From: Dyella psychrodurans
GTDB taxonomy: Bacteria > Pseudomonadota > Gammaproteobacteria > Xanthomonadales > Rhodanobacteraceae
Assembly: GCF_003363265.1 (NCBI RefSeq)
Contig: NZ_QRBF01000006.1
Span: 62,001 to 126,000 of the forward strand
Direction of reading: 5' to 3'
Length of the DNA stretch: 64,000 nucleotides
Within the stretch, counting starts at the first letter, position 1. Every line of letters begins with the position of its first letter. A model generated the notes under the pieces. The model was given only the letters and a program-made list of their open reading frames with translations. It did not search any database and was not told where the DNA came from. Of this stretch, positions 1-64,000 are shown piece after piece. Made by a program: the position numbers and the translations under genes.

Positions 1-885
1 CTCCACCACCTGATCGGCCACCGCGCTGGCGCGCGCATCGCTCTCGGTGACGTGCGCCATCATCGCGTCGATGCCGCCCTTGGCCGACAGCGCCACGTTG
101 AGATCCTGCGAGGCGAGCTCGCCCACCAGCCCGCGCACTTGCTCCATGGCGATGCGCGCGCGCTCGACGTGGCTGCCGATCTGTTCGTTGAACTGGTTCG
201 AATGGCTCGCAAGATTGCGGATTTCACCGGCCACGACGGCAAAGCCGCGGCCCGCTTCGCCCGCACGCGCCGCTTCGATCGCAGCGTTGAGCGCCAGCAG
301 GTTGGTTTCTTCGGCGATGGTGTTGACGTTCTTCAGCAGCGCGAACACCGCATCCATTTCTTTCGACATGCCGTCGATGCGATAGACGATACGCAGGCTT
401 TCGCGCGACAACTGAACGATCAGGCCGACGAAGTGCTCCAGCAGATCGCCCGTGCGCGCGGCGAAATCCTGCACCGACACGCCGCCGTTCTGCACATCGA
501 TGATCTGCTTGAGCAGCGACTGCTGCATGCCGGTCTTGTGCGACAGGCCATCGAAACCGCCGCCGAGGTCGGAAACGGCATCGCGCAGCAGATCCAGCGC
601 CTGGTGCAATTCGCGCGAGGCATGTCCAAGCTCGTCGACCAGCGCGCCGCGCACGTCCTCCAGCGCTTCGCGCACCGGCGCGGTGTCGGGACCCATGGGC
701 GTCTCGACGATGATCGGCGTCGTCGCCTGGCGGCGGCATTCGAAGATCCACACCGCGCAAAGTGCCGTGACCAGCACCGGCGCCATCCAGGCCGGATTCC
801 AGATCAGGCACAACAACAGCGCGGCGAGGCTGACGCCGATACCGACATAGGGACGTGGAGCGGAGGAAGACATGATGGCGGACAT
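1..885 (-). CDS. Methyl-accepting chemotaxis protein without periplasmic sensor (3' end outside window)
   Basis: Partial gene; 295 codons are visible and the reading frame runs off the left edge. Residues about 13-28 and 32-46 form two closely spaced hydrophobic helices with almost no loop between them, so there is no periplasmic ligand domain. A signalling region follows, with the MCP hairpin-tip motif [16 protein letters not shown] at about 195-210, which contacts CheA and CheW. The ATG at 885 lies 17 nt after the cheB stop and has a GGA-type ribosome site; an in-frame ATG at 873 is the alternative. As last visible gene of the chemotaxis operon it is probably an internal-signal (redox or cytoplasmic) transducer; that role is inference. 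Confidence 0.85.
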
Positions 886-902
886 AGGGATGTTCCGGTA
901 CG

Positions 903-2000
903 TCAGGACGCGGCGCGACGCGCGCCGGCAATGGGTTGTTGCGCCAACACGAGCAGGCGCGCGGCGATCTGTTCGAGCGGCAACTTTTCATCGGCCGCAC
1001 CGAGCTTCCAGGCGGCGCCGGGCATGCCCCACACCACCGAGCTCGCTTCGTCTTGCACCAGCGTGGGGGCGCCGCTTTCGCGCAATTCCAGCAAGCCGCG
1101 CGCACCGTCGTCGCCCATGCCGGTCAGCAGCGCACCGATCGCGGCAGCGCCGATGCTGGCCGCCGCCGAGCGGAACAGCACGTCGACGCTGGGCTTGTGA
1201 CGATTGACCTGCGGACCGTCGTGCAGGCGACAAACGTGCTTGGCGCCGTCCCACATCACCAGCAGATGTTCGCCGCCGGGCGCGATATAGGCGTGGCCGG
1301 GCTGAATCGGCTGACCGTCGCGCGCTTCGCACACGCGCATGGCCGAACAATTGTCCATGCGTGTCGCGAACGGACCGCTGAAGGCAGCCGGGATGTGTTG
1401 CGTAATCAACACCGGCGGCGCATCGGGCGGCATCGCCTCGAGCAGCACGCGAATCGCTTCGGTGCCGCCGGTGGATGCGCCGATCACGATGATGCGGCTG
1501 CCGCCGCGCGTTCCGGCCGATTGCGAGCGCGGCAGCACGGCATCGGCGGTGAGACGCGGCGGCACGTCCAGTTTTTGCACCTGCGTGTACGCGCGCGGCC
1601 GCGTGCGTGCGGCGAGCTTCACCTTGGCGCAGATCTCCTGCGCGCTGTCGGCGAAACTGTTCGCCAGGTCGCTGGACGGCTTGGTGAAGAAATCCACCGC
1701 GCCGATCTCCAGGGCGCGTAGCGTCACTTCGGCGCCGCGCTCGGTCAGCGAGGACACCATCACCACCGGCATCGGCCGCAGGCGCATCAGGTTTTCCAGG
1801 AAGGTCAACCCGTCCATGCGCGGCATTTCCACGTCGAGCGTGAGCACGTCGGGATCGAGCTGCTTGATCTTGTCGCGCGCGATCAGCGGATCGGCGGCCA
1901 CGCCAACGACTTCGATTCCGGGATCGGAATCGAGCATGGCCGACAACAATTTCCGCACCAGTGCGGAGTCGTCGACTATCAGGACGCGAACTTTTTCCAT
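903..2000 (-). CDS. cheB: Protein-glutamate methylesterase/glutamine deamidase CheB
   Basis: CheB removes methyl groups from MCP glutamates, giving adaptation. The 365-aa product has an N-terminal receiver (residues 1-120; acidic D10/D11, phospho-acceptor D56 in [16 protein letters not shown] at the receiver end) and a C-terminal esterase domain. The catalytic triad is visible: serine in [11 protein letters not shown], histidine in [10 protein letters not shown] and aspartate in [11 protein letters not shown]. Length is normal for the family. It follows cheD after a 147-bp gap in which no gene is seen. Two upstream MCPs of this operon end in a W-x-x-F pentapeptide of the type that tethers CheB and CheR. 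Confidence 0.97.
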
Positions 2001-2147
2001 TGCCGCTTTCTCGCCTTATGCATCAATCAACAATCAGGAAGGAAGGGTGAGCAGCGAGGGCGGCGGATGGATGCCCGCAAGCCCCCTGTATGACCGCGTG
2101 CTCGCGCCCTCGCCACTCATCCTTCGTCCCTGGCACAGCCCGCACCA

Positions 2148-2804
2148 TCAAAACAGCTCCACTTCACCCTTTATCGGATCGTTCGCCAAACGCTTTAGGT
2201 AACTCTGTTCGTTGGCGGCCAGCTCGCTGTCGCGCGAGGAGCGCAGCTGTCGCACGCGCACCCGTCCGCTGGCAGGGAAAAACTGCAGTTGCCGCGGATA
2301 AATGTCGCCAACGTCTTCGGCGACCAGCTGCAACTTTTCCGTTTCCAGGTAACGCTTGACGAACGCGATATTGCGCTGCCCCACGTCGGTCATCTGCGTC
2401 AGCACGCGGCCGCCGCCGAAAATCTTCACTTTCAGCGCATCGCGGCGGCCACCCGCTTTCAGGATCGCGTTGATGAGCTGCTCCATCGCGTCGCTGCCGT
2501 AGCGCGCCGCGCGTCCCACCGCCAGCGACCAGTCGTTGCGCTCGCCGCTCATCGGCTCGGGCAACATGAAATGATTCATGCCGCCGATGCGCCGCTCTTC
2601 ATCGCGAATGCATGCGGACACGCACGATCCGAGCACGGTGGACACCATTTCTTCCTGCGCGCTCACGTAGAACTCGCCCGGCAACACCTTCACGGTCATG
2701 CACGCGTGCGAGGGGTCCCAGAATCGGCGCATATGTTCGAAGCCGGGCAACACCGCCGTCTTCGCAGTGGGCGCCGTGGCGACGCCGGGCATGGGAGCAG
2801 TCAT
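2148..2804 (-). CDS. cheD: Chemoreceptor glutamine deamidase CheD
   Basis: CheD deamidates glutamines in MCPs and in some bacteria is an adaptation partner of CheC. The 218-aa protein carries the family signatures: catalytic Cys61 in VLGSCVSACI and His78 in GGMNHFMLP, followed by the glycine-rich KIFGGG segment. The chosen ATG at 2804 forms an ATGA overlap with the cheR stop and has GGAAG 8 nt upstream; a GTG at 2813 would add three residues. The C-terminal 60 residues are longer than in minimal CheD proteins. No cheC is seen, so it probably serves receptor maturation. Confidence 0.95.
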   Translation of the reverse strand: MTAPMPGVATAPTAKTAVLPGFEHMRRFWDPSHACMTVKVLPGEFYVSAQEEMVSTVLGSCVSACIRDEERRIGGMNHFMLPEPMSGERNDWSLAVGRAARYGSDAMEQLINAILKAGGRRDALKVKIFGGGRVLTQMTDVGQRNIAFVKRYLETEKLQLVAEDVGDIYPRQLQFFPASGRVRVRQLRSSRDSELAANEQSYLKRLANDPIKGEVELF

Positions 2805-3682
2805 GGCACACACTTCCGGTAAACGGTACGGCCCACGAGCTCGAACGAATCGCTAAGGCCGTACATCGATTCGGAATGGCCAAGAAACAGATAGCCTCCC
2901 TGCTCCAACAGGCCGGCGTAGCGTTCGAACAAACGCTGCTTGGTCGGCTTGTCGAAATAGATCACCACGTTGCGGCAGAAAATCGCGTCGAACGGACCGC
3001 GCATCGGCCACTCGTGCAACAGATTGAGCGGCTGGATCGACACCAGCTCGCGCAGGCGCGGATGCACGCAAGCCAGACCTTCATAAGCGCCTTCGCCGCG
3101 CAGGAACCAGCGCGAGCGCCGTGCCTCGGTGATGCCGCCCATGCGTTCCAGCGGATAGGTACCGGCTCGCGCCGCCGCCAGTGCCTGTGGCGACAGGTCG
3201 GTCGCAAGAATGCGCGCATCGACCTTGCTGCCCGTGCGCTCCAGCGCTTCGGCCAGCACCATCGCCAACGCATACGGCTCTTCGCCCGTGGAACAACCAG
3301 CCGACCAGATGCGCAGGCGGCCGCCGTTCTTCTTTTCTTCCAGCCAGCGCGGCAACAACTGTTCGACCAGGAGGTCGTAGTGATGCATCTCGCGGAAGAA
3401 CGAGGTGACATTGGTGCTGATCGCACTGGCCAGTTCGCCCAGTTCGCTTTCCGGATCGGTGCGCAACAGTTCGACGTAGTCGTCGAAGCCTTCCAGGTCC
3501 AGCGCACGCAAGCGACGCAACAAACGTCCCTGTACCAATTGGCGCTTGTGCTCGCCGAGCACGATGCCGCAGTGGCGATAAACGAAATCACTCAGAAATG
3601 CGAAATCGCTATCGCCCAGCGACCAGCCGCCTGCGCCAGCCGCTGCGCCGCGCGTATCATGATCGACGATTCGCGCGGCCAT
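2801..3682 (-). CDS. cheR: Chemotaxis protein methyltransferase CheR
   Basis: CheR transfers methyl groups from S-adenosylmethionine to MCP glutamates. The 293-aa protein has the N-terminal all-alpha domain (about 25-110, including STNVTSFFRE) and a Rossmann methyltransferase domain with the SAM motif IWSAGCSTGEEPYALAM at 125-141 and the FCRNVVIYFD segment typical of CheR. It starts 4 nt after the upstream MCP stop and overlaps cheD by 4 nt, so the MCP-cheR-cheD block is translationally coupled. The first 20 residues are low-complexity Ala/Gly and poorly constrained. Confidence 0.97.
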   Translation of the reverse strand: MAARIVDHDTRGAAAGAGGWSLGDSDFAFLSDFVYRHCGIVLGEHKRQLVQGRLLRRLRALDLEGFDDYVELLRTDPESELGELASAISTNVTSFFREMHHYDLLVEQLLPRWLEEKKNGGRLRIWSAGCSTGEEPYALAMVLAEALERTGSKVDARILATDLSPQALAAARAGTYPLERMGGITEARRSRWFLRGEGAYEGLACVHPRLRELVSIQPLNLLHEWPMRGPFDAIFCRNVVIYFDKPTKQRLFERYAGLLEQGGYLFLGHSESMYGLSDSFELVGRTVYRKCVP

Positions 3683-3686
3683 GCGA

Positions 3687-5408
3687 TCAGAACTCCTTCC
3701 ACACGCCGGCGTCGGCCGTTTCTGCCGGACGCGGCGCTACTTTCGGCGCGCCGCTCTTGCGTACGGCGGCGAACACGGCTTCCGCTTCGGCCACGACGTT
3801 GTCGGAAGCTGCCTTCTTGGACGCAGGCTTGGACGTGGCCACACCGGTGATCTGGAAGAAGCCGACCTGGTTGGTGAGCTCGTCGGCCTGTTCGTGCATC
3901 GCGCGTGCGGCGGCCGAAGCTTCCTCGACCAACGCGGCGTTCTGCTGCGTCATTTCATCCATCTGTGACACGGCGTTGTTGACCTGGTCGATGCCCGCCG
4001 ACTGTTCCTGGCTGGCCGCCGCGATCTCGGCGACGATATCGGTCACCTTCTTCACGCTGTCGACGATGTCCGCCAGCGCCTTGCCGGACTGATCGACCAG
4101 TTCGGAACCCGCACGCACCTTGTCGGCGCTGTCGTTGATGAGCAGCTTGATTTCCTTCGCGGCGCCGGCGCTGCGCTGCGCGAGATTGCGCACCTCGGTG
4201 GCGACCACCGCGAAACCGCGACCCTGTTCGCCCGCACGCGCCGCTTCCACGGCGGCATTGAGCGCCAGCAGATTGGTCTGGAAGGCGATCTCGTCGATCA
4301 GGCTGACGATGTCGGAAATCTTGCGGCTGGACGTATTGATCTCGCGCATCGCGGTGACGGCCTGCGCCGCCACTTCGCCGCCGCGCTCGGCCTGTTCGCG
4401 CGCACCGCGGGCGAGCTGGTTGGCGTGGCTGGCGTTTTCCGCGTTCTGCTTCACGGTGGAGGTCATTTCTTCCATCGACGAAGCGGTTTCTTCCAGGCTC
4501 GACGCCTGTTCCTGCGTGCGCTGGCTCAGGTCGTCGTTGCCGCGCGCGATCTGCTGCGCGGCCGTGCTCACGGCGTCGGAGCCCTGGCGCACTTCGGCGA
4601 CGATTTCCACCAGTCGCTGATCCATCGTGCGCAGCGCGGTGAGCAGCCTGGCAAGCTCGTCGTCGCCCTTGACCTGCACGTCGTGACCCAGCTTGCCGTC
4701 GGCGATTTCATTGGCGACCTTCATCGCGTAGCTCAGCGCATGCGAAATCGAGCGGATCAGCAAGGTGGAGCGAAGCAGCGCGAACAGCAGGCCGGCAATC
4801 AGCGCAATGAAGGTGATCATGCGTACGCGCTGATAGCTCTTCACCTGATCGGCGTAGATCTGACCGGCTTCGCTGCTCTGGACCTGCACGAGCTTGGAGA
4901 GCGCATCCTGACGCTGCATCAGCAGCGGACGCAGTTCCATTTCGACCAGGTCGGAGGCGCCGGTATCGGCCTGCTTGATGGCATCGAGCACGTCCTGCTT
5001 GGCCTGCTCGTAGTCTTTGTCGGTGGAGTGCCAATCCTTGTTGGCCGCGGCCACCGCATCGCTCATCGGCAACGCCGAGAAGCGCTTCTTGTAGTCGTTC
5101 ATCTCCGCCTGATAGCGGTCGAACTCGGCCATCTTCTGCTTCACCTGATCGGCCTTGCCGACCAGCGCCGCCGCCTCGTTGAGCGTGAGGAACGACTTCA
5201 GCGAATCGCTGCGCACCACGTCCAGATACTGGCTTGGCACCAGCTCCGATGCGTAGATGCGTTGCGTGCCGGCATTCTGCTGCGACATCGAACCCAGGCC
5301 GATCCCCGCGCCTGCCAGCAACATCACGCAAAGCAGGCCCACCAGCATCACCAGGCGGGCCTTGATCGAGAGCGACTTGAATTTGAATTTCGGGAAACGA
5401 AGTTTCAT
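3687..5408 (-). CDS. Methyl-accepting chemotaxis protein, four-helix-bundle sensor type
   Basis: A 573-aa classical transmembrane receptor. TM1 is at about 17-38, a periplasmic helical sensor (TarH/4HB type) spans about 40-190, TM2 is at about 195-215, HAMP at about 216-270, and the long coiled-coil signalling domain contains [20 protein letters not shown]. The extreme C-terminus is GVWKEF, a match to the W-x-x-F tether that recruits CheR/CheB, fitting its position immediately before cheR. Unusually Lys/Phe-rich N-terminus ([11 protein letters not shown]). The ligand cannot be predicted. Confidence 0.93.
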
Positions 5409-5420
5409 GTTGTTATTCCT

Positions 5421-5927
5421 TCACGCCACGGCTTTCACATCGTTCGCCGCATTCAGCGCGGCCTCGAGCATCTGTGCGTCCTGCGGTTGCAGCAGCTTGT
5501 CTGCGTCGAGCAGCAGCACCATGCGGTCGCCGATCGAGGTCAATCCCTTCAGGTATTCGGTGTCCACCGTCGTGCCCATGTCCGGCACGGGGCGCATGGC
5601 ATCGCCGGCGACGTCCAGCACGTCCGACACGCCATCGACGACCACGCCGAACTGACGACCCGAGACCGTGATGATCACGGTGACGGTGGTGGCGTCGTAT
5701 TCCTCGCGGGCGAGACCGAAGCGCAGTCGAAGATCGATCACCGGCACGATCGCGCCGCGCAGGTTCAGCACGCCCAGCACGTAGTGCGGCGATTGCGGAA
5801 TGCGCGTCACCGGCGTCCAGCCGCGGATCTCGCGCACGGAGAGGATGTCGATGCCGTATTCCTCGTGCGCGAGGTTCACGGTGAGGTATTGCGACTGGAG
5901 CGCCTCGCTCCGGGATGGGTCGGACAT
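5421..5927 (-). CDS. cheW: Coupling protein CheW (second chemotaxis pathway)
   Basis: CheW bridges receptors and CheA in the array. The 168-aa product is a single CheW domain with the expected core: EEYGIDILSVREIRGW, IPQSPHYVLGVLNLRGAIVPVIDL and a C-terminal LLLDADKLL. ATG at 5927 has GAGG six nt upstream. The next MCP begins 12 nt after its stop. A strong sigma-28 promoter lies 49-75 bp upstream, so cheW and the genes after it (MCP, cheR, cheD, cheB) can be expressed separately from the cheA transcript. It is one of two cheW genes in the window. Confidence 0.96.
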   Translation of the reverse strand: MSDPSRSEALQSQYLTVNLAHEEYGIDILSVREIRGWTPVTRIPQSPHYVLGVLNLRGAIVPVIDLRLRFGLAREEYDATTVTVIITVSGRQFGVVVDGVSDVLDVAGDAMRPVPDMGTTVDTEYLKGLTSIGDRMVLLLDADKLLQPQDAQMLEAALNAANDVKAVA

Positions 5928-5975
5928 GTTTCGCCTCGTCGTTGGAGCAGCAGGCGGTGCTCCCGTTCGAAAGAT

Positions 5976-6002
5976 GGATCGGCTGTCGGCCGCAAAACTT
6001 GA
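5976..6002 (-). promoter_or_regulatory. Sigma-28 (FliA) promoter of the cheW operon
   Basis: On the minus strand TCAAGTTT, an exact 11-bp spacer, then GCCGATCC; consensus TAAAGTTT-N11-GCCGATAA. It lies in the 91-bp gap before cheW, about 49 bp from the start codon. Confidence 0.8.
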
Positions 6003-6018
6003 GCTGTTCGGGCCAGGC

Positions 6019-7716
6019 TCAGAACTCCGCCCACTCGCCGGCCACGGCCAGCTCGCGGCCTGCAGGATCCTGCGGCCGGGCCGGCGCAGCCGGCTTCCGG
6101 ACTGCCCCCTGGCGGACCAGCGGGGCTGCCTCGACGGCCTTGGCTTCCTGCAGCCGGAAATAGCGCATCTGGGCCTGCAGCTGGTCGGCCTGCTCCTGCA
6201 TGGCGCGGGCGGCGGCGGCCGCTTCTTCCACCAGGGCGGCGTTCTGTTGCGTCACCTCGTCCATCTGCGTGACGGCCCGGTTGACCTGCTCGATGCCGGT
6301 CGACTGCTCCTGGCTGGCGGCCGCGATCTCGTCGACGATGTCGGCGACTTTTTTCGCGCTGCCGATGATCCCGGCCAGCGCCCGGCCCGATTCGTCCACC
6401 AGCTGCGAGCCGGCCTGCACCTTCTCCACGCTGTCGCCGATCAGGCCCTTGATGTCCTTGGCGGCACGCGCGCTGCGCTGGGCAAGACTGCGCACCTCGC
6501 CCGCGACCACCGCGAAGCCGTGGCCGTGCTGTCCCGCGTGCGCGGCCTCGACCGCGGCGTTCAAGGCCAGCAGGTTGGTCTGGAAGGCGATTTCGTCGAT
6601 CAGGCTGACGATGTCGGAAATCTGCGCGCTCGCCTGTTGGATCGCCTTCATCGCACCGCTGGCGCGCGACGCCACATCGCCGCCGTGTTCGGCCTGCACG
6701 CGCATGTCGGCGGCAAGACGGCTGGCCTGCTGCGCGTTGTCGGCGCTCTGTTTCACGGTGGAGGTCATCTCCTCCATCGACGCGGCGGTTTCCTCGAGAC
6801 TGGAGGCCTGTTCCTGCGTGCGATGGCTCAAGTCGTCGTTGCCGCTGGCAATCTGCTGGGCCGCCGACGTCACCGCGTGTGCACCCTGCTGCACCTTGCC
6901 GACGATGCCTGTCAGTTTGCTTCGCATGCGTTGCAAGGCATCGAGCAGACTGCCCGGCGCGGGAGCCGCGTCCACATCGGCGACGGTGAGATCGCCATCG
7001 GCAATGCGCGCAGCCATCGCCACGGCAAAAGCAGGTTCGCCGCCAATGCTCAGGCGAATGCTGCGCATCGATTGCCACACGACCAGAATCACCAGCAGTC
7101 CGACCAGGGTGGCGCGCAACAGGCTGCCCACCAGCATGTGCATGAACTGCGCGTCGATATCCACGAAATACGCGCCAGCCGCGATATGCAGATCCCACGG
7201 CTTGTACCAGGCCGTGTAGGTCATCTTCAGCTTGTCGCCTTTGCTGCCCGGCATCGGCCACATGTATTCGGTGATGCCGTGGCCATCGCGCCGGTCGGCG
7301 GCAAGCATCTCGCGATACATGTATTTGCCAGTGGAATCGCTCTCATCCTTGATGCTCTTGCCAACGCGCTTGGGCATCACCGGATGCATGCGCATGGCGA
7401 GGCTGGAGTCGAAGATGTAGACGTAGCCGGCGCCATCGTTCCAGCGCAACGTGGACACCGCCGCCAGTGCGCGTTTTTGCGCTTCCGCATCGCTGAATTC
7501 GCCCTTTTCCGCGCGATCGTGGTAGCTCTGTACCAGCGTCATCGCGGTGGACACTTCGTCGCCGAGCGCACGCTTGCGCGCTTCCATCTGCAGGCTGCGG
7601 CTATCCATCGCGGACATCACGGTCAAGGCGACCAATCCCACCACCACGATGGCGATGACAAGCCATACCCGTGCCGCAAGGCTCAGGCGATCGAGGGATT
7701 TCAGCGGGGACATCAT
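6019..7716 (-). CDS. Methyl-accepting chemotaxis protein with single Cache sensor
   Basis: A 565-aa receptor. TM1 is at about 12-32, followed by a periplasmic single-Cache (sCache_2 type) domain with GYVYIFDSSLAMRMHP and PWDLHIAAGAYFVDID, TM2 at about 190-215, a short HAMP-like region and the signalling domain ([20 protein letters not shown]; note His where Arg is usual). The C-terminus GEWAEF again gives a W-x-x-F CheR/CheB tether. ATG at 7716 has GAAGG about 8 nt upstream; a longer in-frame extension to 7779 lacks a good site. Cache domains of this class often bind small organic acids, but no ligand can be assigned. Confidence 0.92.
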   Translation of the reverse strand: MMSPLKSLDRLSLAARVWLVIAIVVVGLVALTVMSAMDSRSLQMEARKRALGDEVSTAMTLVQSYHDRAEKGEFSDAEAQKRALAAVSTLRWNDGAGYVYIFDSSLAMRMHPVMPKRVGKSIKDESDSTGKYMYREMLAADRRDGHGITEYMWPMPGSKGDKLKMTYTAWYKPWDLHIAAGAYFVDIDAQFMHMLVGSLLRATLVGLLVILVVWQSMRSIRLSIGGEPAFAVAMAARIADGDLTVADVDAAPAPGSLLDALQRMRSKLTGIVGKVQQGAHAVTSAAQQIASGNDDLSHRTQEQASSLEETAASMEEMTSTVKQSADNAQQASRLAADMRVQAEHGGDVASRASGAMKAIQQASAQISDIVSLIDEIAFQTNLLALNAAVEAAHAGQHGHGFAVVAGEVRSLAQRSARAAKDIKGLIGDSVEKVQAGSQLVDESGRALAGIIGSAKKVADIVDEIAAASQEQSTGIEQVNRAVTQMDEVTQQNAALVEEAAAAARAMQEQADQLQAQMRYFRLQEAKAVEAAPLVRQGAVRKPAAPARPQDPAGRELAVAGEWAEF

Positions 7717-7861
7717 GACTGCGACCTTCAAATGACGGGAGAGGATGGGCGCGCAACCGCCCGGATTCATGCAGGGCACAATCGCGCGCCACGCCTTCGG
7801 CGCGCCGGTGCCTTCGATCTCTGGAAACCGGCGGCGCCCTCCGCGCCGCCGTCATGCCGCG

Positions 7862-9844
7862 CTACGCGGCCTTGCGTCGCGCCTGCAGGCGAATGATTCC
7901 CGCCACGTCGACAATCAGTGCGACCGAACCGTCCGCCAGGATGGTGGCGCCCGAGATGCCGTCGACGCGCCGATAATTCGCTTCGAGCGACTTCACCACC
8001 GCCTGCTGCTGGCCGATCAGCTCATCGACAAACAAGCCCACGCGATTGCCGTCGGCTTCGACCACGATCACCAGGCCCTCCTCGATCTTCTGGCGCGCGG
8101 TGGCGCAACCGAATTGCTGGTGCAGGCGAACGATCGGCAGGTATTCGTCGCGGAAGCGGAACAGCTCGCCGCCGCCCGTCACGCTGCGCACGGCTTCGGC
8201 CGGCAATTGAATCGATTCCACGATCGACACCAGCGGCACGATGTAGCATTCGTCGCCCACGCCCGCGCTCAAGCCGTCGATGATGGCCAGCGTCAACGGC
8301 AGCGTGATGGTGAAGGTCGTGCCGTTGCCGGGCCGGCTCTTGATGGCGACATTTCCGCCCAGGTCCACCACGTTGCGGCGAACCACGTCCATGCCCACGC
8401 CGCGGCCGGACAGATCGGTGGTCACCGCCGCCGTCGAGAAACCCGGCTGGAAAATCAGCTCGCCCACTTCTTCGTCACTGATGCCTTCCGCGCTCTTGAT
8501 CAAGCCTTTCTGCAGCGCCTTGTTGATGATCGCCTCGCGGTTGAGGCCGGCGCCGTCGTCGACGATTTCCACCACGATGGAACCGCCACGATGCGAGGCT
8601 TCCAGGCGCAGCGTACCGACGTCGCCCTTGCCGGCGGCGCGGCGCTTCTCCGGTATTTCCAGGCCGTGATCGATCGCGTTGCGCACGAGATGCACCAGCG
8701 GATCGCCGATCTTCTCCAGAACAGTCTTGTCCAGCTCGGTGTGCTCACCCACCAGCTCAAGCTTCACCTGCTTGCCGAGCTTCTGGCTGAGATCGCGCAC
8801 CAGCCGCGGGAAACGGTTGAACACCGAACCGATCGGCAACATGCGTATGCCCATCACGCTTTCCTGCAGGGAACGCGTGTGACGAGCGAGCTGCGCAAGG
8901 CCTTCCTGCAGCATGCTCAAACGCGACGGATCGAAATCCTCGCGGAACTGATCGAGCATCGCCTGCGTGATGACGAGTTCGCCGACCAGATCGATCAGGC
9001 TGTCGATCTTGTCGATGCCCACACGCACCGAACCTGCATCGTTGCTGCTTGCCGCAGCACTGCGCGTGGTCCCGGCCGCTGCGCCTGCACCGGCCGGCGC
9101 GGCATCTGTCTCGACAGCCGGTGCAGGCGGTGGTGCGGCGGCAACGAGTGGCTCGATGCTCAGATCGCACTCGTCTTCGACCCACTCGAACACCGACGCA
9201 ATCGCTTCGCGCGTCGCCGCGCCGGTGAGCGTGAGATGCCAGCCTAGATGGCACTCGCTGGGGTCGAGCGCGTCCAGCGTGGGCACGCGATCCAACTGTG
9301 CCTCGACGACCAGCTGCCCGAGCGCAGCCAGTTCACGCAACAGACGCAACGGGTCGTTGCCGCCGGCCAACATGCCAGCGTGGGGACGGAACTTGATGCT
9401 CCAGCCGTTCGAAGCAGCCGGTTTTGCAGCAACTTTCGCGGTCGGCGCCGGAACCTCGCGACCGACCGCGGCGGCCAACTGCCGTTTCAACTCTTCACTG
9501 CTCGCATCGGCAAGCGGTTGTCCGCCTTGCGCGCGCTCGAACATGCCGCGCAGGCAATCCACCGTGCGCAGCATCAATTCGATGATGGGCTTGTCGATCG
9601 CACGACGACCCTCGCGCACCTGGTCGAGCAAAGACTCGGCCTCGTGCGTGAACGCCGCCATCTCCGGAAAACCGAACGTGGCCGCGCCGCCCTTGATCGA
9701 GTGCGCCGCGCGAAAAATGCTGTGCACCAGCTCCGCATCGCCCCCTTCGTCCAGCGCCAGCAATGCCGTTTCCATGGCATCGAGTCCCTCGAGGCTTTCC
9801 TCGAAGAAGACTTTGTGGAACTGCGTGACGCTGATCGTGCTCAT
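7862..9844 (-). CDS. cheA: Chemotaxis histidine kinase CheA (second pathway)
   Basis: CheA autophosphorylates in response to receptors and passes phosphate to CheY and CheB. In the 660-aa protein the HPt domain (1-105) carries His48 in FRAAHSIKGGAATFGF. A second alpha/beta module at about 145-235 is followed by an Ala/Pro linker, dimerisation domain P3 (from about 270), the ATP-binding domain (HLVRNAIDHGLE, DDGAGLN, GRGVGMD) and a C-terminal CheW-like domain. Its cheY partner is 29 nt upstream. It is clearly distinct from the other CheA at 15787-17733, so two signalling pathways coexist. Confidence 0.97.
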   Translation of the reverse strand: MSTISVTQFHKVFFEESLEGLDAMETALLALDEGGDAELVHSIFRAAHSIKGGAATFGFPEMAAFTHEAESLLDQVREGRRAIDKPIIELMLRTVDCLRGMFERAQGGQPLADASSEELKRQLAAAVGREVPAPTAKVAAKPAASNGWSIKFRPHAGMLAGGNDPLRLLRELAALGQLVVEAQLDRVPTLDALDPSECHLGWHLTLTGAATREAIASVFEWVEDECDLSIEPLVAAAPPPAPAVETDAAPAGAGAAAGTTRSAAASSNDAGSVRVGIDKIDSLIDLVGELVITQAMLDQFREDFDPSRLSMLQEGLAQLARHTRSLQESVMGIRMLPIGSVFNRFPRLVRDLSQKLGKQVKLELVGEHTELDKTVLEKIGDPLVHLVRNAIDHGLEIPEKRRAAGKGDVGTLRLEASHRGGSIVVEIVDDGAGLNREAIINKALQKGLIKSAEGISDEEVGELIFQPGFSTAAVTTDLSGRGVGMDVVRRNVVDLGGNVAIKSRPGNGTTFTITLPLTLAIIDGLSAGVGDECYIVPLVSIVESIQLPAEAVRSVTGGGELFRFRDEYLPIVRLHQQFGCATARQKIEEGLVIVVEADGNRVGLFVDELIGQQQAVVKSLEANYRRVDGISGATILADGSVALIVDVAGIIRLQARRKAA

Positions 9845-9873
9845 AGGGGGCTCTTACGTTGGAAGATCTGCGC

Positions 9874-10236
9874 TTAACCGAGAACGCGACGGACCGTTGC
9901 CAGCAGCTGCTCCGGATCGAACGGCTTCACCAGCCAGCCCGTCGCGCCCGCGGCCTTGCCTTCCATCTTCTTGTCGGTGTTGGATTCGGTCGTCAGCATC
10001 AGAATCGGCACGCCCTTGTAATCCGGGCGCGCGCGCAGCTCGCGCACCATGCTGATGCCGTCCATCACCGGCATGTTCACGTCGGCCAGCACGAGGTCGA
10101 AGCGCGATGCGGCCGCGGTATCCAGCGCAAGCTGGCCGTTTTCCGCTTCGCTGACTTCGTAACCGGCGCTACGCAGGGTGAACGCCACCATGCCGCGCAT
10201 CGAAGCCGAATCGTCTACTGCAAGAATCTTTGCCAT
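9874..10236 (-). CDS. cheY: Response regulator CheY (second pathway)
   Basis: A stand-alone 120-aa receiver. Acid pocket D8/D9, phospho-acceptor D52 in VLADVNMPVMDG, conserved Thr in LMLTTESNTD and Lys in LVKPFDPEQL. ATG at 10236 has the strong site GAGGTGG just upstream and lies 14 nt after the STAS gene stop. It belongs with the adjacent cheA; whether it binds the flagellar switch or acts as a phosphate sink for the other pathway cannot be read from sequence. Confidence 0.95.
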   Translation of the reverse strand: MAKILAVDDSASMRGMVAFTLRSAGYEVSEAENGQLALDTAAASRFDLVLADVNMPVMDGISMVRELRARPDYKGVPILMLTTESNTDKKMEGKAAGATGWLVKPFDPEQLLATVRRVLG

Positions 10237-10250
10237 CTTCCACCTCAAGT

Positions 10251-10574
10251 TCAGGCCGGCTGTTTTGCCGGCAACGCCAATGTTTGTGCCAGGCCCAGCT
10301 GGCTGGCCGCGTCGTGCAGGGGCGCGCTTACGCCGGCCCAATTCATTTGTTTGCCGCGCTTGGCCACTTCGCGCTGGAACACGACGAGCAGTTGCAGGGC
10401 GGCGGTGTCGACGCGCTCTACCGCGGCGCCGTCGAGCACGATTTGCGGAGCGTCGACGGCTTCGCGCAGTTGCCGGTGCAGGTCACCGACGTCGGCGATG
10501 CGGCAGTCGGCGGGGATGCCGATTCGGGCTTCGCTTTTTGTGGTGGTGGCGTCTGGTTTGGTCTTGCTGGCCAT
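10251..10574 (-). CDS. STAS-domain protein, first gene of the second chemotaxis operon
   Basis: A 107-aa single STAS domain (anti-sigma-antagonist/MlaB fold): ADCRIADVGDLHRQL, then IVLDGAAVERVDTAALQLLVVF. In SpoIIAA-type proteins the DS-SG loop is phosphorylated on Ser; here the position reads D-T-A, so if phosphorylated it would be on Thr. No anti-sigma kinase is nearby. It leads the operon, preceded by a near-perfect sigma-28 promoter. ATG at 10574 follows a weak GAGGGCC site. A role tuning the chemosensory array is inference. Confidence 0.85.
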   Translation of the reverse strand: MASKTKPDATTTKSEARIGIPADCRIADVGDLHRQLREAVDAPQIVLDGAAVERVDTAALQLLVVFQREVAKRGKQMNWAGVSAPLHDAASQLGLAQTLALPAKQPA

Positions 10575-10609
10575 GGCGGGAGGCCCTCGACGGGATTCTG
10601 TTGAGGGTT

Positions 10610-10636
10610 TTATCGGCCGGGGGCGGGGCAGCTTTA
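10610..10636 (-). promoter_or_regulatory. Sigma-28 promoter of the STAS-cheY-cheA operon
   Basis: Minus strand TAAAGCTG, 11-bp C-rich spacer, GCCGATAA (exact -10 consensus), 36 bp before the STAS start codon. Confidence 0.85.
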
Positions 10637-10707
10637 GGTATTGGTCTTGGGATTTTTTGGCTGCTGCGGTGCCTGATGACGTTGTTGTGCGCGTACGCTT
10701 CACGCCC

Positions 10708-11520
10708 GTCGTCCCGGCGTAAGCCGGGACCCAGTGACTTTGGCTTGTGGTTGCGCTGGTGCGTCATCGCCAGGTTGCTCGCCTGCGCGGCGGGCGTTTC
10801 GACCGTCTGCCGACGGCCGAGTCACTTTCTCTTGCTTGCCCAAGAGAAAGATAACCAAAGAGAAGGGCACCCCGGAGCCGGTGCTCTCCGGGCTGCGCCC
10901 TCCGAGGCGTGAGCTGGGGCCGGGCTTTTCGACAGGGCTTCCTGCCCTGGCGAAAAGGGATCGGCATCCATGCCGATCCCCCTGCGGGCCTTGTCGTCCC
11001 CAGCTCACTCACCGCCTACGGGGCCCAGGGCGCGCGATGCGCGCACTTTTCAAAAGAGCAAAAACCCATGAGCCAAAGCTAAAGAGCGAGAAGCGAGAAG
11101 CGAAAACACCGTGCACTGCTGCCTGCGCGTTCTTCCGGCGCTACGCGCCGGCACCGAGTGCGCGCAGCGCGCGCTGCTCTGGCTCTAGCTCCTGCTCTTG
11201 ACCTTGGGGCCCCTTGGACCCGGCGGAGGGATGGAGGATCAGCCCGTAGGGGAGCCGGCATGGATGCCGGCTCGTTTTTCGTCAGCACAGGAGGTGCTGT
11301 CGAAAAACCCCGCAATCCCTCCGCGCACTTTGTGGGCGAAGCCCGCAAAGCGGGTACTCGGGGCTGCCCTTCTCTTTGGTTATCTTTCTCTTGGGCAAGC
11401 AAGAGAAAGTGACTCGGCCGTCGGCAGACGGTCGAAACGCCCGCCGCGCAGGCGAGCAATCCGGCCTCAACACACAACCAAAAACCGAAGCCACTGGATC
11501 CCGGCTTTCGCCGGGACGAC
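10708..11520. repeat. Long paired-arm inverted-repeat element, copy 1
   Basis: About 813 bp without a credible gene. Both ends are REP-like palindromes (GTCCCGGC-4 nt-GCCGGGAC at 10711-10730; CCACTGGATCCCGGC with its partner at 11491-11520). Inside these, a left arm (about 10773-10880: GTTGCTCGCCTGCGCGGC, then GAGTCACTTTCTCTTGC, then AACCAAAGAGAAGGGCACC) recurs as its reverse complement in the right arm (about 11363-11460). The centre holds several strong hairpins. Copy 2 at 30575-31373 is highly similar throughout. Small ORFs inside lack ribosome sites and flagellar-like codon use. Confidence 0.85.
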
Positions 11521-11571
11521 GGAGTGAAGCAAGAGGCAAGTAGTGCAGCAATCGGGCGCAAAAACAAACCC

Positions 11572-11598
11572 TAAAGTTTCCCAATCCCCCGCCGATAC
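11572..11598 (+). promoter_or_regulatory. Sigma-28 promoter of the FliK-like/FlhB-like pair
   Basis: TAAAGTTT (exact -35 consensus), 11-bp spacer, GCCGATAC, 49 bp before the GTG start at 11648. One of the best sigma-28 matches in the window, on the opposite strand from most flagellar genes. Confidence 0.88.
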
Positions 11599-11647
11599 CC
11601 ATCACCAGGCCCTGTGAACACCCGCGATCACAGACCGAGGAGTCCGC

Positions 11648-12775
11648 GTGATCATCCAGCCAACCAGCGTTGCCGCACTGACCTGGCTCGGTGCCGCCGC
11701 CGGCGCCAGCTCCGAAGGCTGGCGCATCGGCACCGTGTTGTCTGCGCGCCCCCTCGGCATCAACGAACAGGGCCTGATGGTGCTGCAAGTCGGGGCCCTC
11801 ACCGTGGAGGCCGAAGCCCCCGGCACCAAACTCCCGCCGCAATTCCAGGTGCGCGTGCTCAGCGTGGGTGCGCAGCCGCAACTCGAAATTCTCGGCGACA
11901 CCTCGCTCGACGGCACCGTCAACCAGGCGCTGCGCGGCCGCCTGCCCCAGCAGAACGGTTACGCGCCGTTGCTCGCCACGGTCGGCGCGCTCTCGCAATG
12001 GTCTGTCGCGCGGCAGTTGCCGCCTTATCTGCGTTCCGCGCTGGCCCTGCTCGAACACAGCATGAGCACGCCGCAGGAGTTGGCCACGCCCGAAGGACTG
12101 CGCCAGGCGATCAATCGCAGCGGCGTCTTCCTCGAAGCGCAACTCGCGCAGGCACCGGCCAACGACGCCACGACCGCCCACGACGACATGAAAGGCGCGA
12201 TGCTGCGCCTGATGGCGATCCTCAAGGGTCAGCCCGCTTTCGCGGAAGGCAGTGACGTGGAGATCGATCCGCCGCTGCTTTATCGCGGCGTCATTCCGCA
12301 GGGCCGATGGCCGCTGCCCACGGATCTGGCCAGTTCCAGCGAAGCCACCGATTTCTTGCCGCGCCTGTACACCGACGTGCAGGCCGCGTTGGCGCGCCTC
12401 GAAGTCGCGCAGCTGCAAGCGACACCCGGGCACTGGACGGTGGAAATCCCCGTGCAGGACGAAGACGGCGCCGACGTGCTGCAGCTGCTGCTGAAGCACC
12501 AGGAAGATGCCGAACAAAGCTGGACGATGGGCTTTTCGCTCGACTTGCCGTCGCTGGGCCCCATCGTCGGCGAGCTTCACTTGCGCGGTTTGCGCCTCTC
12601 GGTGCGACTGTGGGCGCAGCATCGGGAGACCGTCGATAAGCTGGAGGAGCAGTTCGACAATCTGCGCTCGCGCGTGGATGCCACCGGTCTGTTTCTCGAT
12701 CAGCTGAGCTGCCAGCACGGCCTTCCACAAGCCGGAAGCAGCGTCAGTGCCGTATTTTTGAAGGCCACGGTATGA
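11648..12775 (+). CDS. FliK-like protein with C-terminal hook-length-control domain
   Basis: 375 aa. The C-terminal ~100 residues (WTVEIPVQDEDGADVLQLLL ... LGPIVGELHLRGLRLSVRLW ... LEEQFDNLRSRVDATGLFLD) match the pattern of the Flg_hook domain of FliK. The N-terminal 250 residues are an OB-like start (VLSARPLGINEQGLMVLQVG) and an alpha-helical middle, not the Gln/Ser/Ala-rich ruler of the true fliK at 31401. GTG start with GAGGAG 7 nt upstream. It overlaps the next gene by ATGA. FliK controls the export switch through FlhB; this paralogue, coupled to an FlhB-CTD-like protein and under sigma-28, may act late in export. The function is not known. Confidence 0.8.
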   Translation: MIIQPTSVAALTWLGAAAGASSEGWRIGTVLSARPLGINEQGLMVLQVGALTVEAEAPGTKLPPQFQVRVLSVGAQPQLEILGDTSLDGTVNQALRGRLPQQNGYAPLLATVGALSQWSVARQLPPYLRSALALLEHSMSTPQELATPEGLRQAINRSGVFLEAQLAQAPANDATTAHDDMKGAMLRLMAILKGQPAFAEGSDVEIDPPLLYRGVIPQGRWPLPTDLASSSEATDFLPRLYTDVQAALARLEVAQLQATPGHWTVEIPVQDEDGADVLQLLLKHQEDAEQSWTMGFSLDLPSLGPIVGELHLRGLRLSVRLWAQHRETVDKLEEQFDNLRSRVDATGLFLDQLSCQHGLPQAGSSVSAVFLKATV

Positions 12776-13041
12776 CACAGCCGCTCCTGCCCAAGCCGCA
12801 ACGCAAGGTCGTGCTTCGTCTGTCGGGCGGCGATGAGGCGGCAACGTCCGCGCAGCTGCATGCCGGCGATGTCGACAATCTGTTCCGGCACGCGCACGCG
12901 CTGGGCCTGCCGTTGCATCACGATCCGCAAGTGGCCGCGCTGCTGGTATCGCTGCGCATGAGCGCCGATGTGCCACCGACTCTGTACGCGGCGGCGGCCG
13001 CGGTGCTCGCCACCATCTACGACGCGTCGCGCAAACCGTAA
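12772..13041 (+). CDS. Small FlhB C-terminal-domain-like protein (FhlB type)
   Basis: 89 aa resembling only the cytoplasmic tail of FlhB/YscU: LGLPLHHDPQVAALLVSLRM followed by VPPTLYAAAAAVLATIYDAS, to be compared with NIPLVEAPPLARALY and IPAALYVAVAQILAYVYQL of the true FlhB in this window. The autocleaved N-P-T-H loop and all membrane helices are missing. ATGA overlap with the FliK-like gene indicates coupled translation. Stand-alone FlhB-tail proteins next to FliK-like proteins are known in other flagellated bacteria (for example YlqH in Bacillus) but are poorly understood. The next gene is convergent, 9 nt away. Confidence 0.8.
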   Translation: MTQPLLPKPQRKVVLRLSGGDEAATSAQLHAGDVDNLFRHAHALGLPLHHDPQVAALLVSLRMSADVPPTLYAAAAAVLATIYDASRKP

Positions 13042-13050
13042 CAGCCGTGC

Positions 13051-13455
13051 TTACGCACGCTTGGCGTGCAGGCGCAGTACCAGTTCCGCTTCGTTGCGCG
13101 AAAGACCGCAGCGGGTCATCAGCTGTTCGAGATCGCTGCCTTCGCGCGCCAGCTGCTGTGCAAGCTCGTAGTTGTGCGCGACGACGTGCTGCCCTGTCGT
13201 CGGCATCGCCATCTGCGTTGCGCGAATCTCCACGGAACGACGCGGTACGTCGACCTGCTGTGTGCGCGCTTCGAGCACGCCCAGCCGATGGTCGATCTTG
13301 TTGAGCGCGTTGATCAGCAGCAATTCGGGCACGCTTCCCGATTCGTCATGCCTGCCGGCAAGCATGCGCTCGATGCGACGCCCCTGACGCCACAACAAGG
13401 CGAGCGTAACGATCTGCAGTACGGCCAGCGCGATAACCGCCATGTCAAGCCACAT
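13051..13455 (-). CDS. DUF2802 membrane-anchored chemotaxis-linked protein
   Basis: 134 aa. One N-terminal transmembrane helix (DMAVIALAVLQIVTLALLW), a basic stretch, then a C-terminal helical motif (YELAQQLAREGSDLEQLMTR CGLSRNEAEL, split here) characteristic of DUF2802. The C-terminal motif looks like a helix-turn-helix of the Sec-independent type found at the end of Pseudomonas/Xanthomonas che operons. Start ATG at 13455 has GGGAG 7-8 nt upstream and overlaps the cheW stop by 11 nt. Its function is undescribed; operon position suggests a membrane-associated accessory to the array or motor. Confidence 0.8.
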   Translation of the reverse strand: MWLDMAVIALAVLQIVTLALLWRQGRRIERMLAGRHDESGSVPELLLINALNKIDHRLGVLEARTQQVDVPRRSVEIRATQMAMPTTGQHVVAHNYELAQQLAREGSDLEQLMTRCGLSRNEAELVLRLHAKRA

Positions 13456-13921
13456 GCTGCAACTCCCGGTGGAGACGGCATAGACGTGCGACATCGAGCA
13501 AGGCCACGAAACCGCCCTGCCAGCCCATCACCACCTGCACGGGATCGTCCACGCGCCCCGAACGCGCCGGCGGCAAGGTGATGGCCTCGGCCTTCGGCTG
13601 CAGCAACTCGCCCACGGCGTCGACGCGCAGGCCGACGCGATGTGCTTCGTGTGCAAACACCACGATGCGTACCGCCGATGGATCGTCCGGCATCGCATCC
13701 TTCAGGCCAAGGCGGCGGCGGCCGTCCATCACCGGCACGATATTGCCGCGCAGATGGCAGATGCCGAGCAGGTCCGCCGCCGCACCGGGAACCGGCGTCG
13801 GCGCGCAGTCGCGAATGACTTCGCTCACCTGGTTGAGCAGCACCGCGTAATGCTGGCCGTCCAATTGGAACGACAGCCAGGGTTCGCGCACCAGCGCTTC
13901 GATGTTGGGAACAAGGCTCAT
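13445..13921 (-). CDS. cheW: Coupling protein CheW (flagellar pathway)
   Basis: 158 aa, single CheW domain: WLSFQLDGQHYAVLLNQVSE, VPGAAADLLGICHLRGNIVP and a C-terminal VALLDVARL. It differs strongly from the other CheW (5421-5927) and belongs to the fliA-cheYZA-motCD operon. It starts 8 nt after motD. In Pseudomonas the equivalent site holds parC and parP before cheW; here they are absent and motD is followed directly by cheW. Confidence 0.93.
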   Translation of the reverse strand: MSLVPNIEALVREPWLSFQLDGQHYAVLLNQVSEVIRDCAPTPVPGAAADLLGICHLRGNIVPVMDGRRRLGLKDAMPDDPSAVRIVVFAHEAHRVGLRVDAVGELLQPKAEAITLPPARSGRVDDPVQVVMGWQGGFVALLDVARLCRLHRELQHVA

Positions 13922-13929
13922 GCGTTGCG

Positions 13930-15048
13930 TTATTCCTTGCTGTCGGACGTCTGGTGTGCGGAAGGCGCGGCGGTGGGCGTGGCGATGATCGTTGCGATGG
14001 GCGCGATGAGCGGTGGCTTGGGCAGCATCACGGGCGGCGGTATCGCTACCGTAGGCGGCGCAGATGTCGGCGATGTTTCAATCGCGGCGGCTTGCGCGGC
14101 GATGGACGAAGCCGGTGCAGGCGTTGTTGCCGCCGCCTGTTCGTTCGTCGCATTGCCGTCGGTGCCGTTGTCGGCGTCGGCGGTCTGGTTGATCTGGTCG
14201 CTGTTGGTATAGAAGCGTCGCGGTGCGGCTTTGTCGCTCAACACCACCACCAGCACGCGCCGATTCCTGTTGCGGCCGTCCGCGTCGGTGTTCTCCGCAG
14301 CCGGGCGGTACTGGCCCCAGCCGACGATGCCCAGGCGTTCCGGGTCGACGCCGTTCTGGGCGAACAGACGCGCCACGCTCGCCGCGCGGGCGGCGGAAAG
14401 TTCCCAGTTCGAGGGATAGACCGCCGTATCGATCGGCACGTCGTCGGTATAGCCTTCCACGCGCAGCGGATTGGCGAAGGGCGCGAGGATCTTGCCGAGG
14501 CTGGTCAGCACATCGTTGGCCGACGACGACAGCGTCGCCACGCCGCTGGGAAACAGGATGTCGGTGCGGATCTCGATTTCCAGCCAGTTCGGCGTGCGCC
14601 GCACGACCACCAGCTGCTTGTCGATCAGCGGCTGCAACGCACGCTCGACTTCGCTGCGAATGCGCTCCAGGTTCCGCTGCTCTTCGCTGAGCTTGTTCTT
14701 GTTCTGGTCGGAGGGCGACGCCTGCGTGGTGTTGGGCGTGTTGATGTGCTGCGTCTGCACTGGCAGCAGTATCTGCGCAAGCGGCGTACGCGGAATGGGT
14801 GCCGGCTTGTTGGTGGGCACCGGTACGCTCGATTGCGGCGCGTTGGGCGTCACCGGCTGGATCACCGAGCGCGATCCGTTGAACGCCGCCGAGATGGCCT
14901 GCGCCAGCGCGCGGTACTTGGTGGTGTTGACGCTGGACATCGCATACAGCACCACGAACAGCGCCAGGAGCAACGTCAGCAGGTCGGCATAGGGAATGAC
15001 CCATGCCTCGTGATTGACGTGATCCTCGTGCCTGTGGCGGCGCTTCAT
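13930..15048 (-). CDS. motD: Flagellar motor stator protein, MotB/MotD type
   Basis: 372 aa. An N-terminal cytoplasmic basic segment, one transmembrane helix (about 18-38, WVIPYADLLTLLLALFVVLY, with the proton-binding Asp in YADLLT), a Pro/Gln-rich periplasmic linker, then a peptidoglycan-binding OmpA-like domain (LRVEGYTDDVPIDT, NWELSAARAASVARL, RNRNRRV). Unlike typical MotB it continues for about 105 residues of Ala/Pro/Thr-rich low-complexity sequence after the OmpA domain. ATGA overlap with the motA-type gene. The MotC/MotD assignment rests on location in the cheA operon. Confidence 0.92.
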   Translation of the reverse strand: MKRRHRHEDHVNHEAWVIPYADLLTLLLALFVVLYAMSSVNTTKYRALAQAISAAFNGSRSVIQPVTPNAPQSSVPVPTNKPAPIPRTPLAQILLPVQTQHINTPNTTQASPSDQNKNKLSEEQRNLERIRSEVERALQPLIDKQLVVVRRTPNWLEIEIRTDILFPSGVATLSSSANDVLTSLGKILAPFANPLRVEGYTDDVPIDTAVYPSNWELSAARAASVARLFAQNGVDPERLGIVGWGQYRPAAENTDADGRNRNRRVLVVVLSDKAAPRRFYTNSDQINQTADADNGTDGNATNEQAAATTPAPASSIAAQAAAIETSPTSAPPTVAIPPPVMLPKPPLIAPIATIIATPTAAPSAHQTSDSKE

Positions 15049-15785
15049 ACGAGATAACCCTGCAGCTTGTTTTCGATCTGCCTCGGGTTGTCGCCTTCGG
15101 CAATCGAAATCAGGCCTTCGATCAGGATCTCGCGTACCTGTGTCTGCTTGGTGATCAACGATTTCAAACGCGCGCCGATCGGCAGCAAAAGCAGGTTCGC
15201 CAGGCTGATGCCGTAGATCGTCGCGACGAACGCCGCCGCGATGCCGTGGCCGAGCTTCGCCGGATCGGTCAGATCGCGCATCACCGCCATCAGGCCGAGC
15301 ACCGCGCCGATGATGCCCATCGTCGGCGAATACACGCCGCCTTGTTCGTACACCTTGGCCGCATGCAAATCCGCCATCTCGCGCGTTTCCACTTCCAGTT
15401 CGAGCACGGTGCGGATCGCCTCGGGCTCGCTGCCGTCGACCAGCAACTGCAAACCTTTTTTCACCAGCGGGTCGTCTTCCGCATCGATGTGCGGCTCGAG
15501 GCCCAGCAGTCCCTGACGACGCGAGATTTCGCTCCAGCCGACCACGCGGCTGATCAGATCGGCAGGATGCAGCTGCGGCGGCTTGTACACCATCTTCAGC
15601 ATGCCCAGCGCACGCTTGAGCACGCCACCCTGCGTATGCAGCAGCAGCGCGGAGATCGTGCCGATGAACACGATCACGAAGGCCGCCGGATTCCACAGCG
15701 CCGAAACATCCGTGCCCTTCAAGATGGCGCCGACGATCAGCACCACGAAGGCGAGGATGGTGCCGACGATGCTTATGACGTCCAT
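15045..15785 (-). CDS. motC: Flagellar motor stator protein, MotA/MotC type
   Basis: 246 aa with four transmembrane helices (first about 4-22; the pair GVYSPTMGIIGAVLGLMAVM and IAAAFVATIYGISLANLLLL near 150-200) and a cytoplasmic loop bearing the charged residues that touch FliG. Together with the downstream MotD-like protein it forms the proton-driven stator. It lies 1 nt after cheA and overlaps motD by 4 nt. No second stator pair is present in the window. Confidence 0.94.
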   Translation of the reverse strand: MDVISIVGTILAFVVLIVGAILKGTDVSALWNPAAFVIVFIGTISALLLHTQGGVLKRALGMLKMVYKPPQLHPADLISRVVGWSEISRRQGLLGLEPHIDAEDDPLVKKGLQLLVDGSEPEAIRTVLELEVETREMADLHAAKVYEQGGVYSPTMGIIGAVLGLMAVMRDLTDPAKLGHGIAAAFVATIYGISLANLLLLPIGARLKSLITKQTQVREILIEGLISIAEGDNPRQIENKLQGYLV

Positions 15786-15786
15786 A

Positions 15787-17733
15787 TCAGGCAGACACCT
15801 TCAGTGAAGGGAGCAGACGTCCGTCGTCCTGCGACAACGCAGCCAGATCGAGAACCAATGCGAGGCGGCCGTCGCCCGTGACCGTGGCACCGGCCACGCC
15901 CGGCACGCCTTCGAACAGCGGGCCAAGCGGCTTGACCATCACATCCTCGCGCCCGATGACCTCATGCACGAGACAACCCAGATGCATGTGACCCACGTGC
16001 AACACCACCACATGACGCCCACCCGGGCCGGATACGCCGGCCCAGTCGCCGAGATCGCCCAGCACCAAGGCACGACCGCGATGCGCGGCCACGCGGCGAC
16101 CGTCGAGCATGTGATCGTGCTGCGGATTCAGCTCGAAGACTTCGTTGACGTTGCCGAGCGGCAACGCGAACAGGCGATCGCCCACGCGCACCATCAGCGC
16201 GCGCAGGATCGCGAGCGTCAGCGGCACGGTGAGTTCCAACGTGCTGCCGTGTCCAAGGCGCGAATGCACCTGCAGGGTGCCGCCGAGTTCGGCGACGCGC
16301 GTCTTCACCACGTCCATGCCGACGCCGCGGCCGGAGATATCGGAAATCGTCGCGGCGGTGCTGAAGCCGGGACGGAAAATCAGTTCATAGCATTCGACTT
16401 CGGACAGGCGTGCCGCCTGTGTCGCATCGATGACGCCCTTCTCCACCGCTTTGCGGCGCAGCACTTCCGGATCCATGCCGCGACCGTCGTCGCTGACCGA
16501 GATCACGATGCGCTCGCCGCGCTGGCTGGCCGAGAGTGTCACCTTGCCCTTGCGCGATTTGCCGGCGCGTTCGCGTCCGGCCGGATCTTCCAGACCGTGA
16601 TCGACCGCGTTGCGCAGCAAATGAATCAGCGGATCGGCCAGCGCTTCGACCAGGCTGCGGTCGAGATCGGTGTCTTCGCCTTGCGTGATCAGCTCGATCT
16701 CTTTGCCGAGCTGGCGCGCGAGATCGCGCACGATGCGCGGGAAGCGCTGGAACAATCGACCGACCGGCTGCATGCGCATGCCAAGCACGGCATTCTGCAG
16801 ATCGTCGGAGACGCGATCGAGATCGCCGGCCATCGTCGACAGTGCTTCGTTCTCGCTGCGCGTGGCGAGGCTCAGCAGGCGATTGCGCAGCAGCACCAGT
16901 TCACCGGCGCGACTGACCAATGCGTCGAGGCGCGTGGTGTCGACGCGAACCGTGTTCTCCGCTTGCGACGACTTGGCTGCCGCAGGTGCGCGTGCCGGTT
17001 CAGCCGCTGCGGGCGCGGGTTTCGGCGCCGGAGCAGGCGCGGGCGTTTCGGCGACGCTTCCGGGCGCAGCGCCCTTGCCATGCAGGTTGTCCAGCAGGGC
17101 TTCGAATTCGTCGTCGCTGATTTCTTTCTTTTCCGGAGCGGGCTCCGGCTTTGCGCCGGGCGCACTGCTCTTGCCATGCAAGGTATCGAGCAGACTTTCA
17201 AACTCGTCGTCGCTGATTTCCTTGCTTTCGTGCGCCGGTTTGCCGGGCACGCCGCCCTGTCCGTACAAGGTGTCGAGCAGGGCTTCGAATTCCGCTTCGA
17301 TCGGATCGGCAGCGCGCGCCCTGACCGGCTCGGCGGCGGCGGGCGCCGCTTCTGCCGGCGGCTGCAGGCGTTCCAGCAACGAAGCCGGCGGCGGCGACAT
17401 CGGCTCGCCGTTGGCGAGCGCCGCCATCATCACGTTGAGCAGGTCCAGCCCTTCCAGCAGCGCATCCATATGCGCCGAACTGATCACCAGGCGGCCGTTG
17501 CGAGCGTCGTTGAGCAACTCTTCGGCGCAATGGCAAAGCTGCACCATCGGGTCGACGCCGAGGAATCCGGCGCCGCCCTTGACGGTATGGAAGACGCGGA
17601 AGACGGCATTGAGCAACTCGCGATCGTGCGGCGAGGCTTCCAGCTCGATCAGCTGTTCGCCAAGCCGCTGCACCAACTCCCCGGCCTCGACCAGGAAATC
17701 GTCACGCAGCTCGCTGTCCAGATTCGCATCCAT
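15787..17733 (-). CDS. cheA: Chemotaxis histidine kinase CheA (flagellar pathway), with triplicated linker motif
   Basis: 648 aa. HPt domain with His49 in FRVFHTVKGGAGFLGV, then a long linker, dimerisation domain, ATP domain (HLLRNAVDHGLE, DDGRGMD, GRGVGMD) and C-terminal CheW-like domain. No ordinary CheY-binding P2 is recognisable. The linker holds three copies of an acidic motif of the form D-D-E-F-E-(A/S)-L-L-D-x-L-(H/Y)-G at about 148-158, 177-187 and 209-219 joined by Pro/Ala spacers. ATG at 17733 is chosen over TTG at 17736. The gap to cheZ (209 bp) is unusually large because a repeat element lies in it. Confidence 0.95.
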   Translation of the reverse strand: MDANLDSELRDDFLVEAGELVQRLGEQLIELEASPHDRELLNAVFRVFHTVKGGAGFLGVDPMVQLCHCAEELLNDARNGRLVISSAHMDALLEGLDLLNVMMAALANGEPMSPPPASLLERLQPPAEAAPAAAEPVRARAADPIEAEFEALLDTLYGQGGVPGKPAHESKEISDDEFESLLDTLHGKSSAPGAKPEPAPEKKEISDDEFEALLDNLHGKGAAPGSVAETPAPAPAPKPAPAAAEPARAPAAAKSSQAENTVRVDTTRLDALVSRAGELVLLRNRLLSLATRSENEALSTMAGDLDRVSDDLQNAVLGMRMQPVGRLFQRFPRIVRDLARQLGKEIELITQGEDTDLDRSLVEALADPLIHLLRNAVDHGLEDPAGRERAGKSRKGKVTLSASQRGERIVISVSDDGRGMDPEVLRRKAVEKGVIDATQAARLSEVECYELIFRPGFSTAATISDISGRGVGMDVVKTRVAELGGTLQVHSRLGHGSTLELTVPLTLAILRALMVRVGDRLFALPLGNVNEVFELNPQHDHMLDGRRVAAHRGRALVLGDLGDWAGVSGPGGRHVVVLHVGHMHLGCLVHEVIGREDVMVKPLGPLFEGVPGVAGATVTGDGRLALVLDLAALSQDDGRLLPSLKVSA

Positions 17734-17792
17734 CAACGTACATCCATCGCGGCTATCGATGTTTGTGCCACACCCTCACAGCACGGCGATGC

Positions 17793-17898
17793 ACTCCCTC
17801 CCCTGCGTGCAGCAGGGGAGGGCTGGGGTGGGGTGAAGCCTGTGCTCGAAGCAAGAGCGTCACCCCCTCCCAACCTCCCCCTGCAAGCAGGGGGAGGT
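17793..17898. repeat. Paired inverted-repeat element, family C copy 1 (cheZ-cheA gap)
   Basis: Two palindromic arms: CCCCTGCGTGCAGCAGGGG followed by AGGGCTGGGGTGGGGTGAAG, then a short spacer, then the mirrored arm ending CCCCCTGCAAGCAGGGGGAGG. It interrupts the 209-bp cheZ-cheA gap (17734-17942). Other copies are at 25645-25749 and 45001-45112. Confidence 0.85.
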
Positions 17899-17942
17899 GC
17901 AGTCATTCGCACGAATCGGCTGCGGGACATCGTCTGCATGGC

Positions 17943-18587
17943 TTAGAAACCGAATTCGCTCAGCAGGCGATCCACTTCGTCCTGGCTGGACACCTTGGCC
18001 ACTTCCACCGGCGCTTCGCGACCGGCCAGCGCACCGGTGAGGCGCACCAGTTCGAGCAGCGAGGACTCCACGCTTTCGATAAACGCGACCACTTTCTTCA
18101 CGCGCTGGCCGGCCAGGTCCTGCCAGGACTGCACCAGCACCATGTCGTTGAGGCCTTCGGCGCACGCATCGGCGAACACTTGCGCCTGTCGTGCGAGTGC
18201 GGCAGCGGGATCGTTGGGATTGTTGTTGTGATCGAGCACGGCCGCGGCGTTGGCCGAGAGCACATCGGCTTCCGGGCGCATGCGGTCGACGAAATCCAGG
18301 CTGCGGTGCGCGGCCTTCGAACTCATGTCCAGCACTTCGGCCAGGTAGTTGCGCGCGTCGGTCATGCTCTCGGGCACGCCCTCGTTGGCGAGGTCGCTGC
18401 CGAGACGCGACACCGCGCCGTGCAGGTCGCGGGCGAGCACGCCCAGCGCGCGGAACAGATGCTGTTCGCGCTGGCGCACCATCGCATCGAGCGCCTGCTC
18501 GAACGCCGCGCCATCGGAGCTGTTGAGCAGCGCCAGCACTTCCGCCGGCAGGGTTTCGTTCATCGTCGTTGACGTCATTGCATTCAT
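17943..18587 (-). CDS. cheZ: Chemotaxis phosphatase CheZ
   Basis: 214 aa, mostly helical. CheZ dephosphorylates CheY-P. The catalytic segment [20 protein letters not shown] contains the Gln that positions the attacking water, and the C-terminus [12 protein letters not shown] is the CheY-tethering helix. ATGA overlap with cheY. Its presence marks this as the pathway that acts on the flagellar motor. Confidence 0.95.
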
Positions 18588-18991
18588 GCGGAAGCTCCAC
18601 TGGCGGCCAGGCGCTCGAAGATCTTGTCCAGCTTTTCCTTGAGCGTGACCGCGGTGAAAGGCTTGACGATGTATCCGTTCACGCCGGCCTGGGCGGCGGC
18701 GATGATCTGTTCGCGGTTGTTTTCGGCGGTGACCATCAGCACCGGCAGGCCCTTGAGCTTGGGCTCGGCGCGAATCGCCTGCAGCAGTTCGATGCCGGTC
18801 ATGTTCGGCATGTTCCAGTCGGTGACAACCATGTCGAACGGCGTGCTCCTGAGCATCGTCAACGCGTTGTTGCCGTCGTCGGCTTCCTGGATCAGCGGAT
18901 TGCTGAAACCGAGCTCCACGAGCAGGTTGCGAACGATACGCCGCATGGTGGAGAAGTCGTCCACCACCAGAATTTTCATGTTCTTGTCCAA
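18584..18991 (-). CDS. cheY: Response regulator CheY (flagellar pathway), probable TTG start
   Basis: About 135 aa from a TTG at 18991; a GGAG site is 9 nt upstream of it, whereas the internal ATG at 18979 has no site at proper spacing. Receiver motifs: [16 protein letters not shown], phospho-acceptor Asp in [12 protein letters not shown], Thr in [10 protein letters not shown] and Lys in [10 protein letters not shown]. This is the canonical motor-switch CheY, binding FliM. ATGA overlap with cheZ. The 151-bp gap to fliA carries no clear sigma-28 or sigma-54 element. Confidence 0.95.
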
Positions 18992-19142
18992 AACGCTTAT
19001 CTCCAAGGCTTGAATCGAGGGGGAGGAGGAGTGGTCGTGGGTTCAGTACGTCTTTCCGGTACAGGCCGGACCGACGGACTTGGAGAATGTCGGTGTCGCG
19101 TGAACTCTCGTTGTGCCGCTCCTTTCCACTCGTTCGTGTTTC

Positions 19143-19880
19143 CTAGCCATCGCGCCAGTCGCCCATGCGCGCTCGCAGTCTTATCAATGCCTGGCCGTGG
19201 ATCTGGCAGACGCGCGATTCGGTCACGCCGAGCACCAGGCCGATTTCTTTCAGGTTCAGTTCCTGCTCGTAGTACAGGGACATCACCAGTTGTTCGCGTT
19301 TGGGCAGCGTGCTGATCGCCTCGGCGAGGGCTTCGCGCAGGCCGTCCTGCTCGATGCTGTCCTGCGGACCCAGGCTGTCGTTGTCGGCCACGTCCAGTGC
19401 GTTGCCCTCGCCGCCGTCGCCGTCGTCGGGCGCCGTGAGGCTGAGCAGCCGCGCGCTGGTCGCGTCGGCCAGCACCTGGTGATACTCCTCGGCGGTGATG
19501 CCCAGGCGCTTCATCACTTCGGCGCTGTCCGCGTCGGCACCGGTTTCGTTTTCGATCTGCCGCACGACTTCGGCGACTTCGCGCACCTTGCGATGCACCG
19601 AACGGGGGGTCCAGTCGGTGCGCCGCAGTTCGTCCAGCATCGCGCCTCGGATGCGGATGCCCGCATACGTTTCGAAACTGGCCGCGCGATCGGTCGTAAA
19701 GTTTCGCGCCGCTTCCAACAAGCCGATCATGCCTGCCTGTACCAAATCTCCTACGTCAACGCTCGGCGGCAGACGCCCCATCAGGTGATAGGCAATGCGC
19801 CGTACGAGCGGCGCGTGCCTGCGCACCAGTTGGTCCGCATCCTCGCGCTGCAGCTGCAGATATTCCGAAGCCACATTCAT
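19143..19880 (-). CDS. fliA: Flagellar sigma factor FliA (sigma-28)
   Basis: 245 aa, sigma-70 family without region 1. Region 2 includes GDLVQAGMIGLLEAARNF and FETYAGIRIRGAMLDELR; region 4.2 is LKEIGLVLGVTESRVCQIH. FliA directs RNA polymerase to the late flagellar and chemotaxis promoters found in this window. ATG at 19880 lies 1 nt after the flhG stop, an order (flhF-flhG-fliA) conserved in polar flagellates. The anti-sigma gene flgM is not in the window. Confidence 0.97.
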   Translation of the reverse strand: MNVASEYLQLQREDADQLVRRHAPLVRRIAYHLMGRLPPSVDVGDLVQAGMIGLLEAARNFTTDRAASFETYAGIRIRGAMLDELRRTDWTPRSVHRKVREVAEVVRQIENETGADADSAEVMKRLGITAEEYHQVLADATSARLLSLTAPDDGDGGEGNALDVADNDSLGPQDSIEQDGLREALAEAISTLPKREQLVMSLYYEQELNLKEIGLVLGVTESRVCQIHGQALIRLRARMGDWRDG

Positions 19881-19881
19881 G

Positions 19882-20826
19882 TCACCACCCCGCAGCCGGC
19901 ACGCTCTGGCCGCTGAAAAAGGCAATACGTCCGAGGTCCGGGTACGCGGGTTCTCCCCATGTATCGACCGCACCTGCCAATTGCTTGAATCCCACCGCGG
20001 CACGGCTGGATGGCCACAAATCGACCACCGCGCCCTGGCGGCGGATCGCCTGCCGCAGCCATTCGTCGTGCGGGACCATGCCCATGTAATCGAGCGCGAC
20101 GTCGAGGAAGCGCCCGCAGACGCGCGCCAGTTTTTCGTACAGTTTTTTCGCGTCGCCCGCCTGCCGCACCATGTTGGTGACGATATGGAAGCGACGCACG
20201 CCGAAGTCGTGCGCGAGGATCTTGATCAAGGCGTACGCATCGGTCAGCGAGGCCAGCTCGTCGCACACCACGATCACCACGTCGTCGGCCGCGGCGGCGA
20301 ACATCGCCACGTTGTCGGCGACGCCCGCGGCGGTGTCCACGATCAGGAAGTCCGGCGGCTGGATCAGCTCGTCGAAGCTGCGGATGACCGCGGCATGCTC
20401 GGCGTTGTCCATCTTCGCCAGCCGGCGCACGCCCGAACCGCCGGGGATCACCTTCAGGCCGTTCTGCGCCTGCATGATCAGATCCTGCAGCGCGCACTTG
20501 CCTTCCAGCATGTGCCCGATGTGCCGCGCCGGCGACAGGCCGAGCTGCACGTCGATGTTGGCGACGCCCATGTCGGCGTCCAGCAGCATCACGTCGCGTC
20601 CGGCCATGGCCATCGTCATCGCCAGATTCACCGCGACAGTGGTTTTGCCCACGCCGCCCTTGCCGCCCGCGACGGCGATCGTGCGCGTCACGCGGCGTTG
20701 CTGGGTCCCAGGCTGATAAAGACTCGCCGCCTGATGAAAGACCGGCCGCTCCTCGCGCTGCGCCTGAGAGGAAGAAAACAGATTTTGCAAGCCCGCTGCC
20801 TGATTCACTTGCACTGCCTCGCTCAT
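19882..20826 (-). CDS. flhG: Flagellar number regulator FlhG (FleN), MinD/ParA-type ATPase
   Basis: 314 aa. Deviant Walker A GGKGGVGKTT at 54-63, then LLDADMGVANIDVQLGL and DFLIVDTAAGVADNV. The N-terminal NQAAGLQNLF (8-17) matches the D-Q-A-x-x-L region that stimulates the FlhF GTPase. FlhG limits polar flagella to one or few and in Pseudomonas antagonises FleQ. ATGA overlap with flhF. The pair, without flhDC, supports a polar flagellum. Confidence 0.96.
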   Translation of the reverse strand: MSEAVQVNQAAGLQNLFSSSQAQREERPVFHQAASLYQPGTQQRRVTRTIAVAGGKGGVGKTTVAVNLAMTMAMAGRDVMLLDADMGVANIDVQLGLSPARHIGHMLEGKCALQDLIMQAQNGLKVIPGGSGVRRLAKMDNAEHAAVIRSFDELIQPPDFLIVDTAAGVADNVAMFAAAADDVVIVVCDELASLTDAYALIKILAHDFGVRRFHIVTNMVRQAGDAKKLYEKLARVCGRFLDVALDYMGMVPHDEWLRQAIRRQGAVVDLWPSSRAAVGFKQLAGAVDTWGEPAYPDLGRIAFFSGQSVPAAGW

Positions 20827-22142
20827 AGACCCGCCACTGCCAGACCGAAACGTTCGGCCATATCGAGATCCTCAGCCGCCGGACCGAGCCGGCGCTGCGT
20901 TTGTGCCGCACGGCACACCAGGGCGCGCGCATCGGCGGCGCTGATGTCTTCGGGGACGCGCTGACCGTCCGTCGTGCAATCGAGCGGTATGCGGTGACGG
21001 ATCAGCACCGAGAGCAGACCGCCGAGGCTGGGCGCCTCGTCGAGCTTGGTGGCGATGCATGCACTCGGCTTGAGCGGCAGATACGCGCGCACCGATTCGT
21101 CCAGCGCCGAGGTCTGCGCGTTGGCGGCCAGCACCAGGCACGCACGCAACTTGGCGGCGCCTTGCGCGACGGCATCGCGCAGCACATCCATCTGCTGTTG
21201 CAGGCGCGGATCGGTGCCCGACACGCCGGCGGTATCGACCAGCACCGTGTGGTGATCGCGCAACAGATTCAACGTCTGTGAAAGACCGGCCGCATCGTAG
21301 GCGGGATACACGCGCACGCCGAGCAGGCGGCCGTAATGTTCGAGCTGTGCCGCGGCGCCGATGCGGTAGTGATCGGTGCTGACCAGCGCCACCTTGGCGG
21401 GGCCGTGGTTCATCACCGCGCAGGCGGCGAGCTTGGCGATGGTGGTGGTTTTACCGACGCCCGTGGGACCGACCAGCGCGGTGACGCCGGCACTGTCCGC
21501 GAGACGGCGGCCACTGACTTTCAGGCTGCGGCTGAGCAGGCCCAGCGGCAGATAACGCGCCTGATCGACGCTGAGTTCTTCGGGAAGTTCGTCGATCAAC
21601 TGGCGCGCGACATCGGTGTCGATGCCGAGGCGGCTCATGTCGCGCAGCACGCGGGCGCGCATCGGGCTGCGGCGCTCCATGTCGTTCCACGCGAGACTGG
21701 AAAGCTGTTGTTCGAGCAACTGGCGCAGGCCGCCAAGTTCGCTGCGCATGCGCGCGGTTTCCAGCACGCTCTGCTCCACGATCGGCTGCAGCGCGGCCAC
21801 ATCGCTCGGCGGCACGGGAACCGGCGGAGGCGGTGGCGGCGGCGTGACGGCGCGCGTTTCCTTCACCGACTCTTTGGCGATTTCCCTGATGCGTTCCATG
21901 GGCGTTTCTTTCGGCGCTTCTTTCGCGGTTTCCTTCACCGGCGCCTTGGCCGCTTCCGGCGCCGGCGAACCGTGACGCGCCGCTTCGCGCATCAGCGATT
22001 CGTCGTAGTCGACGGCGGCGATGATCTCGATGCCTTCCTCGAGCCGGCGCGTGGAAAGAATCACCGCATCGGCGCCCTGCTCCGCGCGAACGTCGCGCAT
22101 GGCCTGGCGCATGTCGGCGGCGAGGAAACGTTTGATCTTCAT
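20823..22142 (-). CDS. flhF: Flagellar placement GTPase FlhF (SRP-type)
   Basis: 439 aa. N-terminal B domain (MKIKRFLAADMRQAMRDVR), a charged/proline-rich linker with KET/KEA-type repeats at about 68-110 ending in a run of eight prolines, then N and G domains with GPTGVGKTTTIAKLA, STDHYRIGAAAQLEHYG, VDTAGVSGTD and the specificity motif TKLDEAPSLGGL. FlhF recruits the flagellar base to the pole. The region upstream (22143-22373) is a repeat element with no recognisable sigma-54 site. Confidence 0.96.
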   Translation of the reverse strand: MKIKRFLAADMRQAMRDVRAEQGADAVILSTRRLEEGIEIIAAVDYDESLMREAARHGSPAPEAAKAPVKETAKEAPKETPMERIREIAKESVKETRAVTPPPPPPPVPVPPSDVAALQPIVEQSVLETARMRSELGGLRQLLEQQLSSLAWNDMERRSPMRARVLRDMSRLGIDTDVARQLIDELPEELSVDQARYLPLGLLSRSLKVSGRRLADSAGVTALVGPTGVGKTTTIAKLAACAVMNHGPAKVALVSTDHYRIGAAAQLEHYGRLLGVRVYPAYDAAGLSQTLNLLRDHHTVLVDTAGVSGTDPRLQQQMDVLRDAVAQGAAKLRACLVLAANAQTSALDESVRAYLPLKPSACIATKLDEAPSLGGLLSVLIRHRIPLDCTTDGQRVPEDISAADARALVCRAAQTQRRLGPAAEDLDMAERFGLAVAGL

Positions 22143-22173
22143 GGATGACTCCCGCGACGCGCATCCGCTTTTG

Positions 22174-22323
22174 CTTCCTCTCCCCCATCTTTGATCAAGG
22201 AAGGGGAAGAGGATTGAGGTGAGGGGACACTCTTGCGAGAGCGGTTATCCAGAGCACGCTTCGAATGAAGTCCAACGCAAGATTGGCCCCTCATCCCGGC
22301 CTTCTCCCCGATGGGGAGAAGGA
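22174..22323. repeat. Paired inverted-repeat element, family D copy 1 (flhA-flhF gap)
   Basis: The left arm is degenerate (CCTCTCCCCCATC with its partner, then GGTGAGGGGACACTCTTGC) and the right arm mirrors it (ACGCAAGATTGGCCCCTC, CTTCTCCCCGATGGGGAGAA). It fills the 231-bp flhA-flhF gap. Better copies are at 35281-35450 and 58253-58423. Confidence 0.75.
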
Positions 22324-22373
22324 GCAACGCTTGCATGCATAACGTCATCGCTCGCCTCATTTATTCAGTTCGT

Positions 22374-24464
22374 TCAGCGCCCGATTGCCTGCACAAGTCG
22401 CACGCGCCGGTTGTCGGGCACTTCGTTGTAAGCCAGCACATGCAGGTTCTGAGCCACGTGCCGCGTGAATCGCGCGAGCCACGGGCGCAGTTGCGGTTGC
22501 ACCAACATCACCGCCGGTTCGCCGTTTGCCTCCTGCCGCCGCGTCGCTTCCGCCACGCTCTGCTGCAGGCGGTCGGCAAGCCCGGGCTCTACGGCCGCAC
22601 CTGCTGCACCACTGCTTGAGAGGGATCCGAGCAAGATCTGTTCCAACTCCGGAGCCAGCGTCAAAACGGGGATTTCCGTGCCCAAACCCGCGATTTCCTG
22701 GACGATCTGGCGGCCCAGCGCGACGCGGACATAGGCCGTGAGGGCGCCGGGATCCTGACTCTGGCCTGCGTGCTCCGCCAAAGACTCGACGATGCTGCGC
22801 ATGTTGCGGATCGGCACCCGCTCGGCGAGCAGGTTTTGCAGCACTTTCACCACCACGCCCAGCGACAGGCGCTTGGGAACCAGGTCTTCCACCAGCTTGG
22901 GCGCGCTCTGCGCGAGGCGGTCCAGCAGCTGCTGGACGTCCTGGTGGCTCAGGAGCTCGTGCGCGTGGTTTTGCAGGATGTGCGAGAGATGCGTTGCGAT
23001 CACCGTCGCCGGATCGACCACGGTGTAACCCAGCGCCTGCGCGTGATCGCGCTGGCTGTTTTCGATCCACACCGCTTCCAGGCCGAAGGCCGGATCGCGC
23101 GTGGCGACGCCTTGCAGCGTGCCGTGCACGCGGCCCGGATTGATCGCCAGGTGGCGCTCGGTATAAACCTCCGCCTCGCCCATGGGCACGCCCATCAGCG
23201 AAATGCGATACGTGTTGGGACCCAGATCCAGGTTGTCGCGAATGTGCACGGCGGCAACCAGGAAACCCAGTTCCTGCGACAGCTTGCGGCGCACGGATTT
23301 GATGCGCGCCATCAATTCGCCGCCCTGGTTCTTGTCGACCAGCGGAATCAGGCGATAACCCACTTCCAGGCCCACCGGGTCGACGCTGGCGACGTCCTCC
23401 CAGCCCAGTTCCAGGCGCTCGGCTGACGCGGGCGCCGGCAAGGCTTCGGCTGCGACCTTCTCCTGGCGCTCTTTCGCTTCCTGCTCGCGGCGGATCATCA
23501 ACCAGGCCGCGCCGCCGCAGGTGGCCGCGAGCATCAGGAAGGAGATGTTCGGCATGCCGGGAATCATGCCCATCACCGCCAGCACCACGCCGGCCACCGC
23601 CAGCGCGCGCGGCTGCGCGAACACCTGCCCCACCACCTGCTTGCCCATGTCCTGCGACTTGGACACGCGCGTGACGATCACCGCCGTTGCGATGGAGAGC
23701 ATCAACGATGGAACCTGCGCGACCAGGCCGTCGCCGATGGTCAGCAGCGTGTACGTGCGTGCCGCTTCAGCGGCGGAAAGACCGTGCTGCAGCATGCCGA
23801 CGAAAAAGCCGCCGATGACGTTGATGAACAAAATCAGGATGCCGGCCGTGGCGTCGCCGCGCACGAACTTGGACGCACCGTCCATCGAGCCGTAGAAATC
23901 CGCTTCCTCGCGCACTTCCTGGCGGCGCTCGCGCGCCTGTTCCTGCGTGAGCAGACCGGCGTTGAGATCGGCGTCGATCGCCATCTGCTTGCCGGGCATC
24001 GAATCCAAAGTGAAGCGCGCCGTCACTTCCGATACGCGCGTCGCACCCTTGGTCACCACCACGAAGTTGATGATGGTAAGGATGGCGAACACCACCAGGC
24101 CGACCGCGAAGTTGCCGCCGATCACGAACTCGCCGAACGCCTCGATGACCTTGCCCGCCGCGCCGGGACCGTCATGACCGTGCAGCAGCACCACGCGCGT
24201 GGAAGCGATGTTGAGCGCCAGTCGGAACAGCGTGCCCAGCAGCACCACTGTCGGAAACGCGGCAAACTCCAGCGGCCGCATCACGTACACCACCGCCAGC
24301 AGGATCACCAGCGACAGCGCGATGTTGAAGCTGAAGAGAATGTCCAGCACGAACGGCGGCAGCGGCAGCATCAGCATGCCGAGCATCGCGAGCATCACGA
24401 TGGGCGCGGCCGCGCCGCGCCGGCCGGCCTGCTTGAAGGATTCGAGAACGCTTGCGTTAGCCAT
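22374..24464 (-). CDS. flhA: Flagellar export gate protein FlhA
   Basis: 696 aa. The N-terminal half has about eight transmembrane helices; the cytoplasmic loop between them contains the FHIPEP-type signature VVTKGATRVSEVTARFTLDS followed by MPGKQMAIDADLNAG. The C-terminal ~350 residues form the export docking ring that binds chaperone-substrate complexes. ATG at 24464 lies 19 nt after flhB. Full length and intact. Confidence 0.97.
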   Translation of the reverse strand: MANASVLESFKQAGRRGAAAPIVMLAMLGMLMLPLPPFVLDILFSFNIALSLVILLAVVYVMRPLEFAAFPTVVLLGTLFRLALNIASTRVVLLHGHDGPGAAGKVIEAFGEFVIGGNFAVGLVVFAILTIINFVVVTKGATRVSEVTARFTLDSMPGKQMAIDADLNAGLLTQEQARERRQEVREEADFYGSMDGASKFVRGDATAGILILFINVIGGFFVGMLQHGLSAAEAARTYTLLTIGDGLVAQVPSLMLSIATAVIVTRVSKSQDMGKQVVGQVFAQPRALAVAGVVLAVMGMIPGMPNISFLMLAATCGGAAWLMIRREQEAKERQEKVAAEALPAPASAERLELGWEDVASVDPVGLEVGYRLIPLVDKNQGGELMARIKSVRRKLSQELGFLVAAVHIRDNLDLGPNTYRISLMGVPMGEAEVYTERHLAINPGRVHGTLQGVATRDPAFGLEAVWIENSQRDHAQALGYTVVDPATVIATHLSHILQNHAHELLSHQDVQQLLDRLAQSAPKLVEDLVPKRLSLGVVVKVLQNLLAERVPIRNMRSIVESLAEHAGQSQDPGALTAYVRVALGRQIVQEIAGLGTEIPVLTLAPELEQILLGSLSSSGAAGAAVEPGLADRLQQSVAEATRRQEANGEPAVMLVQPQLRPWLARFTRHVAQNLHVLAYNEVPDNRRVRLVQAIGR

Positions 24465-24483
24465 GCGTGTCGCCTTGATTCAC

Positions 24484-25623
24484 TTACGGTTCGCGGTAAC
24501 GGCCCTGCAGCTCCGGATCGACATCGGGCCTGGGTACCGTGGGAGCAGGACCGCCGCGTTCGACGGCCTGTTTGAGCTGATAGACGTAGGCGAGGATCTG
24601 CGCGACCGCCACGTACAGCGCGGCCGGAATTTCATGGCCGAGCTCGGTGGTGGCGTACAACGCGCGCGCCAGCGGCGGCGCCTCGACCAGCGGAATGTTG
24701 TGCGCGGCGGCGACCAGGCGGATCTGCTGCGCGAGCACGTCCACGCCCTTGGCGACCACGCGCGGCGCGCGCATGCGCGCATCGTCGTAACGCAAGGCGA
24801 CGGCGAAGTGCGTGGGGTTCACCACGATCACGTCCGCCTTGGGCACTTCCTGGATCATGCGGCGGCGCGCCAGCTGGTGCTGCATCTGGCGGATGCGTCC
24901 CTTGAGCTGCGGATTGCCTTCGGTGTCCTTGTGCTCGTCCTTCACTTCCTGCTTGGACATGCGGTGACGGCGCCCGTAGTCGAAGCGCTGCCAGATCGCA
25001 TCGATGCCGCCGATCACGCCCAGCACCACGGCGAACAGCAAGGCCGCGTGCGCGATCATCGAAAGCGCCTCGCCGATGCCGCTGTTCACCGAACCGGTAC
25101 CGGTCGTCATCACGGCGGATTCGTCGTGACGCAACAACAGCACCAGCGCCACGCCGATGAAGACGACCTTGAGCAGCGACTTGGCAAGCTCGATCAGGCC
25201 ATTGAGCGAGAACACCCGGCCGAAGCCCGCGATCGGATCGAGCCGCCCGAAGTTGGGCACAAGCGATTGCGTGCTGAAATTGAGTCCGCCGATCAGCACC
25301 GACGAACCCACCGCGGCCACCATCGTCGCGGCGAAGACCGGCGTCAGCAGCGCGAGCATTTCGCGCATCACCCCGCTCAGCACGCGCGTCATCAGGTGAT
25401 CGCTGAACAAGGCATCGCGCGAATAATTCATGCCCATCGCGTAGATGTTGCGCATGTGCCCGTACATCGTCGCGCTGCCGGACATCAGCACGCTTGCGCC
25501 GGCCAGCACCACCATCGCGCCGGAAAGATCGCGCGAGCGCGGGATTTCGCCTTTTTCGCGCGCTTCCTGCAAGCGTTTTTCCGACGCTTGTTCGGTGCGG
25601 TCTTCATTCTCCGTATCAGCCAT
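24484..25623 (-). CDS. flhB: Flagellar export switch protein FlhB
   Basis: 379 aa. Four transmembrane helices (30-215), then a cytoplasmic tail with the autocleavage motif NPTH near residue 270 (VIVVNPTHFAVALRYDD), and PLVEAPPLARALYATTELGHEIPAALY. Cleavage and interaction with FliK switch export from rod/hook to filament subunits. A stand-alone homologue of this tail is encoded at 12772-13041. The 166-bp gap to fliR is filled by a repeat. Confidence 0.97.
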   Translation of the reverse strand: MADTENEDRTEQASEKRLQEAREKGEIPRSRDLSGAMVVLAGASVLMSGSATMYGHMRNIYAMGMNYSRDALFSDHLMTRVLSGVMREMLALLTPVFAATMVAAVGSSVLIGGLNFSTQSLVPNFGRLDPIAGFGRVFSLNGLIELAKSLLKVVFIGVALVLLLRHDESAVMTTGTGSVNSGIGEALSMIAHAALLFAVVLGVIGGIDAIWQRFDYGRRHRMSKQEVKDEHKDTEGNPQLKGRIRQMQHQLARRRMIQEVPKADVIVVNPTHFAVALRYDDARMRAPRVVAKGVDVLAQQIRLVAAAHNIPLVEAPPLARALYATTELGHEIPAALYVAVAQILAYVYQLKQAVERGGPAPTVPRPDVDPELQGRYREP

Positions 25624-25644
25624 GCCTCAACCCTCCGAGACACG

Positions 25645-25749
25645 CCCCCTCCCCTGCGTGCAGCAGGGGAGGGTTGGGGTGGGGTGAAACCCGCCACGAG
25701 AGACAAGAGCGCTACTCCCTCCCAGCCTCCCCCTGCAAGCAGGGGGAGG
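25645..25749. repeat. Paired inverted-repeat element, family C copy 2 (fliR-flhB gap)
   Basis: Same arms as the copy at 17793: CCCCTGCGTGCAGCAGGGG, GGTTGGGGTGGGGTGAA, spacer, CTCCCTCCCAGCCTCCCCC, TGCAAGCAGGGGGAGGA. It occupies most of the 25624-25789 gap. Confidence 0.85.
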
Positions 25750-25789
25750 AGTCAGAGGCCGCGCAATGAGGAAGACGTGGCTGCGCATA

Positions 25790-26557
25790 TCAAAACCCCG
25801 CCAAATGCTGCATCAAACCCCAACCCACGGACTGCAACGCGCTGTATGCGCTCGCAAATCCGCGCATCGCCATCCATAGCGCAATGAAGCCCAGGCAGAT
25901 GCTGATCGGAAATCCGACCGCAAACAGATTCATCGACGGCGACGCGCGGCTGGTGGCCGCAAAGCCGATATTCACCAACAACAAGGCCGTCATCGCGGGC
26001 AGCGCCACGCGCAAGGCGCCGGAGAACAAGTTGCCGCCCGCCGCCACGACGGCGAACAGCGATTTTTCGTCGAGGCCCGTCGCGCCGGGCGGCAAGCTGC
26101 GAAAACTGTCGGCGAACAGCGAGATCACCTGCAGATGACCGTCCATCGCCAGGAACAGCAGGCTCACCATCACCAGATAGAACTGGCCCAGCACCGGCAC
26201 GCTGGTGTTGGTGGTCGGGTCGACCAGTTCGGCAAATCCCAGGCCCATGCTTTGGCCGATCAGGATGCCGCCATAAGAGGCCGCCTGGAAAATCAGCTGC
26301 AGCACGAAACCGATGCTGCCGCCGATCAGTACCTGCGCCACCATGGTGGCGGCGCCGGTCGCACTGAACAGATCCATCTGCGTCGGCGCCAGCGGCGCGA
26401 GCACCATGGTGAGCAGCACCATGATCGCCACGCGAATGCGCGCAGGCATCACCATCGCGCTGAAGATCGGCGCCACCATGCAGAAGCCGCCGACGCGACC
26501 CAGCGCCCAGAGCATGCCGGACAGCCAGTAGATCAGCGTCGACATCTCGATCGTCAC
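25790..26557 (-). CDS. fliR: Flagellar export gate protein FliR
   Basis: 255 aa, highly hydrophobic with about six membrane helices (for example ILIGGSIGFVLQLIFQAASY and PAMTALLLVNIGFAAT). FliR joins FliP5 and FliQ4 in the export gate. The GTG at 26557 overlaps the fliQ stop as GTGA and has a G-rich site upstream; the ATG at 26545 is a shorter alternative. Length is normal for the family. Confidence 0.94.
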   Translation of the reverse strand: MTIEMSTLIYWLSGMLWALGRVGGFCMVAPIFSAMVMPARIRVAIMVLLTMVLAPLAPTQMDLFSATGAATMVAQVLIGGSIGFVLQLIFQAASYGGILIGQSMGLGFAELVDPTTNTSVPVLGQFYLVMVSLLFLAMDGHLQVISLFADSFRSLPPGATGLDEKSLFAVVAAGGNLFSGALRVALPAMTALLLVNIGFAATSRASPSMNLFAVGFPISICLGFIALWMAMRGFASAYSALQSVGWGLMQHLAGF

Positions 26558-26823
26558 TTGATGGCCCCCGGCAGGCCGACAATGATGTCGTGCGTGAACT
26601 GCATCAGCGTGTGCAGCATCCACGGTCCGAGCAGCAACCCCACCACGGCCATCGCCAGCAGCTTGGGAATGAAGCTCAGCGTCATTTCGTGAATCTGCGT
26701 GGCGGCCTGGATGATGCCCACCAGCAGGCCCACCAACAGCCCCGTCAGCAACATCGGCGCGGCCACCAGCATCGCCACGTACAGCGCGTGCTGGCCGAAG
26801 TTGATGACCCATTCCGGCGTCAT
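26554..26823 (-). CDS. fliQ: Flagellar export gate protein FliQ
   Basis: 89 aa, two transmembrane helices (about 14-38 and 50-75) with the family core VGIIQAATQIHEMTLSFIPK. It overlaps fliR by 4 nt. The 195-bp gap from fliP (26824-27018) contains a paired REP repeat rather than a gene. Confidence 0.95.
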   Translation of the reverse strand: MTPEWVINFGQHALYVAMLVAAPMLLTGLLVGLLVGIIQAATQIHEMTLSFIPKLLAMAVVGLLLGPWMLHTLMQFTHDIIVGLPGAIK

Positions 26824-26875
26824 GCGCGGCTCCTGCTTTTGCTCGTCATTGACCGGCTCCGCCGTTGTAAAGCGC

Positions 26876-26975
26876 CTCGGCGCAGGCCGGAATCCAGTGT
26901 CGGAAGCGATTCAATTTTTGCGGCAAGTCCATGCCGTGCTGACACTGGATCCCGGCCTGCGCCGGGATGACGGTG
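26876..26975. repeat. Facing pair of REP-like palindromes (fliP-fliQ gap)
   Basis: CGGCGCAGGCCGGAATCCAG and, inverted ~45 bp away, CACTGGATCCCGGCCTGCG with CGCCGGGATGACGG. The same palindrome class bounds the long element at 10708 and 30575. Both units face each other, so the transcript can fold into one large stem. Confidence 0.85.
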
Positions 26976-27018
26976 AGGTAAAAGGGAGTCGTGAAGTGAT
27001 TGGAGACGTCACGGCGAG

Positions 27019-27837
27019 TCATGTGTAAAAGCTCCCCGCCAGCGTGCCGATCAGCAGCGACCAACCGTCGACCATCACGAACAGCATGATCTTGAACGGC
27101 AAGGAGATGATCATCGGCGACACCATCGCCATGCCCATCGACATCAGCACGCTCGCCACCACGATGTCGATCACCAGGAACGGAATGAACAGCAGGAAGC
27201 CCATCTGGAACGCGGTCTTCAGTTCGCTCGTCACAAACGCGGGCATCGCCACGCGGAACGGCACGTCGTCCTTGCTCGCATAGGGCTGCTCTTTGGCCAG
27301 ATGCGTGAAAAGCTGCAGATCGGAATCGCGCGTCTGGTCCAGCATGAAGTGCTTGAACGGCGCGCTGGCGGCAGGCAACGCCTGCTCCGCGCTCATCTGA
27401 TGATCCATGTACGGCTTGACGCCGTCCTGATACGAGCGGCTGATCACGGGCGACATCACGAACATGGTCAGGAACAGGGCCAGTCCCAGCAGCACCTGGT
27501 TGGGCGGCGTGGACTGCGTGGCCAAAGCCTGGCGCAGAAAGCTCAGCACGATGATGATGCGGGTGAACGAGGTCATCATCAGCAGCACCGCGGGCAACAT
27601 GGTGAGCACTGTCATCAGTGCCACCACCTGCAGCGACAGGCTCCAGTTCTGACCGGCGCCCGCGTTCTGCACCGTCAGCACCGGAATGCCGGCGGACGAT
27701 GAGGACAGAGGTGCGATCGGTGCAATCGCATTGGAAGAACTTGTCGTTGTTGTCGACGTCGTCGTCGCCGCATGCGCGCCGAACGACACGAACAACATCA
27801 GGAACAACGGAAACAACCGGCGCAGAAACGTCTTCAT
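27019..27837 (-). CDS. fliP: Flagellar export gate protein FliP
   Basis: 272 aa. A cleavable signal peptide (MKTFLRRLFPLFLMLFVSFG, cut near AHA), a Ser/Thr-rich mature N-terminus, then four membrane helices with the family segments MLPAVLLMMTSFTRIIIVLS and FLLFIPFLVIDIVVASVLMS. ATGA overlap with fliO. The Ser/Thr stretch after the signal peptide is longer than in enterics. Confidence 0.96.
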   Translation of the reverse strand: MKTFLRRLFPLFLMLFVSFGAHAATTTSTTTTSSSNAIAPIAPLSSSSAGIPVLTVQNAGAGQNWSLSLQVVALMTVLTMLPAVLLMMTSFTRIIIVLSFLRQALATQSTPPNQVLLGLALFLTMFVMSPVISRSYQDGVKPYMDHQMSAEQALPAASAPFKHFMLDQTRDSDLQLFTHLAKEQPYASKDDVPFRVAMPAFVTSELKTAFQMGFLLFIPFLVIDIVVASVLMSMGMAMVSPMIISLPFKIMLFVMVDGWSLLIGTLAGSFYT

Positions 27838-28217
27838 CCGTTGCGTCTCCAGCGGCCGAGCAACTCCGCGAACGGCGGCACGACGGGCGCCTGCGGTTCT
27901 TCGGCGGACACGGTACCTTCGTAAACATGCAGGGCGCGCACGCCACCCGCCCCTACGCCCACCAGCAGGCGCTTGCCGTCGGCTTCGATCAGCAGCACGC
28001 GCTCGCGTGCGCTGATCGACATCGACTCGACGCAACGCAGGCGGCGTCCGCCGATGAGCTGGCGCGATTGCAGACGCTTCGTCAGCCAGCCCGCGGCAAA
28101 GATCAGCGCCACGATGCCGCCCAGGCTCAACAGCACCCGGATCAATTCGCCGGTCACGTTGACATCGGGCACGCTCGCCATCGGCGCGCGCGCCAGCGCG
28201 GACAGAACAAGGCTCAT
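27834..28217 (-). CDS. fliO: Flagellar export assembly protein FliO
   Basis: 127 aa with one transmembrane helix (about 28-46) followed by a basic cytoplasmic domain containing RRLRCVESMSISARERVLLI and GKRLLVGVGAGGVRALH. FliO is a scaffold for FliP assembly. Coupled by ATGA overlaps to fliN and fliP. Confidence 0.92.
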   Translation of the reverse strand: MSLVLSALARAPMASVPDVNVTGELIRVLLSLGGIVALIFAAGWLTKRLQSRQLIGGRRLRCVESMSISARERVLLIEADGKRLLVGVGAGGVRALHVYEGTVSAEEPQAPVVPPFAELLGRWRRNG

Positions 28218-28579
28218 CGCAGCTTCCGCACGCGCTCGGCCGGACTGATCACGTCGGTCAGGCGAATACCGAACTTTTCGTTGATGACGACCACTTCGCC
28301 ATGCGCCACCAGCGTGCCGTTGACGAAGACGTCGAGCGGTTCGCCGGCTGCGCGGTCGAGCTCCACCACCGAGCCCTGGTTGAGCTGCAGCAGGTTGCGG
28401 ATGCTGATGCGGGTGCGGCCGACTTCCATCGCCAGCGTCACCGGGACATCGAGAATCATGTCGAGGCTGACATCGGCGTTCTCGCCACCCGCTGCATCCA
28501 GGTTGTCGAACTCGAGTGGGCTATCGCCTTTTTTTGCGGAGCCGTTGAGGACGTTTGCGGAATCGTTGCTCTGGTTCAT
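28214..28579 (-). CDS. fliN: Flagellar C-ring switch protein FliN
   Basis: 121 aa. Divergent acidic N-terminus, then the SpoA domain: LDVPVTLAMEVGRTRISIRN, LLQLNQGSVVELDRAAGEPL and GEVVVINEKFGIRLTDVISP. FliN forms the base of the C-ring and docks FliH. ATGA overlap with fliM. Confidence 0.96.
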   Translation of the reverse strand: MNQSNDSANVLNGSAKKGDSPLEFDNLDAAGGENADVSLDMILDVPVTLAMEVGRTRISIRNLLQLNQGSVVELDRAAGEPLDVFVNGTLVAHGEVVVINEKFGIRLTDVISPAERVRKLR

Positions 28580-29592
28580 ACGATTTTTTCTGGTGTGAAG
28601 TCGAGGGTGGGAAGCGGTGCGCGGCGGCCGGCCGCGACTTTGTAGCGAACGGCATAGCGGCCGTTGGACTGGCCGTAGTGACCGCGGAAGATCGGCACGT
28701 CTTCCGCGAAAATCGTGGTGACGTCGGGCAGGCTGACGGGAATGACGTCGCCGACGCGCAGGCCGAGGAAGTCGCCGATATTGATCTGCGTTTCCAGCAA
28801 CAGCGAGCTGAGCTCCACTTCGGCGTCCATCACTTCGTCGTGCAGGCAATGGATCCAGCGCTCGTCGCGTTCGCCCATGCGGTCGCTCTGCACGCCCGCG
28901 TCGAGCATGGTGCGGATCGGCTCGACCATCGAATAAGGCAGGGTGAGGTGCACTTCGCCGCCGCCGCCGTCGAGCTCCACGTGGAAGCGCGACACCACCA
29001 CCGTTTCGGTCGGACTGACGATGTTGGCGAACTGCGGATTGATTTCGGAATTGAGGAATTCGAACTGCACCTGCATCGCCGGCGCCCAGGCTTCGACCAT
29101 GGCGCCGAACACCTCATGCAGCAGGATCTGGATCACGCGGTTCTCGGTGGGCGTGAAGTCGCGGCCCTCGATGCGCGCGTGATAGCGCCCGTCCCCGCCG
29201 AAGAAATTGTCGATGACGGTGAAGACCAGGCGCGGCTCCATCACCGCAAGCGCCGTGCCGCGCAGCGGCTTGACGCGAATCAGGTTGAGATTGCTCGGCA
29301 CCGCCAGCCCATGCACGTACTCGCTGAACTTCACCATTTTCACGCCGAGCACCGACACTTCGCAGGTCTTGCGCAGCACGCCGAACAAGGCGGTGCGAAA
29401 GAAGCGCGCGAAGCGGTCGTTGATCATTTCCAGCGTCGGCAGGCGGCCGCGCACGATGCGGTCCTGCTGCGTGAAATCGAAATCGAGCACCGTGCCCGGC
29501 GGCGGCGGCACGTCGCTTTCGGTTTCGATCTTGCCGCCATCCACGCCGTTGAGCAGGGCGTCGATTTCTTCCTGTGAAAGCAGATCGCTCAT
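28576..29592 (-). CDS. fliM: Flagellar motor switch protein FliM
   Basis: 338 aa. The N-terminal CheY-P binding segment MSDLLSQEEIDALLNGV is intact, the middle CheC-like domain includes NLIRVKPLRGTALAVMEPRL and FFGGDGRY, and the C-terminal SpoA domain includes LGLRVGDVIPVSLPDV. It completes the switch with FliG and FliN. It starts 13 nt after fliL. Confidence 0.97.
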   Translation of the reverse strand: MSDLLSQEEIDALLNGVDGGKIETESDVPPPPGTVLDFDFTQQDRIVRGRLPTLEMINDRFARFFRTALFGVLRKTCEVSVLGVKMVKFSEYVHGLAVPSNLNLIRVKPLRGTALAVMEPRLVFTVIDNFFGGDGRYHARIEGRDFTPTENRVIQILLHEVFGAMVEAWAPAMQVQFEFLNSEINPQFANIVSPTETVVVSRFHVELDGGGGEVHLTLPYSMVEPIRTMLDAGVQSDRMGERDERWIHCLHDEVMDAEVELSSLLLETQINIGDFLGLRVGDVIPVSLPDVTTIFAEDVPIFRGHYGQSNGRYAVRYKVAAGRRAPLPTLDFTPEKIV

Positions 29593-29605
29593 CGCGGAGT
29601 CCCCG

Positions 29606-30097
29606 TCACTGCATCACGAAACTGGTGAAGTACAAGGCGTCGACATCCGGCTTGCCGATCTTGTCGGACACGACCTTGCGCACGGCCTGCAATGCCTGGG
29701 TCTGCAGCTTGACCTTCCCGGCGGTATCGCTGAGCCCGGCGTAGGTCTGGCTGCTGAACAGCATCACCAGCGCATTGCGGATGACCGGATCGCTGTCTTT
29801 CACGGCCTGCACCGCGGCGGGATCGTGCGTCATGACCGTCACGCCCACTTGCAGATAGCGCGTGGAATCCTGGTCCTGGAAATTGACGACGAAGGCCGGA
29901 TCCAGCGGCACGAACAATTCCGGCGCCTTGGGCGCCGCCGCATCGGCCGTCGCCTTCTGGGTGTGCTGTCCCATCACCATGTAGCCGCCGGCGCCGAGCA
30001 ACAGCAGCACAACCACGCCGATGATCAACGGCATGCGATTGCTACGCTTCTTGGCGACGGTGGAAACTTCGTCCTGAATGTCTTCGGCGCTAGCCAT
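29606..30097 (-). CDS. fliL: Stator-associated basal body protein FliL
   Basis: 163 aa. A cytoplasmic N-terminus with basic residues, one transmembrane helix (about 24-42, LIIGVVVLLLLGAGGYMVMG), then a periplasmic stomatin-like domain (YLQVGVTVMTHDPAAVQAVK, C-terminal DALYFTSFVMQ). ATG at 30097 is preferred over upstream in-frame codons. First gene of the fliLMNOPQR operon, with a consensus sigma-54 promoter ~75 bp upstream. Confidence 0.94.
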   Translation of the reverse strand: MASAEDIQDEVSTVAKKRSNRMPLIIGVVVLLLLGAGGYMVMGQHTQKATADAAAPKAPELFVPLDPAFVVNFQDQDSTRYLQVGVTVMTHDPAAVQAVKDSDPVIRNALVMLFSSQTYAGLSDTAGKVKLQTQALQAVRKVVSDKIGKPDVDALYFTSFVMQ

Positions 30098-30169
30098 GAA
30101 TAACCCCAACTCCTGTGTATGTGATGACGCCTCGGCTCCAGCGGAGCGGGCGTGGTCTACAGGAGTTTT

Positions 30170-30185
30170 AGCAAGCGGCGTGCCA
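30170..30185 (-). promoter_or_regulatory. Sigma-54 promoter of the fliLMNOPQR operon
   Basis: Minus strand TGGCACGCCGCTTGCT: exact TGGCACG-N4-TTGCT consensus with GG and GC 10 nt apart, about 75 bp before fliL. Confidence 0.9.
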
Positions 30186-30331
30186 CGCACAGGAATGGCA
30201 TAGCGGCGCGCTTTTCCGTGTGTCGTGCTATGCGCGACGGCGTTTTATTGACGCGTGTCGGGATGCGGACGCCTGGTTCGTGTGGTGATTCCGTCGGCGT
30301 TGTCGTTCCGGCGACCGGCACGCACCTCTTA

Positions 30332-30574
30332 CCGTCATTCCGGCGCAGGCCGGAATCCAGTGACCTTAGTCGTCATTCACGCCATGACGCCAGGTTGCTC
30401 GCCTGCGCGGCGGGCGTTTCGCGCGCTCATGTGTGCGCACGCTTCATTTCCGTCGTCCCGGCGAAAGCCGGGACCCAGTGACTTTGGTTTTGGCTGTGCT
30501 GGTGCGTTATCGCCAGATTGCTCGCCTGCGCGGCGGGCGTTTCGTCCTCTCATGTGTGCGCACGCCTCACGCTC
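30332..30574. repeat. Tandem left-arm modules preceding the long element copy 2
   Basis: Two extra modules of about 120 bp, each a REP palindrome (CCGGCGCAGGCCGG at ~30340; GTCCCGGCGAAAGCCGGGAC at ~30455) followed by GCTCGCCTGCGCGGCGGGCG and CTCATGTGTGCGCACGC. They repeat the left end of the element that starts at 30575. Confidence 0.8.
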
Positions 30575-31373
30575 GTCGTCCCGGCGAAAGCCGGGACCCA
30601 GTGACTTTGGCTTGTGATTGTGTTGGTGCGCGATCGCCAGGTTGCTCGCCTGCGCGGCGGGCGTTTCGACCGCCTGCCGGCGGCCGAGTCACTTTCTCTT
30701 GCTTGCCCAAGAGAAAGATAACCAAAGAGAAGGGCACCCCGGAGCCGGTGCTCTGCGGGCTACGCCCTCCGAGGCGTGAGCTGGGGCCGGGCTTTTCGAC
30801 AGGGCTTCCTGCCCTGGCGAAAAGGGATCGGCATCCATGCCGATCCCCCTGCGGGCCTGATCGTCCCCACCTCACTCACCGCCTACGGGGACCCAGGGCG
30901 CGCGCAGCGCGCACTCTTCAAAAGAGCAACACCCAGGAGCCAAAGCAAAGAGCAAGAAGCAAAGACGTCGCGCGCTACGGCGTGCGCGCTCTTCCGGCGC
31001 TACGCGCGGGCATCGAGTGCGCGCAACGCGCGCTGCTCTGGCTTCTGCTCTTGACCTTGGGGCCCCTTGGACCCGGCGGAGGGATGGAGGATCAGCCCGA
31101 AGGGTGGCTGGCAGGGATGCCAGCCAGTTTTTCGTCAGGGCAGGAGGCCCTGTCGAAAAACCCCGCAATCCCTCCGCGCACTTTGCGGGCGAAGCCCGCA
31201 AAGCGGGTACTCGGGGCTGCCCTTTCTTTGGGTTACTTTTCTTTGGGCAAGCAAAGAAAAGTGACTCGGCCGCCGGCAAGCGGTCGAAACGCCCGCCGCG
31301 TAGGCGAGCAATCTGGCGATATCGCCAAAACAAAACCCGACGCCACTGGATCCCGGCCTACGCCGGGATGACG
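30575..31373. repeat. Long paired-arm inverted-repeat element, copy 2
   Basis: About 799 bp nearly identical in layout to 10708-11520: outer REP palindromes, left arm with GAGTCACTTTCTCTTGC, central hairpins (GATCGGCATCCATGCCGATC; CTGGCAGGGATGCCAG), and right arm with CTTTGGGCAAGCAAAG and GTGACTCGGCCGCCGG. It lies between the fliL promoter and the end of fliK. The gene-free interval 30186-31400 holds only this element and its tandem modules. Confidence 0.85.
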
Positions 31374-31400
31374 GTGAAGAAACGAAACGTGTTGCGTTTT

Positions 31401-32756
31401 TTAGGCGAAGGCGTCCAGAAGACCCACCGCCACACGCTCCACCTTGGACACAACGGAAGCATCCCCCACGTTATCCGAGTCGTCCGCCGACTGCCCACTC
31501 GCCTGCTGCTGCGGCTGACCACCAGACTGCTGCTGCGCCCCGTGCTGCCCCACCGTCGTATGCCCCAGTGAAAGCCCCTGACCACCCAACATCTGATTGA
31601 GCTGCCCCAAACCCTGCTGCACGGCGGCCACCGCAGCGGGATGCTGCGCCATGAACACCACGTCGACGCGACCATGCTCCACGCTGACCTTCACGTCGAG
31701 CGGCCCCAGATCCTGCGGATTCAAGCGAATCTGCGCCTGCTTCACATCCTGTCCGCTCAGCCAGGTCACCTGCTGTCCAAGCTCCTTGGCGAAGCTGGAC
31801 GAACCTACTGGTGAATTCACCGAAAGACTGTGCCCTGTCGCGATGTTCGTGCCGGAGGGCGGCACCACGGCGGAGGTGTCGAACACACCGCGCAACGCGG
31901 ACAGATCCGTCGCGCCTTGCGTCGGGCCATTCGCGGCCACCGACGGCGCTGACGCATCGGCAGCCACATGCGTGCCTGCAATCAGCGCGCCGGCCAACGC
32001 CTGCGTGCCGTCGCCGGCATTTTGCGAGGAAGCACTGTTGTCAGCACTGCTCGCGGCATTGGCGCTGCTGCCACCCGCATCATTGCCGTCGTCGTCATTA
32101 GTGCCCGCAACGGATGATTTCTGCACAGCCAAACTCGACTGTGCCGATGCGGAACCAGCGCCACTCGTCGCGACACCGCTTATCTGCGAAGTCGTTGCCT
32201 CGCCGTCGCCACCACCCTTGCCACCACGAGCCGCGATAGCGGCAGGTGAAGGAAGTGGCGGAACACCGACCACGGCCTGCAATGCATGCGATGCCTGCTG
32301 CGCCGTGCTGGCGGAGGGTTTGGTCGAACCTATCGAGGCAGGTTTTGCGGCCGTCACGGTTGTGGCGGCACCACTCGCGTCGCCGGTGGCCTTGTCGATA
32401 AGGCTCAGTACCGCGCTTGCCAATGTGTCGGCGCCCGAGGCATTCGAGCTGTCATCCGTCGCACCGCCCTGCCCCGCAGCGCCGGCATTCGCGTCGGTCG
32501 CCGACTGCGTTTGCGCACCCTGATTGTTGCCCGTGGGCGTGTTGCCGTTCTGATTGCTGTTTTGCTGCTGACCGTTCCGCTCCGCCTGCGTAGCGTTGTC
32601 GTCGGATGTCGACGCCTGCTGCTGCGCGTGTTGCAGATGGGAATCGAAGGCGGCATCGCCACCGCGCTGGTTGTTTCGCGCAGACGACGCCTGCGCCGCG
32701 CTGGCAGCCGAGGACTGGCTGGCCACGTTGACGGCGGGTAATGGGCTGGCGCTCAT
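31401..32756 (-). CDS. fliK: Flagellar hook-length control protein FliK
   Basis: 451 aa. The N-terminal ~310 residues are a low-complexity Ala/Ser/Gln/Asp-rich ruler. The C-terminal domain carries the hook signature LAGAL-free core QIRLNPQDLGPLDVKVSVEH, VDVVFMAQHPAAVAAVQQGL, and a Gln-rich tail. FliK measures the hook and triggers the FlhB switch. ATG at 32756, with its own sigma-54 element 39-54 bp upstream even though it follows fliJ closely. Confidence 0.93.
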   Translation of the reverse strand: MSASPLPAVNVASQSSAASAAQASSARNNQRGGDAAFDSHLQHAQQQASTSDDNATQAERNGQQQNSNQNGNTPTGNNQGAQTQSATDANAGAAGQGGATDDSSNASGADTLASAVLSLIDKATGDASGAATTVTAAKPASIGSTKPSASTAQQASHALQAVVGVPPLPSPAAIAARGGKGGGDGEATTSQISGVATSGAGSASAQSSLAVQKSSVAGTNDDDGNDAGGSSANAASSADNSASSQNAGDGTQALAGALIAGTHVAADASAPSVAANGPTQGATDLSALRGVFDTSAVVPPSGTNIATGHSLSVNSPVGSSSFAKELGQQVTWLSGQDVKQAQIRLNPQDLGPLDVKVSVEHGRVDVVFMAQHPAAVAAVQQGLGQLNQMLGGQGLSLGHTTVGQHGAQQQSGGQPQQQASGQSADDSDNVGDASVVSKVERVAVGLLDAFA

Positions 32757-32794
32757 GCTTCGACACTCGTGCAGAGGGAAATCCCCGCTTGTGC

Positions 32795-32810
32795 AGCAAG
32801 ATCCAAGCCA
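32795..32810 (-). promoter_or_regulatory. Sigma-54 promoter of fliK, inside the fliJ-fliK gap
   Basis: Minus strand TGGCTTGGATCTTGCT: GG-N10-GC geometry with a perfect -12 TTGCT and two mismatches in the -24 box; 38 bp before the fliK ATG. Confidence 0.75.
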
Positions 32811-32826
32811 GGGCGAAAAGGGCCGT

Positions 32827-33261
32827 TCATGGCGTCCCCACGTTCCGGCGGCGGTACTGCATGCGCTCGTCCACTTCGGCCTGTTCCTGCCGTTGGTCGC
32901 GCTGCTGTTCCTGCTTGCGAAACCGCTCAACCACGGTATCGAGCGCGTTTTCGCGGGCATGCGCATGGAGCCAGCGCTCGCGCGCGCTGTCCACATGGCG
33001 CTGCAGACGCTCGACCGTGCGGCCCTGCTGGACGATGGCCTGGTCGATGCGTTCGACAAATTGTTGACGGTTGAGCAGCGCGCTCACCGTCAGACCGCCG
33101 GCGGCAACGCTGTAGTCCTGCCGGTAGCGCCTGAGATCTTCCAGCTGCTGTTCGGCATGCGCCAACTTTTGCTGATGATCGGCCAGGCGCTGCAGCGCAT
33201 CCTTCTGACGACGCTGCGCCTGGTCCACGGCGGGCTGCAAGCGATCCGAACGCGATGTCAT
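32827..33261 (-). CDS. fliJ: Flagellar export chaperone-escort protein FliJ
   Basis: 144 aa, an almost continuous charged coiled coil (for example [20 protein letters not shown] flanked by Arg/Glu/Gln-rich helices), as expected for FliJ, the central stalk of the FliI ATPase ring. ATGA overlap with fliI. Weakly conserved sequence; position and helical character carry the call. Confidence 0.88.
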
Positions 33262-34625
33262 GCGGCAATCTCCCCAGCTAGAGCACCCAATCGCTCCTGC
33301 GCGGCGCGCAGTTCGACGGGGTCGTCGACTTCCTGTTGCAGAAAACGCACCAGGCGCGGCCACATGGCAATGGCCTGGTCGACCTGGACATCGGAACCTT
33401 TCTGGTAGGCACCCACCGCGATCAGATCCTGGCGCTGGCGATACGCGGAATAGACCTGGCGAAAACGCTGCGCGGCGCGCATCTGTTCTTTCGATACGAC
33501 CGCCGGCATCACGCGGCTGATCGAGGCTTCGATGTCGATGGCGGGATAGTGGCCGGCTTCGGCGAGGTCGCGCGACAGCACGATATGGCCGTCCAGAATG
33601 GCACGCGCCGCATCGGCGATCGGGTCGTGGCGATAGTCGTCGCCTTCGGTGAGCACGGTATAGAACGCGGTGATCGAACCGCGGCCTTCGGCATCGTTGC
33701 CGGCACGCTCGACCAATGCGGGCAGCAAGGCGAACACCGACGGCGGATAACCCTTGGTCGCGGGCGGCTCGCCGATGGCGAGCGCGATTTCGCGTTGCGC
33801 CTGGGCGTAACGCGTGAGCGAATCCATCAACAACAGCACGCGCTGGCCGCGATCGCGAAACCACTCGGCAATCGCCGTGGCGTACTGCGCGCCACGCAGG
33901 CGCTTCAGCGGCGGCGCATCGGCAGGCGCGGCCACGATCACGGCGCGTTCGCGCCCTTCGTGGCCGAGCGTCTGCTCGACGAATTCCTTCACTTCGCGGC
34001 CGCGTTCGCCGATCAGGCCCACGACCACCACGTCGGCATCGGTGTAGCGCGTCATCATGCCGAGCAAGGTCGATTTGCCGACGCCGGAGCCGGCGAACAA
34101 ACCCAGACGCTGGCCGCGTCCTACCGTCAGCAACGCGTTGATGGCGCATACGCCGGTATCGAGCGGCGTATCGATGGGTTTGCGCGCCATCGGATTGATC
34201 GGCTCGCGCTTGAGCGTGGCGTGGCCTTCCGCACGCAGCGGACCTTCGCCATCCAGCGGTACGCCATCCGCGCCGATGACGCGACCCAGCAGCGATTCGC
34301 CTACCGGCAAACCGCCGACGCGTGCGCAAGGACGCACGCGCGCATTCGGCAACACGCCGTGCATCTCGGTGACAGGCATCAGCAGCAGGCGTTCGTCGGC
34401 GAATCCGACAACTTCCGTATCCAGTTCGATGCCGTCGGCGGCATCAACGAGGCAACGCGAGCCGAGCGGCGCTTCGCAGCCTTCCGCTTCGAGCGTCAGT
34501 CCCACGACGCGGCGCAGACGACCTTCCGCCGTCAGCACTTGCGCAGCATGCGCACGCTGCGCGCGGCGCGTCAGCTGCTGTCGCCAGCGTTCGCGACGCA
34601 CCTGCAGCGCGCTTTCGGCATTCAT
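33258..34625 (-). CDS. fliI: Flagellum-specific ATPase FliI
   Basis: 455 aa, F1-beta-like ATPase. Walker [20 protein letters not shown], Walker B region [20 protein letters not shown], and [16 protein letters not shown]-terminal FliH-binding segment and a C-terminal helical domain. The ATG at 34625 overlaps the fliH stop as ATGA. It unfolds and loads export substrates. Confidence 0.97.
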
Positions 34626-35260
34626 GGGGCGACCTCGGCTTCGCCATCGTCCAGATCGTCGCCGAGCACGGCATCGACCACGGCGGCAAGTCGTGTGCTG
34701 ACGCGCGCATCCAGTCGCGAACGTTCGCTTTCGAGCACGCAGTCGCCGCGCTTGAGCGCGGGATCGGCGCCGAAGCGCCAGTGCGGTTCGCCGGCGCCCA
34801 GTTCGCGCAGCAGATCCATGTCGTGAGGATTCACCCACACACGCACATCGCGCGTGGCGGCGGGCAACGCGGCGGCGGCTTCGCGCACGGCGATGGCGAT
34901 CAGCGAGGGATCGAGCTGAAGTTCACGGCCGACGACACGTTGTGCAATCACGGTCGCAAGCAATGCCAGTTCGCGTTCGGTGGCGTCGTCGAAGCTTGTC
35001 AGCGGACGCGCGGCGGCGGTGCAGATCGCATCCAGCCGCGCCAGTCGCTCATCCAATTGTTGCTTGGCGGCCGCGCGACCTTCCGCGACACCTGCCGCGT
35101 AACCTTCTTCGCGTGCTTGCCGTTCGATCTCTTCCAGTTCGTAGACGGTTGGGCCGGGGGCCGCTTCGGGTTCGGCCGCCCGCGTCGCCGGCTCGCCCAT
35201 CGTGGGCGGTTCCCACCGATCGAATCCGGAAATCTTGTCGCGGCTGAGTACACCGACCAT
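34622..35260 (-). CDS. fliH: Flagellar export ATPase regulator FliH
   Basis: 212 aa. An N-terminal segment containing FDRWEPPTM (C-ring-binding aromatic), a charged helix with [20 protein letters not shown], and a C-terminal V-ATPase-E-like domain ([34 protein letters not shown]). ATG at 35260 preferred over TTG at 35263. The 214-bp gap to fliG contains a repeat. Confidence 0.93.
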
Positions 35261-35280
35261 CAACGCACCCCACGCTCTGA

Positions 35281-35450
35281 CTCCCTCTCCCCTTTGGGGA
35301 GAGGGTTGGGGTGAGGGGCCACGCTTGCATCAAGTTCCATCGTGGCGGCGCTGTGGCTCTTGAGTTGCTCGTGTGGCAACAAAGAAGCGTTTCGCGAGAT
35401 TGCCCCCTCACCCCAGCCCTCTCCCCAAAGGGGAGAGGGAGTTGCAGCGC
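35281..35450. repeat. Paired inverted-repeat element, family D copy 2 (fliG-fliH gap)
   Basis: Left arm CTCTCCCCTTTGGGGAGAG then GGTTGGGGTGAGGGGCC; an ~80-bp unrelated centre; right arm CCCCTCACCCCAGCCCTC then TCCCCAAAGGGGAGAGGG. It lies inside the fliEFGHIJ transcription unit. Confidence 0.88.
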
Positions 35451-35474
35451 GAGGCAGGAAGGTAGCGCCGACCA

Positions 35475-36485
35475 TCAGACGAACTCATCGCCGTTGGCGG
35501 TAAGACTGATCTGGCCGGCATCGGCCAGCTTGCGCGCGATGCCGAGCACTTCTTTCTGCGCGGCATCCACTTCGCTGAGCTTGACGGGGCCTTTCACTTC
35601 CAGGTCGTCGCGCAGCATGTCGGCCGCGCGCTTGGACATGTTGGCGAAAATCTTTTCGCGCACCGCGGGCTCCGAACCCTTCAATGCCACGATCAGGCGC
35701 GCCGACGGCACTTCGCGCAGCAGCGTCTGCATGCTGCGGTCGTCGATGTCGGCCAGGTCTTCGAAAACGAACATCAGTTCTTCGATCTTGCCGCCGAGGC
35801 CGGCGTCCTGGTTGCGGATCGCGCTCATGAGTTCCTGCTCGCGCGTGGTTTCCATCGCGTTGAGGATGTCCGCGGCGGCCTTGAGGCCGCCCACGGTGGC
35901 GGATTTCAACTTGGACGACGTGCCGGAAAACTGGCGCTCCATGATCTCGTCCAGTTCGTTCAACGCCTGCGGCTGCACGCCGTCGAGATTGGCGATGCGC
36001 ATCACCGCGTCGCTGCGCGTGCGCGCCGGCAGGTAGCCGATCACTTCGGCGGCCTGGTCGGGTTCGAGATGCGCCAGCACCAGCGCGATGATCTGCGGGT
36101 GTTCCATGCCGATCATCTCGGCAATGGCGCGGCTTTCCATCCACTTGAGCGATTCGAGGCCCTTGGTGGATCGGCCGAGCAGAATGCGGTCGATCAGGCT
36201 GCCGGCCTTGGTTTCGCCGAGCGCGTTGACCAGCACCTTGCGGATGTATTCCTCGGTGCCGACACCGAGCGCGGTCTGCCGGCCGATGTCGTCGTTGAGC
36301 TTGCCGAGCACCAGTTCGACCTGGTCGCGCGACACGTTGCTGAGCGTGGCCATGGCGGTACCCACCGCCTGCACGTCGCGCGCGCTGAGATGCTTCAGCA
36401 CTTCGGCCGCATCCTGTTCGCCCAGTGTCAGCAGCAGGATGGCGGCGCGCTGCGCACCATTGAGGGCCGGATGATCAGCTGCCAT
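35475..36485 (-). CDS. fliG: Flagellar motor switch protein FliG
   Basis: 336 aa. FliF-binding N-domain (AAILLLTLGEQDAAEVLKHL), armadillo middle domain with the EHPQ motif (GMEHPQIIALVLAHLEPDQA), and the torque helix (FANMSKRAADMLRDDLEVKG) with alternating charges that meet MotA. It overlaps fliF by 11 nt. Confidence 0.97.
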   Translation of the reverse strand: MAADHPALNGAQRAAILLLTLGEQDAAEVLKHLSARDVQAVGTAMATLSNVSRDQVELVLGKLNDDIGRQTALGVGTEEYIRKVLVNALGETKAGSLIDRILLGRSTKGLESLKWMESRAIAEMIGMEHPQIIALVLAHLEPDQAAEVIGYLPARTRSDAVMRIANLDGVQPQALNELDEIMERQFSGTSSKLKSATVGGLKAAADILNAMETTREQELMSAIRNQDAGLGGKIEELMFVFEDLADIDDRSMQTLLREVPSARLIVALKGSEPAVREKIFANMSKRAADMLRDDLEVKGPVKLSEVDAAQKEVLGIARKLADAGQISLTANGDEFV

Positions 36486-38169
36486 CGTCGCCCACCCAAT
36501 TCATCACGACCTGAGCGACCTGCTTGGGATTTTCCTGCACGAGCTTGCGCGCGAGACCGATCTTCTGCTCGTACGCCATGTTCTGGATTTGCGGCGAGGT
36601 GATGCGCACCTGATCTTCGCGGTCGTCGCGCGGATCGTCGTTGATGCGCACCGACACGCTCGGAATCGGACCGGCCAGCGCATGCAGCGGCTCCGGACCG
36701 CGCAGCAGGCCCTTGAGCATGGGCTTGAGCAAGCCGAACGCGATCAACACCGCGATCAGAATGCCCGCACCCTGCTTGATCAGATCGAGCATGCCCGGGC
36801 GCTGCCAGAACGATTCGGTCACCGGCGCCGAGTTGTCGACGGGTGTCTCGGAGAACGCCTCGTTGATCACGCTCACGCTGTCACCGCGCTGTGCATCGAA
36901 GCCGACCGCGTTCTTGGTGAGATCGGTGAGGTGCTGCAATTCCTGCGTGGTGAGCGGAATGCTCTTGCCTTTGCCGTCCGGCGCGGGTTTGTTGTCGACC
37001 ACGACGGCCACGGTCAGTCGTGCAAGGCGGCCTGCGGGATCGCTGACGTGGCTGACGGTGCGGCCCAGTTCATAATTGCGCGTCGAGCTCGACGAGGTAT
37101 CGGTCGGCGTCGACGCCTGCGCGTTTGCGGCCGTCGCGCCGGGTGCGGCGGCATTCGGTGCGGTGCCTGCGTTGGGCTTGGCAGCGGTGGGTTGCGCCAC
37201 GGTGTTCGGCGGCTGGTTGCTCAATGCACCAGCCACTTCGCCACCGGGAGCATCGCGCTTCTGGTCGCTGCTGGTCTGTTCGCTGCGCAGAGCCGGGTTG
37301 GCGCTGTCGTAGCTCTCGCTGGCTTTTTCCGTCTGGCTGAAATCGAGATCCACATCGACCTGCGCGCGAACGCGACCTGCACCCATCATCGGCGTGAGCA
37401 GATCCTCGATGCGCTGCGCATAACTGTTTTCCATGCGCGTGGCCAGGCGCATGCGCGTATCGTCCATCGCGGCGGGACTGTCAGGATCGGACACGGTGAG
37501 CAGCATGCCTTGCTGATCGACCACCGATACCTGCGAGGGATCGAGATCCGGCACGCTGGCGGAAACCAGGTGCACGATGGCGGAAACCTGGCTGCTGTCG
37601 AGCTGGCGACCGGGATACAAGGTGAGCAACACCGACGCGCTGGCCGGACGATTGTCGCGAATGAATGCGGACTGCTTCGGCAACGCCAGATGCACGCGCG
37701 CCGCGCGCACGAACTGCAGGCCCGCGATGGTGTTGCCCAGGTCCGTTTCCAGCATGTCCTGGTAATGCTTGCTTTCGGCCATGTCGCTCATGCCGAACGG
37801 CGAATCGTTTTGCGGCACCGTGGCGCCCGCGGTACTGCCCTGCGGCAAGCCCTGGCTGGCCAAACGCAGGCGCGTATCGGCCAGCACATCGGCGGGCACC
37901 GAAATGGAGGCGCCGTCGGCGCCCAGGCGATAAGGCGTATTGCTGGTTTGCAGTGCCTGCGTGACCGCTGCGGCATCCTTCGGATCCAGTCCCGCATACA
38001 GCAGCGCGAAGTTAGGTCCACGCGACCACAGCACGATGGCAACGCCCAAGGCGACGGCCCCCGCCACACCCACCAGCAAGAACAACAGGCGCGTGGTCGG
38101 ATTGCGCAGGATGCTCTTGAGCTGATCCTGGCGCGTGGAGTTGCTGGGCGCGATAGTGTTTTCGGCCAT
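36475..38169 (-). CDS. fliF: Flagellar MS-ring protein FliF
   Basis: 564 aa. TM1 at about 28-48, ring-building motifs (LYAGLDPKDAAAVTQALQTS, RVHLALPKQSAFIRDNRPAS), a periplasmic Ala/Pro/Thr-rich insertion at about 300-350, TM2 near 455-475, and a C-terminal FliG-binding tail (LVQENPKQVAQVVMNWVGDD). The foundation of the basal body. It follows fliE after a 53-nt gap. Confidence 0.97.
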   Translation of the reverse strand: MAENTIAPSNSTRQDQLKSILRNPTTRLLFLLVGVAGAVALGVAIVLWSRGPNFALLYAGLDPKDAAAVTQALQTSNTPYRLGADGASISVPADVLADTRLRLASQGLPQGSTAGATVPQNDSPFGMSDMAESKHYQDMLETDLGNTIAGLQFVRAARVHLALPKQSAFIRDNRPASASVLLTLYPGRQLDSSQVSAIVHLVSASVPDLDPSQVSVVDQQGMLLTVSDPDSPAAMDDTRMRLATRMENSYAQRIEDLLTPMMGAGRVRAQVDVDLDFSQTEKASESYDSANPALRSEQTSSDQKRDAPGGEVAGALSNQPPNTVAQPTAAKPNAGTAPNAAAPGATAANAQASTPTDTSSSSTRNYELGRTVSHVSDPAGRLARLTVAVVVDNKPAPDGKGKSIPLTTQELQHLTDLTKNAVGFDAQRGDSVSVINEAFSETPVDNSAPVTESFWQRPGMLDLIKQGAGILIAVLIAFGLLKPMLKGLLRGPEPLHALAGPIPSVSVRINDDPRDDREDQVRITSPQIQNMAYEQKIGLARKLVQENPKQVAQVVMNWVGDDGS

Positions 38170-38222
38170 GAAAACTGCTCAACCTGTGGGCGTCGTGCGG
38201 GGAGTGGATTCGAAGGTAACGA

Positions 38223-38558
38223 TCAGACGGGCATGTTCATGATCGTGGTGTAGGCGTCGGTGAGCTTGTTGCGCACTTCCACCAGGCCACGAAACGCGAG
38301 ATCGGCTTTCTGTCCTGCGATGGCGGTTTTGACGATGTCCGAACCCGGATCGCCGCGTTCGAATGCATTGACCTGCGACTCCGCTTCGTTCTGCTGCGAA
38401 GCCACCGCGTTGAGCGACTGCTTGAACAACGAGCCGAAATCCACGGCAGGCTTGTTGCCAGACGAGGAAGGCAGCGATGCGGCGGGCATCGTCCCCGATG
38501 CCTGCGTGCTGAGCGCACGCAACTGCGAGAGCACACTGTTGACGTCAATCTGACTCAT
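38223..38558 (-). CDS. fliE: MS ring-rod junction protein FliE
   Basis: 111 aa. Ser/Ala-rich N-terminus, then two helices with NAVASQQNEAESQVNAFERG and GLVEVRNKLTDAYTTIMNMP, the FliE C-terminal pattern. First export substrate and first gene of the fliEFGHIJ operon; its sigma-54 promoter overlaps the end of fleQ. Confidence 0.95.
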   Translation of the reverse strand: MSQIDVNSVLSQLRALSTQASGTMPAASLPSSSGNKPAVDFGSLFKQSLNAVASQQNEAESQVNAFERGDPGSDIVKTAIAGQKADLAFRGLVEVRNKLTDAYTTIMNMPV

Positions 38559-38594
38559 GTCGAATTTCCAACGCTCGATCGGTTATGGAGTGCT

Positions 38595-40049
38595 TCAAGC
38601 AACGGCCGTGCCACTCTGCGGCGACGCCTCGTTGGCGCGGGCGCAGGACTGCAAACCGTATTTGCGCAGCTTTTCCACCAGCGTCGTGCGCTGCATGCGC
38701 AAAAGTTTCGCCGCATGCGCCACTACACCGTCGGTGATGTCGAGTGCTTGACGGATCAGCCCCACTTCGATGTCGGCCAGATGGTCTTTAAGATCCACGC
38801 CGCCTTCCGGGAGCAGGATTTCCGTCTCGAGCGCGACGCGGCCCTGCGACGGCGCCGGCTTGTTCTGACCGTCGAGCATCGCGCGCAGGATGCTGCCGTT
38901 GGCTTCGTCGATCGGTTGCATGCCGCGGTACTTCTCCGGCAGGTCGCCGGCGCGCACTTCGCTGTTCGGATACAGGATGGCCAGGCGTTCGACCAGGTTG
39001 GACAGTTCGCGCACGTTGCCCGGCCAGGTGTGCTGGCGCAGTGCCTGCAGCGCGCTGCCGCTGAAGCGCACGGTGCTGAGGCCGCGGCGCTGCAGACGTT
39101 GATTGAATTCGGCGATCAGCTCGGGCATGTCCTCCAGGTGCTCGCGCAGCGCGGGCATTTCCAGCGGGAACACGCTCAGGCGGTAATAGAGGTCTTCGCG
39201 GAAGCGGCCTTCGGCGGTGGACTGCTCCAGATTGCGATGCGTGGCGGCGATGATGCGCACGTCGCAACGCTGGGTGCGGTTGCTGCCGACGCGCTCGTAC
39301 ACGCGCTCCTGCAACACGCGCAGCAGCTTCACTTGCATCGGCAGGCTCATGTCTCCGATTTCGTCGAGGAACAGCGTGCCGCCCTCGGCCATTTCGAAGC
39401 GGCCCTTGCGCGTGCTGATCGCACCGGTGAACGCGCCCTTCTCGTGGCCGAACAATTCGCTCTCGAGCAATTCGGCCGGAATCGCGCCGCAATTGATGGC
39501 GACGAACGGCTTGTCGCGACGCGGCGAGCAGTCGTGGATGGCGCGCGCCACCATTTCCTTGCCGGTGCCCGATTCGCCCAGCACCAGCACGCTGGAATCG
39601 AACGGGGAAACCTGGCGGATCAACGCATTGACGCGACCCATCGCGGCGGAACCGCCCACCAGTCGCAGCACGGACGTGTTGATGCGCGGCGGCGGCGAAC
39701 GGCGAACGGCTTCGGCCAGGCGCTCGTAGCGCAGCGGAAAATCGAGCACTTCGACTTGCGCGGCGTACGCGGAGTCGGCCTTGGTCATCCGGGCCAGCTG
39801 CGGCGAGTCCGCGCCGATCAGTACCAATGTCTGATTCGTCTGCGCATCGATCGATGCCATCAACGCTTCGCAGGCCGAATGGTCTTCGATGCCTCCGACG
39901 TAGACGGCACGCCATTCGCGCGCGATCGAATCGGACGGCAGTGATTTTTCCCAGCGCTGGGGAAAGTACCCCATGAATTGCATCGCCGACGCAACGATGT
40001 CGGCACGTGTTTCGTTTGATTCGATGATCAGCACGTTGCTATTTGGCAT
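38595..40049 (-). CDS. fleQ: Master flagellar regulator FleQ (sigma-54 activator)
   Basis: 484 aa. The N-terminal receiver-like domain ([20 protein letters not shown]) lacks the phospho-acceptor Asp (VYVGGIED replaces the strand end), as in FleQ/FlrA. The AAA+ domain has Walker [14 protein letters not shown], the sigma-54-contacting GAFTGA loop and Walker [14 protein letters not shown]-terminal Fis-type helix-turn-helix follows ([20 protein letters not shown]). In Pseudomonas FleQ is c-di-GMP-responsive and held by FleN. No fleSR pair is present, so FleQ probably drives all sigma-54 flagellar operons here. Confidence 0.94.
38598..38613 (-). promoter_or_regulatory. Sigma-54 promoter of fliE, inside the fleQ coding end
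   Basis: Minus strand TGGCACGGCCGTTGCT, an exact consensus. The same bases form the last codons of fleQ (Gly-Thr-Ala-Val-Ala) immediately before its TGA at 38595-38597. Distance to the fliE ATG is about 40 bp. Confidence 0.92.
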
Positions 40050-40414
40050 GAGTACGAGTCCTGCTTCGTTACTACTGACTACTGACGAACAATCACGTTT
40101 CCCATCCCAAGCGTGTTGTCCCCTGCGTGTCAGGTATCCGTCGCGACACATGGACAGGGTGAGCAAGAAGAACGCCAAAAAAATTGCTGCCCAAAGTGTC
40201 CCCGCATGACTTTTGTGACGGATTTCTCTCCCGGAATTTGTGCCAATTCACAGTCGCCGCGTGTGCTGCGTCGCGCAAGAATACGTTTACATCAAGGACT
40301 TAGGTTGCGTTCATGGTGTGCCCTTAAGCGTCACCGCGAGCTGCCATTTGCGCGTACCAAGGACTGGCATGGCGGGATTTCGGCGTGTTTGGATGTTCTG
40401 CCGCGTGATAGCGA
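40050..40414. other. 365-bp gene-free region upstream of fleQ
   Basis: No ORF with a ribosome site, no sigma-28 and no complete sigma-54 element is seen. TTGGCAC near 40250 (minus strand) resembles a -24 box but lacks the -12 TTGC. It presumably holds the fleQ promoter; nothing definite can be assigned. Confidence 0.5.
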
Positions 40415-41002
40415 TCACATTCTGTGCTTGCTGCCCAGCACACTTTCCGTCGCGCCCGCAAGGCGGGCCTCTGCCACTTTTCGGCGGTGGTGACAAAAAA
40501 CGAAACGTTCCAACCCATCCTCGACCAGTTCGTTCATTTCACAAAAGTAAACGAAAGCGCTGCCATCGTTTAGCGAGCGGCCGAAACGGGCCGGCAATTC
40601 CAGCGGCAAGGCCCTGCAGGCATCGAAGTGGAGGCGTATCAACAGGGTGTCCGCGGGCGTCAACAGGCTTTCCGGCAGCACCACGCCTACGGCATTGAAG
40701 CGAACCGGATGCCGTGGCGGCAGCACGCTCGCGGGTACCAGAAGGCGATCGACGATATCCAGCAAAACATTGATTTTGCTGTCCATTCTCTGCAATTCCT
40801 GCATGAGCGGACTGTCGTCGTCGCCAGGGTTGTCGGCACGGCGCTCATCGAGCGAGGCCAGCGCGCGCAGGACATGCACGTTGCGCTCGTTATGGCGCGC
40901 GATGACTTCGGGGATCGGATCGAACGCCTCGACCGCAAGGTGCGGATGCCCCTGATAGGCCATCCGTTGCGAAAACTCTTGCCATCTTTCGTCAGCTTGC
41001 AT
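40415..41002 (-). CDS. PilZ-like protein (atypical) downstream of fliT
   Basis: 195 aa. The N-terminal ~110 residues are helical with heptad character (NVHVLRALASLDERR, MQELQRMDSKINVLLDIVDR). A beta-rich PilZ-like half follows: RHPVRFNAVGVVLPE, ADTLLIRLHFDACRALPLEL, ALVYFCEM-like NDGSAFVYFCEMNELVEDGL. The RxxxR and D/NxSxxG motifs are compressed and degenerate, so c-di-GMP binding is doubtful. ATG at 41002 follows a perfect AGGAGG. It resembles the coiled-coil tetrameric PilZ proteins of xanthomonads; next to fleQ it likely links c-di-GMP or structure to flagellar control. Confidence 0.75.
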   Translation of the reverse strand: MQADERWQEFSQRMAYQGHPHLAVEAFDPIPEVIARHNERNVHVLRALASLDERRADNPGDDDSPLMQELQRMDSKINVLLDIVDRLLVPASVLPPRHPVRFNAVGVVLPESLLTPADTLLIRLHFDACRALPLELPARFGRSLNDGSAFVYFCEMNELVEDGLERFVFCHHRRKVAEARLAGATESVLGSKHRM

Positions 41003-41106
41003 TTGCAACCTCCTGGCACCGGCCACGGATCAGTGCCGGCGGCGATACACGCCATCTTTATAGCGCGTGCCACACGTCGGAATGCGTTCCATGGATCTTC
41101 GGTTGA

Positions 41107-41418
41107 TCAGCGCGACGACGACGAAACGATGTACGTCCGCAGGGCGCGATGGTTGTACTGGTGCTGGCCGAGCTGCTGCTCTACCGCATGGTGCGCAAGG
41201 CCGGCGCGCTCCAGTAACGTCTGATTGTGCACTTGCAGCGCAAGCAGGGCCTGCCGGTGCCGGGGACCGACCGCGCCGGCCTGTACCTGCTGGAGATACG
41301 CCTGGCGCCGCGCATCCAGTTCCAGCACATGCGACCAGTTTTCGTCCCGCGCCGCCTCGATCATCTGCGCGGTGATTTCAAGCGCCCGCTCCAGGCCCTC
41401 GTGCGCGGGATCGTTCAT
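41107..41418 (-). CDS. fliT: FliT-like flagellar export chaperone
   Basis: 103 aa, all-helical, Gln/Ala/Leu-rich (ALEITAQMIEAARDENWSHV, LELDARRQAYLQQVQ). Called FliT by size, fold pattern and location after fliS; FliT chaperones FliD. ATG at 41418 shares one base with the fliS stop (TGATG). Sequence alone would not identify it. Confidence 0.75.
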   Translation of the reverse strand: MNDPAHEGLERALEITAQMIEAARDENWSHVLELDARRQAYLQQVQAGAVGPRHRQALLALQVHNQTLLERAGLAHHAVEQQLGQHQYNHRALRTYIVSSSSR

Positions 41419-41849
41419 CACGTGGCCGCCTGCACTTTGCCCTTCGCCATTTCGGCCAGATAGGGTTCGCGGATGGCGTGCCATGCCTGGCGAATAGGCG
41501 CGATCAGCCGCTCGCATTCGTCCAGGGCGCGCAAATCGTCGTTGAGCTGCGCATGCAGCAGACGACGGGTGATGTAGTCGTACAGCGCATCCAGGCGACC
41601 GGTGAGCGTCGGTTCGACGCTGTGATCCAGGCTTGCGCGCAATTCGCCGAGAATGCCGATCGCCTTGGAAAAGGCGTGTCCCTTGGCGGGCATGTCCTTG
41701 TGCAGGATGTGCCCGCGCGCCTGCGTCATGCGATCGACCAGGCCGTCCAGCAACATCGCGAGCAATTGGTGCCGGTCCGCCCCTTCGACGCTGCCTTGCG
41801 CACGGGTCTGGGCATACAGCGCGCTTCCGTTTCGCATCATGTAACTCAT
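41418..41849 (-). CDS. fliS: Flagellin chaperone FliS
   Basis: 143 aa helical protein with the FliS pattern: an N-terminal Tyr-containing segment (ALYAQTRAQGSVEGADRHQL), LLAMLLDGLVDRMTQARGHI, and the family's LRASLDHSVEPTLTGRLDAL. It prevents premature flagellin polymerisation and delivers it to FlhA. Starts 14 nt after fliD. Confidence 0.92.
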   Translation of the reverse strand: MSYMMRNGSALYAQTRAQGSVEGADRHQLLAMLLDGLVDRMTQARGHILHKDMPAKGHAFSKAIGILGELRASLDHSVEPTLTGRLDALYDYITRRLLHAQLNDDLRALDECERLIAPIRQAWHAIREPYLAEMAKGKVQAAT

Positions 41850-41863
41850 CGCGTCTCCCTGGC

Positions 41864-43354
41864 TCAGCCCTTGCTGCTGCTACTGCTGCTGGTGCCGTTG
41901 AGTGCCGCCAGCGACTGCGTGAGGTAAGAGCTGGTGTTGTTGAGCGATGTCATCAGCGTATCCAGCGCGGTGTATTGCTTCACCAACTGCTGCTGATAAA
42001 CCGCCATGCGCGCGTTCAACGCCGTCTGCTGCGACGACTGGTTGGTGAGGTTGGTGTTGAGGCTGTTGATGCGCGTCTGCAGCACGCCCGTGCTGCTGTT
42101 GAAGTTGGTGACCAGCGAGTTCAACTGGTTGGCGATGCCGTTGGTGCTGTCGAACAGGTTCTGCACCGTCGAAGGGCTGTTGGTCAGTGCGGTGGACAGC
42201 GTCTGCGAATTGAGCGCCATCGTGCCGTCGGCATTGCGCGTGATCCCCAGGCTGGCGAGATTGCCGATGCTGTTGCCGTGCACGGTGGAGCCGAGCACGT
42301 TCGACAACTGTGTCTGCAGGGCCGCCAGGGTCGGATCGCCAAGCAATACGCCCGCCTCGCCGGTCGAAGCGTCGTAGCTGTCCAACTGGTTGACCGTGCT
42401 GGCGTACTGGTTGTACGCGGTGACGAAGTCGTTGACCGCCGTGGTGATCGGCGTGGTGCTCTGCGTGACGTTGAGCTGCGAGGTTCCCGTCGAGGTCAGG
42501 CTGAGCGTGACGCCGGTCAGGGCCCCGGTGACGTTGTTCGAGGCGCTGGTAACGGCGATGCCGTCGATGGTGAGTTCGGCGTTGGCGGCCTCGCTGCTGC
42601 CGGGCGTATTCAGTTCCGTCGCCAGGGAGCTGAGGCCGCTGCTGCTGCCGCTGCCCGCGGTGATCGTGAAACCGTTGGCCGTGCCGGTGCTCGTGGAGGT
42701 CAGCACCAGCTGATTGCCGTTCACGCCCGACACCACGGTCGCCGATACGCCGGGATTATTGCTGGCGTTGTTGATCGACGAGGCGATGGAAGAAAGCGTA
42801 TCGGTGGACGACACCGACACATTCAGCGTGTTGCTGCCCACCGTGATGTTCAACGTGCCGCTGCCCACGGTCGCCGTGCTGGATTGCGCGGGACTGATGC
42901 GCTTTTGCGCCGTCGCCAGCTGCGTCACGTCGATGTTGTAGGAGCCGCCGGTGGCGTCGGGCAGCGTGGATACCGTGCCCAGGGAGGTATTGGAAAGCGA
43001 CGCGTTATAAGTGGAGTACGTCGTGCTGGAGGTGAGCTCCGACAGCGCCGACTGGATGCCGCTCAACGCAGTCTGCAAGGCGGTGAGGCCCGCGATCTGG
43101 TTGTTGTCCTGGTTGGTCTGGTTGGTGATCTGCGCCTGCGGGCCGGCTTCCTGCGCATTCACCAGCGCGGTGATGATCGAGTTCACGTCCAGGCCCGAAC
43201 CCAGGCCCAGCGAGCTGAGCAGGCCCGTGCCGCTGATATTGCCCACGCTCGATGAGCTGCTGCTGCCCGAGGTCGAGCTGGTCGTAGTCGAGCCCGTGGT
43301 GCTGCTGGTCAGCGCGCTTGCGCTGGTTCCCACGCTGGAAATGGTGCTGCTCAT
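41864..43354 (-). CDS. fliD: Flagellar filament cap protein FliD
   Basis: 496 aa. N-terminal Ser/Thr low-complexity leader, then the FliD N domain (GLGSGLDVNSIITALVNAQE), a variable Thr/Ser/Gly-rich outer region, and the C-terminal coiled coil (QTALNARMAVYQQQLVKQYT). The final residues are a Ser-rich run. First gene of fliD-fliS-fliT-pilZ. Confidence 0.95.
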   Translation of the reverse strand: MSSTISSVGTSASALTSSTTGSTTTSSTSGSSSSSSVGNISGTGLLSSLGLGSGLDVNSIITALVNAQEAGPQAQITNQTNQDNNQIAGLTALQTALSGIQSALSELTSSTTYSTYNASLSNTSLGTVSTLPDATGGSYNIDVTQLATAQKRISPAQSSTATVGSGTLNITVGSNTLNVSVSSTDTLSSIASSINNASNNPGVSATVVSGVNGNQLVLTSTSTGTANGFTITAGSGSSSGLSSLATELNTPGSSEAANAELTIDGIAVTSASNNVTGALTGVTLSLTSTGTSQLNVTQSTTPITTAVNDFVTAYNQYASTVNQLDSYDASTGEAGVLLGDPTLAALQTQLSNVLGSTVHGNSIGNLASLGITRNADGTMALNSQTLSTALTNSPSTVQNLFDSTNGIANQLNSLVTNFNSSTGVLQTRINSLNTNLTNQSSQQTALNARMAVYQQQLVKQYTALDTLMTSLNNTSSYLTQSLAALNGTSSSSSSKG

Positions 43355-43419
43355 CTAAGGCCTCGCAAAATCATTTGTAGGAATGCACGGCGATGCCGCC
43401 ATCCACCAAGCGACCGGCA

Positions 43420-43446
43420 AAACCGACACATCACGTGAAAGCTTTG
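43420..43446 (-). promoter_or_regulatory. Possible sigma-28 promoter of fliD
   Basis: Minus strand CAAAGCTT, 11-bp spacer, GTCGGTTT, 66 bp before fliD. Spacing fits but both boxes are imperfect. Confidence 0.35.
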
Positions 43447-43495
43447 CCTGCGGCTCGCGTGGGTTTTCTGGCGGTCGGACCGCACCGCCAGAGCC

Positions 43496-43535
43496 CAAAG
43501 CAAAATCCCGGCCATGGCGATCGCGCCATGGCCGG
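43496..43535 (-). terminator. Rho-independent terminator of fliC
   Basis: Perfect 12-bp stem CCGGCCATGGCG with a 4-nt loop (43508-43535), followed on the minus strand by GATTTTGCTTT. It begins 10 nt after the fliC stop codon. Confidence 0.88.
43499..43514 (-). promoter_or_regulatory. Possible sigma-54 promoter of fliD, overlapping the fliC terminator
   Basis: Minus strand TGGCCGGGATTTTGCT: GG-N10-GC geometry with perfect TTGCT and a degenerate -24. It overlaps the 3' arm and T-tract of the fliC terminator hairpin, 145 bp before fliD. Confidence 0.45.
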
Positions 43536-43544
43536 TCGTACCTG

Positions 43545-44759
43545 TTACTGCAACAGCTTGAGGATGTTCTGCGGTTCGGAGTTGGCGGTCGCCAGCACCG
43601 AGATACCCGCCTGCTGCAGCACCTGCGCCTGACTCAACTGTGCCGTGGTGGCGGCGAAGTCGGTGTCCTGAATCGAAGCCTGCGAGGACGTCAGGTTGGT
43701 CTGCTGTGCACCCAGCGTTGCGATCGTCGACTGGAAGCGGTTCTGCACGGCACCCAGGGTGCTCGCGAAGTTGCTGACCGTGGTCAGCGCCGCGTCGACG
43801 CGGGCAATCAGCTGGTTGGCATCGTCCACCGTCAAAACATCGCCACCCTGCAGCGAACCGCCGGCCGAGACCACATCGCCTGCGGCGTAGGTACCGGCAG
43901 ACGAATACGTACCGCCGCTGACGCCGTTGTACGTGGCGTTGGTGGAAAGCGTGGAACCGCTACCGGCCACCGAGGTCGCCGCCGCGGCACCGCCCGAGAT
44001 GGACAGCGTGCCGGTGGAGTAGACGTTGATGCCGCCGCTGGCGTTCACGGCCGCGCTGACGCCGGTCAGGCCGGCCGCGTTGATCGCATCCACCACGCCC
44101 TGCGCGCTGGTGGCCGTACCCGACAGCGTGATGCTGTTGCCGCCGGCACCGCTGATGGAGATCGTGGACAGGTTCAGCGTGGTGGCGTTGCCCGACGCGT
44201 CGACGAAGTCGCCGCTGAGGCTGGCCGTGGACACTTCCGAGATCTGGCCCACCTGGCTGGCCGTCGCACCCTGGCCCAGGGCCACGTCGATGGTCTGGCC
44301 GACGTTGGCACCGATCTGGAACGACAGGCTGCTGGTCGAACCATTCAGGACGTTGGTGCCGTTGAAGGTGGTCTGGTTGGCGATGCGGGTCACTTCCTGC
44401 AGGTACTGCTGCACGGAGGTGTTGATCGCGGAGCGGTCGGATGCCTGATACGTACCGTTCGCCGCCTGCACGGCCAGGTCGCGGATCGACTGCAGGTTGG
44501 AGGTGATCTGGCTCAGGCCCGAACCTGCGGTCTGTGCCAGGTTGATGGCGTCGCTGGCGTTCTGGCTAGCCTGGCTCAGGCCGCCGATCTGGGTTTGGAA
44601 ACGGGTGGCGATCGCATAACCGGCAGCGTTGTCCGCGGCAGTGTTGATCTTCAAACCCGAGGACAAATCTTCGGTGGCAGTGCTCAGCTCGCTGGACGAC
44701 TTGGTCAGGTTGTTCTGGGCCTGCAGCGAAGCAACGTTGGTATTAAGGACGAGTGACAT
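43545..44759 (-). CDS. fliC: Flagellin FliC
   Basis: 404 aa. Conserved D0/D1 ends: N-terminal SLVLNTNVASLQAQNNL and ATEDLSSGLKINTAADNAAG; C-terminal NRFQSTIATLGAQQTNLTSS and QVLQQAGISVLATANSEPQN. The central part (about 175-310) is Ser/Thr/Gly/Ala-rich, suited to O-glycosylation, and the adjacent plus-strand operon encodes glycosylation-type enzymes. Only one flagellin gene is present. A sigma-28 promoter lies 90-116 bp upstream and a strong AGGAG site precedes the ATG. Confidence 0.97.
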   Translation of the reverse strand: MSLVLNTNVASLQAQNNLTKSSSELSTATEDLSSGLKINTAADNAAGYAIATRFQTQIGGLSQASQNASDAINLAQTAGSGLSQITSNLQSIRDLAVQAANGTYQASDRSAINTSVQQYLQEVTRIANQTTFNGTNVLNGSTSSLSFQIGANVGQTIDVALGQGATASQVGQISEVSTASLSGDFVDASGNATTLNLSTISISGAGGNSITLSGTATSAQGVVDAINAAGLTGVSAAVNASGGINVYSTGTLSISGGAAAATSVAGSGSTLSTNATYNGVSGGTYSSAGTYAAGDVVSAGGSLQGGDVLTVDDANQLIARVDAALTTVSNFASTLGAVQNRFQSTIATLGAQQTNLTSSQASIQDTDFAATTAQLSQAQVLQQAGISVLATANSEPQNILKLLQ

Positions 44760-44848
44760 GGATGTCTCCTGGAAACCGGAAGCCGGTTACTAAATTGATC
44801 TTTCCGGCGGAGGGTCCAGAGAACCGATGTGTAACCGCCTCGGGTAGT

Positions 44849-44875
44849 TTTTCGGCGCCATCGGGAATTACTTGA
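44849..44875 (-). promoter_or_regulatory. Sigma-28 promoter of fliC
   Basis: Minus strand TCAAGTAA, 11-bp spacer, GCCGAAAA, leaving an ~80-nt 5' leader before fliC. Confidence 0.85.
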
Positions 44876-45000
44876 GGGCCTGATGCGCAAGTCGTCGCGG
44901 CTTGCGCATGCGTCAACGTGATGCGCGTCTCACTCGAAGAGCTTCTAGCAAGATGAGTCCTTCGACACTCACCGAAAACGATGAAAAAGTGCCGCACGCT

Positions 45001-45112
45001 GCCCCCTCCCCCTGTGAAGCAGGGGGAGGTTGGGACGGGGTAACGCTTTTGCTTCGCATAAAGGCTTCACCCCACCCCAGCCCTCCCCTGCTGCACGCAG
45101 GGGAGGGAGTGT
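45001..45112. repeat. Paired inverted-repeat element, family C copy 3 (fliC upstream)
   Basis: Inverted orientation relative to the copies at 17793 and 25645: CCCCCTGTGAAGCAGGGGG, spacer with AAGGCTTCACCCCACCCC, then CCCTGCTGCACGCAGGGG. Lies between the fliC promoter and the divergent glycosylation operon. The rest of 44876-45230 shows no gene. Confidence 0.85.
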
Positions 45113-45230
45113 GAAGTGCCCGGCTTGCTTTTAACGCTAAGCAATCATTTTGCTAGGTGCTCTAAGAGCCTGCGCCACTCCCGCGCGCGCAGCGTCGCCG
45201 CATCGATGCGGCCGTACGCGCAAAAAACCT

Positions 45231-45246
45231 TGGCATGAAGCTTGCC
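45231..45246 (+). promoter_or_regulatory. Sigma-54 promoter of the glycosylation operon
   Basis: Plus strand TGGCATGAAGCTTGCC: GG-N10-GC geometry, one mismatch in TGGCACG and the last base of TTGCW differing. About 100 bp before the leader ORF ATG at 45346. Confidence 0.75.
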
Positions 45247-45345
45247 ACCTACTCCCCAGGAGAGCGCTGGCGCGACGGAAAACCGTCACCAACGCTGGTT
45301 TTTCGCTTTTTTGACGCCGCCGCCCACTTAGTAAGGAGTGTCACG

Positions 45346-45432
45346 ATGCCATCGACTGCCACGCGACAACGAGCACATCGTGTCGGTGCGTGCATCGCCC
45401 GCGCGATGGAGCATCCGGAAGCCGCACGATGA
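45346..45432 (+). CDS. 28-codon leader ORF coupled to the aminotransferase
   Basis: ATG preceded by AAGGAG seven nt away, the best ribosome site in the neighbourhood. The peptide is 28 residues, Arg/Ala-rich (TATRQRAHRVGACIARAMEH). Its TGA overlaps the aminotransferase ATG (ATGA at 45429-45432), so translation is coupled. No regulatory codon run is obvious. It may be a true microprotein or a leader that licenses translation of the next gene. Confidence 0.55.
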   Translation: MPSTATRQRAHRVGACIARAMEHPEAAR

Positions 45433-46553
45433 CTGCGCCGGAGAGAATCCCGCTGCTGGTGGCGCAACTGCCCGACACCGACGCACTGCTGCCGTATCTG
45501 CGCCAGATCGACACCAATCGCTGGTATACCAACTTCGGCCCGCTCGTCACGCAATTGGAGCAGCGTTTCGCCGCGACGTTTGCGCCGGCACTCAGCGCAC
45601 CCAAGGCCATCACCGCAACCAGCGGTACTGCCGGACTGGAACTGGTGCTGGGCGCGCTGGAACTTCCGCAGGGCTCCAACGTACTGCTACCCGCACTCAC
45701 GTTCGTTGCCACGGCCACCGCCGTCATCCGCGCCGGCTATCGTCCGTTGATCGCCGACGTCGATACGTCGACCTGGTTGCTGACGCCGGAAACCGCGCGC
45801 GAATATGCCGCGCACTATCCCGTTGCCGCCGTGATGCCGGTGGCGACCTTCGGCAATCCGCAGGACGTCGAAGCCTGGGATGCATTCACCGCCGATACGG
45901 GCATACCGGTGGTCATCGATGCCGCGGGCGCGTTCGGCAACCAGCGCGTGGGGCAGCGCAGCCATGTGGTTTTCAGTCTGCATGCGACGAAGGCCCTGGC
46001 CGCCGGCGAAGGCGGCCTGGTGGTGACCTACGATCAGGAGCTGGCCGCGCGCGTGCGCAGGCTCAGCAATTTCGGCATCGATCTCGAACGCGGCAGCCAG
46101 GTTTTCGTCGCCGGCGAGAACGGCAAGCTCAGCGAATATCACGCCGCCGTCGCGCATGCGGCTTTGGATCAATGGCCCGTGGTGGTGGAACGCCGGCGCG
46201 CCGTGCAGGCGCGCTATCAACATCTGCTGCGCGAGCATTGTCCCGATCTGCGCCTGCAGCGGCGTGCGGAAAACGGCATCTATCCGATTCTCGTCGGCCG
46301 GCTGCCGAGAGGTTTGCGCGCACGCGACCTGCAACCGGAACTGTTGTCGCGCGGCATCGAAACGCGCCAATGGTATTGCCCGACGCTCGATCGCCACCCG
46401 GCCTTTGCCGCCTTCGCTGCGGGCCCGTTGCCCGTGGCGCACGAGTTGGCCGAACGGCTGATCGGCCTGCCCTTCTTCATCGACATCAGCGAAGCGCAAA
46501 TGCAGCGCGTCGGAAGCGCCATGGGCGAACTGACCCGCGGAGTGCACGCATGA
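45429..46553 (+). CDS. DegT/DnrJ/EryC1-family sugar aminotransferase
   Basis: 374 aa, PLP-dependent. It makes an amino-dideoxy sugar from a keto-sugar nucleotide. Motifs: NRWYTNFGPLVTQLEQRF, TSGTAGLELVLGALELP, LPALTFVATATAVIRAG, VVIDAAGAFGN, and the PLP-binding Lys188 in FSLHATKALAAGEGGLVV. ATG at 45429 has GGAAG 7 nt upstream. Followed with ATGA overlap by an acyltransferase. Beside flagellin this fits synthesis of an N-acylated amino-sugar for filament glycosylation; the exact sugar is not predictable. Confidence 0.9.
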   Translation: MTAPERIPLLVAQLPDTDALLPYLRQIDTNRWYTNFGPLVTQLEQRFAATFAPALSAPKAITATSGTAGLELVLGALELPQGSNVLLPALTFVATATAVIRAGYRPLIADVDTSTWLLTPETAREYAAHYPVAAVMPVATFGNPQDVEAWDAFTADTGIPVVIDAAGAFGNQRVGQRSHVVFSLHATKALAAGEGGLVVTYDQELAARVRRLSNFGIDLERGSQVFVAGENGKLSEYHAAVAHAALDQWPVVVERRRAVQARYQHLLREHCPDLRLQRRAENGIYPILVGRLPRGLRARDLQPELLSRGIETRQWYCPTLDRHPAFAAFAAGPLPVAHELAERLIGLPFFIDISEAQMQRVGSAMGELTRGVHA

Positions 46554-47122
46554 GCCTGCTCGATCCCGCCCTTTCCGGCTTTCGCCAATGCGGCCGCAAC
46601 GTGCGCATCTATTCGGGCGCGCGCATCATCGGCGCCGAATACATCACGATCGGCGACAATGTCATCATCGACGACTTCGTGCTGATCTATGCACGCGCGC
46701 CGACCGTCATCGGCAGTCACGTGCATATCGCCTCGTTCTGCTCGATCACCGGCGGGGGCGAGCTGATCATGGGCGATTTTTCCGGATTGTCCTCCGGCGT
46801 GCGCGTCGTCACCGGTTCGGACGATTTTCTCGGCGGCGGCCTTACCAACCCGACCATTCCGGCGGAATTTCGCAAGGTATCGCGCGATTGCGTGCATATC
46901 GGCCGCCACGCGATCGTCGGTTCCAATGCCGTGCTGTTGCCGCGCAGCGTCGTCGGCGAGGGCTGCGCGGTGGGCGCGGGAAGCCTGGTCAATCGCGAAC
47001 TGGCCCCTTGGGGCGTTTATGTCGGCAGCCCCGTGCGGCGCATCCGCGAGCGACCGAACGAACAGATTCTGGCGCAGGAAGCCGCGCTGCAGTCCGCCCA
47101 CCCTTTCCAGTGCATCGCATGA
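46550..47122 (+). CDS. Hexapeptide-repeat acyltransferase (left-handed beta-helix)
   Basis: 190 aa. Repeating hexapeptides (IYSGARIIGAEYITIGDNVI, IDDFVLIYARAPTVIGSHVH, AIVGSNAVLLPRSVVGEGCA) and C-terminal WGVYVGSPVRRIRERP typical of sugar N- or O-acetyltransferases. Coupled to the aminotransferase by ATGA, so the likely substrate is the amino-sugar nucleotide made by that enzyme. The 48-bp gap to the glycosyltransferase carries its ribosome site. Confidence 0.88.
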   Translation: MSLLDPALSGFRQCGRNVRIYSGARIIGAEYITIGDNVIIDDFVLIYARAPTVIGSHVHIASFCSITGGGELIMGDFSGLSSGVRVVTGSDDFLGGGLTNPTIPAEFRKVSRDCVHIGRHAIVGSNAVLLPRSVVGEGCAVGAGSLVNRELAPWGVYVGSPVRRIRERPNEQILAQEAALQSAHPFQCIA

Positions 47123-47170
47123 CGCTCGGCCGCGCAGACGCGCCGACGCGCAACGCTTGAAGAGTCTCCC

Positions 47171-50100
47171 ATGAGCAGACCCGAACCCTCGATCGAACAG
47201 ATAAAGCTTGCGCATGCACAGCGGCACATGGCGCTGATGCACCAGTTTTTCCTTGAGCATGGCTTGCGCGAAAAGAAGAAGCTGCGCGGAAACGACTGGG
47301 AGCGCCTGCAACGCATTCGCGAAAGCACCGGTTACGCCGACGCATTCGCGGGACAACCGCTGATCTCGGTCATCGTGCCTACCTATAACCGCGCCCAGGT
47401 GATTGTCGAGCGCACGCTGCCGAGCGTGCAGCAGCAAAGCTACGCGAACTGGGAATTGCTGATCGTGGGCGACCGCATGGAGGAATCGCAGGCGGCGCTG
47501 CTGCGCGCCGCCGCAGCCGGCGATTCGCGCGTGCGCTTTCACAACCTGAAGTTTCGCGGCAACTATCCATCCACCAAGGGACCGATGTGGTACGTGGCCG
47601 GCACCAAGCCGGTGAACTTCGGCTTGCGCTGCGCGCGCGGCGCCTGGATCGCGCATCTGGACGACGACGACGAATTTCTGCCGGAGCATCTGTCCACGTT
47701 GTTGCAAACGGCGCAGGCCGAACGCAGCGAGTGGGCGCACAGCCTGGTGAAATACATCGACGACCAGGGCCGCGAGCAGGGCACCGTCGGCAGCACCACG
47801 CCAAGCCACGGCTGCATTTCGCGCATCGGCAGTCTTTATCATGCCGGACTCAAGACATTCCGTTACAACCCCGGCTGCTGGAAATACTTCTATCCCGGCG
47901 ACTGGGACTTGTGGGAGCGCCTGCTCGACATGGGCGTGCGCAACATCCACGCACCGCGGATCACCGCGATCCATCACGGGGATTACTTCCGCGACGGCGT
48001 ACTGAACGCAGACAATGCACCGGCAACGGGTTTCGCCCCGGGCATACCCAATCCCGCCGATACATATCGCGACTGGCTCAAGCCGCAGGAACTGGCGCCG
48101 TCGCAGCTGGCCGCCCAGCAGGCGCGCGAGGATCTGTGCGAGATCCACGCCGTCGTGATCGATACGTCCGGCGACACACAGGCACTGCAGCGCACTCTCG
48201 CAAGTCTCGACGCGCAACAGCACCGGCGCATCCACATCAGCGTACTGTCGCCGAATACGACCACGCCCGAAACGGCGTGGATCGACCAGTTCCACGCACT
48301 CGCGAAACAAACGCCCGCCGAATGGCTGCTGCCGCTGCATGCCGGCGACGAGCTGGCCAAGCACGCATTGCTGGTGCTGGCCGAACGCGCGGCGGCACAG
48401 CCGGCGTGGGTCTGCTGCTACGTGGATGAAGATGCACGGGAAAAAGACGGCTACGGCCAGCCGCTGCTCAAACCCGATCTGAACCTGGATATGTTGCGCA
48501 GCTATCCGTACATCGGGCGCACGCTGGCGATCAAGCGCGAGGCGCTGCTCGCAGGCGATGGCCTCGATGCCCGCCACGGAGCGCTCGCCCATTACGACTT
48601 TGCTTTTTGCGCCATCGAACAGCATGGACTGGCGGCAGTAGGGCACATCGACGAAGTGCTTTATCACGCCGGCAAGCCGTACACGGAATGGCTGGTGTCG
48701 GAAGAAGTGGCGAGCCAGTCCGCCGGTGTGGTCGACGCGCACCTGCAACGACTCGGCATTCCTCACGAGATGCTGCCCGGCCCCGTATCCGGCATGAACC
48801 GCGTGCGCTATGTGCACACGCGGCAACCGCCGGTATCGATCATCATTCCCACCCGCGACCAGTTGCCGTTGCTCAACGGCCTGATCGACAGCCTGCTTGC
48901 CAAGACCACCTACACCAACTTCGAGCTGCTGATCGTCGACAACAACAGCGAGGAACCGGCCGCCTGCGCGTACCTGGACGGCATCGAGAAGCTCAACAGC
49001 TCGCAGTTGCGCGTGCTCCGCTATCCGCACCCGTTCAACTATTCGGCAATCAACAACTTCGCTGCCGCGCAGGCGCGCGGCGAGTATCTGATCCTGTTGA
49101 ACAACGACACCGCCGTGCTGCAGGACGACTGGATCGAGTCGCTGCTCAATCATGCGCAGCGACCGGAAGTGGGCATTGTCGGCGCGAAGCTTTATTTCCC
49201 GGATGGCCGCGTCCAGCACGGCGGCGTGGTGCTGGGCCTGCGCGGTCCCGCCGACCATCCGTTCATCGGCATGCCGATGGATGCGACCGGCTACATGCAT
49301 CGTCTGCAGGTCGACCAGAACTACACCGCCGTGACGGCCGCGTGCCTGATGATCCGCAAGTCGATCTACGACAGCGTAGGCGGCCTGGACGAGCAGGATT
49401 TCAAAGTCTCCTACAACGACGTCGACCTGTGCCTCAAAGTGCATCAGGCGGGCTATCTCACCGTGTGGACGCCTTACGCGCGGCTCATGCACGTCGGCAG
49501 CGTCAGCCAGAACAACGTCGACAAGACGGCACAGGAAGCCAAGCACAAACGCTTCCAGAACGAGCAGAACGCGATGTATCGCAAATGGCTGCCGCTGCTC
49601 GCGCGCGATCCGGCCTACAACCGCAACCTGAATCTGGACGGCCCGGGTTTCGAACTCGATCCGCGCCGCAACCTGGGTTGGCAGCCGCTGGCCAAGCCGA
49701 TGAAGCCGCGCCTGTATTGCGTGCCGGCCGATGCCACCGGCTGCGGCAACTACCGTGTGATGCAGCCGTTCGTTTCGATGTATCTCGCCGGCATGGTCGA
49801 CGGCACGGTGGCCGATACGCATCTCACGCCGATTCACATGGAGCGCTTCGCGCCCGATTCGATCATCCTGCAGCGCCAGCTGTCGGACGATCAGCTGACC
49901 ATCATGCGCAACTACAAGGATTTCATCCGCGCATTCAAGGTCTACGAACTGGACGACTACCTGCCGCAGATCCCGATCAAGAGCGCCTTCCACAAGGTCA
50001 TGCCCAAGGATGTGCTCAAGGTGCTGCGCAAGGCGGTGGCGCTGACCGATCGCTTCGTCGTCTCCACCGAGCCGCTGGCCGAACAATTCGCCGGCTTGCA

Positions 50101-50686
50101 CAGCGACATCCGCGTGGTGCGCAATCGATTGCCGGTGCACTGGTGGGACAAGGTGAGCAGCGAGCGCCGCAAGGGGCGCAAGCCGCGCGTCGGCTGGGGC
50201 GGCGGCGCAAGCCATCGCGGCGACCTGGAATTGATCACGGATGTCGTCCGCGACCTGGCGAATGAAGTGGAATGGGTTTTCTTCGGCATGTGCCCGGACA
50301 AGCTGCGTCCCTACGTGCATGAATTCCACGAAGGCGTGCCGATCACCGAGTATCCGCGCAAGCTCGCTTCGCTCAACCTCGATCTGGCGCTCGCGCCGCT
50401 GGAAGAAAACCTGTTCAACGAATGCAAGAGCAACCTGCGCCTGCTCGAATACGGCGCATGCGGCTATCCGGTGATCTGCAGCGACATCGTCTGTTATCGG
50501 GACGACCTGCCCGTCACGCGCGTCAAGAATCGCTACAAGGACTGGATCAGCGCGATTCGCATGCATCTGGACGACCTGGATGCCACCGCCCGGATGGGCG
50601 ATGCGCTGCGCGATGCCGTGCGCAAGGACTGGATGCTGACGGAAGACAAACTTGTCGAATGGCGGTCCGCATGGCTGCCAAACTGA
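47171..50686 (+). CDS. Giant multi-module glycosyltransferase (probable flagellin glycosyltransferase)
   Basis: 1171 aa, no signal peptide. Module 1 (about 62-280): GT2 fold, LISVIVPTYNRAQVIVERTL and the metal-binding WIAHLDDDDEFLPEH. Module 2 (about 320-545): degenerate GT2 remnant (LHAGDELAKHALLVLAERAA, LKPDLNLDMLRSYPYIG). Module 3 (about 553-800): second GT2, VSIIIPTRDQLPLLNGLIDS and YLILLNNDTAVLQDDW. Module 4 (about 845-1171): GT4-like, with PVHWWDKV, VGWGGGASHRGDLELI and LRLLEYGACGYPVICSD. Similar giant transferases sit beside flagellin genes in other bacteria. Sugar order cannot be read from sequence. Confidence 0.88.
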   Translation: MSRPEPSIEQIKLAHAQRHMALMHQFFLEHGLREKKKLRGNDWERLQRIRESTGYADAFAGQPLISVIVPTYNRAQVIVERTLPSVQQQSYANWELLIVGDRMEESQAALLRAAAAGDSRVRFHNLKFRGNYPSTKGPMWYVAGTKPVNFGLRCARGAWIAHLDDDDEFLPEHLSTLLQTAQAERSEWAHSLVKYIDDQGREQGTVGSTTPSHGCISRIGSLYHAGLKTFRYNPGCWKYFYPGDWDLWERLLDMGVRNIHAPRITAIHHGDYFRDGVLNADNAPATGFAPGIPNPADTYRDWLKPQELAPSQLAAQQAREDLCEIHAVVIDTSGDTQALQRTLASLDAQQHRRIHISVLSPNTTTPETAWIDQFHALAKQTPAEWLLPLHAGDELAKHALLVLAERAAAQPAWVCCYVDEDAREKDGYGQPLLKPDLNLDMLRSYPYIGRTLAIKREALLAGDGLDARHGALAHYDFAFCAIEQHGLAAVGHIDEVLYHAGKPYTEWLVSEEVASQSAGVVDAHLQRLGIPHEMLPGPVSGMNRVRYVHTRQPPVSIIIPTRDQLPLLNGLIDSLLAKTTYTNFELLIVDNNSEEPAACAYLDGIEKLNSSQLRVLRYPHPFNYSAINNFAAAQARGEYLILLNNDTAVLQDDWIESLLNHAQRPEVGIVGAKLYFPDGRVQHGGVVLGLRGPADHPFIGMPMDATGYMHRLQVDQNYTAVTAACLMIRKSIYDSVGGLDEQDFKVSYNDVDLCLKVHQAGYLTVWTPYARLMHVGSVSQNNVDKTAQEAKHKRFQNEQNAMYRKWLPLLARDPAYNRNLNLDGPGFELDPRRNLGWQPLAKPMKPRLYCVPADATGCGNYRVMQPFVSMYLAGMVDGTVADTHLTPIHMERFAPDSIILQRQLSDDQLTIMRNYKDFIRAFKVYELDDYLPQIPIKSAFHKVMPKDVLKVLRKAVALTDRFVVSTEPLAEQFAGLHSDIRVVRNRLPVHWWDKVSSERRKGRKPRVGWGGGASHRGDLELITDVVRDLANEVEWVFFGMCPDKLRPYVHEFHEGVPITEYPRKLASLNLDLALAPLEENLFNECKSNLRLLEYGACGYPVICSDIVCYRDDLPVTRVKNRYKDWISAIRMHLDDLDATARMGDALRDAVRKDWMLTEDKLVEWRSAWLPN

Positions 50687-50865
50687 ACCCGCGCGTGATG
50701 CTGTCGCCCACGGTGCTGAAGCACAGCAAGCTGTTGCACATATGGCTGCGCCAAAAGCCCGCGGCGCACGAAATCAGGATGTCGGTCGAGCGTTACCGCC
50801 CAGGCGTACTCAGCACGATGATGCAGGCTTGCATACTTCCGTCGCCCAGAAGGCGGCGTCATTGA
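50671..50865 (+). CDS. Possible small ORF overlapping the glycosyltransferase end
   Basis: 64 codons (MAAKLNPRVMLSPTVLKHSK start) in another frame from the glycosyltransferase stop. GC-rich third positions in its first two thirds hint at coding, but there is no good ribosome site, the tail is Arg-rich (SPRRRRH), and it matches nothing recognised. It may be a remnant. Low support. Confidence 0.22.
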   Translation: MAAKLNPRVMLSPTVLKHSKLLHIWLRQKPAAHEIRMSVERYRPGVLSTMMQACILPSPRRRRH

Positions 50866-50894
50866 ATTGAAGAGTGCATGTCTCTGCGTCGGCC

Positions 50895-50931
50895 AATGCG
50901 TGTCGCGACCTGCCATGTCACGACACGCATT
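50895..50931. terminator. Hairpin between convergent glycosyltransferase and hydrolase genes
   Basis: Perfect 11-bp stem AATGCGTGTCG/CGACACGCATT with a 15-nt loop. Neither strand has a U-tract, so intrinsic termination is uncertain, but the position suits a bidirectional transcript end. Confidence 0.45.
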
Positions 50932-50957
50932 ATCGAAACAGGCGCACACACACCGCA

Positions 50958-51839
50958 CTAATGCGCCGCGACGCCTGCGCTTAACTTCCAGTGCGTCTCA
51001 AGCTCCCGGTTGAACTCGTCGGGACGTTCCTCCGGGAAAAAGATACGGGCAGATGCAAGTTCCACACGCTTCCGGGTTCCCGGAATGGTGCTGGCGAGCC
51101 AGTGCGACCACTTCGTGTCGAAGTAGATATCGTCCGTGGCCCAGGCGATGAGCGTCGGTGCCCGCACCTGCTTCAGCCGATCTTCGATCTGCACGGTGTG
51201 ACGGCAATCGAAGGCGTTGACGAAGCGTTCGATGTCGCGCGTGCGTTGCGGCGAACGAAGGAAGGGACGCAGGTAGGTTTCGATCGCTTCGTCCGTCACG
51301 GCTTCCGGCCGCTCGTAGGCCGGACCGAGCGCCTGCGGCGACCGATAGACGGCTTTGTCGGCAAGCATGGCGTTCAAGGTATCCGGCAAACCGCCCGCGG
51401 CCACCATCGCGACGAATGGCTTGAACGGCTCCGGCGGCCAGTTGTCGTGCGCATCGCAATTGGTGAGGGTGAGGCTGCGCAAACGTTCCGGGTACAGCGC
51501 CGCGAAGATCTGGCAGATGCCGCCACCGCTGTCGTTGCCGACCAGGTCCACCTGATCGATATGCATCGCATCCAGGAACTGGGCCAGCATGTGCGCGTTG
51601 GCGGTGACGGATACGTCTTGCGTGGTGGCGATTTCGGTGTCGCCATGCGCAAGCAGATCCACGGCAATGCAGCGCCGCATGCCGCCCAGTTGCGCAAGCT
51701 GATGCCGCCACAGGTAACTGTTGAGCAGCACTCCGTGCACGAACAGCGCCACGGGCCCGCTGCCATGTTCCAGATAGCCGATGTTTCCGGACGGCGTTGT
51801 CACATGGCGCTTTTGGGTGAGGAAGTCCGCGTTTTTCAT
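50958..51839 (-). CDS. Alpha/beta hydrolase with aspartate nucleophile elbow
   Basis: 293 aa. Oxyanion region FVHGVLLNSYLW, nucleophile elbow LVGNDSGGGICQIF with Asp103 as nucleophile (as in haloalkane dehalogenases and epoxide hydrolases rather than Ser esterases), then ALYPERLRSLTLTNCD and a cap domain. In the C-terminal signature ARIFFPEERPDEF the usual catalytic His position is Ile, so activity is uncertain. ATG at 51839 has GGGGAAG upstream and overlaps the preceding 47-aa gene by ATGA. Not flagellar; part of a three-gene cassette. Confidence 0.85.
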   Translation of the reverse strand: MKNADFLTQKRHVTTPSGNIGYLEHGSGPVALFVHGVLLNSYLWRHQLAQLGGMRRCIAVDLLAHGDTEIATTQDVSVTANAHMLAQFLDAMHIDQVDLVGNDSGGGICQIFAALYPERLRSLTLTNCDAHDNWPPEPFKPFVAMVAAGGLPDTLNAMLADKAVYRSPQALGPAYERPEAVTDEAIETYLRPFLRSPQRTRDIERFVNAFDCRHTVQIEDRLKQVRAPTLIAWATDDIYFDTKWSHWLASTIPGTRKRVELASARIFFPEERPDEFNRELETHWKLSAGVAAH

Positions 51840-51979
51840 GAGGTCTTCCCCTGGCTCGCCTCGCGCAACTTCTGCGCGCATGCTTCGCAGCACACCTCCA
51901 CGACACGGTTGCCGATCGTGACCTTGATGGCGTTTTCGTCCAGTGGGTAATCGCAGGTCGCGCAGGTTTTCTCGCTCAT
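51836..51979 (-). CDS. 47-aa four-cysteine (zinc-ribbon/TRASH-like) protein
   Basis: Too short for routine gene calls but convincing. It has AGGAGA 7 nt before the ATG, high-GC third positions and an ATGA overlap with the hydrolase. The sequence has C-A-T-C near the start (KTCATCDYPLDENAIKVTIG) and a C-C-E-A-C pair (VVEVCCEACAQKLREA), a metal-binding treble-clef pattern like TRASH domains. It may deliver or sense a metal for the cassette. The ribosome site lies in a hairpin (51987-52025). Confidence 0.8.
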   Translation of the reverse strand: MSEKTCATCDYPLDENAIKVTIGNRVVEVCCEACAQKLREASQGKTS

Positions 51980-51986
51980 GATCGTG

Positions 51987-52025
51987 TCTCCTGTCATTGC
52001 CCGCCTATCGGGCCTGCACAGGAGA
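51987..52025 (-). promoter_or_regulatory. Hairpin that can hide the ribosome site of the 47-aa gene
   Basis: Minus-strand RNA: TCTCCTGT pairs with ACAGGAGA (8 bp), and inside it GCCCG pairs with CGGGC across a 5-nt loop, with a symmetric 4x4 internal loop between. The 3' arm is the Shine-Dalgarno sequence of the gene at 51836-51979. Confidence 0.5.
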
Positions 52026-52066
52026 CCATGCAGCGTCGGCGGCCGCTGTCGAAATCTTTAGCCGTT

Positions 52067-52891
52067 TCACTGGGCCGATTGCTTGAAGGCGCTCGGCGAG
52101 CGGCCGTAGGTCTGGCGGAACGCGGCCGCGAAATGACTGTGGCTGGAGAAGCCAAGGTCCGTGCCCAGCGCCGCCATGTCGTCGTATTCCGCAATCAGGT
52201 CCAGCGCACGCGCAAGGCGCAACCGCAAGTGATAGCGGTAGAGCGGAATGCCTTCGACCTGCTGGAAAACCTGCGTGAGATAAACCGGCGATCCGCCGAT
52301 CTCGGCGGCGATCTCCGCCAAGGTCCAGCGGCGCGAAAGATCGCTCGCCAGCAGCACCTTGACGCGGTCGGCCAGACGCCCGCGCGCATGCGTCGCGCCC
52401 GGCTCATGCGAAGTGCGCGGCCCCAGGCTGCGGCACACAAGCGTCAGCAGCAGGCCTTCGGCTTCCAGCGGTTCGATGGCGTCGTTGTCGAGACTGTGCC
52501 GCAGCAAGGCCACCAGCGCCTGCGCGCGTGGGTCGATGCGCAGATTCTGGCGACGGAATGCCAGCTTTCCGCGACCGTTCAAAAGCGATCGCGGAACCAG
52601 TTCGTCCAACAGCGATTCCGACAAGGCAAGCGACAGATTGGCGTCGCCGCCCTCCACCGGATGGCTGACCTGGTAGGGCTGATCGGCGTTGAAAAACAGT
52701 ACGTGATTGGCATCCGCCACCGCCTGGTCGCGGCCCACGTGGCGCATGTAGACACCGCGATAGGGAAAGACCAGATGCGTCGCGGTGGAACATTCCTCGC
52801 CGCTGAGGTGCCGGCACACACCGCTGCATCGCACGTCCTGCACCGTGACGGTGTGCGTGCGCAACAACTGGCGGGTGTCGTAATCGGACAT
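52067..52891 (-). CDS. AraC-family transcriptional regulator
   Basis: 274 aa. N-terminal cupin-like effector part (THLVFPYRGVYMRHVGRDQA, ANHVLFFNADQPYQVSHPVE) and C-terminal double helix-turn-helix (WTLAEIAAEIGGSPVYLTQV, DLGFSSHSHFAAAFRQTYGR). A Cys pair near position 23-27 and Cys34 (CSGVCRHLSGEECS) could sense a metal or redox. ATG at 52891. It lies 87 bp upstream of the 47-aa gene on the same strand and likely controls that gene and the hydrolase. Confidence 0.9.
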   Translation of the reverse strand: MSDYDTRQLLRTHTVTVQDVRCSGVCRHLSGEECSTATHLVFPYRGVYMRHVGRDQAVADANHVLFFNADQPYQVSHPVEGGDANLSLALSESLLDELVPRSLLNGRGKLAFRRQNLRIDPRAQALVALLRHSLDNDAIEPLEAEGLLLTLVCRSLGPRTSHEPGATHARGRLADRVKVLLASDLSRRWTLAEIAAEIGGSPVYLTQVFQQVEGIPLYRYHLRLRLARALDLIAEYDDMAALGTDLGFSSHSHFAAAFRQTYGRSPSAFKQSAQ

Positions 52892-52935
52892 GGCGCATCG
52901 ACCGGACTGACGCGCACGCTTTGCGTGCCCGCCGA

Positions 52936-52941
52936 GTATAG
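52936..52941 (-). promoter_or_regulatory. Possible sigma-70 -10 box of the AraC gene
   Basis: Minus strand TATACT 45 bp before the AraC start; the -35 at 17-bp spacing (TCGTAA) is poor. Confidence 0.3.
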
Positions 52942-52988
52942 GCCTGTGCACGGCGCGTTACGAGCCGGATCGCGGTGTCGCTTCGGCG

Positions 52989-54233
52989 TCAGCCTTGCAG
53001 GTAATTGAACAGGCTTGTGCCCTGCACCTTCGCGAACACCTGCTGCGAGGCCTGCAATGCGGTCGATTGCAATGACAGGTTGCTGATGGCGGTCGCCATG
53101 TCCACGTTCTGCACGTCCGACAACGCGCTCTTGTAGGTCACGTTCAAATCGGAATACGAGCTGCCTTGCTGCTGCAGGGTATCCACGCGGCTGCCGACGG
53201 ACACCTGCGCGCTGGACACGGAGTTCATCGCCTGGTTCAGCGACTCCAGCTGACGGTTGAGCGTATTGGAGATCGCCGTGGTGCTGCCGCCGCTTTGCAG
53301 GGCGGCGATCATGTTGTTGAGCGTGGTGAATACGTCCTGCGTGTTGGACGCGGTATCGGATTGCACCTTCACCGTATCGCCGGCCGCCGGCGTGCCGCTC
53401 ATCGTGATCGACATGCCGTCGAAGGTGATGCTGCCGCCGTCGGTATAGGTGCCGGTGATCGGGTTGCCGCTGCTGTCCGTCACCGGATTGCCCGCGGCAT
53501 CGGTGACGGCATACGTGCCGTTCGCGCCGAAGGTGATCGTGTCGTTGATCGGGCCGGCCGCCGTCGCGGCAGCAAATGCGGTGGTGCTGGTGACGCTGTT
53601 GGCGCCGACCACCAACGTACCGGTGTTGCTGCTGCCGGCACTGGATACGAAGGAACCGTTGCCCTGCGCCAGATTCATGAAGATCGAGCTGCCCGGATCG
53701 CCGCTGGCCACCTGCAGTCCCGTGCCGACCGCGACGAACGTCTGCTGGTCGTTGCCCGCATAGGTGACGGCGCCCGTGCTGCTGTTGGTGACGAACGGCG
53801 TCGTGGTGGAGCTGGTTCCGGAGAACAGCGCCTGCCCGTTGGCGTCGGTGGTGTTGGCCAGCTGCACCAGCTGATTGCGGTACTGCGTGAGCTGGGTCGC
53901 CATGTTGCTGAGGTCGCTGGGGGACATCGCGCTGTTGATACCGCCCAGCGCAATGTCGTTCACGCTGCTGAGCAGGTTGCTGACGGATGTGAGCGTGCTC
54001 GTTTCCGTGGACAATCGCGTGTTGGCACTGCTGATGTTGTTGGTGTACTCGCTGTTTTCGGCCAGGATGTGATTGAGCCCCACGATCTGCGCCGCGCCGG
54101 TCGGGTTGTCCGACGGCACGTTGATGGCATTGCCGGTGCTGACCTCGTTCTGCGTCTGCGCCAGTTCGGACTCCTGGTTGAGCATGGTCGACAGCGATTG
54201 CTGGTACATCCAGCTCGTAGAAATGCGCATCAT
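52989..54233 (-). CDS. flgL: Hook-filament junction protein FlgL
   Basis: 414 aa. Flagellin-like N-terminus (MRISTSWMYQQSLSTMLNQE, SDNPTGAAQIVGLNHILAEN), a variable Thr/Ser/Gly-rich centre, and the C-terminal helix (LNVTYKSALSDVQNVDMATA) ending FAKVQGTSLFNYLQG. It starts 3 nt after flgK. Last of the flg genes; the next upstream-oriented gene is the AraC cassette. Confidence 0.95.
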   Translation of the reverse strand: MMRISTSWMYQQSLSTMLNQESELAQTQNEVSTGNAINVPSDNPTGAAQIVGLNHILAENSEYTNNISSANTRLSTETSTLTSVSNLLSSVNDIALGGINSAMSPSDLSNMATQLTQYRNQLVQLANTTDANGQALFSGTSSTTTPFVTNSSTGAVTYAGNDQQTFVAVGTGLQVASGDPGSSIFMNLAQGNGSFVSSAGSSNTGTLVVGANSVTSTTAFAAATAAGPINDTITFGANGTYAVTDAAGNPVTDSSGNPITGTYTDGGSITFDGMSITMSGTPAAGDTVKVQSDTASNTQDVFTTLNNMIAALQSGGSTTAISNTLNRQLESLNQAMNSVSSAQVSVGSRVDTLQQQGSSYSDLNVTYKSALSDVQNVDMATAISNLSLQSTALQASQQVFAKVQGTSLFNYLQG

Positions 54234-54235
54234 GG

Positions 54236-56134
54236 TTAGCCGTCCTGAATCGCGGTAATCAAGCTCGTAAACAGTTGATGCGCGGTCGAGATGACCTGCG
54301 CCGATGCCTGGTAAGCCTGCTGGTATTGCACGAGGTTGGCGGCTTCCTGATTGAGGTTCACGCCGGCGAGGCTTTGCTGATTGCCCTGTGCCTCGTTGAA
54401 GAGACTCGTCTGCGTGGTGAGATCGGTGCTCGCCAGGTTGCCGGCGGAACCGATTTGCGCAGTGAGGTTGCCATAGCTGGTCACCACCGATGTCTTGCCG
54501 CCATCGAGCACGCCGGTGTCGGCCAATGCGGCCAGCGACAAGGCATTGCTGTTGTCGTTGAGTCCGTTGGTGTTGGCGGCGACCTTGAAGCTGTCGCCGC
54601 TCGCGGGCGTGCCGCTCAAGCTCAAGCTCCAGCCATCGGCGGTGATCGGCTGGCCCGCGGTGTACGTACCGTTGGTGGTATTACCGGCGCCGTCGGTGAT
54701 GGTGTAGGCACCCGCGGCGCCGAAGGTGATCGTCGCGCCCGAGAGCAGGTTGGCGTTGCCCGCGTTCGTCACGCTGACGGTGCCGACCGTGCCGGTGCCC
54801 GTGTTGCTCGTCGACGCCGTCGCCGCCAGCGCCGCCGCAGCGGCGATGCCGTTGGGATCGGTCAAGCTCACGCTTAGCGAGGATGCCGCGTTGCGCGTGG
54901 GTTCGATTTCGTAGCTGTCGCCCGTCTGCGCCGTGCCCGACACGCTCAAGGTCAGGCCATCGGCGGAGAGCGTGCCGTTCGCGTTGGCGGTGAGCGCCAC
55001 GTTCTGGCCGGATGTCGTCGAGAGCGTCCAACCGTTGGTGCCGGAGCCCGCGCCGGTGTACTTGAGGATGTAATCGGAGCTCGTCAGTTGCGAGACGTTG
55101 CTCACCGCCGCGCTGACCGTCGCACCGCCCGCCGAGTTCTTGCTCGACGGCAGCACGGTGGGCGAACCCACGCTGAAAATGGCCTGCCCTTGCTGGCCGT
55201 TGAGATTCAGGCCCTGCGCCTGCTGGCCGTTGACGCTCGAGGCCAGCGCGATCGCCGATTGCCCGAGCGCGTTCTGCGCGGGTTCCAGCACCGTGTCGCG
55301 ATAGCCGATCAACGCGCCCAGCGTGCCGCCGGTGATCTGGGAAGTCACGTCGTTGCCGGCACTGTCGAACACATCGGTGCTGCCGGGATCGTATTGATTG
55401 GCGCCCGACGACAGCGCATACGACTGCTGCCCGCTCACCAGCGTCTCGCCCGCCGACGTATACACGCTGAGGGAACCGTTGCTGTTGGTGGACGCGGAAA
55501 TGCCCGTGAGACCCGACAACTGCTGCACGAGCTGGTCGCGCTGGTCGAGCAGGCTGTTCGGATTGCCGTTCGTGCCGGCCTGCGCGATCTGCCCGTTGAG
55601 CGTGGCGATCTGCGCGCTGATCGTGTTGATGCTGGTGACGGTGCTGCCGATCTGCTGATTGACCGACGTGGATTGCTGGCTGAGCTGCTGCCCCAGCGTG
55701 TTGTAGACCGAGGTCAGCGACGAGGCCGAACCCAGCGCCGCCTGGCGCACCGAGGACGAACTCGGCGAGTTCGCGACACTGCTGAAACTGCTGTAGAAAC
55801 TGTCCAGCGCGGTCTGCAGGTTGCCGCTGCCGGTGAAGAGACTGTTGAGCGTGCTGGTGAGATTGTTCGCGGTGGTCGCGCTCTGCAGGCCGCTGTTGCT
55901 GTTCCACACCGCGGTGGTCAGGTACTGGCTGTAGGCGCGCTGCACGGCGACGACATCGACGCCGCTGCCGATGGTGTAGCGGCCGTTGCTCTGCGTGACT
56001 TGTTCGACCTGGTCCACGCTTTCTTCGCTGTAACCGGTGGTGCTGGCATTGGCGATGTTGTTGCTGACCGTGCTCAGGGCGACCTGGGCTGCGTTGAGCC
56101 CGGATATCCCGATGTTGAGCATGCTGGAGGACAT
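54236..56134 (-). CDS. flgK: Hook-filament junction protein FlgK
   Basis: 632 aa. N-terminal SSSMLNIGISGLNAAQVALS and VSNNIANASTTGYSEE, the rod/hook-family N motif, long Ser/Thr/Ala central domain, and C-terminal NLVQYQQAYQASAQVISTAH. Larger central domain than in enterics. It follows flgJ by 52 nt with a possible sigma-28 promoter at the flgJ end. Confidence 0.95.
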   Translation of the reverse strand: MSSSMLNIGISGLNAAQVALSTVSNNIANASTTGYSEESVDQVEQVTQSNGRYTIGSGVDVVAVQRAYSQYLTTAVWNSNSGLQSATTANNLTSTLNSLFTGSGNLQTALDSFYSSFSSVANSPSSSSVRQAALGSASSLTSVYNTLGQQLSQQSTSVNQQIGSTVTSINTISAQIATLNGQIAQAGTNGNPNSLLDQRDQLVQQLSGLTGISASTNSNGSLSVYTSAGETLVSGQQSYALSSGANQYDPGSTDVFDSAGNDVTSQITGGTLGALIGYRDTVLEPAQNALGQSAIALASSVNGQQAQGLNLNGQQGQAIFSVGSPTVLPSSKNSAGGATVSAAVSNVSQLTSSDYILKYTGAGSGTNGWTLSTTSGQNVALTANANGTLSADGLTLSVSGTAQTGDSYEIEPTRNAASSLSVSLTDPNGIAAAAALAATASTSNTGTGTVGTVSVTNAGNANLLSGATITFGAAGAYTITDGAGNTTNGTYTAGQPITADGWSLSLSGTPASGDSFKVAANTNGLNDNSNALSLAALADTGVLDGGKTSVVTSYGNLTAQIGSAGNLASTDLTTQTSLFNEAQGNQQSLAGVNLNQEAANLVQYQQAYQASAQVISTAHQLFTSLITAIQDG

Positions 56135-56186
56135 GAAGCGATCCTTAGTTACGGGGCCAGGGCTGCACGAAGCTCATGAGTCACGC

Positions 56187-57149
56187 TCAGGGTGTCGGCA
56201 GGGAGACGGTTTTCTTAAGCGCATCCAGCGCCTGGCGCATCACCGGACTGTTGGCGATGGCCGCCACTTTGCCGACGTAGGCCGGGTCGGTGGCGTAGCC
56301 GCCTTCGGTCAGCGCCCTCGCGTAACCCACCACGTCGTCGCCCCGGCCCAGGGCCTGGGCATAGCGCGGATCGCCGCTGATCAGGTCGGCGTAGTCGGCG
56401 AGCGAGTCGGCGGTCGATTTGTAGGAGCGGAACTGCGCCTGCTTGCGCACCGCGATCCCGCCTTCGTATTCCACGGTAGGCACGCTCACGCGCGAGCCGC
56501 CCCAGCCACCGCCGGCCTTGATGCCGAACAGGTTGAAACTGCTGCTGCCGTCGGAATGCGTGGGCATGTGCTTGCCCCAGTTCGTTTCCAGCGCGGCCTG
56601 CGCCAGCACGGTGCGCAGCGACAAACCCAATTGCCTGGCCACGATGCTGGCCTGCGGCGCGAGTTCGCGCACGAACGCTTCGGCATCGACGGGAATCCAC
56701 GATGCCACCGCATGCGCCGCCGAACGCGTGGCATCGGCCACTTGATACAAACGTTGTTTCCAGTCGTCGACCAGGCCGGTGGCGCTTGGATCGGCCGTTG
56801 CCGACTTCGGATCGCCGGCGTGAGCGCTGTTGTTGTGCCCGCCCAGCTGATGAATCAGCAATTCCGCGATGCCCAGACCTTTTCCGTGCTGCGAGAGATT
56901 GAGCGAGAGCTGCTGGTCGTACATGTCCTGCCATTGGTCGCCGGCCTGGCTTTCGAACAGCGGATCGCCGAAATTCGCATCGCGCATCGACTTCAGCAGC
57001 ATCTGCGTGAACATCGATTCGAACTGCCGCGCGACCGCCGGCAGGGCGGCGTTCTGATCCGACTCGGCCTGATGACGCAAGGCGCCGAACCCGGACAGAT
57101 CGGTCCAGGTACTGAGGCTTTGCGCTGCGGCGTTGCCGATATCGGCCAT
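56187..57149 (-). CDS. flgJ: Rod-cap protein and peptidoglycan hydrolase FlgJ
   Basis: 320 aa. N-terminal rod-binding domain (VARQFESMFTQMLLKSMRDA) and C-terminal glucosaminidase/muramidase domain with the acid catalyst in AQAALETNWGKHMPTH (near residue 190) and SSSFNLFGIKAGGGW. It opens the cell wall for the rod. It starts 1 nt after flgI. Confidence 0.95.
   Translation of the reverse strand: MADIGNAAAQSLSTWTDLSGFGALRHQAESDQNAALPAVARQFESMFTQMLLKSMRDANFGDPLFESQAGDQWQDMYDQQLSLNLSQHGKGLGIAELLIHQLGGHNNSAHAGDPKSATADPSATGLVDDWKQRLYQVADATRSAAHAVASWIPVDAEAFVRELAPQASIVARQLGLSLRTVLAQAALETNWGKHMPTHSDGSSSFNLFGIKAGGGWGGSRVSVPTVEYEGGIAVRKQAQFRSYKSTADSLADYADLISGDPRYAQALGRGDDVVGYARALTEGGYATDPAYVGKVAAIANSPVMRQALDALKKTVSLPTP
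56192..56218 (-). promoter_or_regulatory. Possible sigma-28 promoter of flgKL
   Basis: Minus strand TTAAGAAA, 11-bp spacer, GCCGACAC, inside the last codons of flgJ, 58 bp before flgK. Late expression of flgKL is usual; the match is imperfect. Confidence 0.45.
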
Positions 57150-57150
57150 G

Positions 57151-58341
57151 TCAGATCACCACCAAGTCCGCATGCAATGCGCCGGCTTGCTTGAGTGCTT
57201 CAAGAATCGAGATCAGATCCGTGGGCGTGGCACCGACCTGATTGACGGCGCGCACGATGGAATCGAGGCTGACGCCCGGGCCGAACTTGAACATGTGGCC
57301 GCCCGTCTGGTTGATCGACACCGTGCTGTTGGGCACCACCGTGGTCTGGCCGCCGCTGCTGAAGGGACTGGGCTGGCTCACCTGCGGTTGTTCGCTGATG
57401 GTGACCTGGATCGAACCATGCGCCACCGCCGCCGCGCTCACGCGCACATCCGAACCGATGACGACGGTGCCGGTGCGCGAGTTGACGATCACGCGCGCCG
57501 GCGCATCGCCCGGGTCTACGTCCAGCGATTCGATCGCGCCGAGCCACGCGACTTTCTCGCTCGCATCGACCGGACCGCGCACCGCCACCGAGCCGCCATC
57601 CAACGCATGGGCGGTGCCTGCGCCGTAGAGATGATTGATCGCATCGGCGATGCGCCCGGCCGTGGTGAAGTCGGCCGTGTCGAGATCGAGCACGATATCG
57701 CCGGGCCGGTTGAACGAGTTGGCCACCGTGCGTTCCACCGATGCGCCGTTGGGAATGCGTCCGCTGGCAGAGATGTTGATCTGCACGCTGGAACCGCTCC
57801 TGCCCGATGCGCTCACGCCGCCGACCACCACGCTGCCTTGTGCAACCGCATAGACACTGCCATCGGCGCCGCGCAAGGGCGTCATCAACAGTTCGCCGCC
57901 GCGGATGCTCTTGGCATTGCCGATGGAAGCCACCGTGACGTCGATCTTCTGACCGGGCTTGGCGAAGGGCGGCAACTCGGCCGTGATCGTCACCGCCGCC
58001 ACGTCTTTCAGCTGCGGCTGAATACCGGTGGTCGGCAGCGATACGCCGAACTGCTTGAGCATGTTCTCCAAACTCTGCGTGGTGAACGGCGCCTGCGTGG
58101 TCTGGTCGCCCGTACCGTCGAGGCCGACGACCAGGCCGTAACCCACCAACTGGTTGCTGCGTACACCGGCTACTTGCACCAGATCGCGGACTTTGTCCGC
58201 ATGCGCACTCGGGATGAAGCCCAACAGCATGACCAGCAGCGCGACGATACCCGTGACCCCCTCTCCCCTCCGGGGAGAGGGCTGGGGTGAGGGGCCGCTC
58301 TTGCCGCCATGCTCACGTTTATCGCGACTGAAAAATTTCAT
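57151..58341 (-). CDS. flgI: Flagellar P-ring protein FlgI, with repeat-derived signal-peptide extension
   Basis: 396 aa. The mature part is normal P-ring ([40 protein letters not shown], and C-terminal [20 protein letters not shown]). The N-terminus is abnormal: ATG at 58341 gives a basic 28-residue N-region whose residues about 16-28 ([14 protein letters not shown]) are translated from one arm of the family D repeat, and only then the hydrophobic core [19 protein letters not shown]. The ATG itself lies between the two repeat arms. The frame is intact, so export is probably retained. Confidence 0.93.
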
Positions 58342-58423
58342 GTGCAGTGCTCGAATGATGAAAGTCTTGCGCGAGGTTGTCCCCTCACCGCAACCCTCTC
58401 CCCAGAGGGGAGAGGGAGTGAAG
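58253..58423. repeat. Paired inverted-repeat element, family D copy 3 (inside flgI start)
   Basis: Arm 1 at 58257-58300 (CTCTCCCCTCCGGGGAGAG, GGGCTGGGGTGAGGGGCC), spacer with the flgI ATG, arm 2 at 58379-58423 (CCCCTCACCGCAACCCTC, CCCAGAGGGGAGAGGG). Arm 1 is coding, arm 2 lies in the flgH-flgI gap. Confidence 0.9.
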
Positions 58424-58424
58424 G

Positions 58425-59123
58425 TCAATAAGGCATCCACTTGGAGTTAAAGAATCTCGCCAGCCAGCCCTGCTGGTTGGCGCTGTTGAGCACACCGCGA
58501 CCGGTGTAGGTGATGCGCGCATCGGCCACGCGAGTGGAGTCGACGGAATTGTCCTGCTCGATGTCTTCGGGACGCACGATGCCGGAAAGGCGGATCAGTT
58601 CCTGGCCCTGGTTGATGGTCAGCCACTTCTCGCCGCGCACCATCAGGTTGCCGTTGGAAAGCCGCTGCGACACCGTGACGGTGAACTCGCCGGTGAGCTG
58701 ATTGCTCTGCGTGCTGCTGCCCGCGCCATCGAAGCTGTTGGCGGAATTGAGATTGGTGTCGGCGGCATTGCCGCCTTTCACGCTCAAGGTATGACCGAGC
58801 AGTTCCGGCGCATTGAGCGTGTTCTTGTCGGTCTTGGCGGTCGTGGTTTCCGACTTCTTGCTGGCCTGCATCGCCTCGACCAGGTTGATGGTGAGAATGT
58901 CGCCGACGCGATGCGCACGCGGGTCATTGAACAGCTCCATGTTCTGCATGTCGTGATAGATCGAGCCGTCGGCAGGCGGCGGCGTAGGCTGCGTGACTGG
59001 CGCCGTGGCCGCCCATTCGGCATCTTCCTGCTTCTGCCTTTCGCCCATGCTGCCGCAGCCGGCCAGCATGGCCACCACCAGCGAAGCGAAAACCACACGC
59101 ACATACAAGGAAGGATGAGACAT
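58425..59123 (-). CDS. flgH: Flagellar L-ring lipoprotein FlgH
   Basis: 232 aa. Lipoprotein signal with lipobox ([12 protein letters not shown]), then [60 protein letters not shown] and C-terminal [13 protein letters not shown]. Outer-membrane ring of the basal body. It starts 11 nt after flgG. Confidence 0.96.
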
Positions 59124-59134
59124 GACGGCACTAC

Positions 59135-59920
59135 TCAGGTGTGTTGGATGACGAACGACAGCATGTCGTCGACGGCACTGATCGACTTGGAATTCATTTC
59201 GTAGGTGCGCTGGGCCTGGATCATGTTGACCATCTCCTCCACCACGTTGGTGTTGGACGATTCCAGCGAACCTTGCGCGAGCGTGCCCATGCCGTTGACG
59301 CCGGGCTGCCCGGTCTGCGCCGTGCCGCTGGATTGGGTCTCCAGATAAAGGTTCTGCCCCATCGGCTGCAGGCCGCCGGGATTGACGAAGTTGGCAAGCT
59401 GCACCACGCCGATCTGCGTGGGCGCGGTCGAACCGTTGGCGGTGACGCTGACCGTACCGTCGGTGCCGATGGTGATGCTGTTGACGTTGGCCGGCAGCGT
59501 GATCGACGGCACCAGCGGATAGCCGTCCGCGGTAACGATCTGGCCGTTGGAATCTTCATGCAGCGAACCGTCGCGCGAGTAGGCGACGGTGCCGTCCGGC
59601 AGACTCACTTGCAGAAAACCGTTGCCCTGGATCGCCACGTCGAGCGTATTGCCGGTCTGCGTGACCGCGCCCTGCGTGAACAGCTTCTCGCTGCCGACGA
59701 CTTTCACACCCGTGCCCAGCAACAAGCCCGATGGCGATTGCGTCTGCTCGGTGGTCTGGCTGCCGGGCTGGCCTTCGTTCTGATACATCAGATCCTGGAA
59801 CGAAGCGCGCGAGGTCTTGAAACCGGTGGTGCTGGCGTTGGCGAGGTTGTTGGAGATGACGTCCATCTCCGTCTGCTGCGCATCCAGGCCGGTCTTGGCA
59901 ATCCAAAGAGAAGAAAACAT
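59135..59920 (-). CDS. flgG: Distal rod protein FlgG
   Basis: 261 aa. N-terminal [20 protein letters not shown] and [20 protein letters not shown], with [20 protein letters not shown], and C-terminal [20 protein letters not shown]. Standard length; rod family with FlgF. Confidence 0.97.
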
Positions 59921-59944
59921 AGCGTGGCTCCGAGTAAGCTTGCG

Positions 59945-60685
59945 TTAGCTCGTCTGCAGAAGTTTGGTGCTGGAATCCGAGTCGTCTTCCGCGGTCTTGA
60001 TCGAACGCACCTGCATTTCGTACTGGCGCGACAGCGAAATCATCTTCACCAGTTCGGACGACGGATTGACGTTGCTGGCTTCCAGCGCACCGGATGTAAT
60101 CGTGACGGTGTCGTCGGCATCGGCCTGGCTGCCGTCATTCATGTGCATCAGGCCATCCGGCCCTTCCGACATCTGCGAAGGATCCGGATTGACCAGCTTG
60201 ATCTGCCCCACCGCCGCGACGGTGTTGGGGCCTTGTCCCATCGGCACGGTGGAAATCGTGCCGTCCTTGCCGACGCTGATCTGCGCGCTGTCGGGAACCG
60301 TGATCGGACCGCCCGTGCCCATGACAGGATTGCCGCGGCTGTCGGTCAGACTGCCGTCGGCACCGAGCTGCAGGTCGCCGGCACGCGTGTACGCTTCGCT
60401 GCCGTCGGCGGCCTGCACCGCAATCCAGCCCGGACCGTTCACCGCGACATCGAGCGAACGGCCGGTGTGTTGAATCGAACCTTGTGATACGTCCTGCCCC
60501 ACGCCTTCGGCCACGGCATTGATGCGTGTGTTGGCGCCGGGGCCGAGCACGGGCACGCTCTGGAACGCGCTGAGCTCGCTCTTGAAACCGACGGTGGACG
60601 CGTTGGCCAGATTGTGGCTCACGGCATCCTGCGCACGCATGGTCTGCGTGGCGCCGGTCATCGCGATGTAGACGGAACGGTCCAT
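59945..60685 (-). CDS. flgF: Proximal rod protein FlgF
   Basis: 246 aa. MDRSVYIAMTGATQTMRAQD, VSHNLANASTVGFKSELSAF and C-terminal ELVKMISLSRQYEMQVRSIK. Rod family; separated from flgG by 24 nt and from flgE by 6 nt. Confidence 0.96.
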   Translation of the reverse strand: MDRSVYIAMTGATQTMRAQDAVSHNLANASTVGFKSELSAFQSVPVLGPGANTRINAVAEGVGQDVSQGSIQHTGRSLDVAVNGPGWIAVQAADGSEAYTRAGDLQLGADGSLTDSRGNPVMGTGGPITVPDSAQISVGKDGTISTVPMGQGPNTVAAVGQIKLVNPDPSQMSEGPDGLMHMNDGSQADADDTVTITSGALEASNVNPSSELVKMISLSRQYEMQVRSIKTAEDDSDSSTKLLQTS

Positions 60686-60691
60686 GAGTTA

Positions 60692-61918
60692 TCAGCCGCG
60701 ATCGACAGCCTGGAACAGCGCCTGGTCCAGCGAGCTGACCGTGCCGAGCATCTGCGAATTGGCCTGGTAGTTCTGCTGCGCCTGGATCATGTCGACCAGC
60801 TGCGCGGTCGTGTCCGACGTGTTGGATGTTTCCAGTTGTCCCTGTTCGATATCGCCGAACTGGCCCGTGGCCGCGGTGCCCAGCACTGCCGTGCCGGACG
60901 ACTGCGTGGCCACCCAGTTGTTGTTGCCGACCTGCTGCAAGCCCTGCAGATTGGCGAAGTTGGCGACGGCGATCTGGCCGAGCTGCGTGGTCTGGTTGTT
61001 GGAGTAGATCGCGGTGACGACACCGTTGGTGCCGATTTCCACGTTCTCCAGCACGCCGGCTTCGAAACCGTTCTGGTTGATCGTGCCCGGCGCATAGGCC
61101 GTACCGAACTGCGTGGTGTTGGTCACGTTCACCGTCATGGTGGCGGGGAACGAGGCACCGTTGGTCGGCTGCGTCGGCGTGAAGCTCAAATTGCCGTTGG
61201 CCGGTGCCGTCAGCGCGCCTGCGCTGTTGAACGTCAACGCGGCGGTGCCGGCGCTGTTGCCGTCGATGTAGAGGTTCGCATTCCAGGTGTTGTTGGCGGT
61301 CTTGACGTAGTAGATCGTCGCCGAGTGCGATCCGCCCTGCGAATCGTAGACGGTAAGCGTGGATGCGTTGTTGTAGCTGTTGGCGTCGGTCGGACTGAAC
61401 GGCGTATCGACAGGCAGCGACGCGCCGGCCGGCAGGTTCGAGCTGACGTTGATCGTGCTGGTCGGCGTCGCCGCGCTCTGCGCGGTGTTCAACTGCAGAT
61501 TGGTGAGCGTGCTGGTGTTGAAACCGCCCGCCGCATTCGGCGGATACACCTGCAGAAAAGAGCCGCTGGAGGTGACGACGTCGCCGTTGGCGTTTTCCTG
61601 GAACGCGCCATCGCGCGTGTACTGATCGCCGCTGCCGCTATTGACGACGAAGAAGCCGTTGCCGCTGATCGCCATGTCCAGGCTGCCGTTGGTGGTCTCC
61701 AGGTCGCCCTGCTGGAACTGCTGCTGGACGCCGGTCAACTCGGCGCCGCTGCCCACCGTCACCGAGCTGAGGTTGAGACCTGTCACCGCGTACACTTCAG
61801 AGAATTGCGCCGTGGAGCCTTTGAAGCCCACCGTGCCCGCGTTGGCGATGTTGTTGGAAATGACGTTGAGATCTGACTGAGCCGCGTTGATGCCGCTGAG
61901 CGCCTGATTGAGTGCCAT
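60692..61918 (-). CDS. flgE: Flagellar hook protein FlgE
   Basis: 408 aa. N-terminal MALNQALSGINAAQSDLNVI and SNNIANAGTVGFKGSTAQFS, hook central D1/D2 domains rich in Thr/Asn (DSQGGSHSATIYYVKTANNT), and C-terminal AQLVDMIQAQQNYQANSQML. The universal joint between rod and filament. Confidence 0.97.
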   Translation of the reverse strand: MALNQALSGINAAQSDLNVISNNIANAGTVGFKGSTAQFSEVYAVTGLNLSSVTVGSGAELTGVQQQFQQGDLETTNGSLDMAISGNGFFVVNSGSGDQYTRDGAFQENANGDVVTSSGSFLQVYPPNAAGGFNTSTLTNLQLNTAQSAATPTSTINVSSNLPAGASLPVDTPFSPTDANSYNNASTLTVYDSQGGSHSATIYYVKTANNTWNANLYIDGNSAGTAALTFNSAGALTAPANGNLSFTPTQPTNGASFPATMTVNVTNTTQFGTAYAPGTINQNGFEAGVLENVEIGTNGVVTAIYSNNQTTQLGQIAVANFANLQGLQQVGNNNWVATQSSGTAVLGTAATGQFGDIEQGQLETSNTSDTTAQLVDMIQAQQNYQANSQMLGTVSSLDQALFQAVDRG

Positions 61919-61966
61919 GCTGTGTTCCTCGGGATGTGATGACGGCGAGCGAAATGCGTGCCGTCG

Positions 61967-62653
61967 TCAGTTGATCTGTGCCACCTGGCTTAGCGGCACG
62001 CCGCCGACGCCCGACACCTGCACATACGTGCCGGTGCCGCTGCCGCCGTAGCCCACGCCGGTTACCGCACCGGAGGCATAGGTGGTCAGCGCGGAGCTGG
62101 TGCCGCCGTTGTTGGCCGAAATGCTGTACGTACCGTTGGCGACCGCGTTGCCGTTGCTGTCGGTGCCGTTCCAGCTGAATTGCGTCAGCCCGACCTGCTG
62201 ATTGCCCAGATCGACGCTGTTGACGGTGTTGCCGTTGCTGTCCTTGATGGTGACCACGACATCGCCGGCGGTGGTGACATTCACCGCGCCGTTCACGGCG
62301 CTGCCCGCGTAGTCGAGCGTGGTGGAAGGCACCAGCACCTGCTTGCCGACCAGGTTCGCGGCGTTGAGCACCTGCGAGGTCTGCATGCCGCTGCTGAGGT
62401 TGCTGCTCAAGGTCTGCAGGTTGGTGTCGATATCCTGGGTGGTGTTCAACGTCGCGAACTGCGCGAGTTCCGCGGCCATCTGCGAGTTGTCCATCGGCTG
62501 CGTGGGATCCTGGTCCTTCAGCTGCGTCGTGAGCAATTGCAGGAAGTCGGACTGGTTCATGATCGAACCGGTCGGCGTGCTCGTGACCGTGCTGCCGGTC
62601 AGGCTCAGGCCGGATGCCGAATAACTGGTGGTGGCGCTACCTACAGCGGACAT
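61967..62653 (-). CDS. flgD: Hook cap/assembly protein FlgD
   Basis: 228 aa. N-terminal segment NQSDFLQLLTTQLKDQDPTQ with PMDNSQMAAELAQFATLNTT, then FlgD Ig-like domain with FSWNGTDSNGNAVANGTYSI. Scaffold for hook polymerisation. 48-bp gap to flgE. Confidence 0.95.
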   Translation of the reverse strand: MSAVGSATTSYSASGLSLTGSTVTSTPTGSIMNQSDFLQLLTTQLKDQDPTQPMDNSQMAAELAQFATLNTTQDIDTNLQTLSSNLSSGMQTSQVLNAANLVGKQVLVPSTTLDYAGSAVNGAVNVTTAGDVVVTIKDSNGNTVNSVDLGNQQVGLTQFSWNGTDSNGNAVANGTYSISANNGGTSSALTTYASGAVTGVGYGGSGTGTYVQVSGVGGVPLSQVAQIN

Positions 62654-62669
62654 GGATTGACTCCGGAAA

Positions 62670-63101
62670 TTAGCTGCCCAGATCGATGGTCTTGATCATC
62701 AGCTGCTTGGTGGTGTTCATGACTTCGACGTTGTTCTGATACGAACGCGACGCGGAGATCATGTTCACCAGTTCATCGATGGGATTGACGTTGCTGCCGT
62801 AGACGAAACCGTTCTGGTCGGCCATCGGATTGCCCGGTTCGTAATGCGATTCCACCGGCTGCTGGCTTTCGGTGACGCCGACCGTGCGCACGCCGTTGTT
62901 GACGGCGTTGTCGTTCGACGCGCCGATGCCGCCATCGGTTTCCTGCGTGGGCGCGAACAGCAATTCCTTCGCCTTGTAGGCGGAGTCGGGGCTGCCGCTG
63001 AGACTGTCGGCGTTGGCGAGATTGCTGGCGACGGTGTTGAGCCGCAGCGATTCGGCGGCCATGCCGGAACCGGCCGTGTCGAAGATCTTCATCAGCGACA
63101 T
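62670..63101 (-). CDS. flgC: Proximal rod protein FlgC
   Basis: 143 aa. LMKIFDTAGSGMAAESLRLN, TVASNLANADSLSGSPDSAY, and C-terminal DELVNMISASRSYQNNVEVM. ATG shares one base with the flgB stop (TGATG). Confidence 0.96.
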   Translation of the reverse strand: MSLMKIFDTAGSGMAAESLRLNTVASNLANADSLSGSPDSAYKAKELLFAPTQETDGGIGASNDNAVNNGVRTVGVTESQQPVESHYEPGNPMADQNGFVYGSNVNPIDELVNMISASRSYQNNVEVMNTTKQLMIKTIDLGS

Positions 63102-63517
63102 CAGCTTTGCCCTCCGCCGTTGATGGCCAGGCGCAGCGTCTGGATCGAGCTGTTGATGAAGCTCAAGCTCGCCTGGTAATGCACCATGTTGCTGGCGAAC
63201 TGCGACTGCTCCACCTGCGTGTCGACGGTGTTGCCGTCCATCGACGGCTGCAACGGCACGCGGTATTTGAGATCGTCCGTCGAGGTGGTGCTGCTGTCGC
63301 TTATCTGGCCTTCGCTCGGCGTGGCCAGCTGCAGGTTGGTGGAATCGCCGCTGGCTTGTTGCAGGGCCGAACGAAAATCGACGTCGCGCGCCTTATAGTT
63401 CGGCGTGTCGGCGTTGGCGATATTGGATGCGATCGTTTCCGAACGTTGCTGCCACAGCCCGAGAGCCTGGCCGCTCAGTCCGAAGACGTTGTCTAGCACT
63501 GTACTGACGATGCCCAT
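63101..63517 (-). CDS. flgB: Proximal rod protein FlgB
   Basis: 138 aa. DNVFGLSGQALGLWQQRSET, IASNIANADTPNYKARDVDF and QYEG-like C-terminal NMVHYQASLSFINSSIQTLR. First gene of the flgBCDEFGHIJKL run; GGGGAA ribosome site and a sigma-54 promoter upstream. Confidence 0.96.
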   Translation of the reverse strand: MGIVSTVLDNVFGLSGQALGLWQQRSETIASNIANADTPNYKARDVDFRSALQQASGDSTNLQLATPSEGQISDSSTTSTDDLKYRVPLQPSMDGNTVDTQVEQSQFASNMVHYQASLSFINSSIQTLRLAINGGGQS

Positions 63518-63558
63518 GATCGATTCCCCGCAGCGTTGACTGCTTGCGGAGGATCATG

Positions 63559-63574
63559 AGCAAGTTGTATGCCA
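63559..63574 (-). promoter_or_regulatory. Sigma-54 promoter of the flgB operon
   Basis: Minus strand TGGCATACAACTTGCT: GG-N10-GC geometry, perfect TTGCT -12, one or two mismatches in the -24; about 42 bp before the flgB ATG. Confidence 0.85.
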
Positions 63575-63698
63575 CGCACGGAAAACCGCATGGCGCGGCC
63601 ATTTACCGCTGTACATGCACATGCAGCGCACTATGCGGCGACGATATACCGTCGCTGCGGGACGGAATCCCGACGGCATTCCGCCGCGAGGATGAACG

Positions 63699-64000
63699 TC
63701 AATTTGTTGACGGCAGCATCAGCTCCAGCACCGTCTTCGCCAACAGATCGGGCTGGAATTTCGCAATGAAACGATCGGCGCCCACGTCGCGCACCAGGGC
63801 TTCATTGAATACGCCGCTGAGCGAGCTGTGCAGCACGACTTTCAGTCCGCGCAACGCGGGCGTGTCGCGAATCGCGCGGGTCAGCGCATAGCCGTCCAGG
63901 CGCGGCATCTCGATATCGGAGATGACCAGCGTGATCTTTTCGTCGTCGCTTTCGGCCATCTGATTCAACGCATCCAGCGCCTCGCGGCCGTCCTGCGCCA
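63699..64000 (-). CDS. cheV: Chemotaxis coupling/adaptation protein CheV (C-terminal part)
   Basis: Only the receiver domain's second half is visible (about 100 codons; the rest is outside the right edge). Phospho-acceptor Asp in LVISDIEMPRLDGYALTRAI, then the CheV hallmark HSSLSGVFNEALVRDVGADRFIAKF (given as two pieces: HSSLSGVFNEALVR and DVGADRFIAKF). CheV is a CheW-receiver fusion; its CheW half would lie upstream. Conventional neighbour of flgB. Confidence 0.9.
   Translation of the reverse strand, partial: AQDGREALDALNQMAESDDEKITLVISDIEMPRLDGYALTRAIRDTPALRGLKVVLHSSLSGVFNEALVRDVGADRFIAKFQPDLLAKTVLELMLPSTN

Follow-up and report, generated by a model that had tools for sequence, protein, structure and literature searches.

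According to PMC13344023, the Salmonella flagellar export gate is held in its early mode by the C-terminal fragment of FlhB; this fragment disappears at ~40 min as class 3 expression begins, FliK is required for its disappearance, its loss alone suffices for late secretion, and an action on it has been proposed for the five C-terminal residues of FliK. In Xanthomonas, the C-terminal fragment of HrcU functions in trans when detached, as described in PMC3040844. The locus analysed here bears on the means by which the gate passes from hook to filament export, and on whether the FlhB fragment removed by FliK has any replacement. Stand-alone FlhB-type tails are known to databases under the profile TIGR00789 (flhB_rel), with B. 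subtilis YlqH and H. pylori HP1575/FlhX as members or analogues. To our knowledge, Salmonella and E. coli do not have such a tail paired with a FliK paralogue.

Here we describe, in a 64,000-nucleotide stretch of Dyella psychrodurans DNA (the window), a gene pair that encodes a FliK paralogue, FliK2, and a stand-alone FlhB-type tail of 89 amino acids. Like the TIGR00789 tails, this one is the product of a separate gene, matches the profile (though below its cut-off) and has neither NPTH nor membrane helices in its sequence, as the preliminary description had noted; unlike them, it is coupled to a FliK paralogue of its own and, in the window's family (f1), goes with a sigma-28-type promoter and has lost the motif xPx[VIL]x[AS]xG. 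Compared with the C-terminal fragment of FlhB (FlhBCC/FlhBCCD), tails of the wider family align with the cleaved chains from just after PTH, but the tail is untethered and uncleaved, and in family f1 its N-terminal part has diverged; full-length FlhB, which this genome encodes elsewhere, differs in having the membrane part and NPTH. FliK2 shares with the FliK/PscP switch proteins (T3S4 domain) its Flg_hook domain and a modelled C-terminal domain, but, where those proteins have a variable ruler, it carries a conserved and folded N-terminal half, and it forms a separate group. A literature search found no study of the FliK2/tail pair, a type that is apparently unstudied; what sets it apart here is the late-type control and the loss of motif and tag in family f1.

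Gene pair and its domains

The pair lies on the plus strand and the neighbouring chemotaxis and flagellar genes on the minus strand (Table 1), and the preliminary description had given its coordinates exactly, along with the opposite-strand placement and the ATGA overlap. That overlap is the same in all 13 pairs of family f1 and in both f7 pairs; it supports translational coupling, and the profile matches below support the earlier reading as FliK-type and FlhB-type partners.

Table 1. Features of the FliK2/tail locus, in positions of the window
Feature	Position	Strand	Remarks
Sigma-28 (FliA)-type promoter	11572..11598	+	TAAAGTTT-N11-GCCGATAC; 1 mismatch in 16
FliK2	11648..12775	+	GTG start, 375 codons, stop ending 12775; folded FliK paralogue (modelled barrel, helical domain, switch domain)
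Flg_hook (FliK switch) domain	12500..12730	+	FliK2 residues 285-361; E 2.9e-14
ATGA stop/start overlap, FliK2/tail	12772..12775	+	
Stand-alone FlhB-type C-terminal fragment	12772..13041	+	ATG start, 89 codons; TIGR00789, relatives' profiles
DUF2802 (FipA-type polar landmark) gene	13051-13494		Convergent with tail gene, 9 bp apart

FliK2 matches Flg_hook (PF02120) well above the curated cut-off (53.1 against 29.8 bits), as expected of the 375-residue protein, and its modelled C-terminal domain resembles PscP (5cuk) and FliK (2rrl). The label FliK-like thus holds for the switch domain, but not for the build of a ruler: block identity is 0.45-0.71 all along FliK2, as against 0.01-0.25 ahead of the switch domain in ordinary FliK, and the structure model is folded (mean pLDDT 80.3), so that a variable, largely unfolded N-terminal ruler part is not found in FliK2 by either measure. 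By sequence conservation and model, FliK2 is not a ruler, the N-terminal half being conserved and folded. In the tree, from which L091 was omitted for its doubtful end, FliK2 falls in a separate group.

The tail does match an FlhB-type profile, as had been anticipated, but weakly: TIGR00789 aligns with residues 35-85 (E 8.4e-6, 25.9 bits, below a cut-off of 117.35 that none of 369 class genomes reached among the matches listed), and PF01312 gives only E 0.06. A profile of 15 relatives, two f7 tails included, found six PDB FlhB sequences (E 1.6e-6 to 3.3e-5), and a profile of the 13 family f1 tails alone had FlhB as its best PDB hit at only E 0.014. Our acceptance of FlhB homology rests on three points in agreement: the TIGR00789 match of the single sequence, the f7 tails as intermediates, and a gene arrangement that is identical. 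In its N-terminal part the family f1 tail is barely FlhB-like, and the structure model of the tail is poor (mean pLDDT 55.6; strand-strand-helix-helix-helix), with no Foldseek match. For tails of the wider family (profile of 14), the best PDB hits are 3b1s_B and 3b0z_B, both separate cleaved FlhB C-terminal chains, with which they align from residues 2-3 of those chains on; by this alignment, the wider-family tail gene starts where the autocleaved FlhB fragment starts, without PTH.

Besides the pair, the host genome encodes a FliK and an FlhB of the ordinary kind, one of each, the full-length FlhB carrying NPTH when read by eye. The preliminary description had placed both genes under sigma-54; the genes are present, but sigma-54 control is only plausible, with two exact sigma-54-like sites (30171 and 38599) on the strand of ordinary FliK and FlhB and, at no more than one mismatch, four sites against 3.3 expected by chance.

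Distribution

An order-level search of 121 genomes returned 17 tail matches, of which 15 were kept, 13 in family f1 and 2 in f7; the matches in L019 and L020 (E 0.0025 and 0.0047, an internal stop in each) were discarded. In family f1 the tail occurs in 13 of 14 Flg_hook-positive genomes and in none of the five Flg_hook-negative ones, and each of the 13 encodes two Flg_hook proteins and a full-length FlhB, in agreement with the claim that the pair coexists with ordinary FliK and FlhB. No tail was found in the flagellated family f2 (14 Flg_hook-positive genomes, FliK and FlhB present). Within the genus, FliK2 is present in 15 of 16 genomes. The one flagellated genome of family f1 without the pair, G060 (L042), belongs to the same genus; its FlhB-type genes of full length number two, and its only FliK is divergent. 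The fragmented f7-family genome G017 (L039) encodes FliK2 and the tail but neither a full-length FlhB nor a second Flg_hook protein, probably through incompleteness.

At the level of the class, TIGR00789 matches occur in 206 of 369 genomes, 137 of them with matches at two or more places (hand count, among the matches listed), as FlhB together with a stand-alone tail would give; single matches carry little information because the profile also finds full-length FlhB. Thirty of the best-scoring class loci were fetched, and 27 could be placed (not L059, L061 and L086); a large open reading frame (ORF) lies immediately upstream in 26, all 26 matching Flg_hook, and no FliK-type ORF was found at L085. 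Among named gammaproteobacterial tail loci (the best 80 of 573 relatives, including Sedimenticola, Cycloclasticus, Methylomonas, Methylobacter, Thiodiazotropha, Hahella and Alkalilimnicola), 53 of 80 have a FliK-type ORF directly upstream of the tail, with a four-base overlap in 41 of the 53, and all 48 upstream ORFs that were scanned match Flg_hook. Alignments of these sequences (A4 and A5) drew on 38 of the 48 usable FliK2 from named loci and on 50 of the 80 named tails. The pair is no local oddity but of a widespread type, and looks like an old paralogous set retained beside ordinary FliK and FlhB.

In the other 27 of these best 80 of 573 loci, mostly bearing methanotroph names, the searched upstream place holds no ORF of at least 200 codons; three of the 27 start contigs (L145, L156 and L164). 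The one inspected by eye, L133, has its tail gene (L133:3977-4261, Methylomonas sp. LW13) after a queF-like gene, with no FliK beside it.

Sigma-28-type promoter

The spaced sigma-28 pattern matches once in the window and not at all in 100 shuffles. Two places in the 4.54-Mb genome come within one mismatch of the 16-base consensus, namely the FliK2 site and one ~40 bp upstream of flgM (L041:3058-3432). At up to two mismatches there are six places, against four for a reversed control pattern, a count so near the control that looser matches carry little weight and the case rests on conservation of the site. A sigma-28-type site (at most four mismatches within 200 bp before the FliK2 start) lies upstream of all 13 family f1 pairs and both f7 pairs, as against 5 of 3,000 first-order Markov controls, with the reservation that in the f7 pairs a better site points in the opposite direction. 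In the genus, the site has at most two mismatches at all six loci examined, window included.

The claim of a near-perfect FliA promoter therefore stands, with one mismatch in 16 and conservation in 13 of 13 family f1 pairs, and the promoter sequence is more than chance would give. Both fliA and flgM are encoded in the host genome, and the pair is presumably transcribed by FliA. The site for late-type control, as suggested earlier, is kept across family f1 but is not general: of the 53 paired named loci, which lie outside the family and come from the best 80 of 573, 47 had enough upstream DNA, and a site with at most three mismatches was found in 8 of these 47, while shuffled controls gave 1 in 940.

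A second, divergent sigma-28-type site with two mismatches lies on the minus strand at 10610-10636, before a STAS-domain gene and CheY- and CheA-like genes, and similar divergent sites are found at 7 of 12 other family f1 loci. The distance from such a two-mismatch site to the FliK2 start is 1011 bp in the window and 166-491 bp in four other genus loci; none was found at the genus locus L168. Between these two promoters, at 10706-11522, are repeats with inverted arms of 160 and 48 nt that are 85-88% complementary.

Motif, tag and selection in family f1

All 108 tails sampled outside family f1 carry the motif xPx[VIL]x[AS]xG (APKVVAKG in FlhB), as against 0 of 13 inside, from which it does not follow that the motif is always kept elsewhere, since the outside sample was selected partly by it (AP[RT][VI]TAKGxG was one of two scan patterns for the named set, and the class loci were high scorers). 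The AP dipeptide survives at a shifted place in 4 of the 13, and A341, which we take to be a pocket position, is retained in all 13.

The C-terminal tag of FliK is altered in the same family. Ordinary FliK of this genome ends in LLDAFA and FliK2 in FLKATV; a tag of the form hydrophobic-hydrophobic-D/N/S-x-x-A/V/I, a pattern defined after the sequences had been seen, occurs in none of the 13 FliK2 of family f1 and in 72 of 81 pairs elsewhere, the D being replaced in family f1 by E, K or Q. As tail motif and FliK2 tag are both altered in one family, they amount to one event and give only a hint of contact between the two. Over nine pairs, the tail has dN/dS values of 0.06-0.45 and FliK2 values of 0.07-0.45, which indicate purifying selection on both genes.

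Possible functions

Our preferred reading, which we hold with some reserve, draws on sequence comparison and on analogy with the Salmonella and Xanthomonas systems. FliK2 and the tail would be a cognate pair acting at the flagellar export gate, the tail being a counterpart, acting in trans, of the FlhB fragment that NPTH autocleavage leaves; to this tail the switch domain of the non-ruler FliK2 would bind as chaperone, loader or remover. Given the sigma-28-type promoter in family f1, the pair would be made once FlgM exits through the finished hook, a time that, by the Salmonella sequence of events, would coincide with the step at which FliK drives the loss of the C-terminal fragment belonging to FlhB itself. 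The tail would then most likely take, or compete for, the emptied FlhB site, and the gate would be held or tuned in its late (filament) mode. Because it is without the conserved loop-and-strand motif beside the early-substrate pocket, the tail should not restore hook-type export, and the altered motif would fit a role late in export better than an early one. Complex formation, occupancy of the site and the effect on the late mode are what we infer from the following.

Such a fragment acting in trans is favoured by the conserved overlap, the sigma-28-type site, the co-occurrence of tail and Flg_hook proteins, the matches of wider-family tails to cleaved FlhB chains, the switch domain of FliK2 without a ruler, the dN/dS values, the loss of the fragment in Salmonella and the function of the HrcU fragment in trans. 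Several observations count against it: late control is not general, 27 of the 80 named tails (best 80 of 573) are unpaired, family f2 is without a tail, and the family f1 tail is barely FlhB-like in its N-terminal part and poorly modelled. Moreover, since loss of the fragment suffices for late secretion in Salmonella, the gate would need no replacement, and restoring a working fragment might return it to its early mode.

It is unlikely that the tail is instead a spare part that backs up a missing or damaged FlhB fragment, with FliK2 only stabilising it. A Helicobacter paper on HP1575 reportedly, by its title, presents that protein as such a spare part, and both the HrcU fragment that functions in trans and the pocket motif kept in wider-family tails agree with it, but the motif is lost in all 13 family f1 tails, and a part required early would hardly be expected behind a late promoter. 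We give a similarly low standing to a cytosolic decoy or timer, in which a FliK2-tail complex would never enter the gate and would titrate FliK, early substrates or FlhA, setting the stop or restart of export; its appeal is that FliK2, modelled as folded throughout, would not be built for passage as a ruler, and that strict coupling suggests a fixed stoichiometry.

An accessory role in polar placement or chemotaxis, working with adjoining FipA/FlhF or CheW, we consider quite improbable. It would draw on the convergent DUF2802 gene, of the type of FipA (described in PMC11620751), which has counterparts in Alkalilimnicola (L142) and, with a score under the Pfam cut-off, at the f7 locus L039, and on the gene that follows it, CheW in the window and CheW-like by eye at the other two loci; other contexts speak against it, the pair adjoining fliJ and a type III ATPase (fliI-type) gene in Sedimenticola (L124) and ccmB in Hahella (L152), and the tail following queF at L133. 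That the pair does little today and merely survives from an ancient duplication is very improbable: family f1 has lost a motif kept by the other sampled tails, and FliK2 is absent from 1 of 16 genus genomes, but both genes are under purifying selection, FliK2 is kept in the other 15 and the promoter site in 13 of 13 family f1 pairs.

Significance

Returning to the fragment proposed to act in trans, a second, late switching or gating step, as the preliminary description proposed, is possible and would fit all the data. Doubtful, in our estimation, is a sigma-28-timed second switch module in which the altered fragment and the non-ruler FliK2 occupy the site emptied by FliK and lock or retune the gate for the filament. 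If it were true, the 'irreversible' switch would have a dedicated post-switch occupant, and the tail region and the FliK2 tag, altered together in one family, would fit each other as lock and key. The pair is a widespread duplicate of both partners of the switch, and its family f1 form, with a late-type promoter and an altered putative docking region, would provide natural variants for testing the emptied FlhB site.
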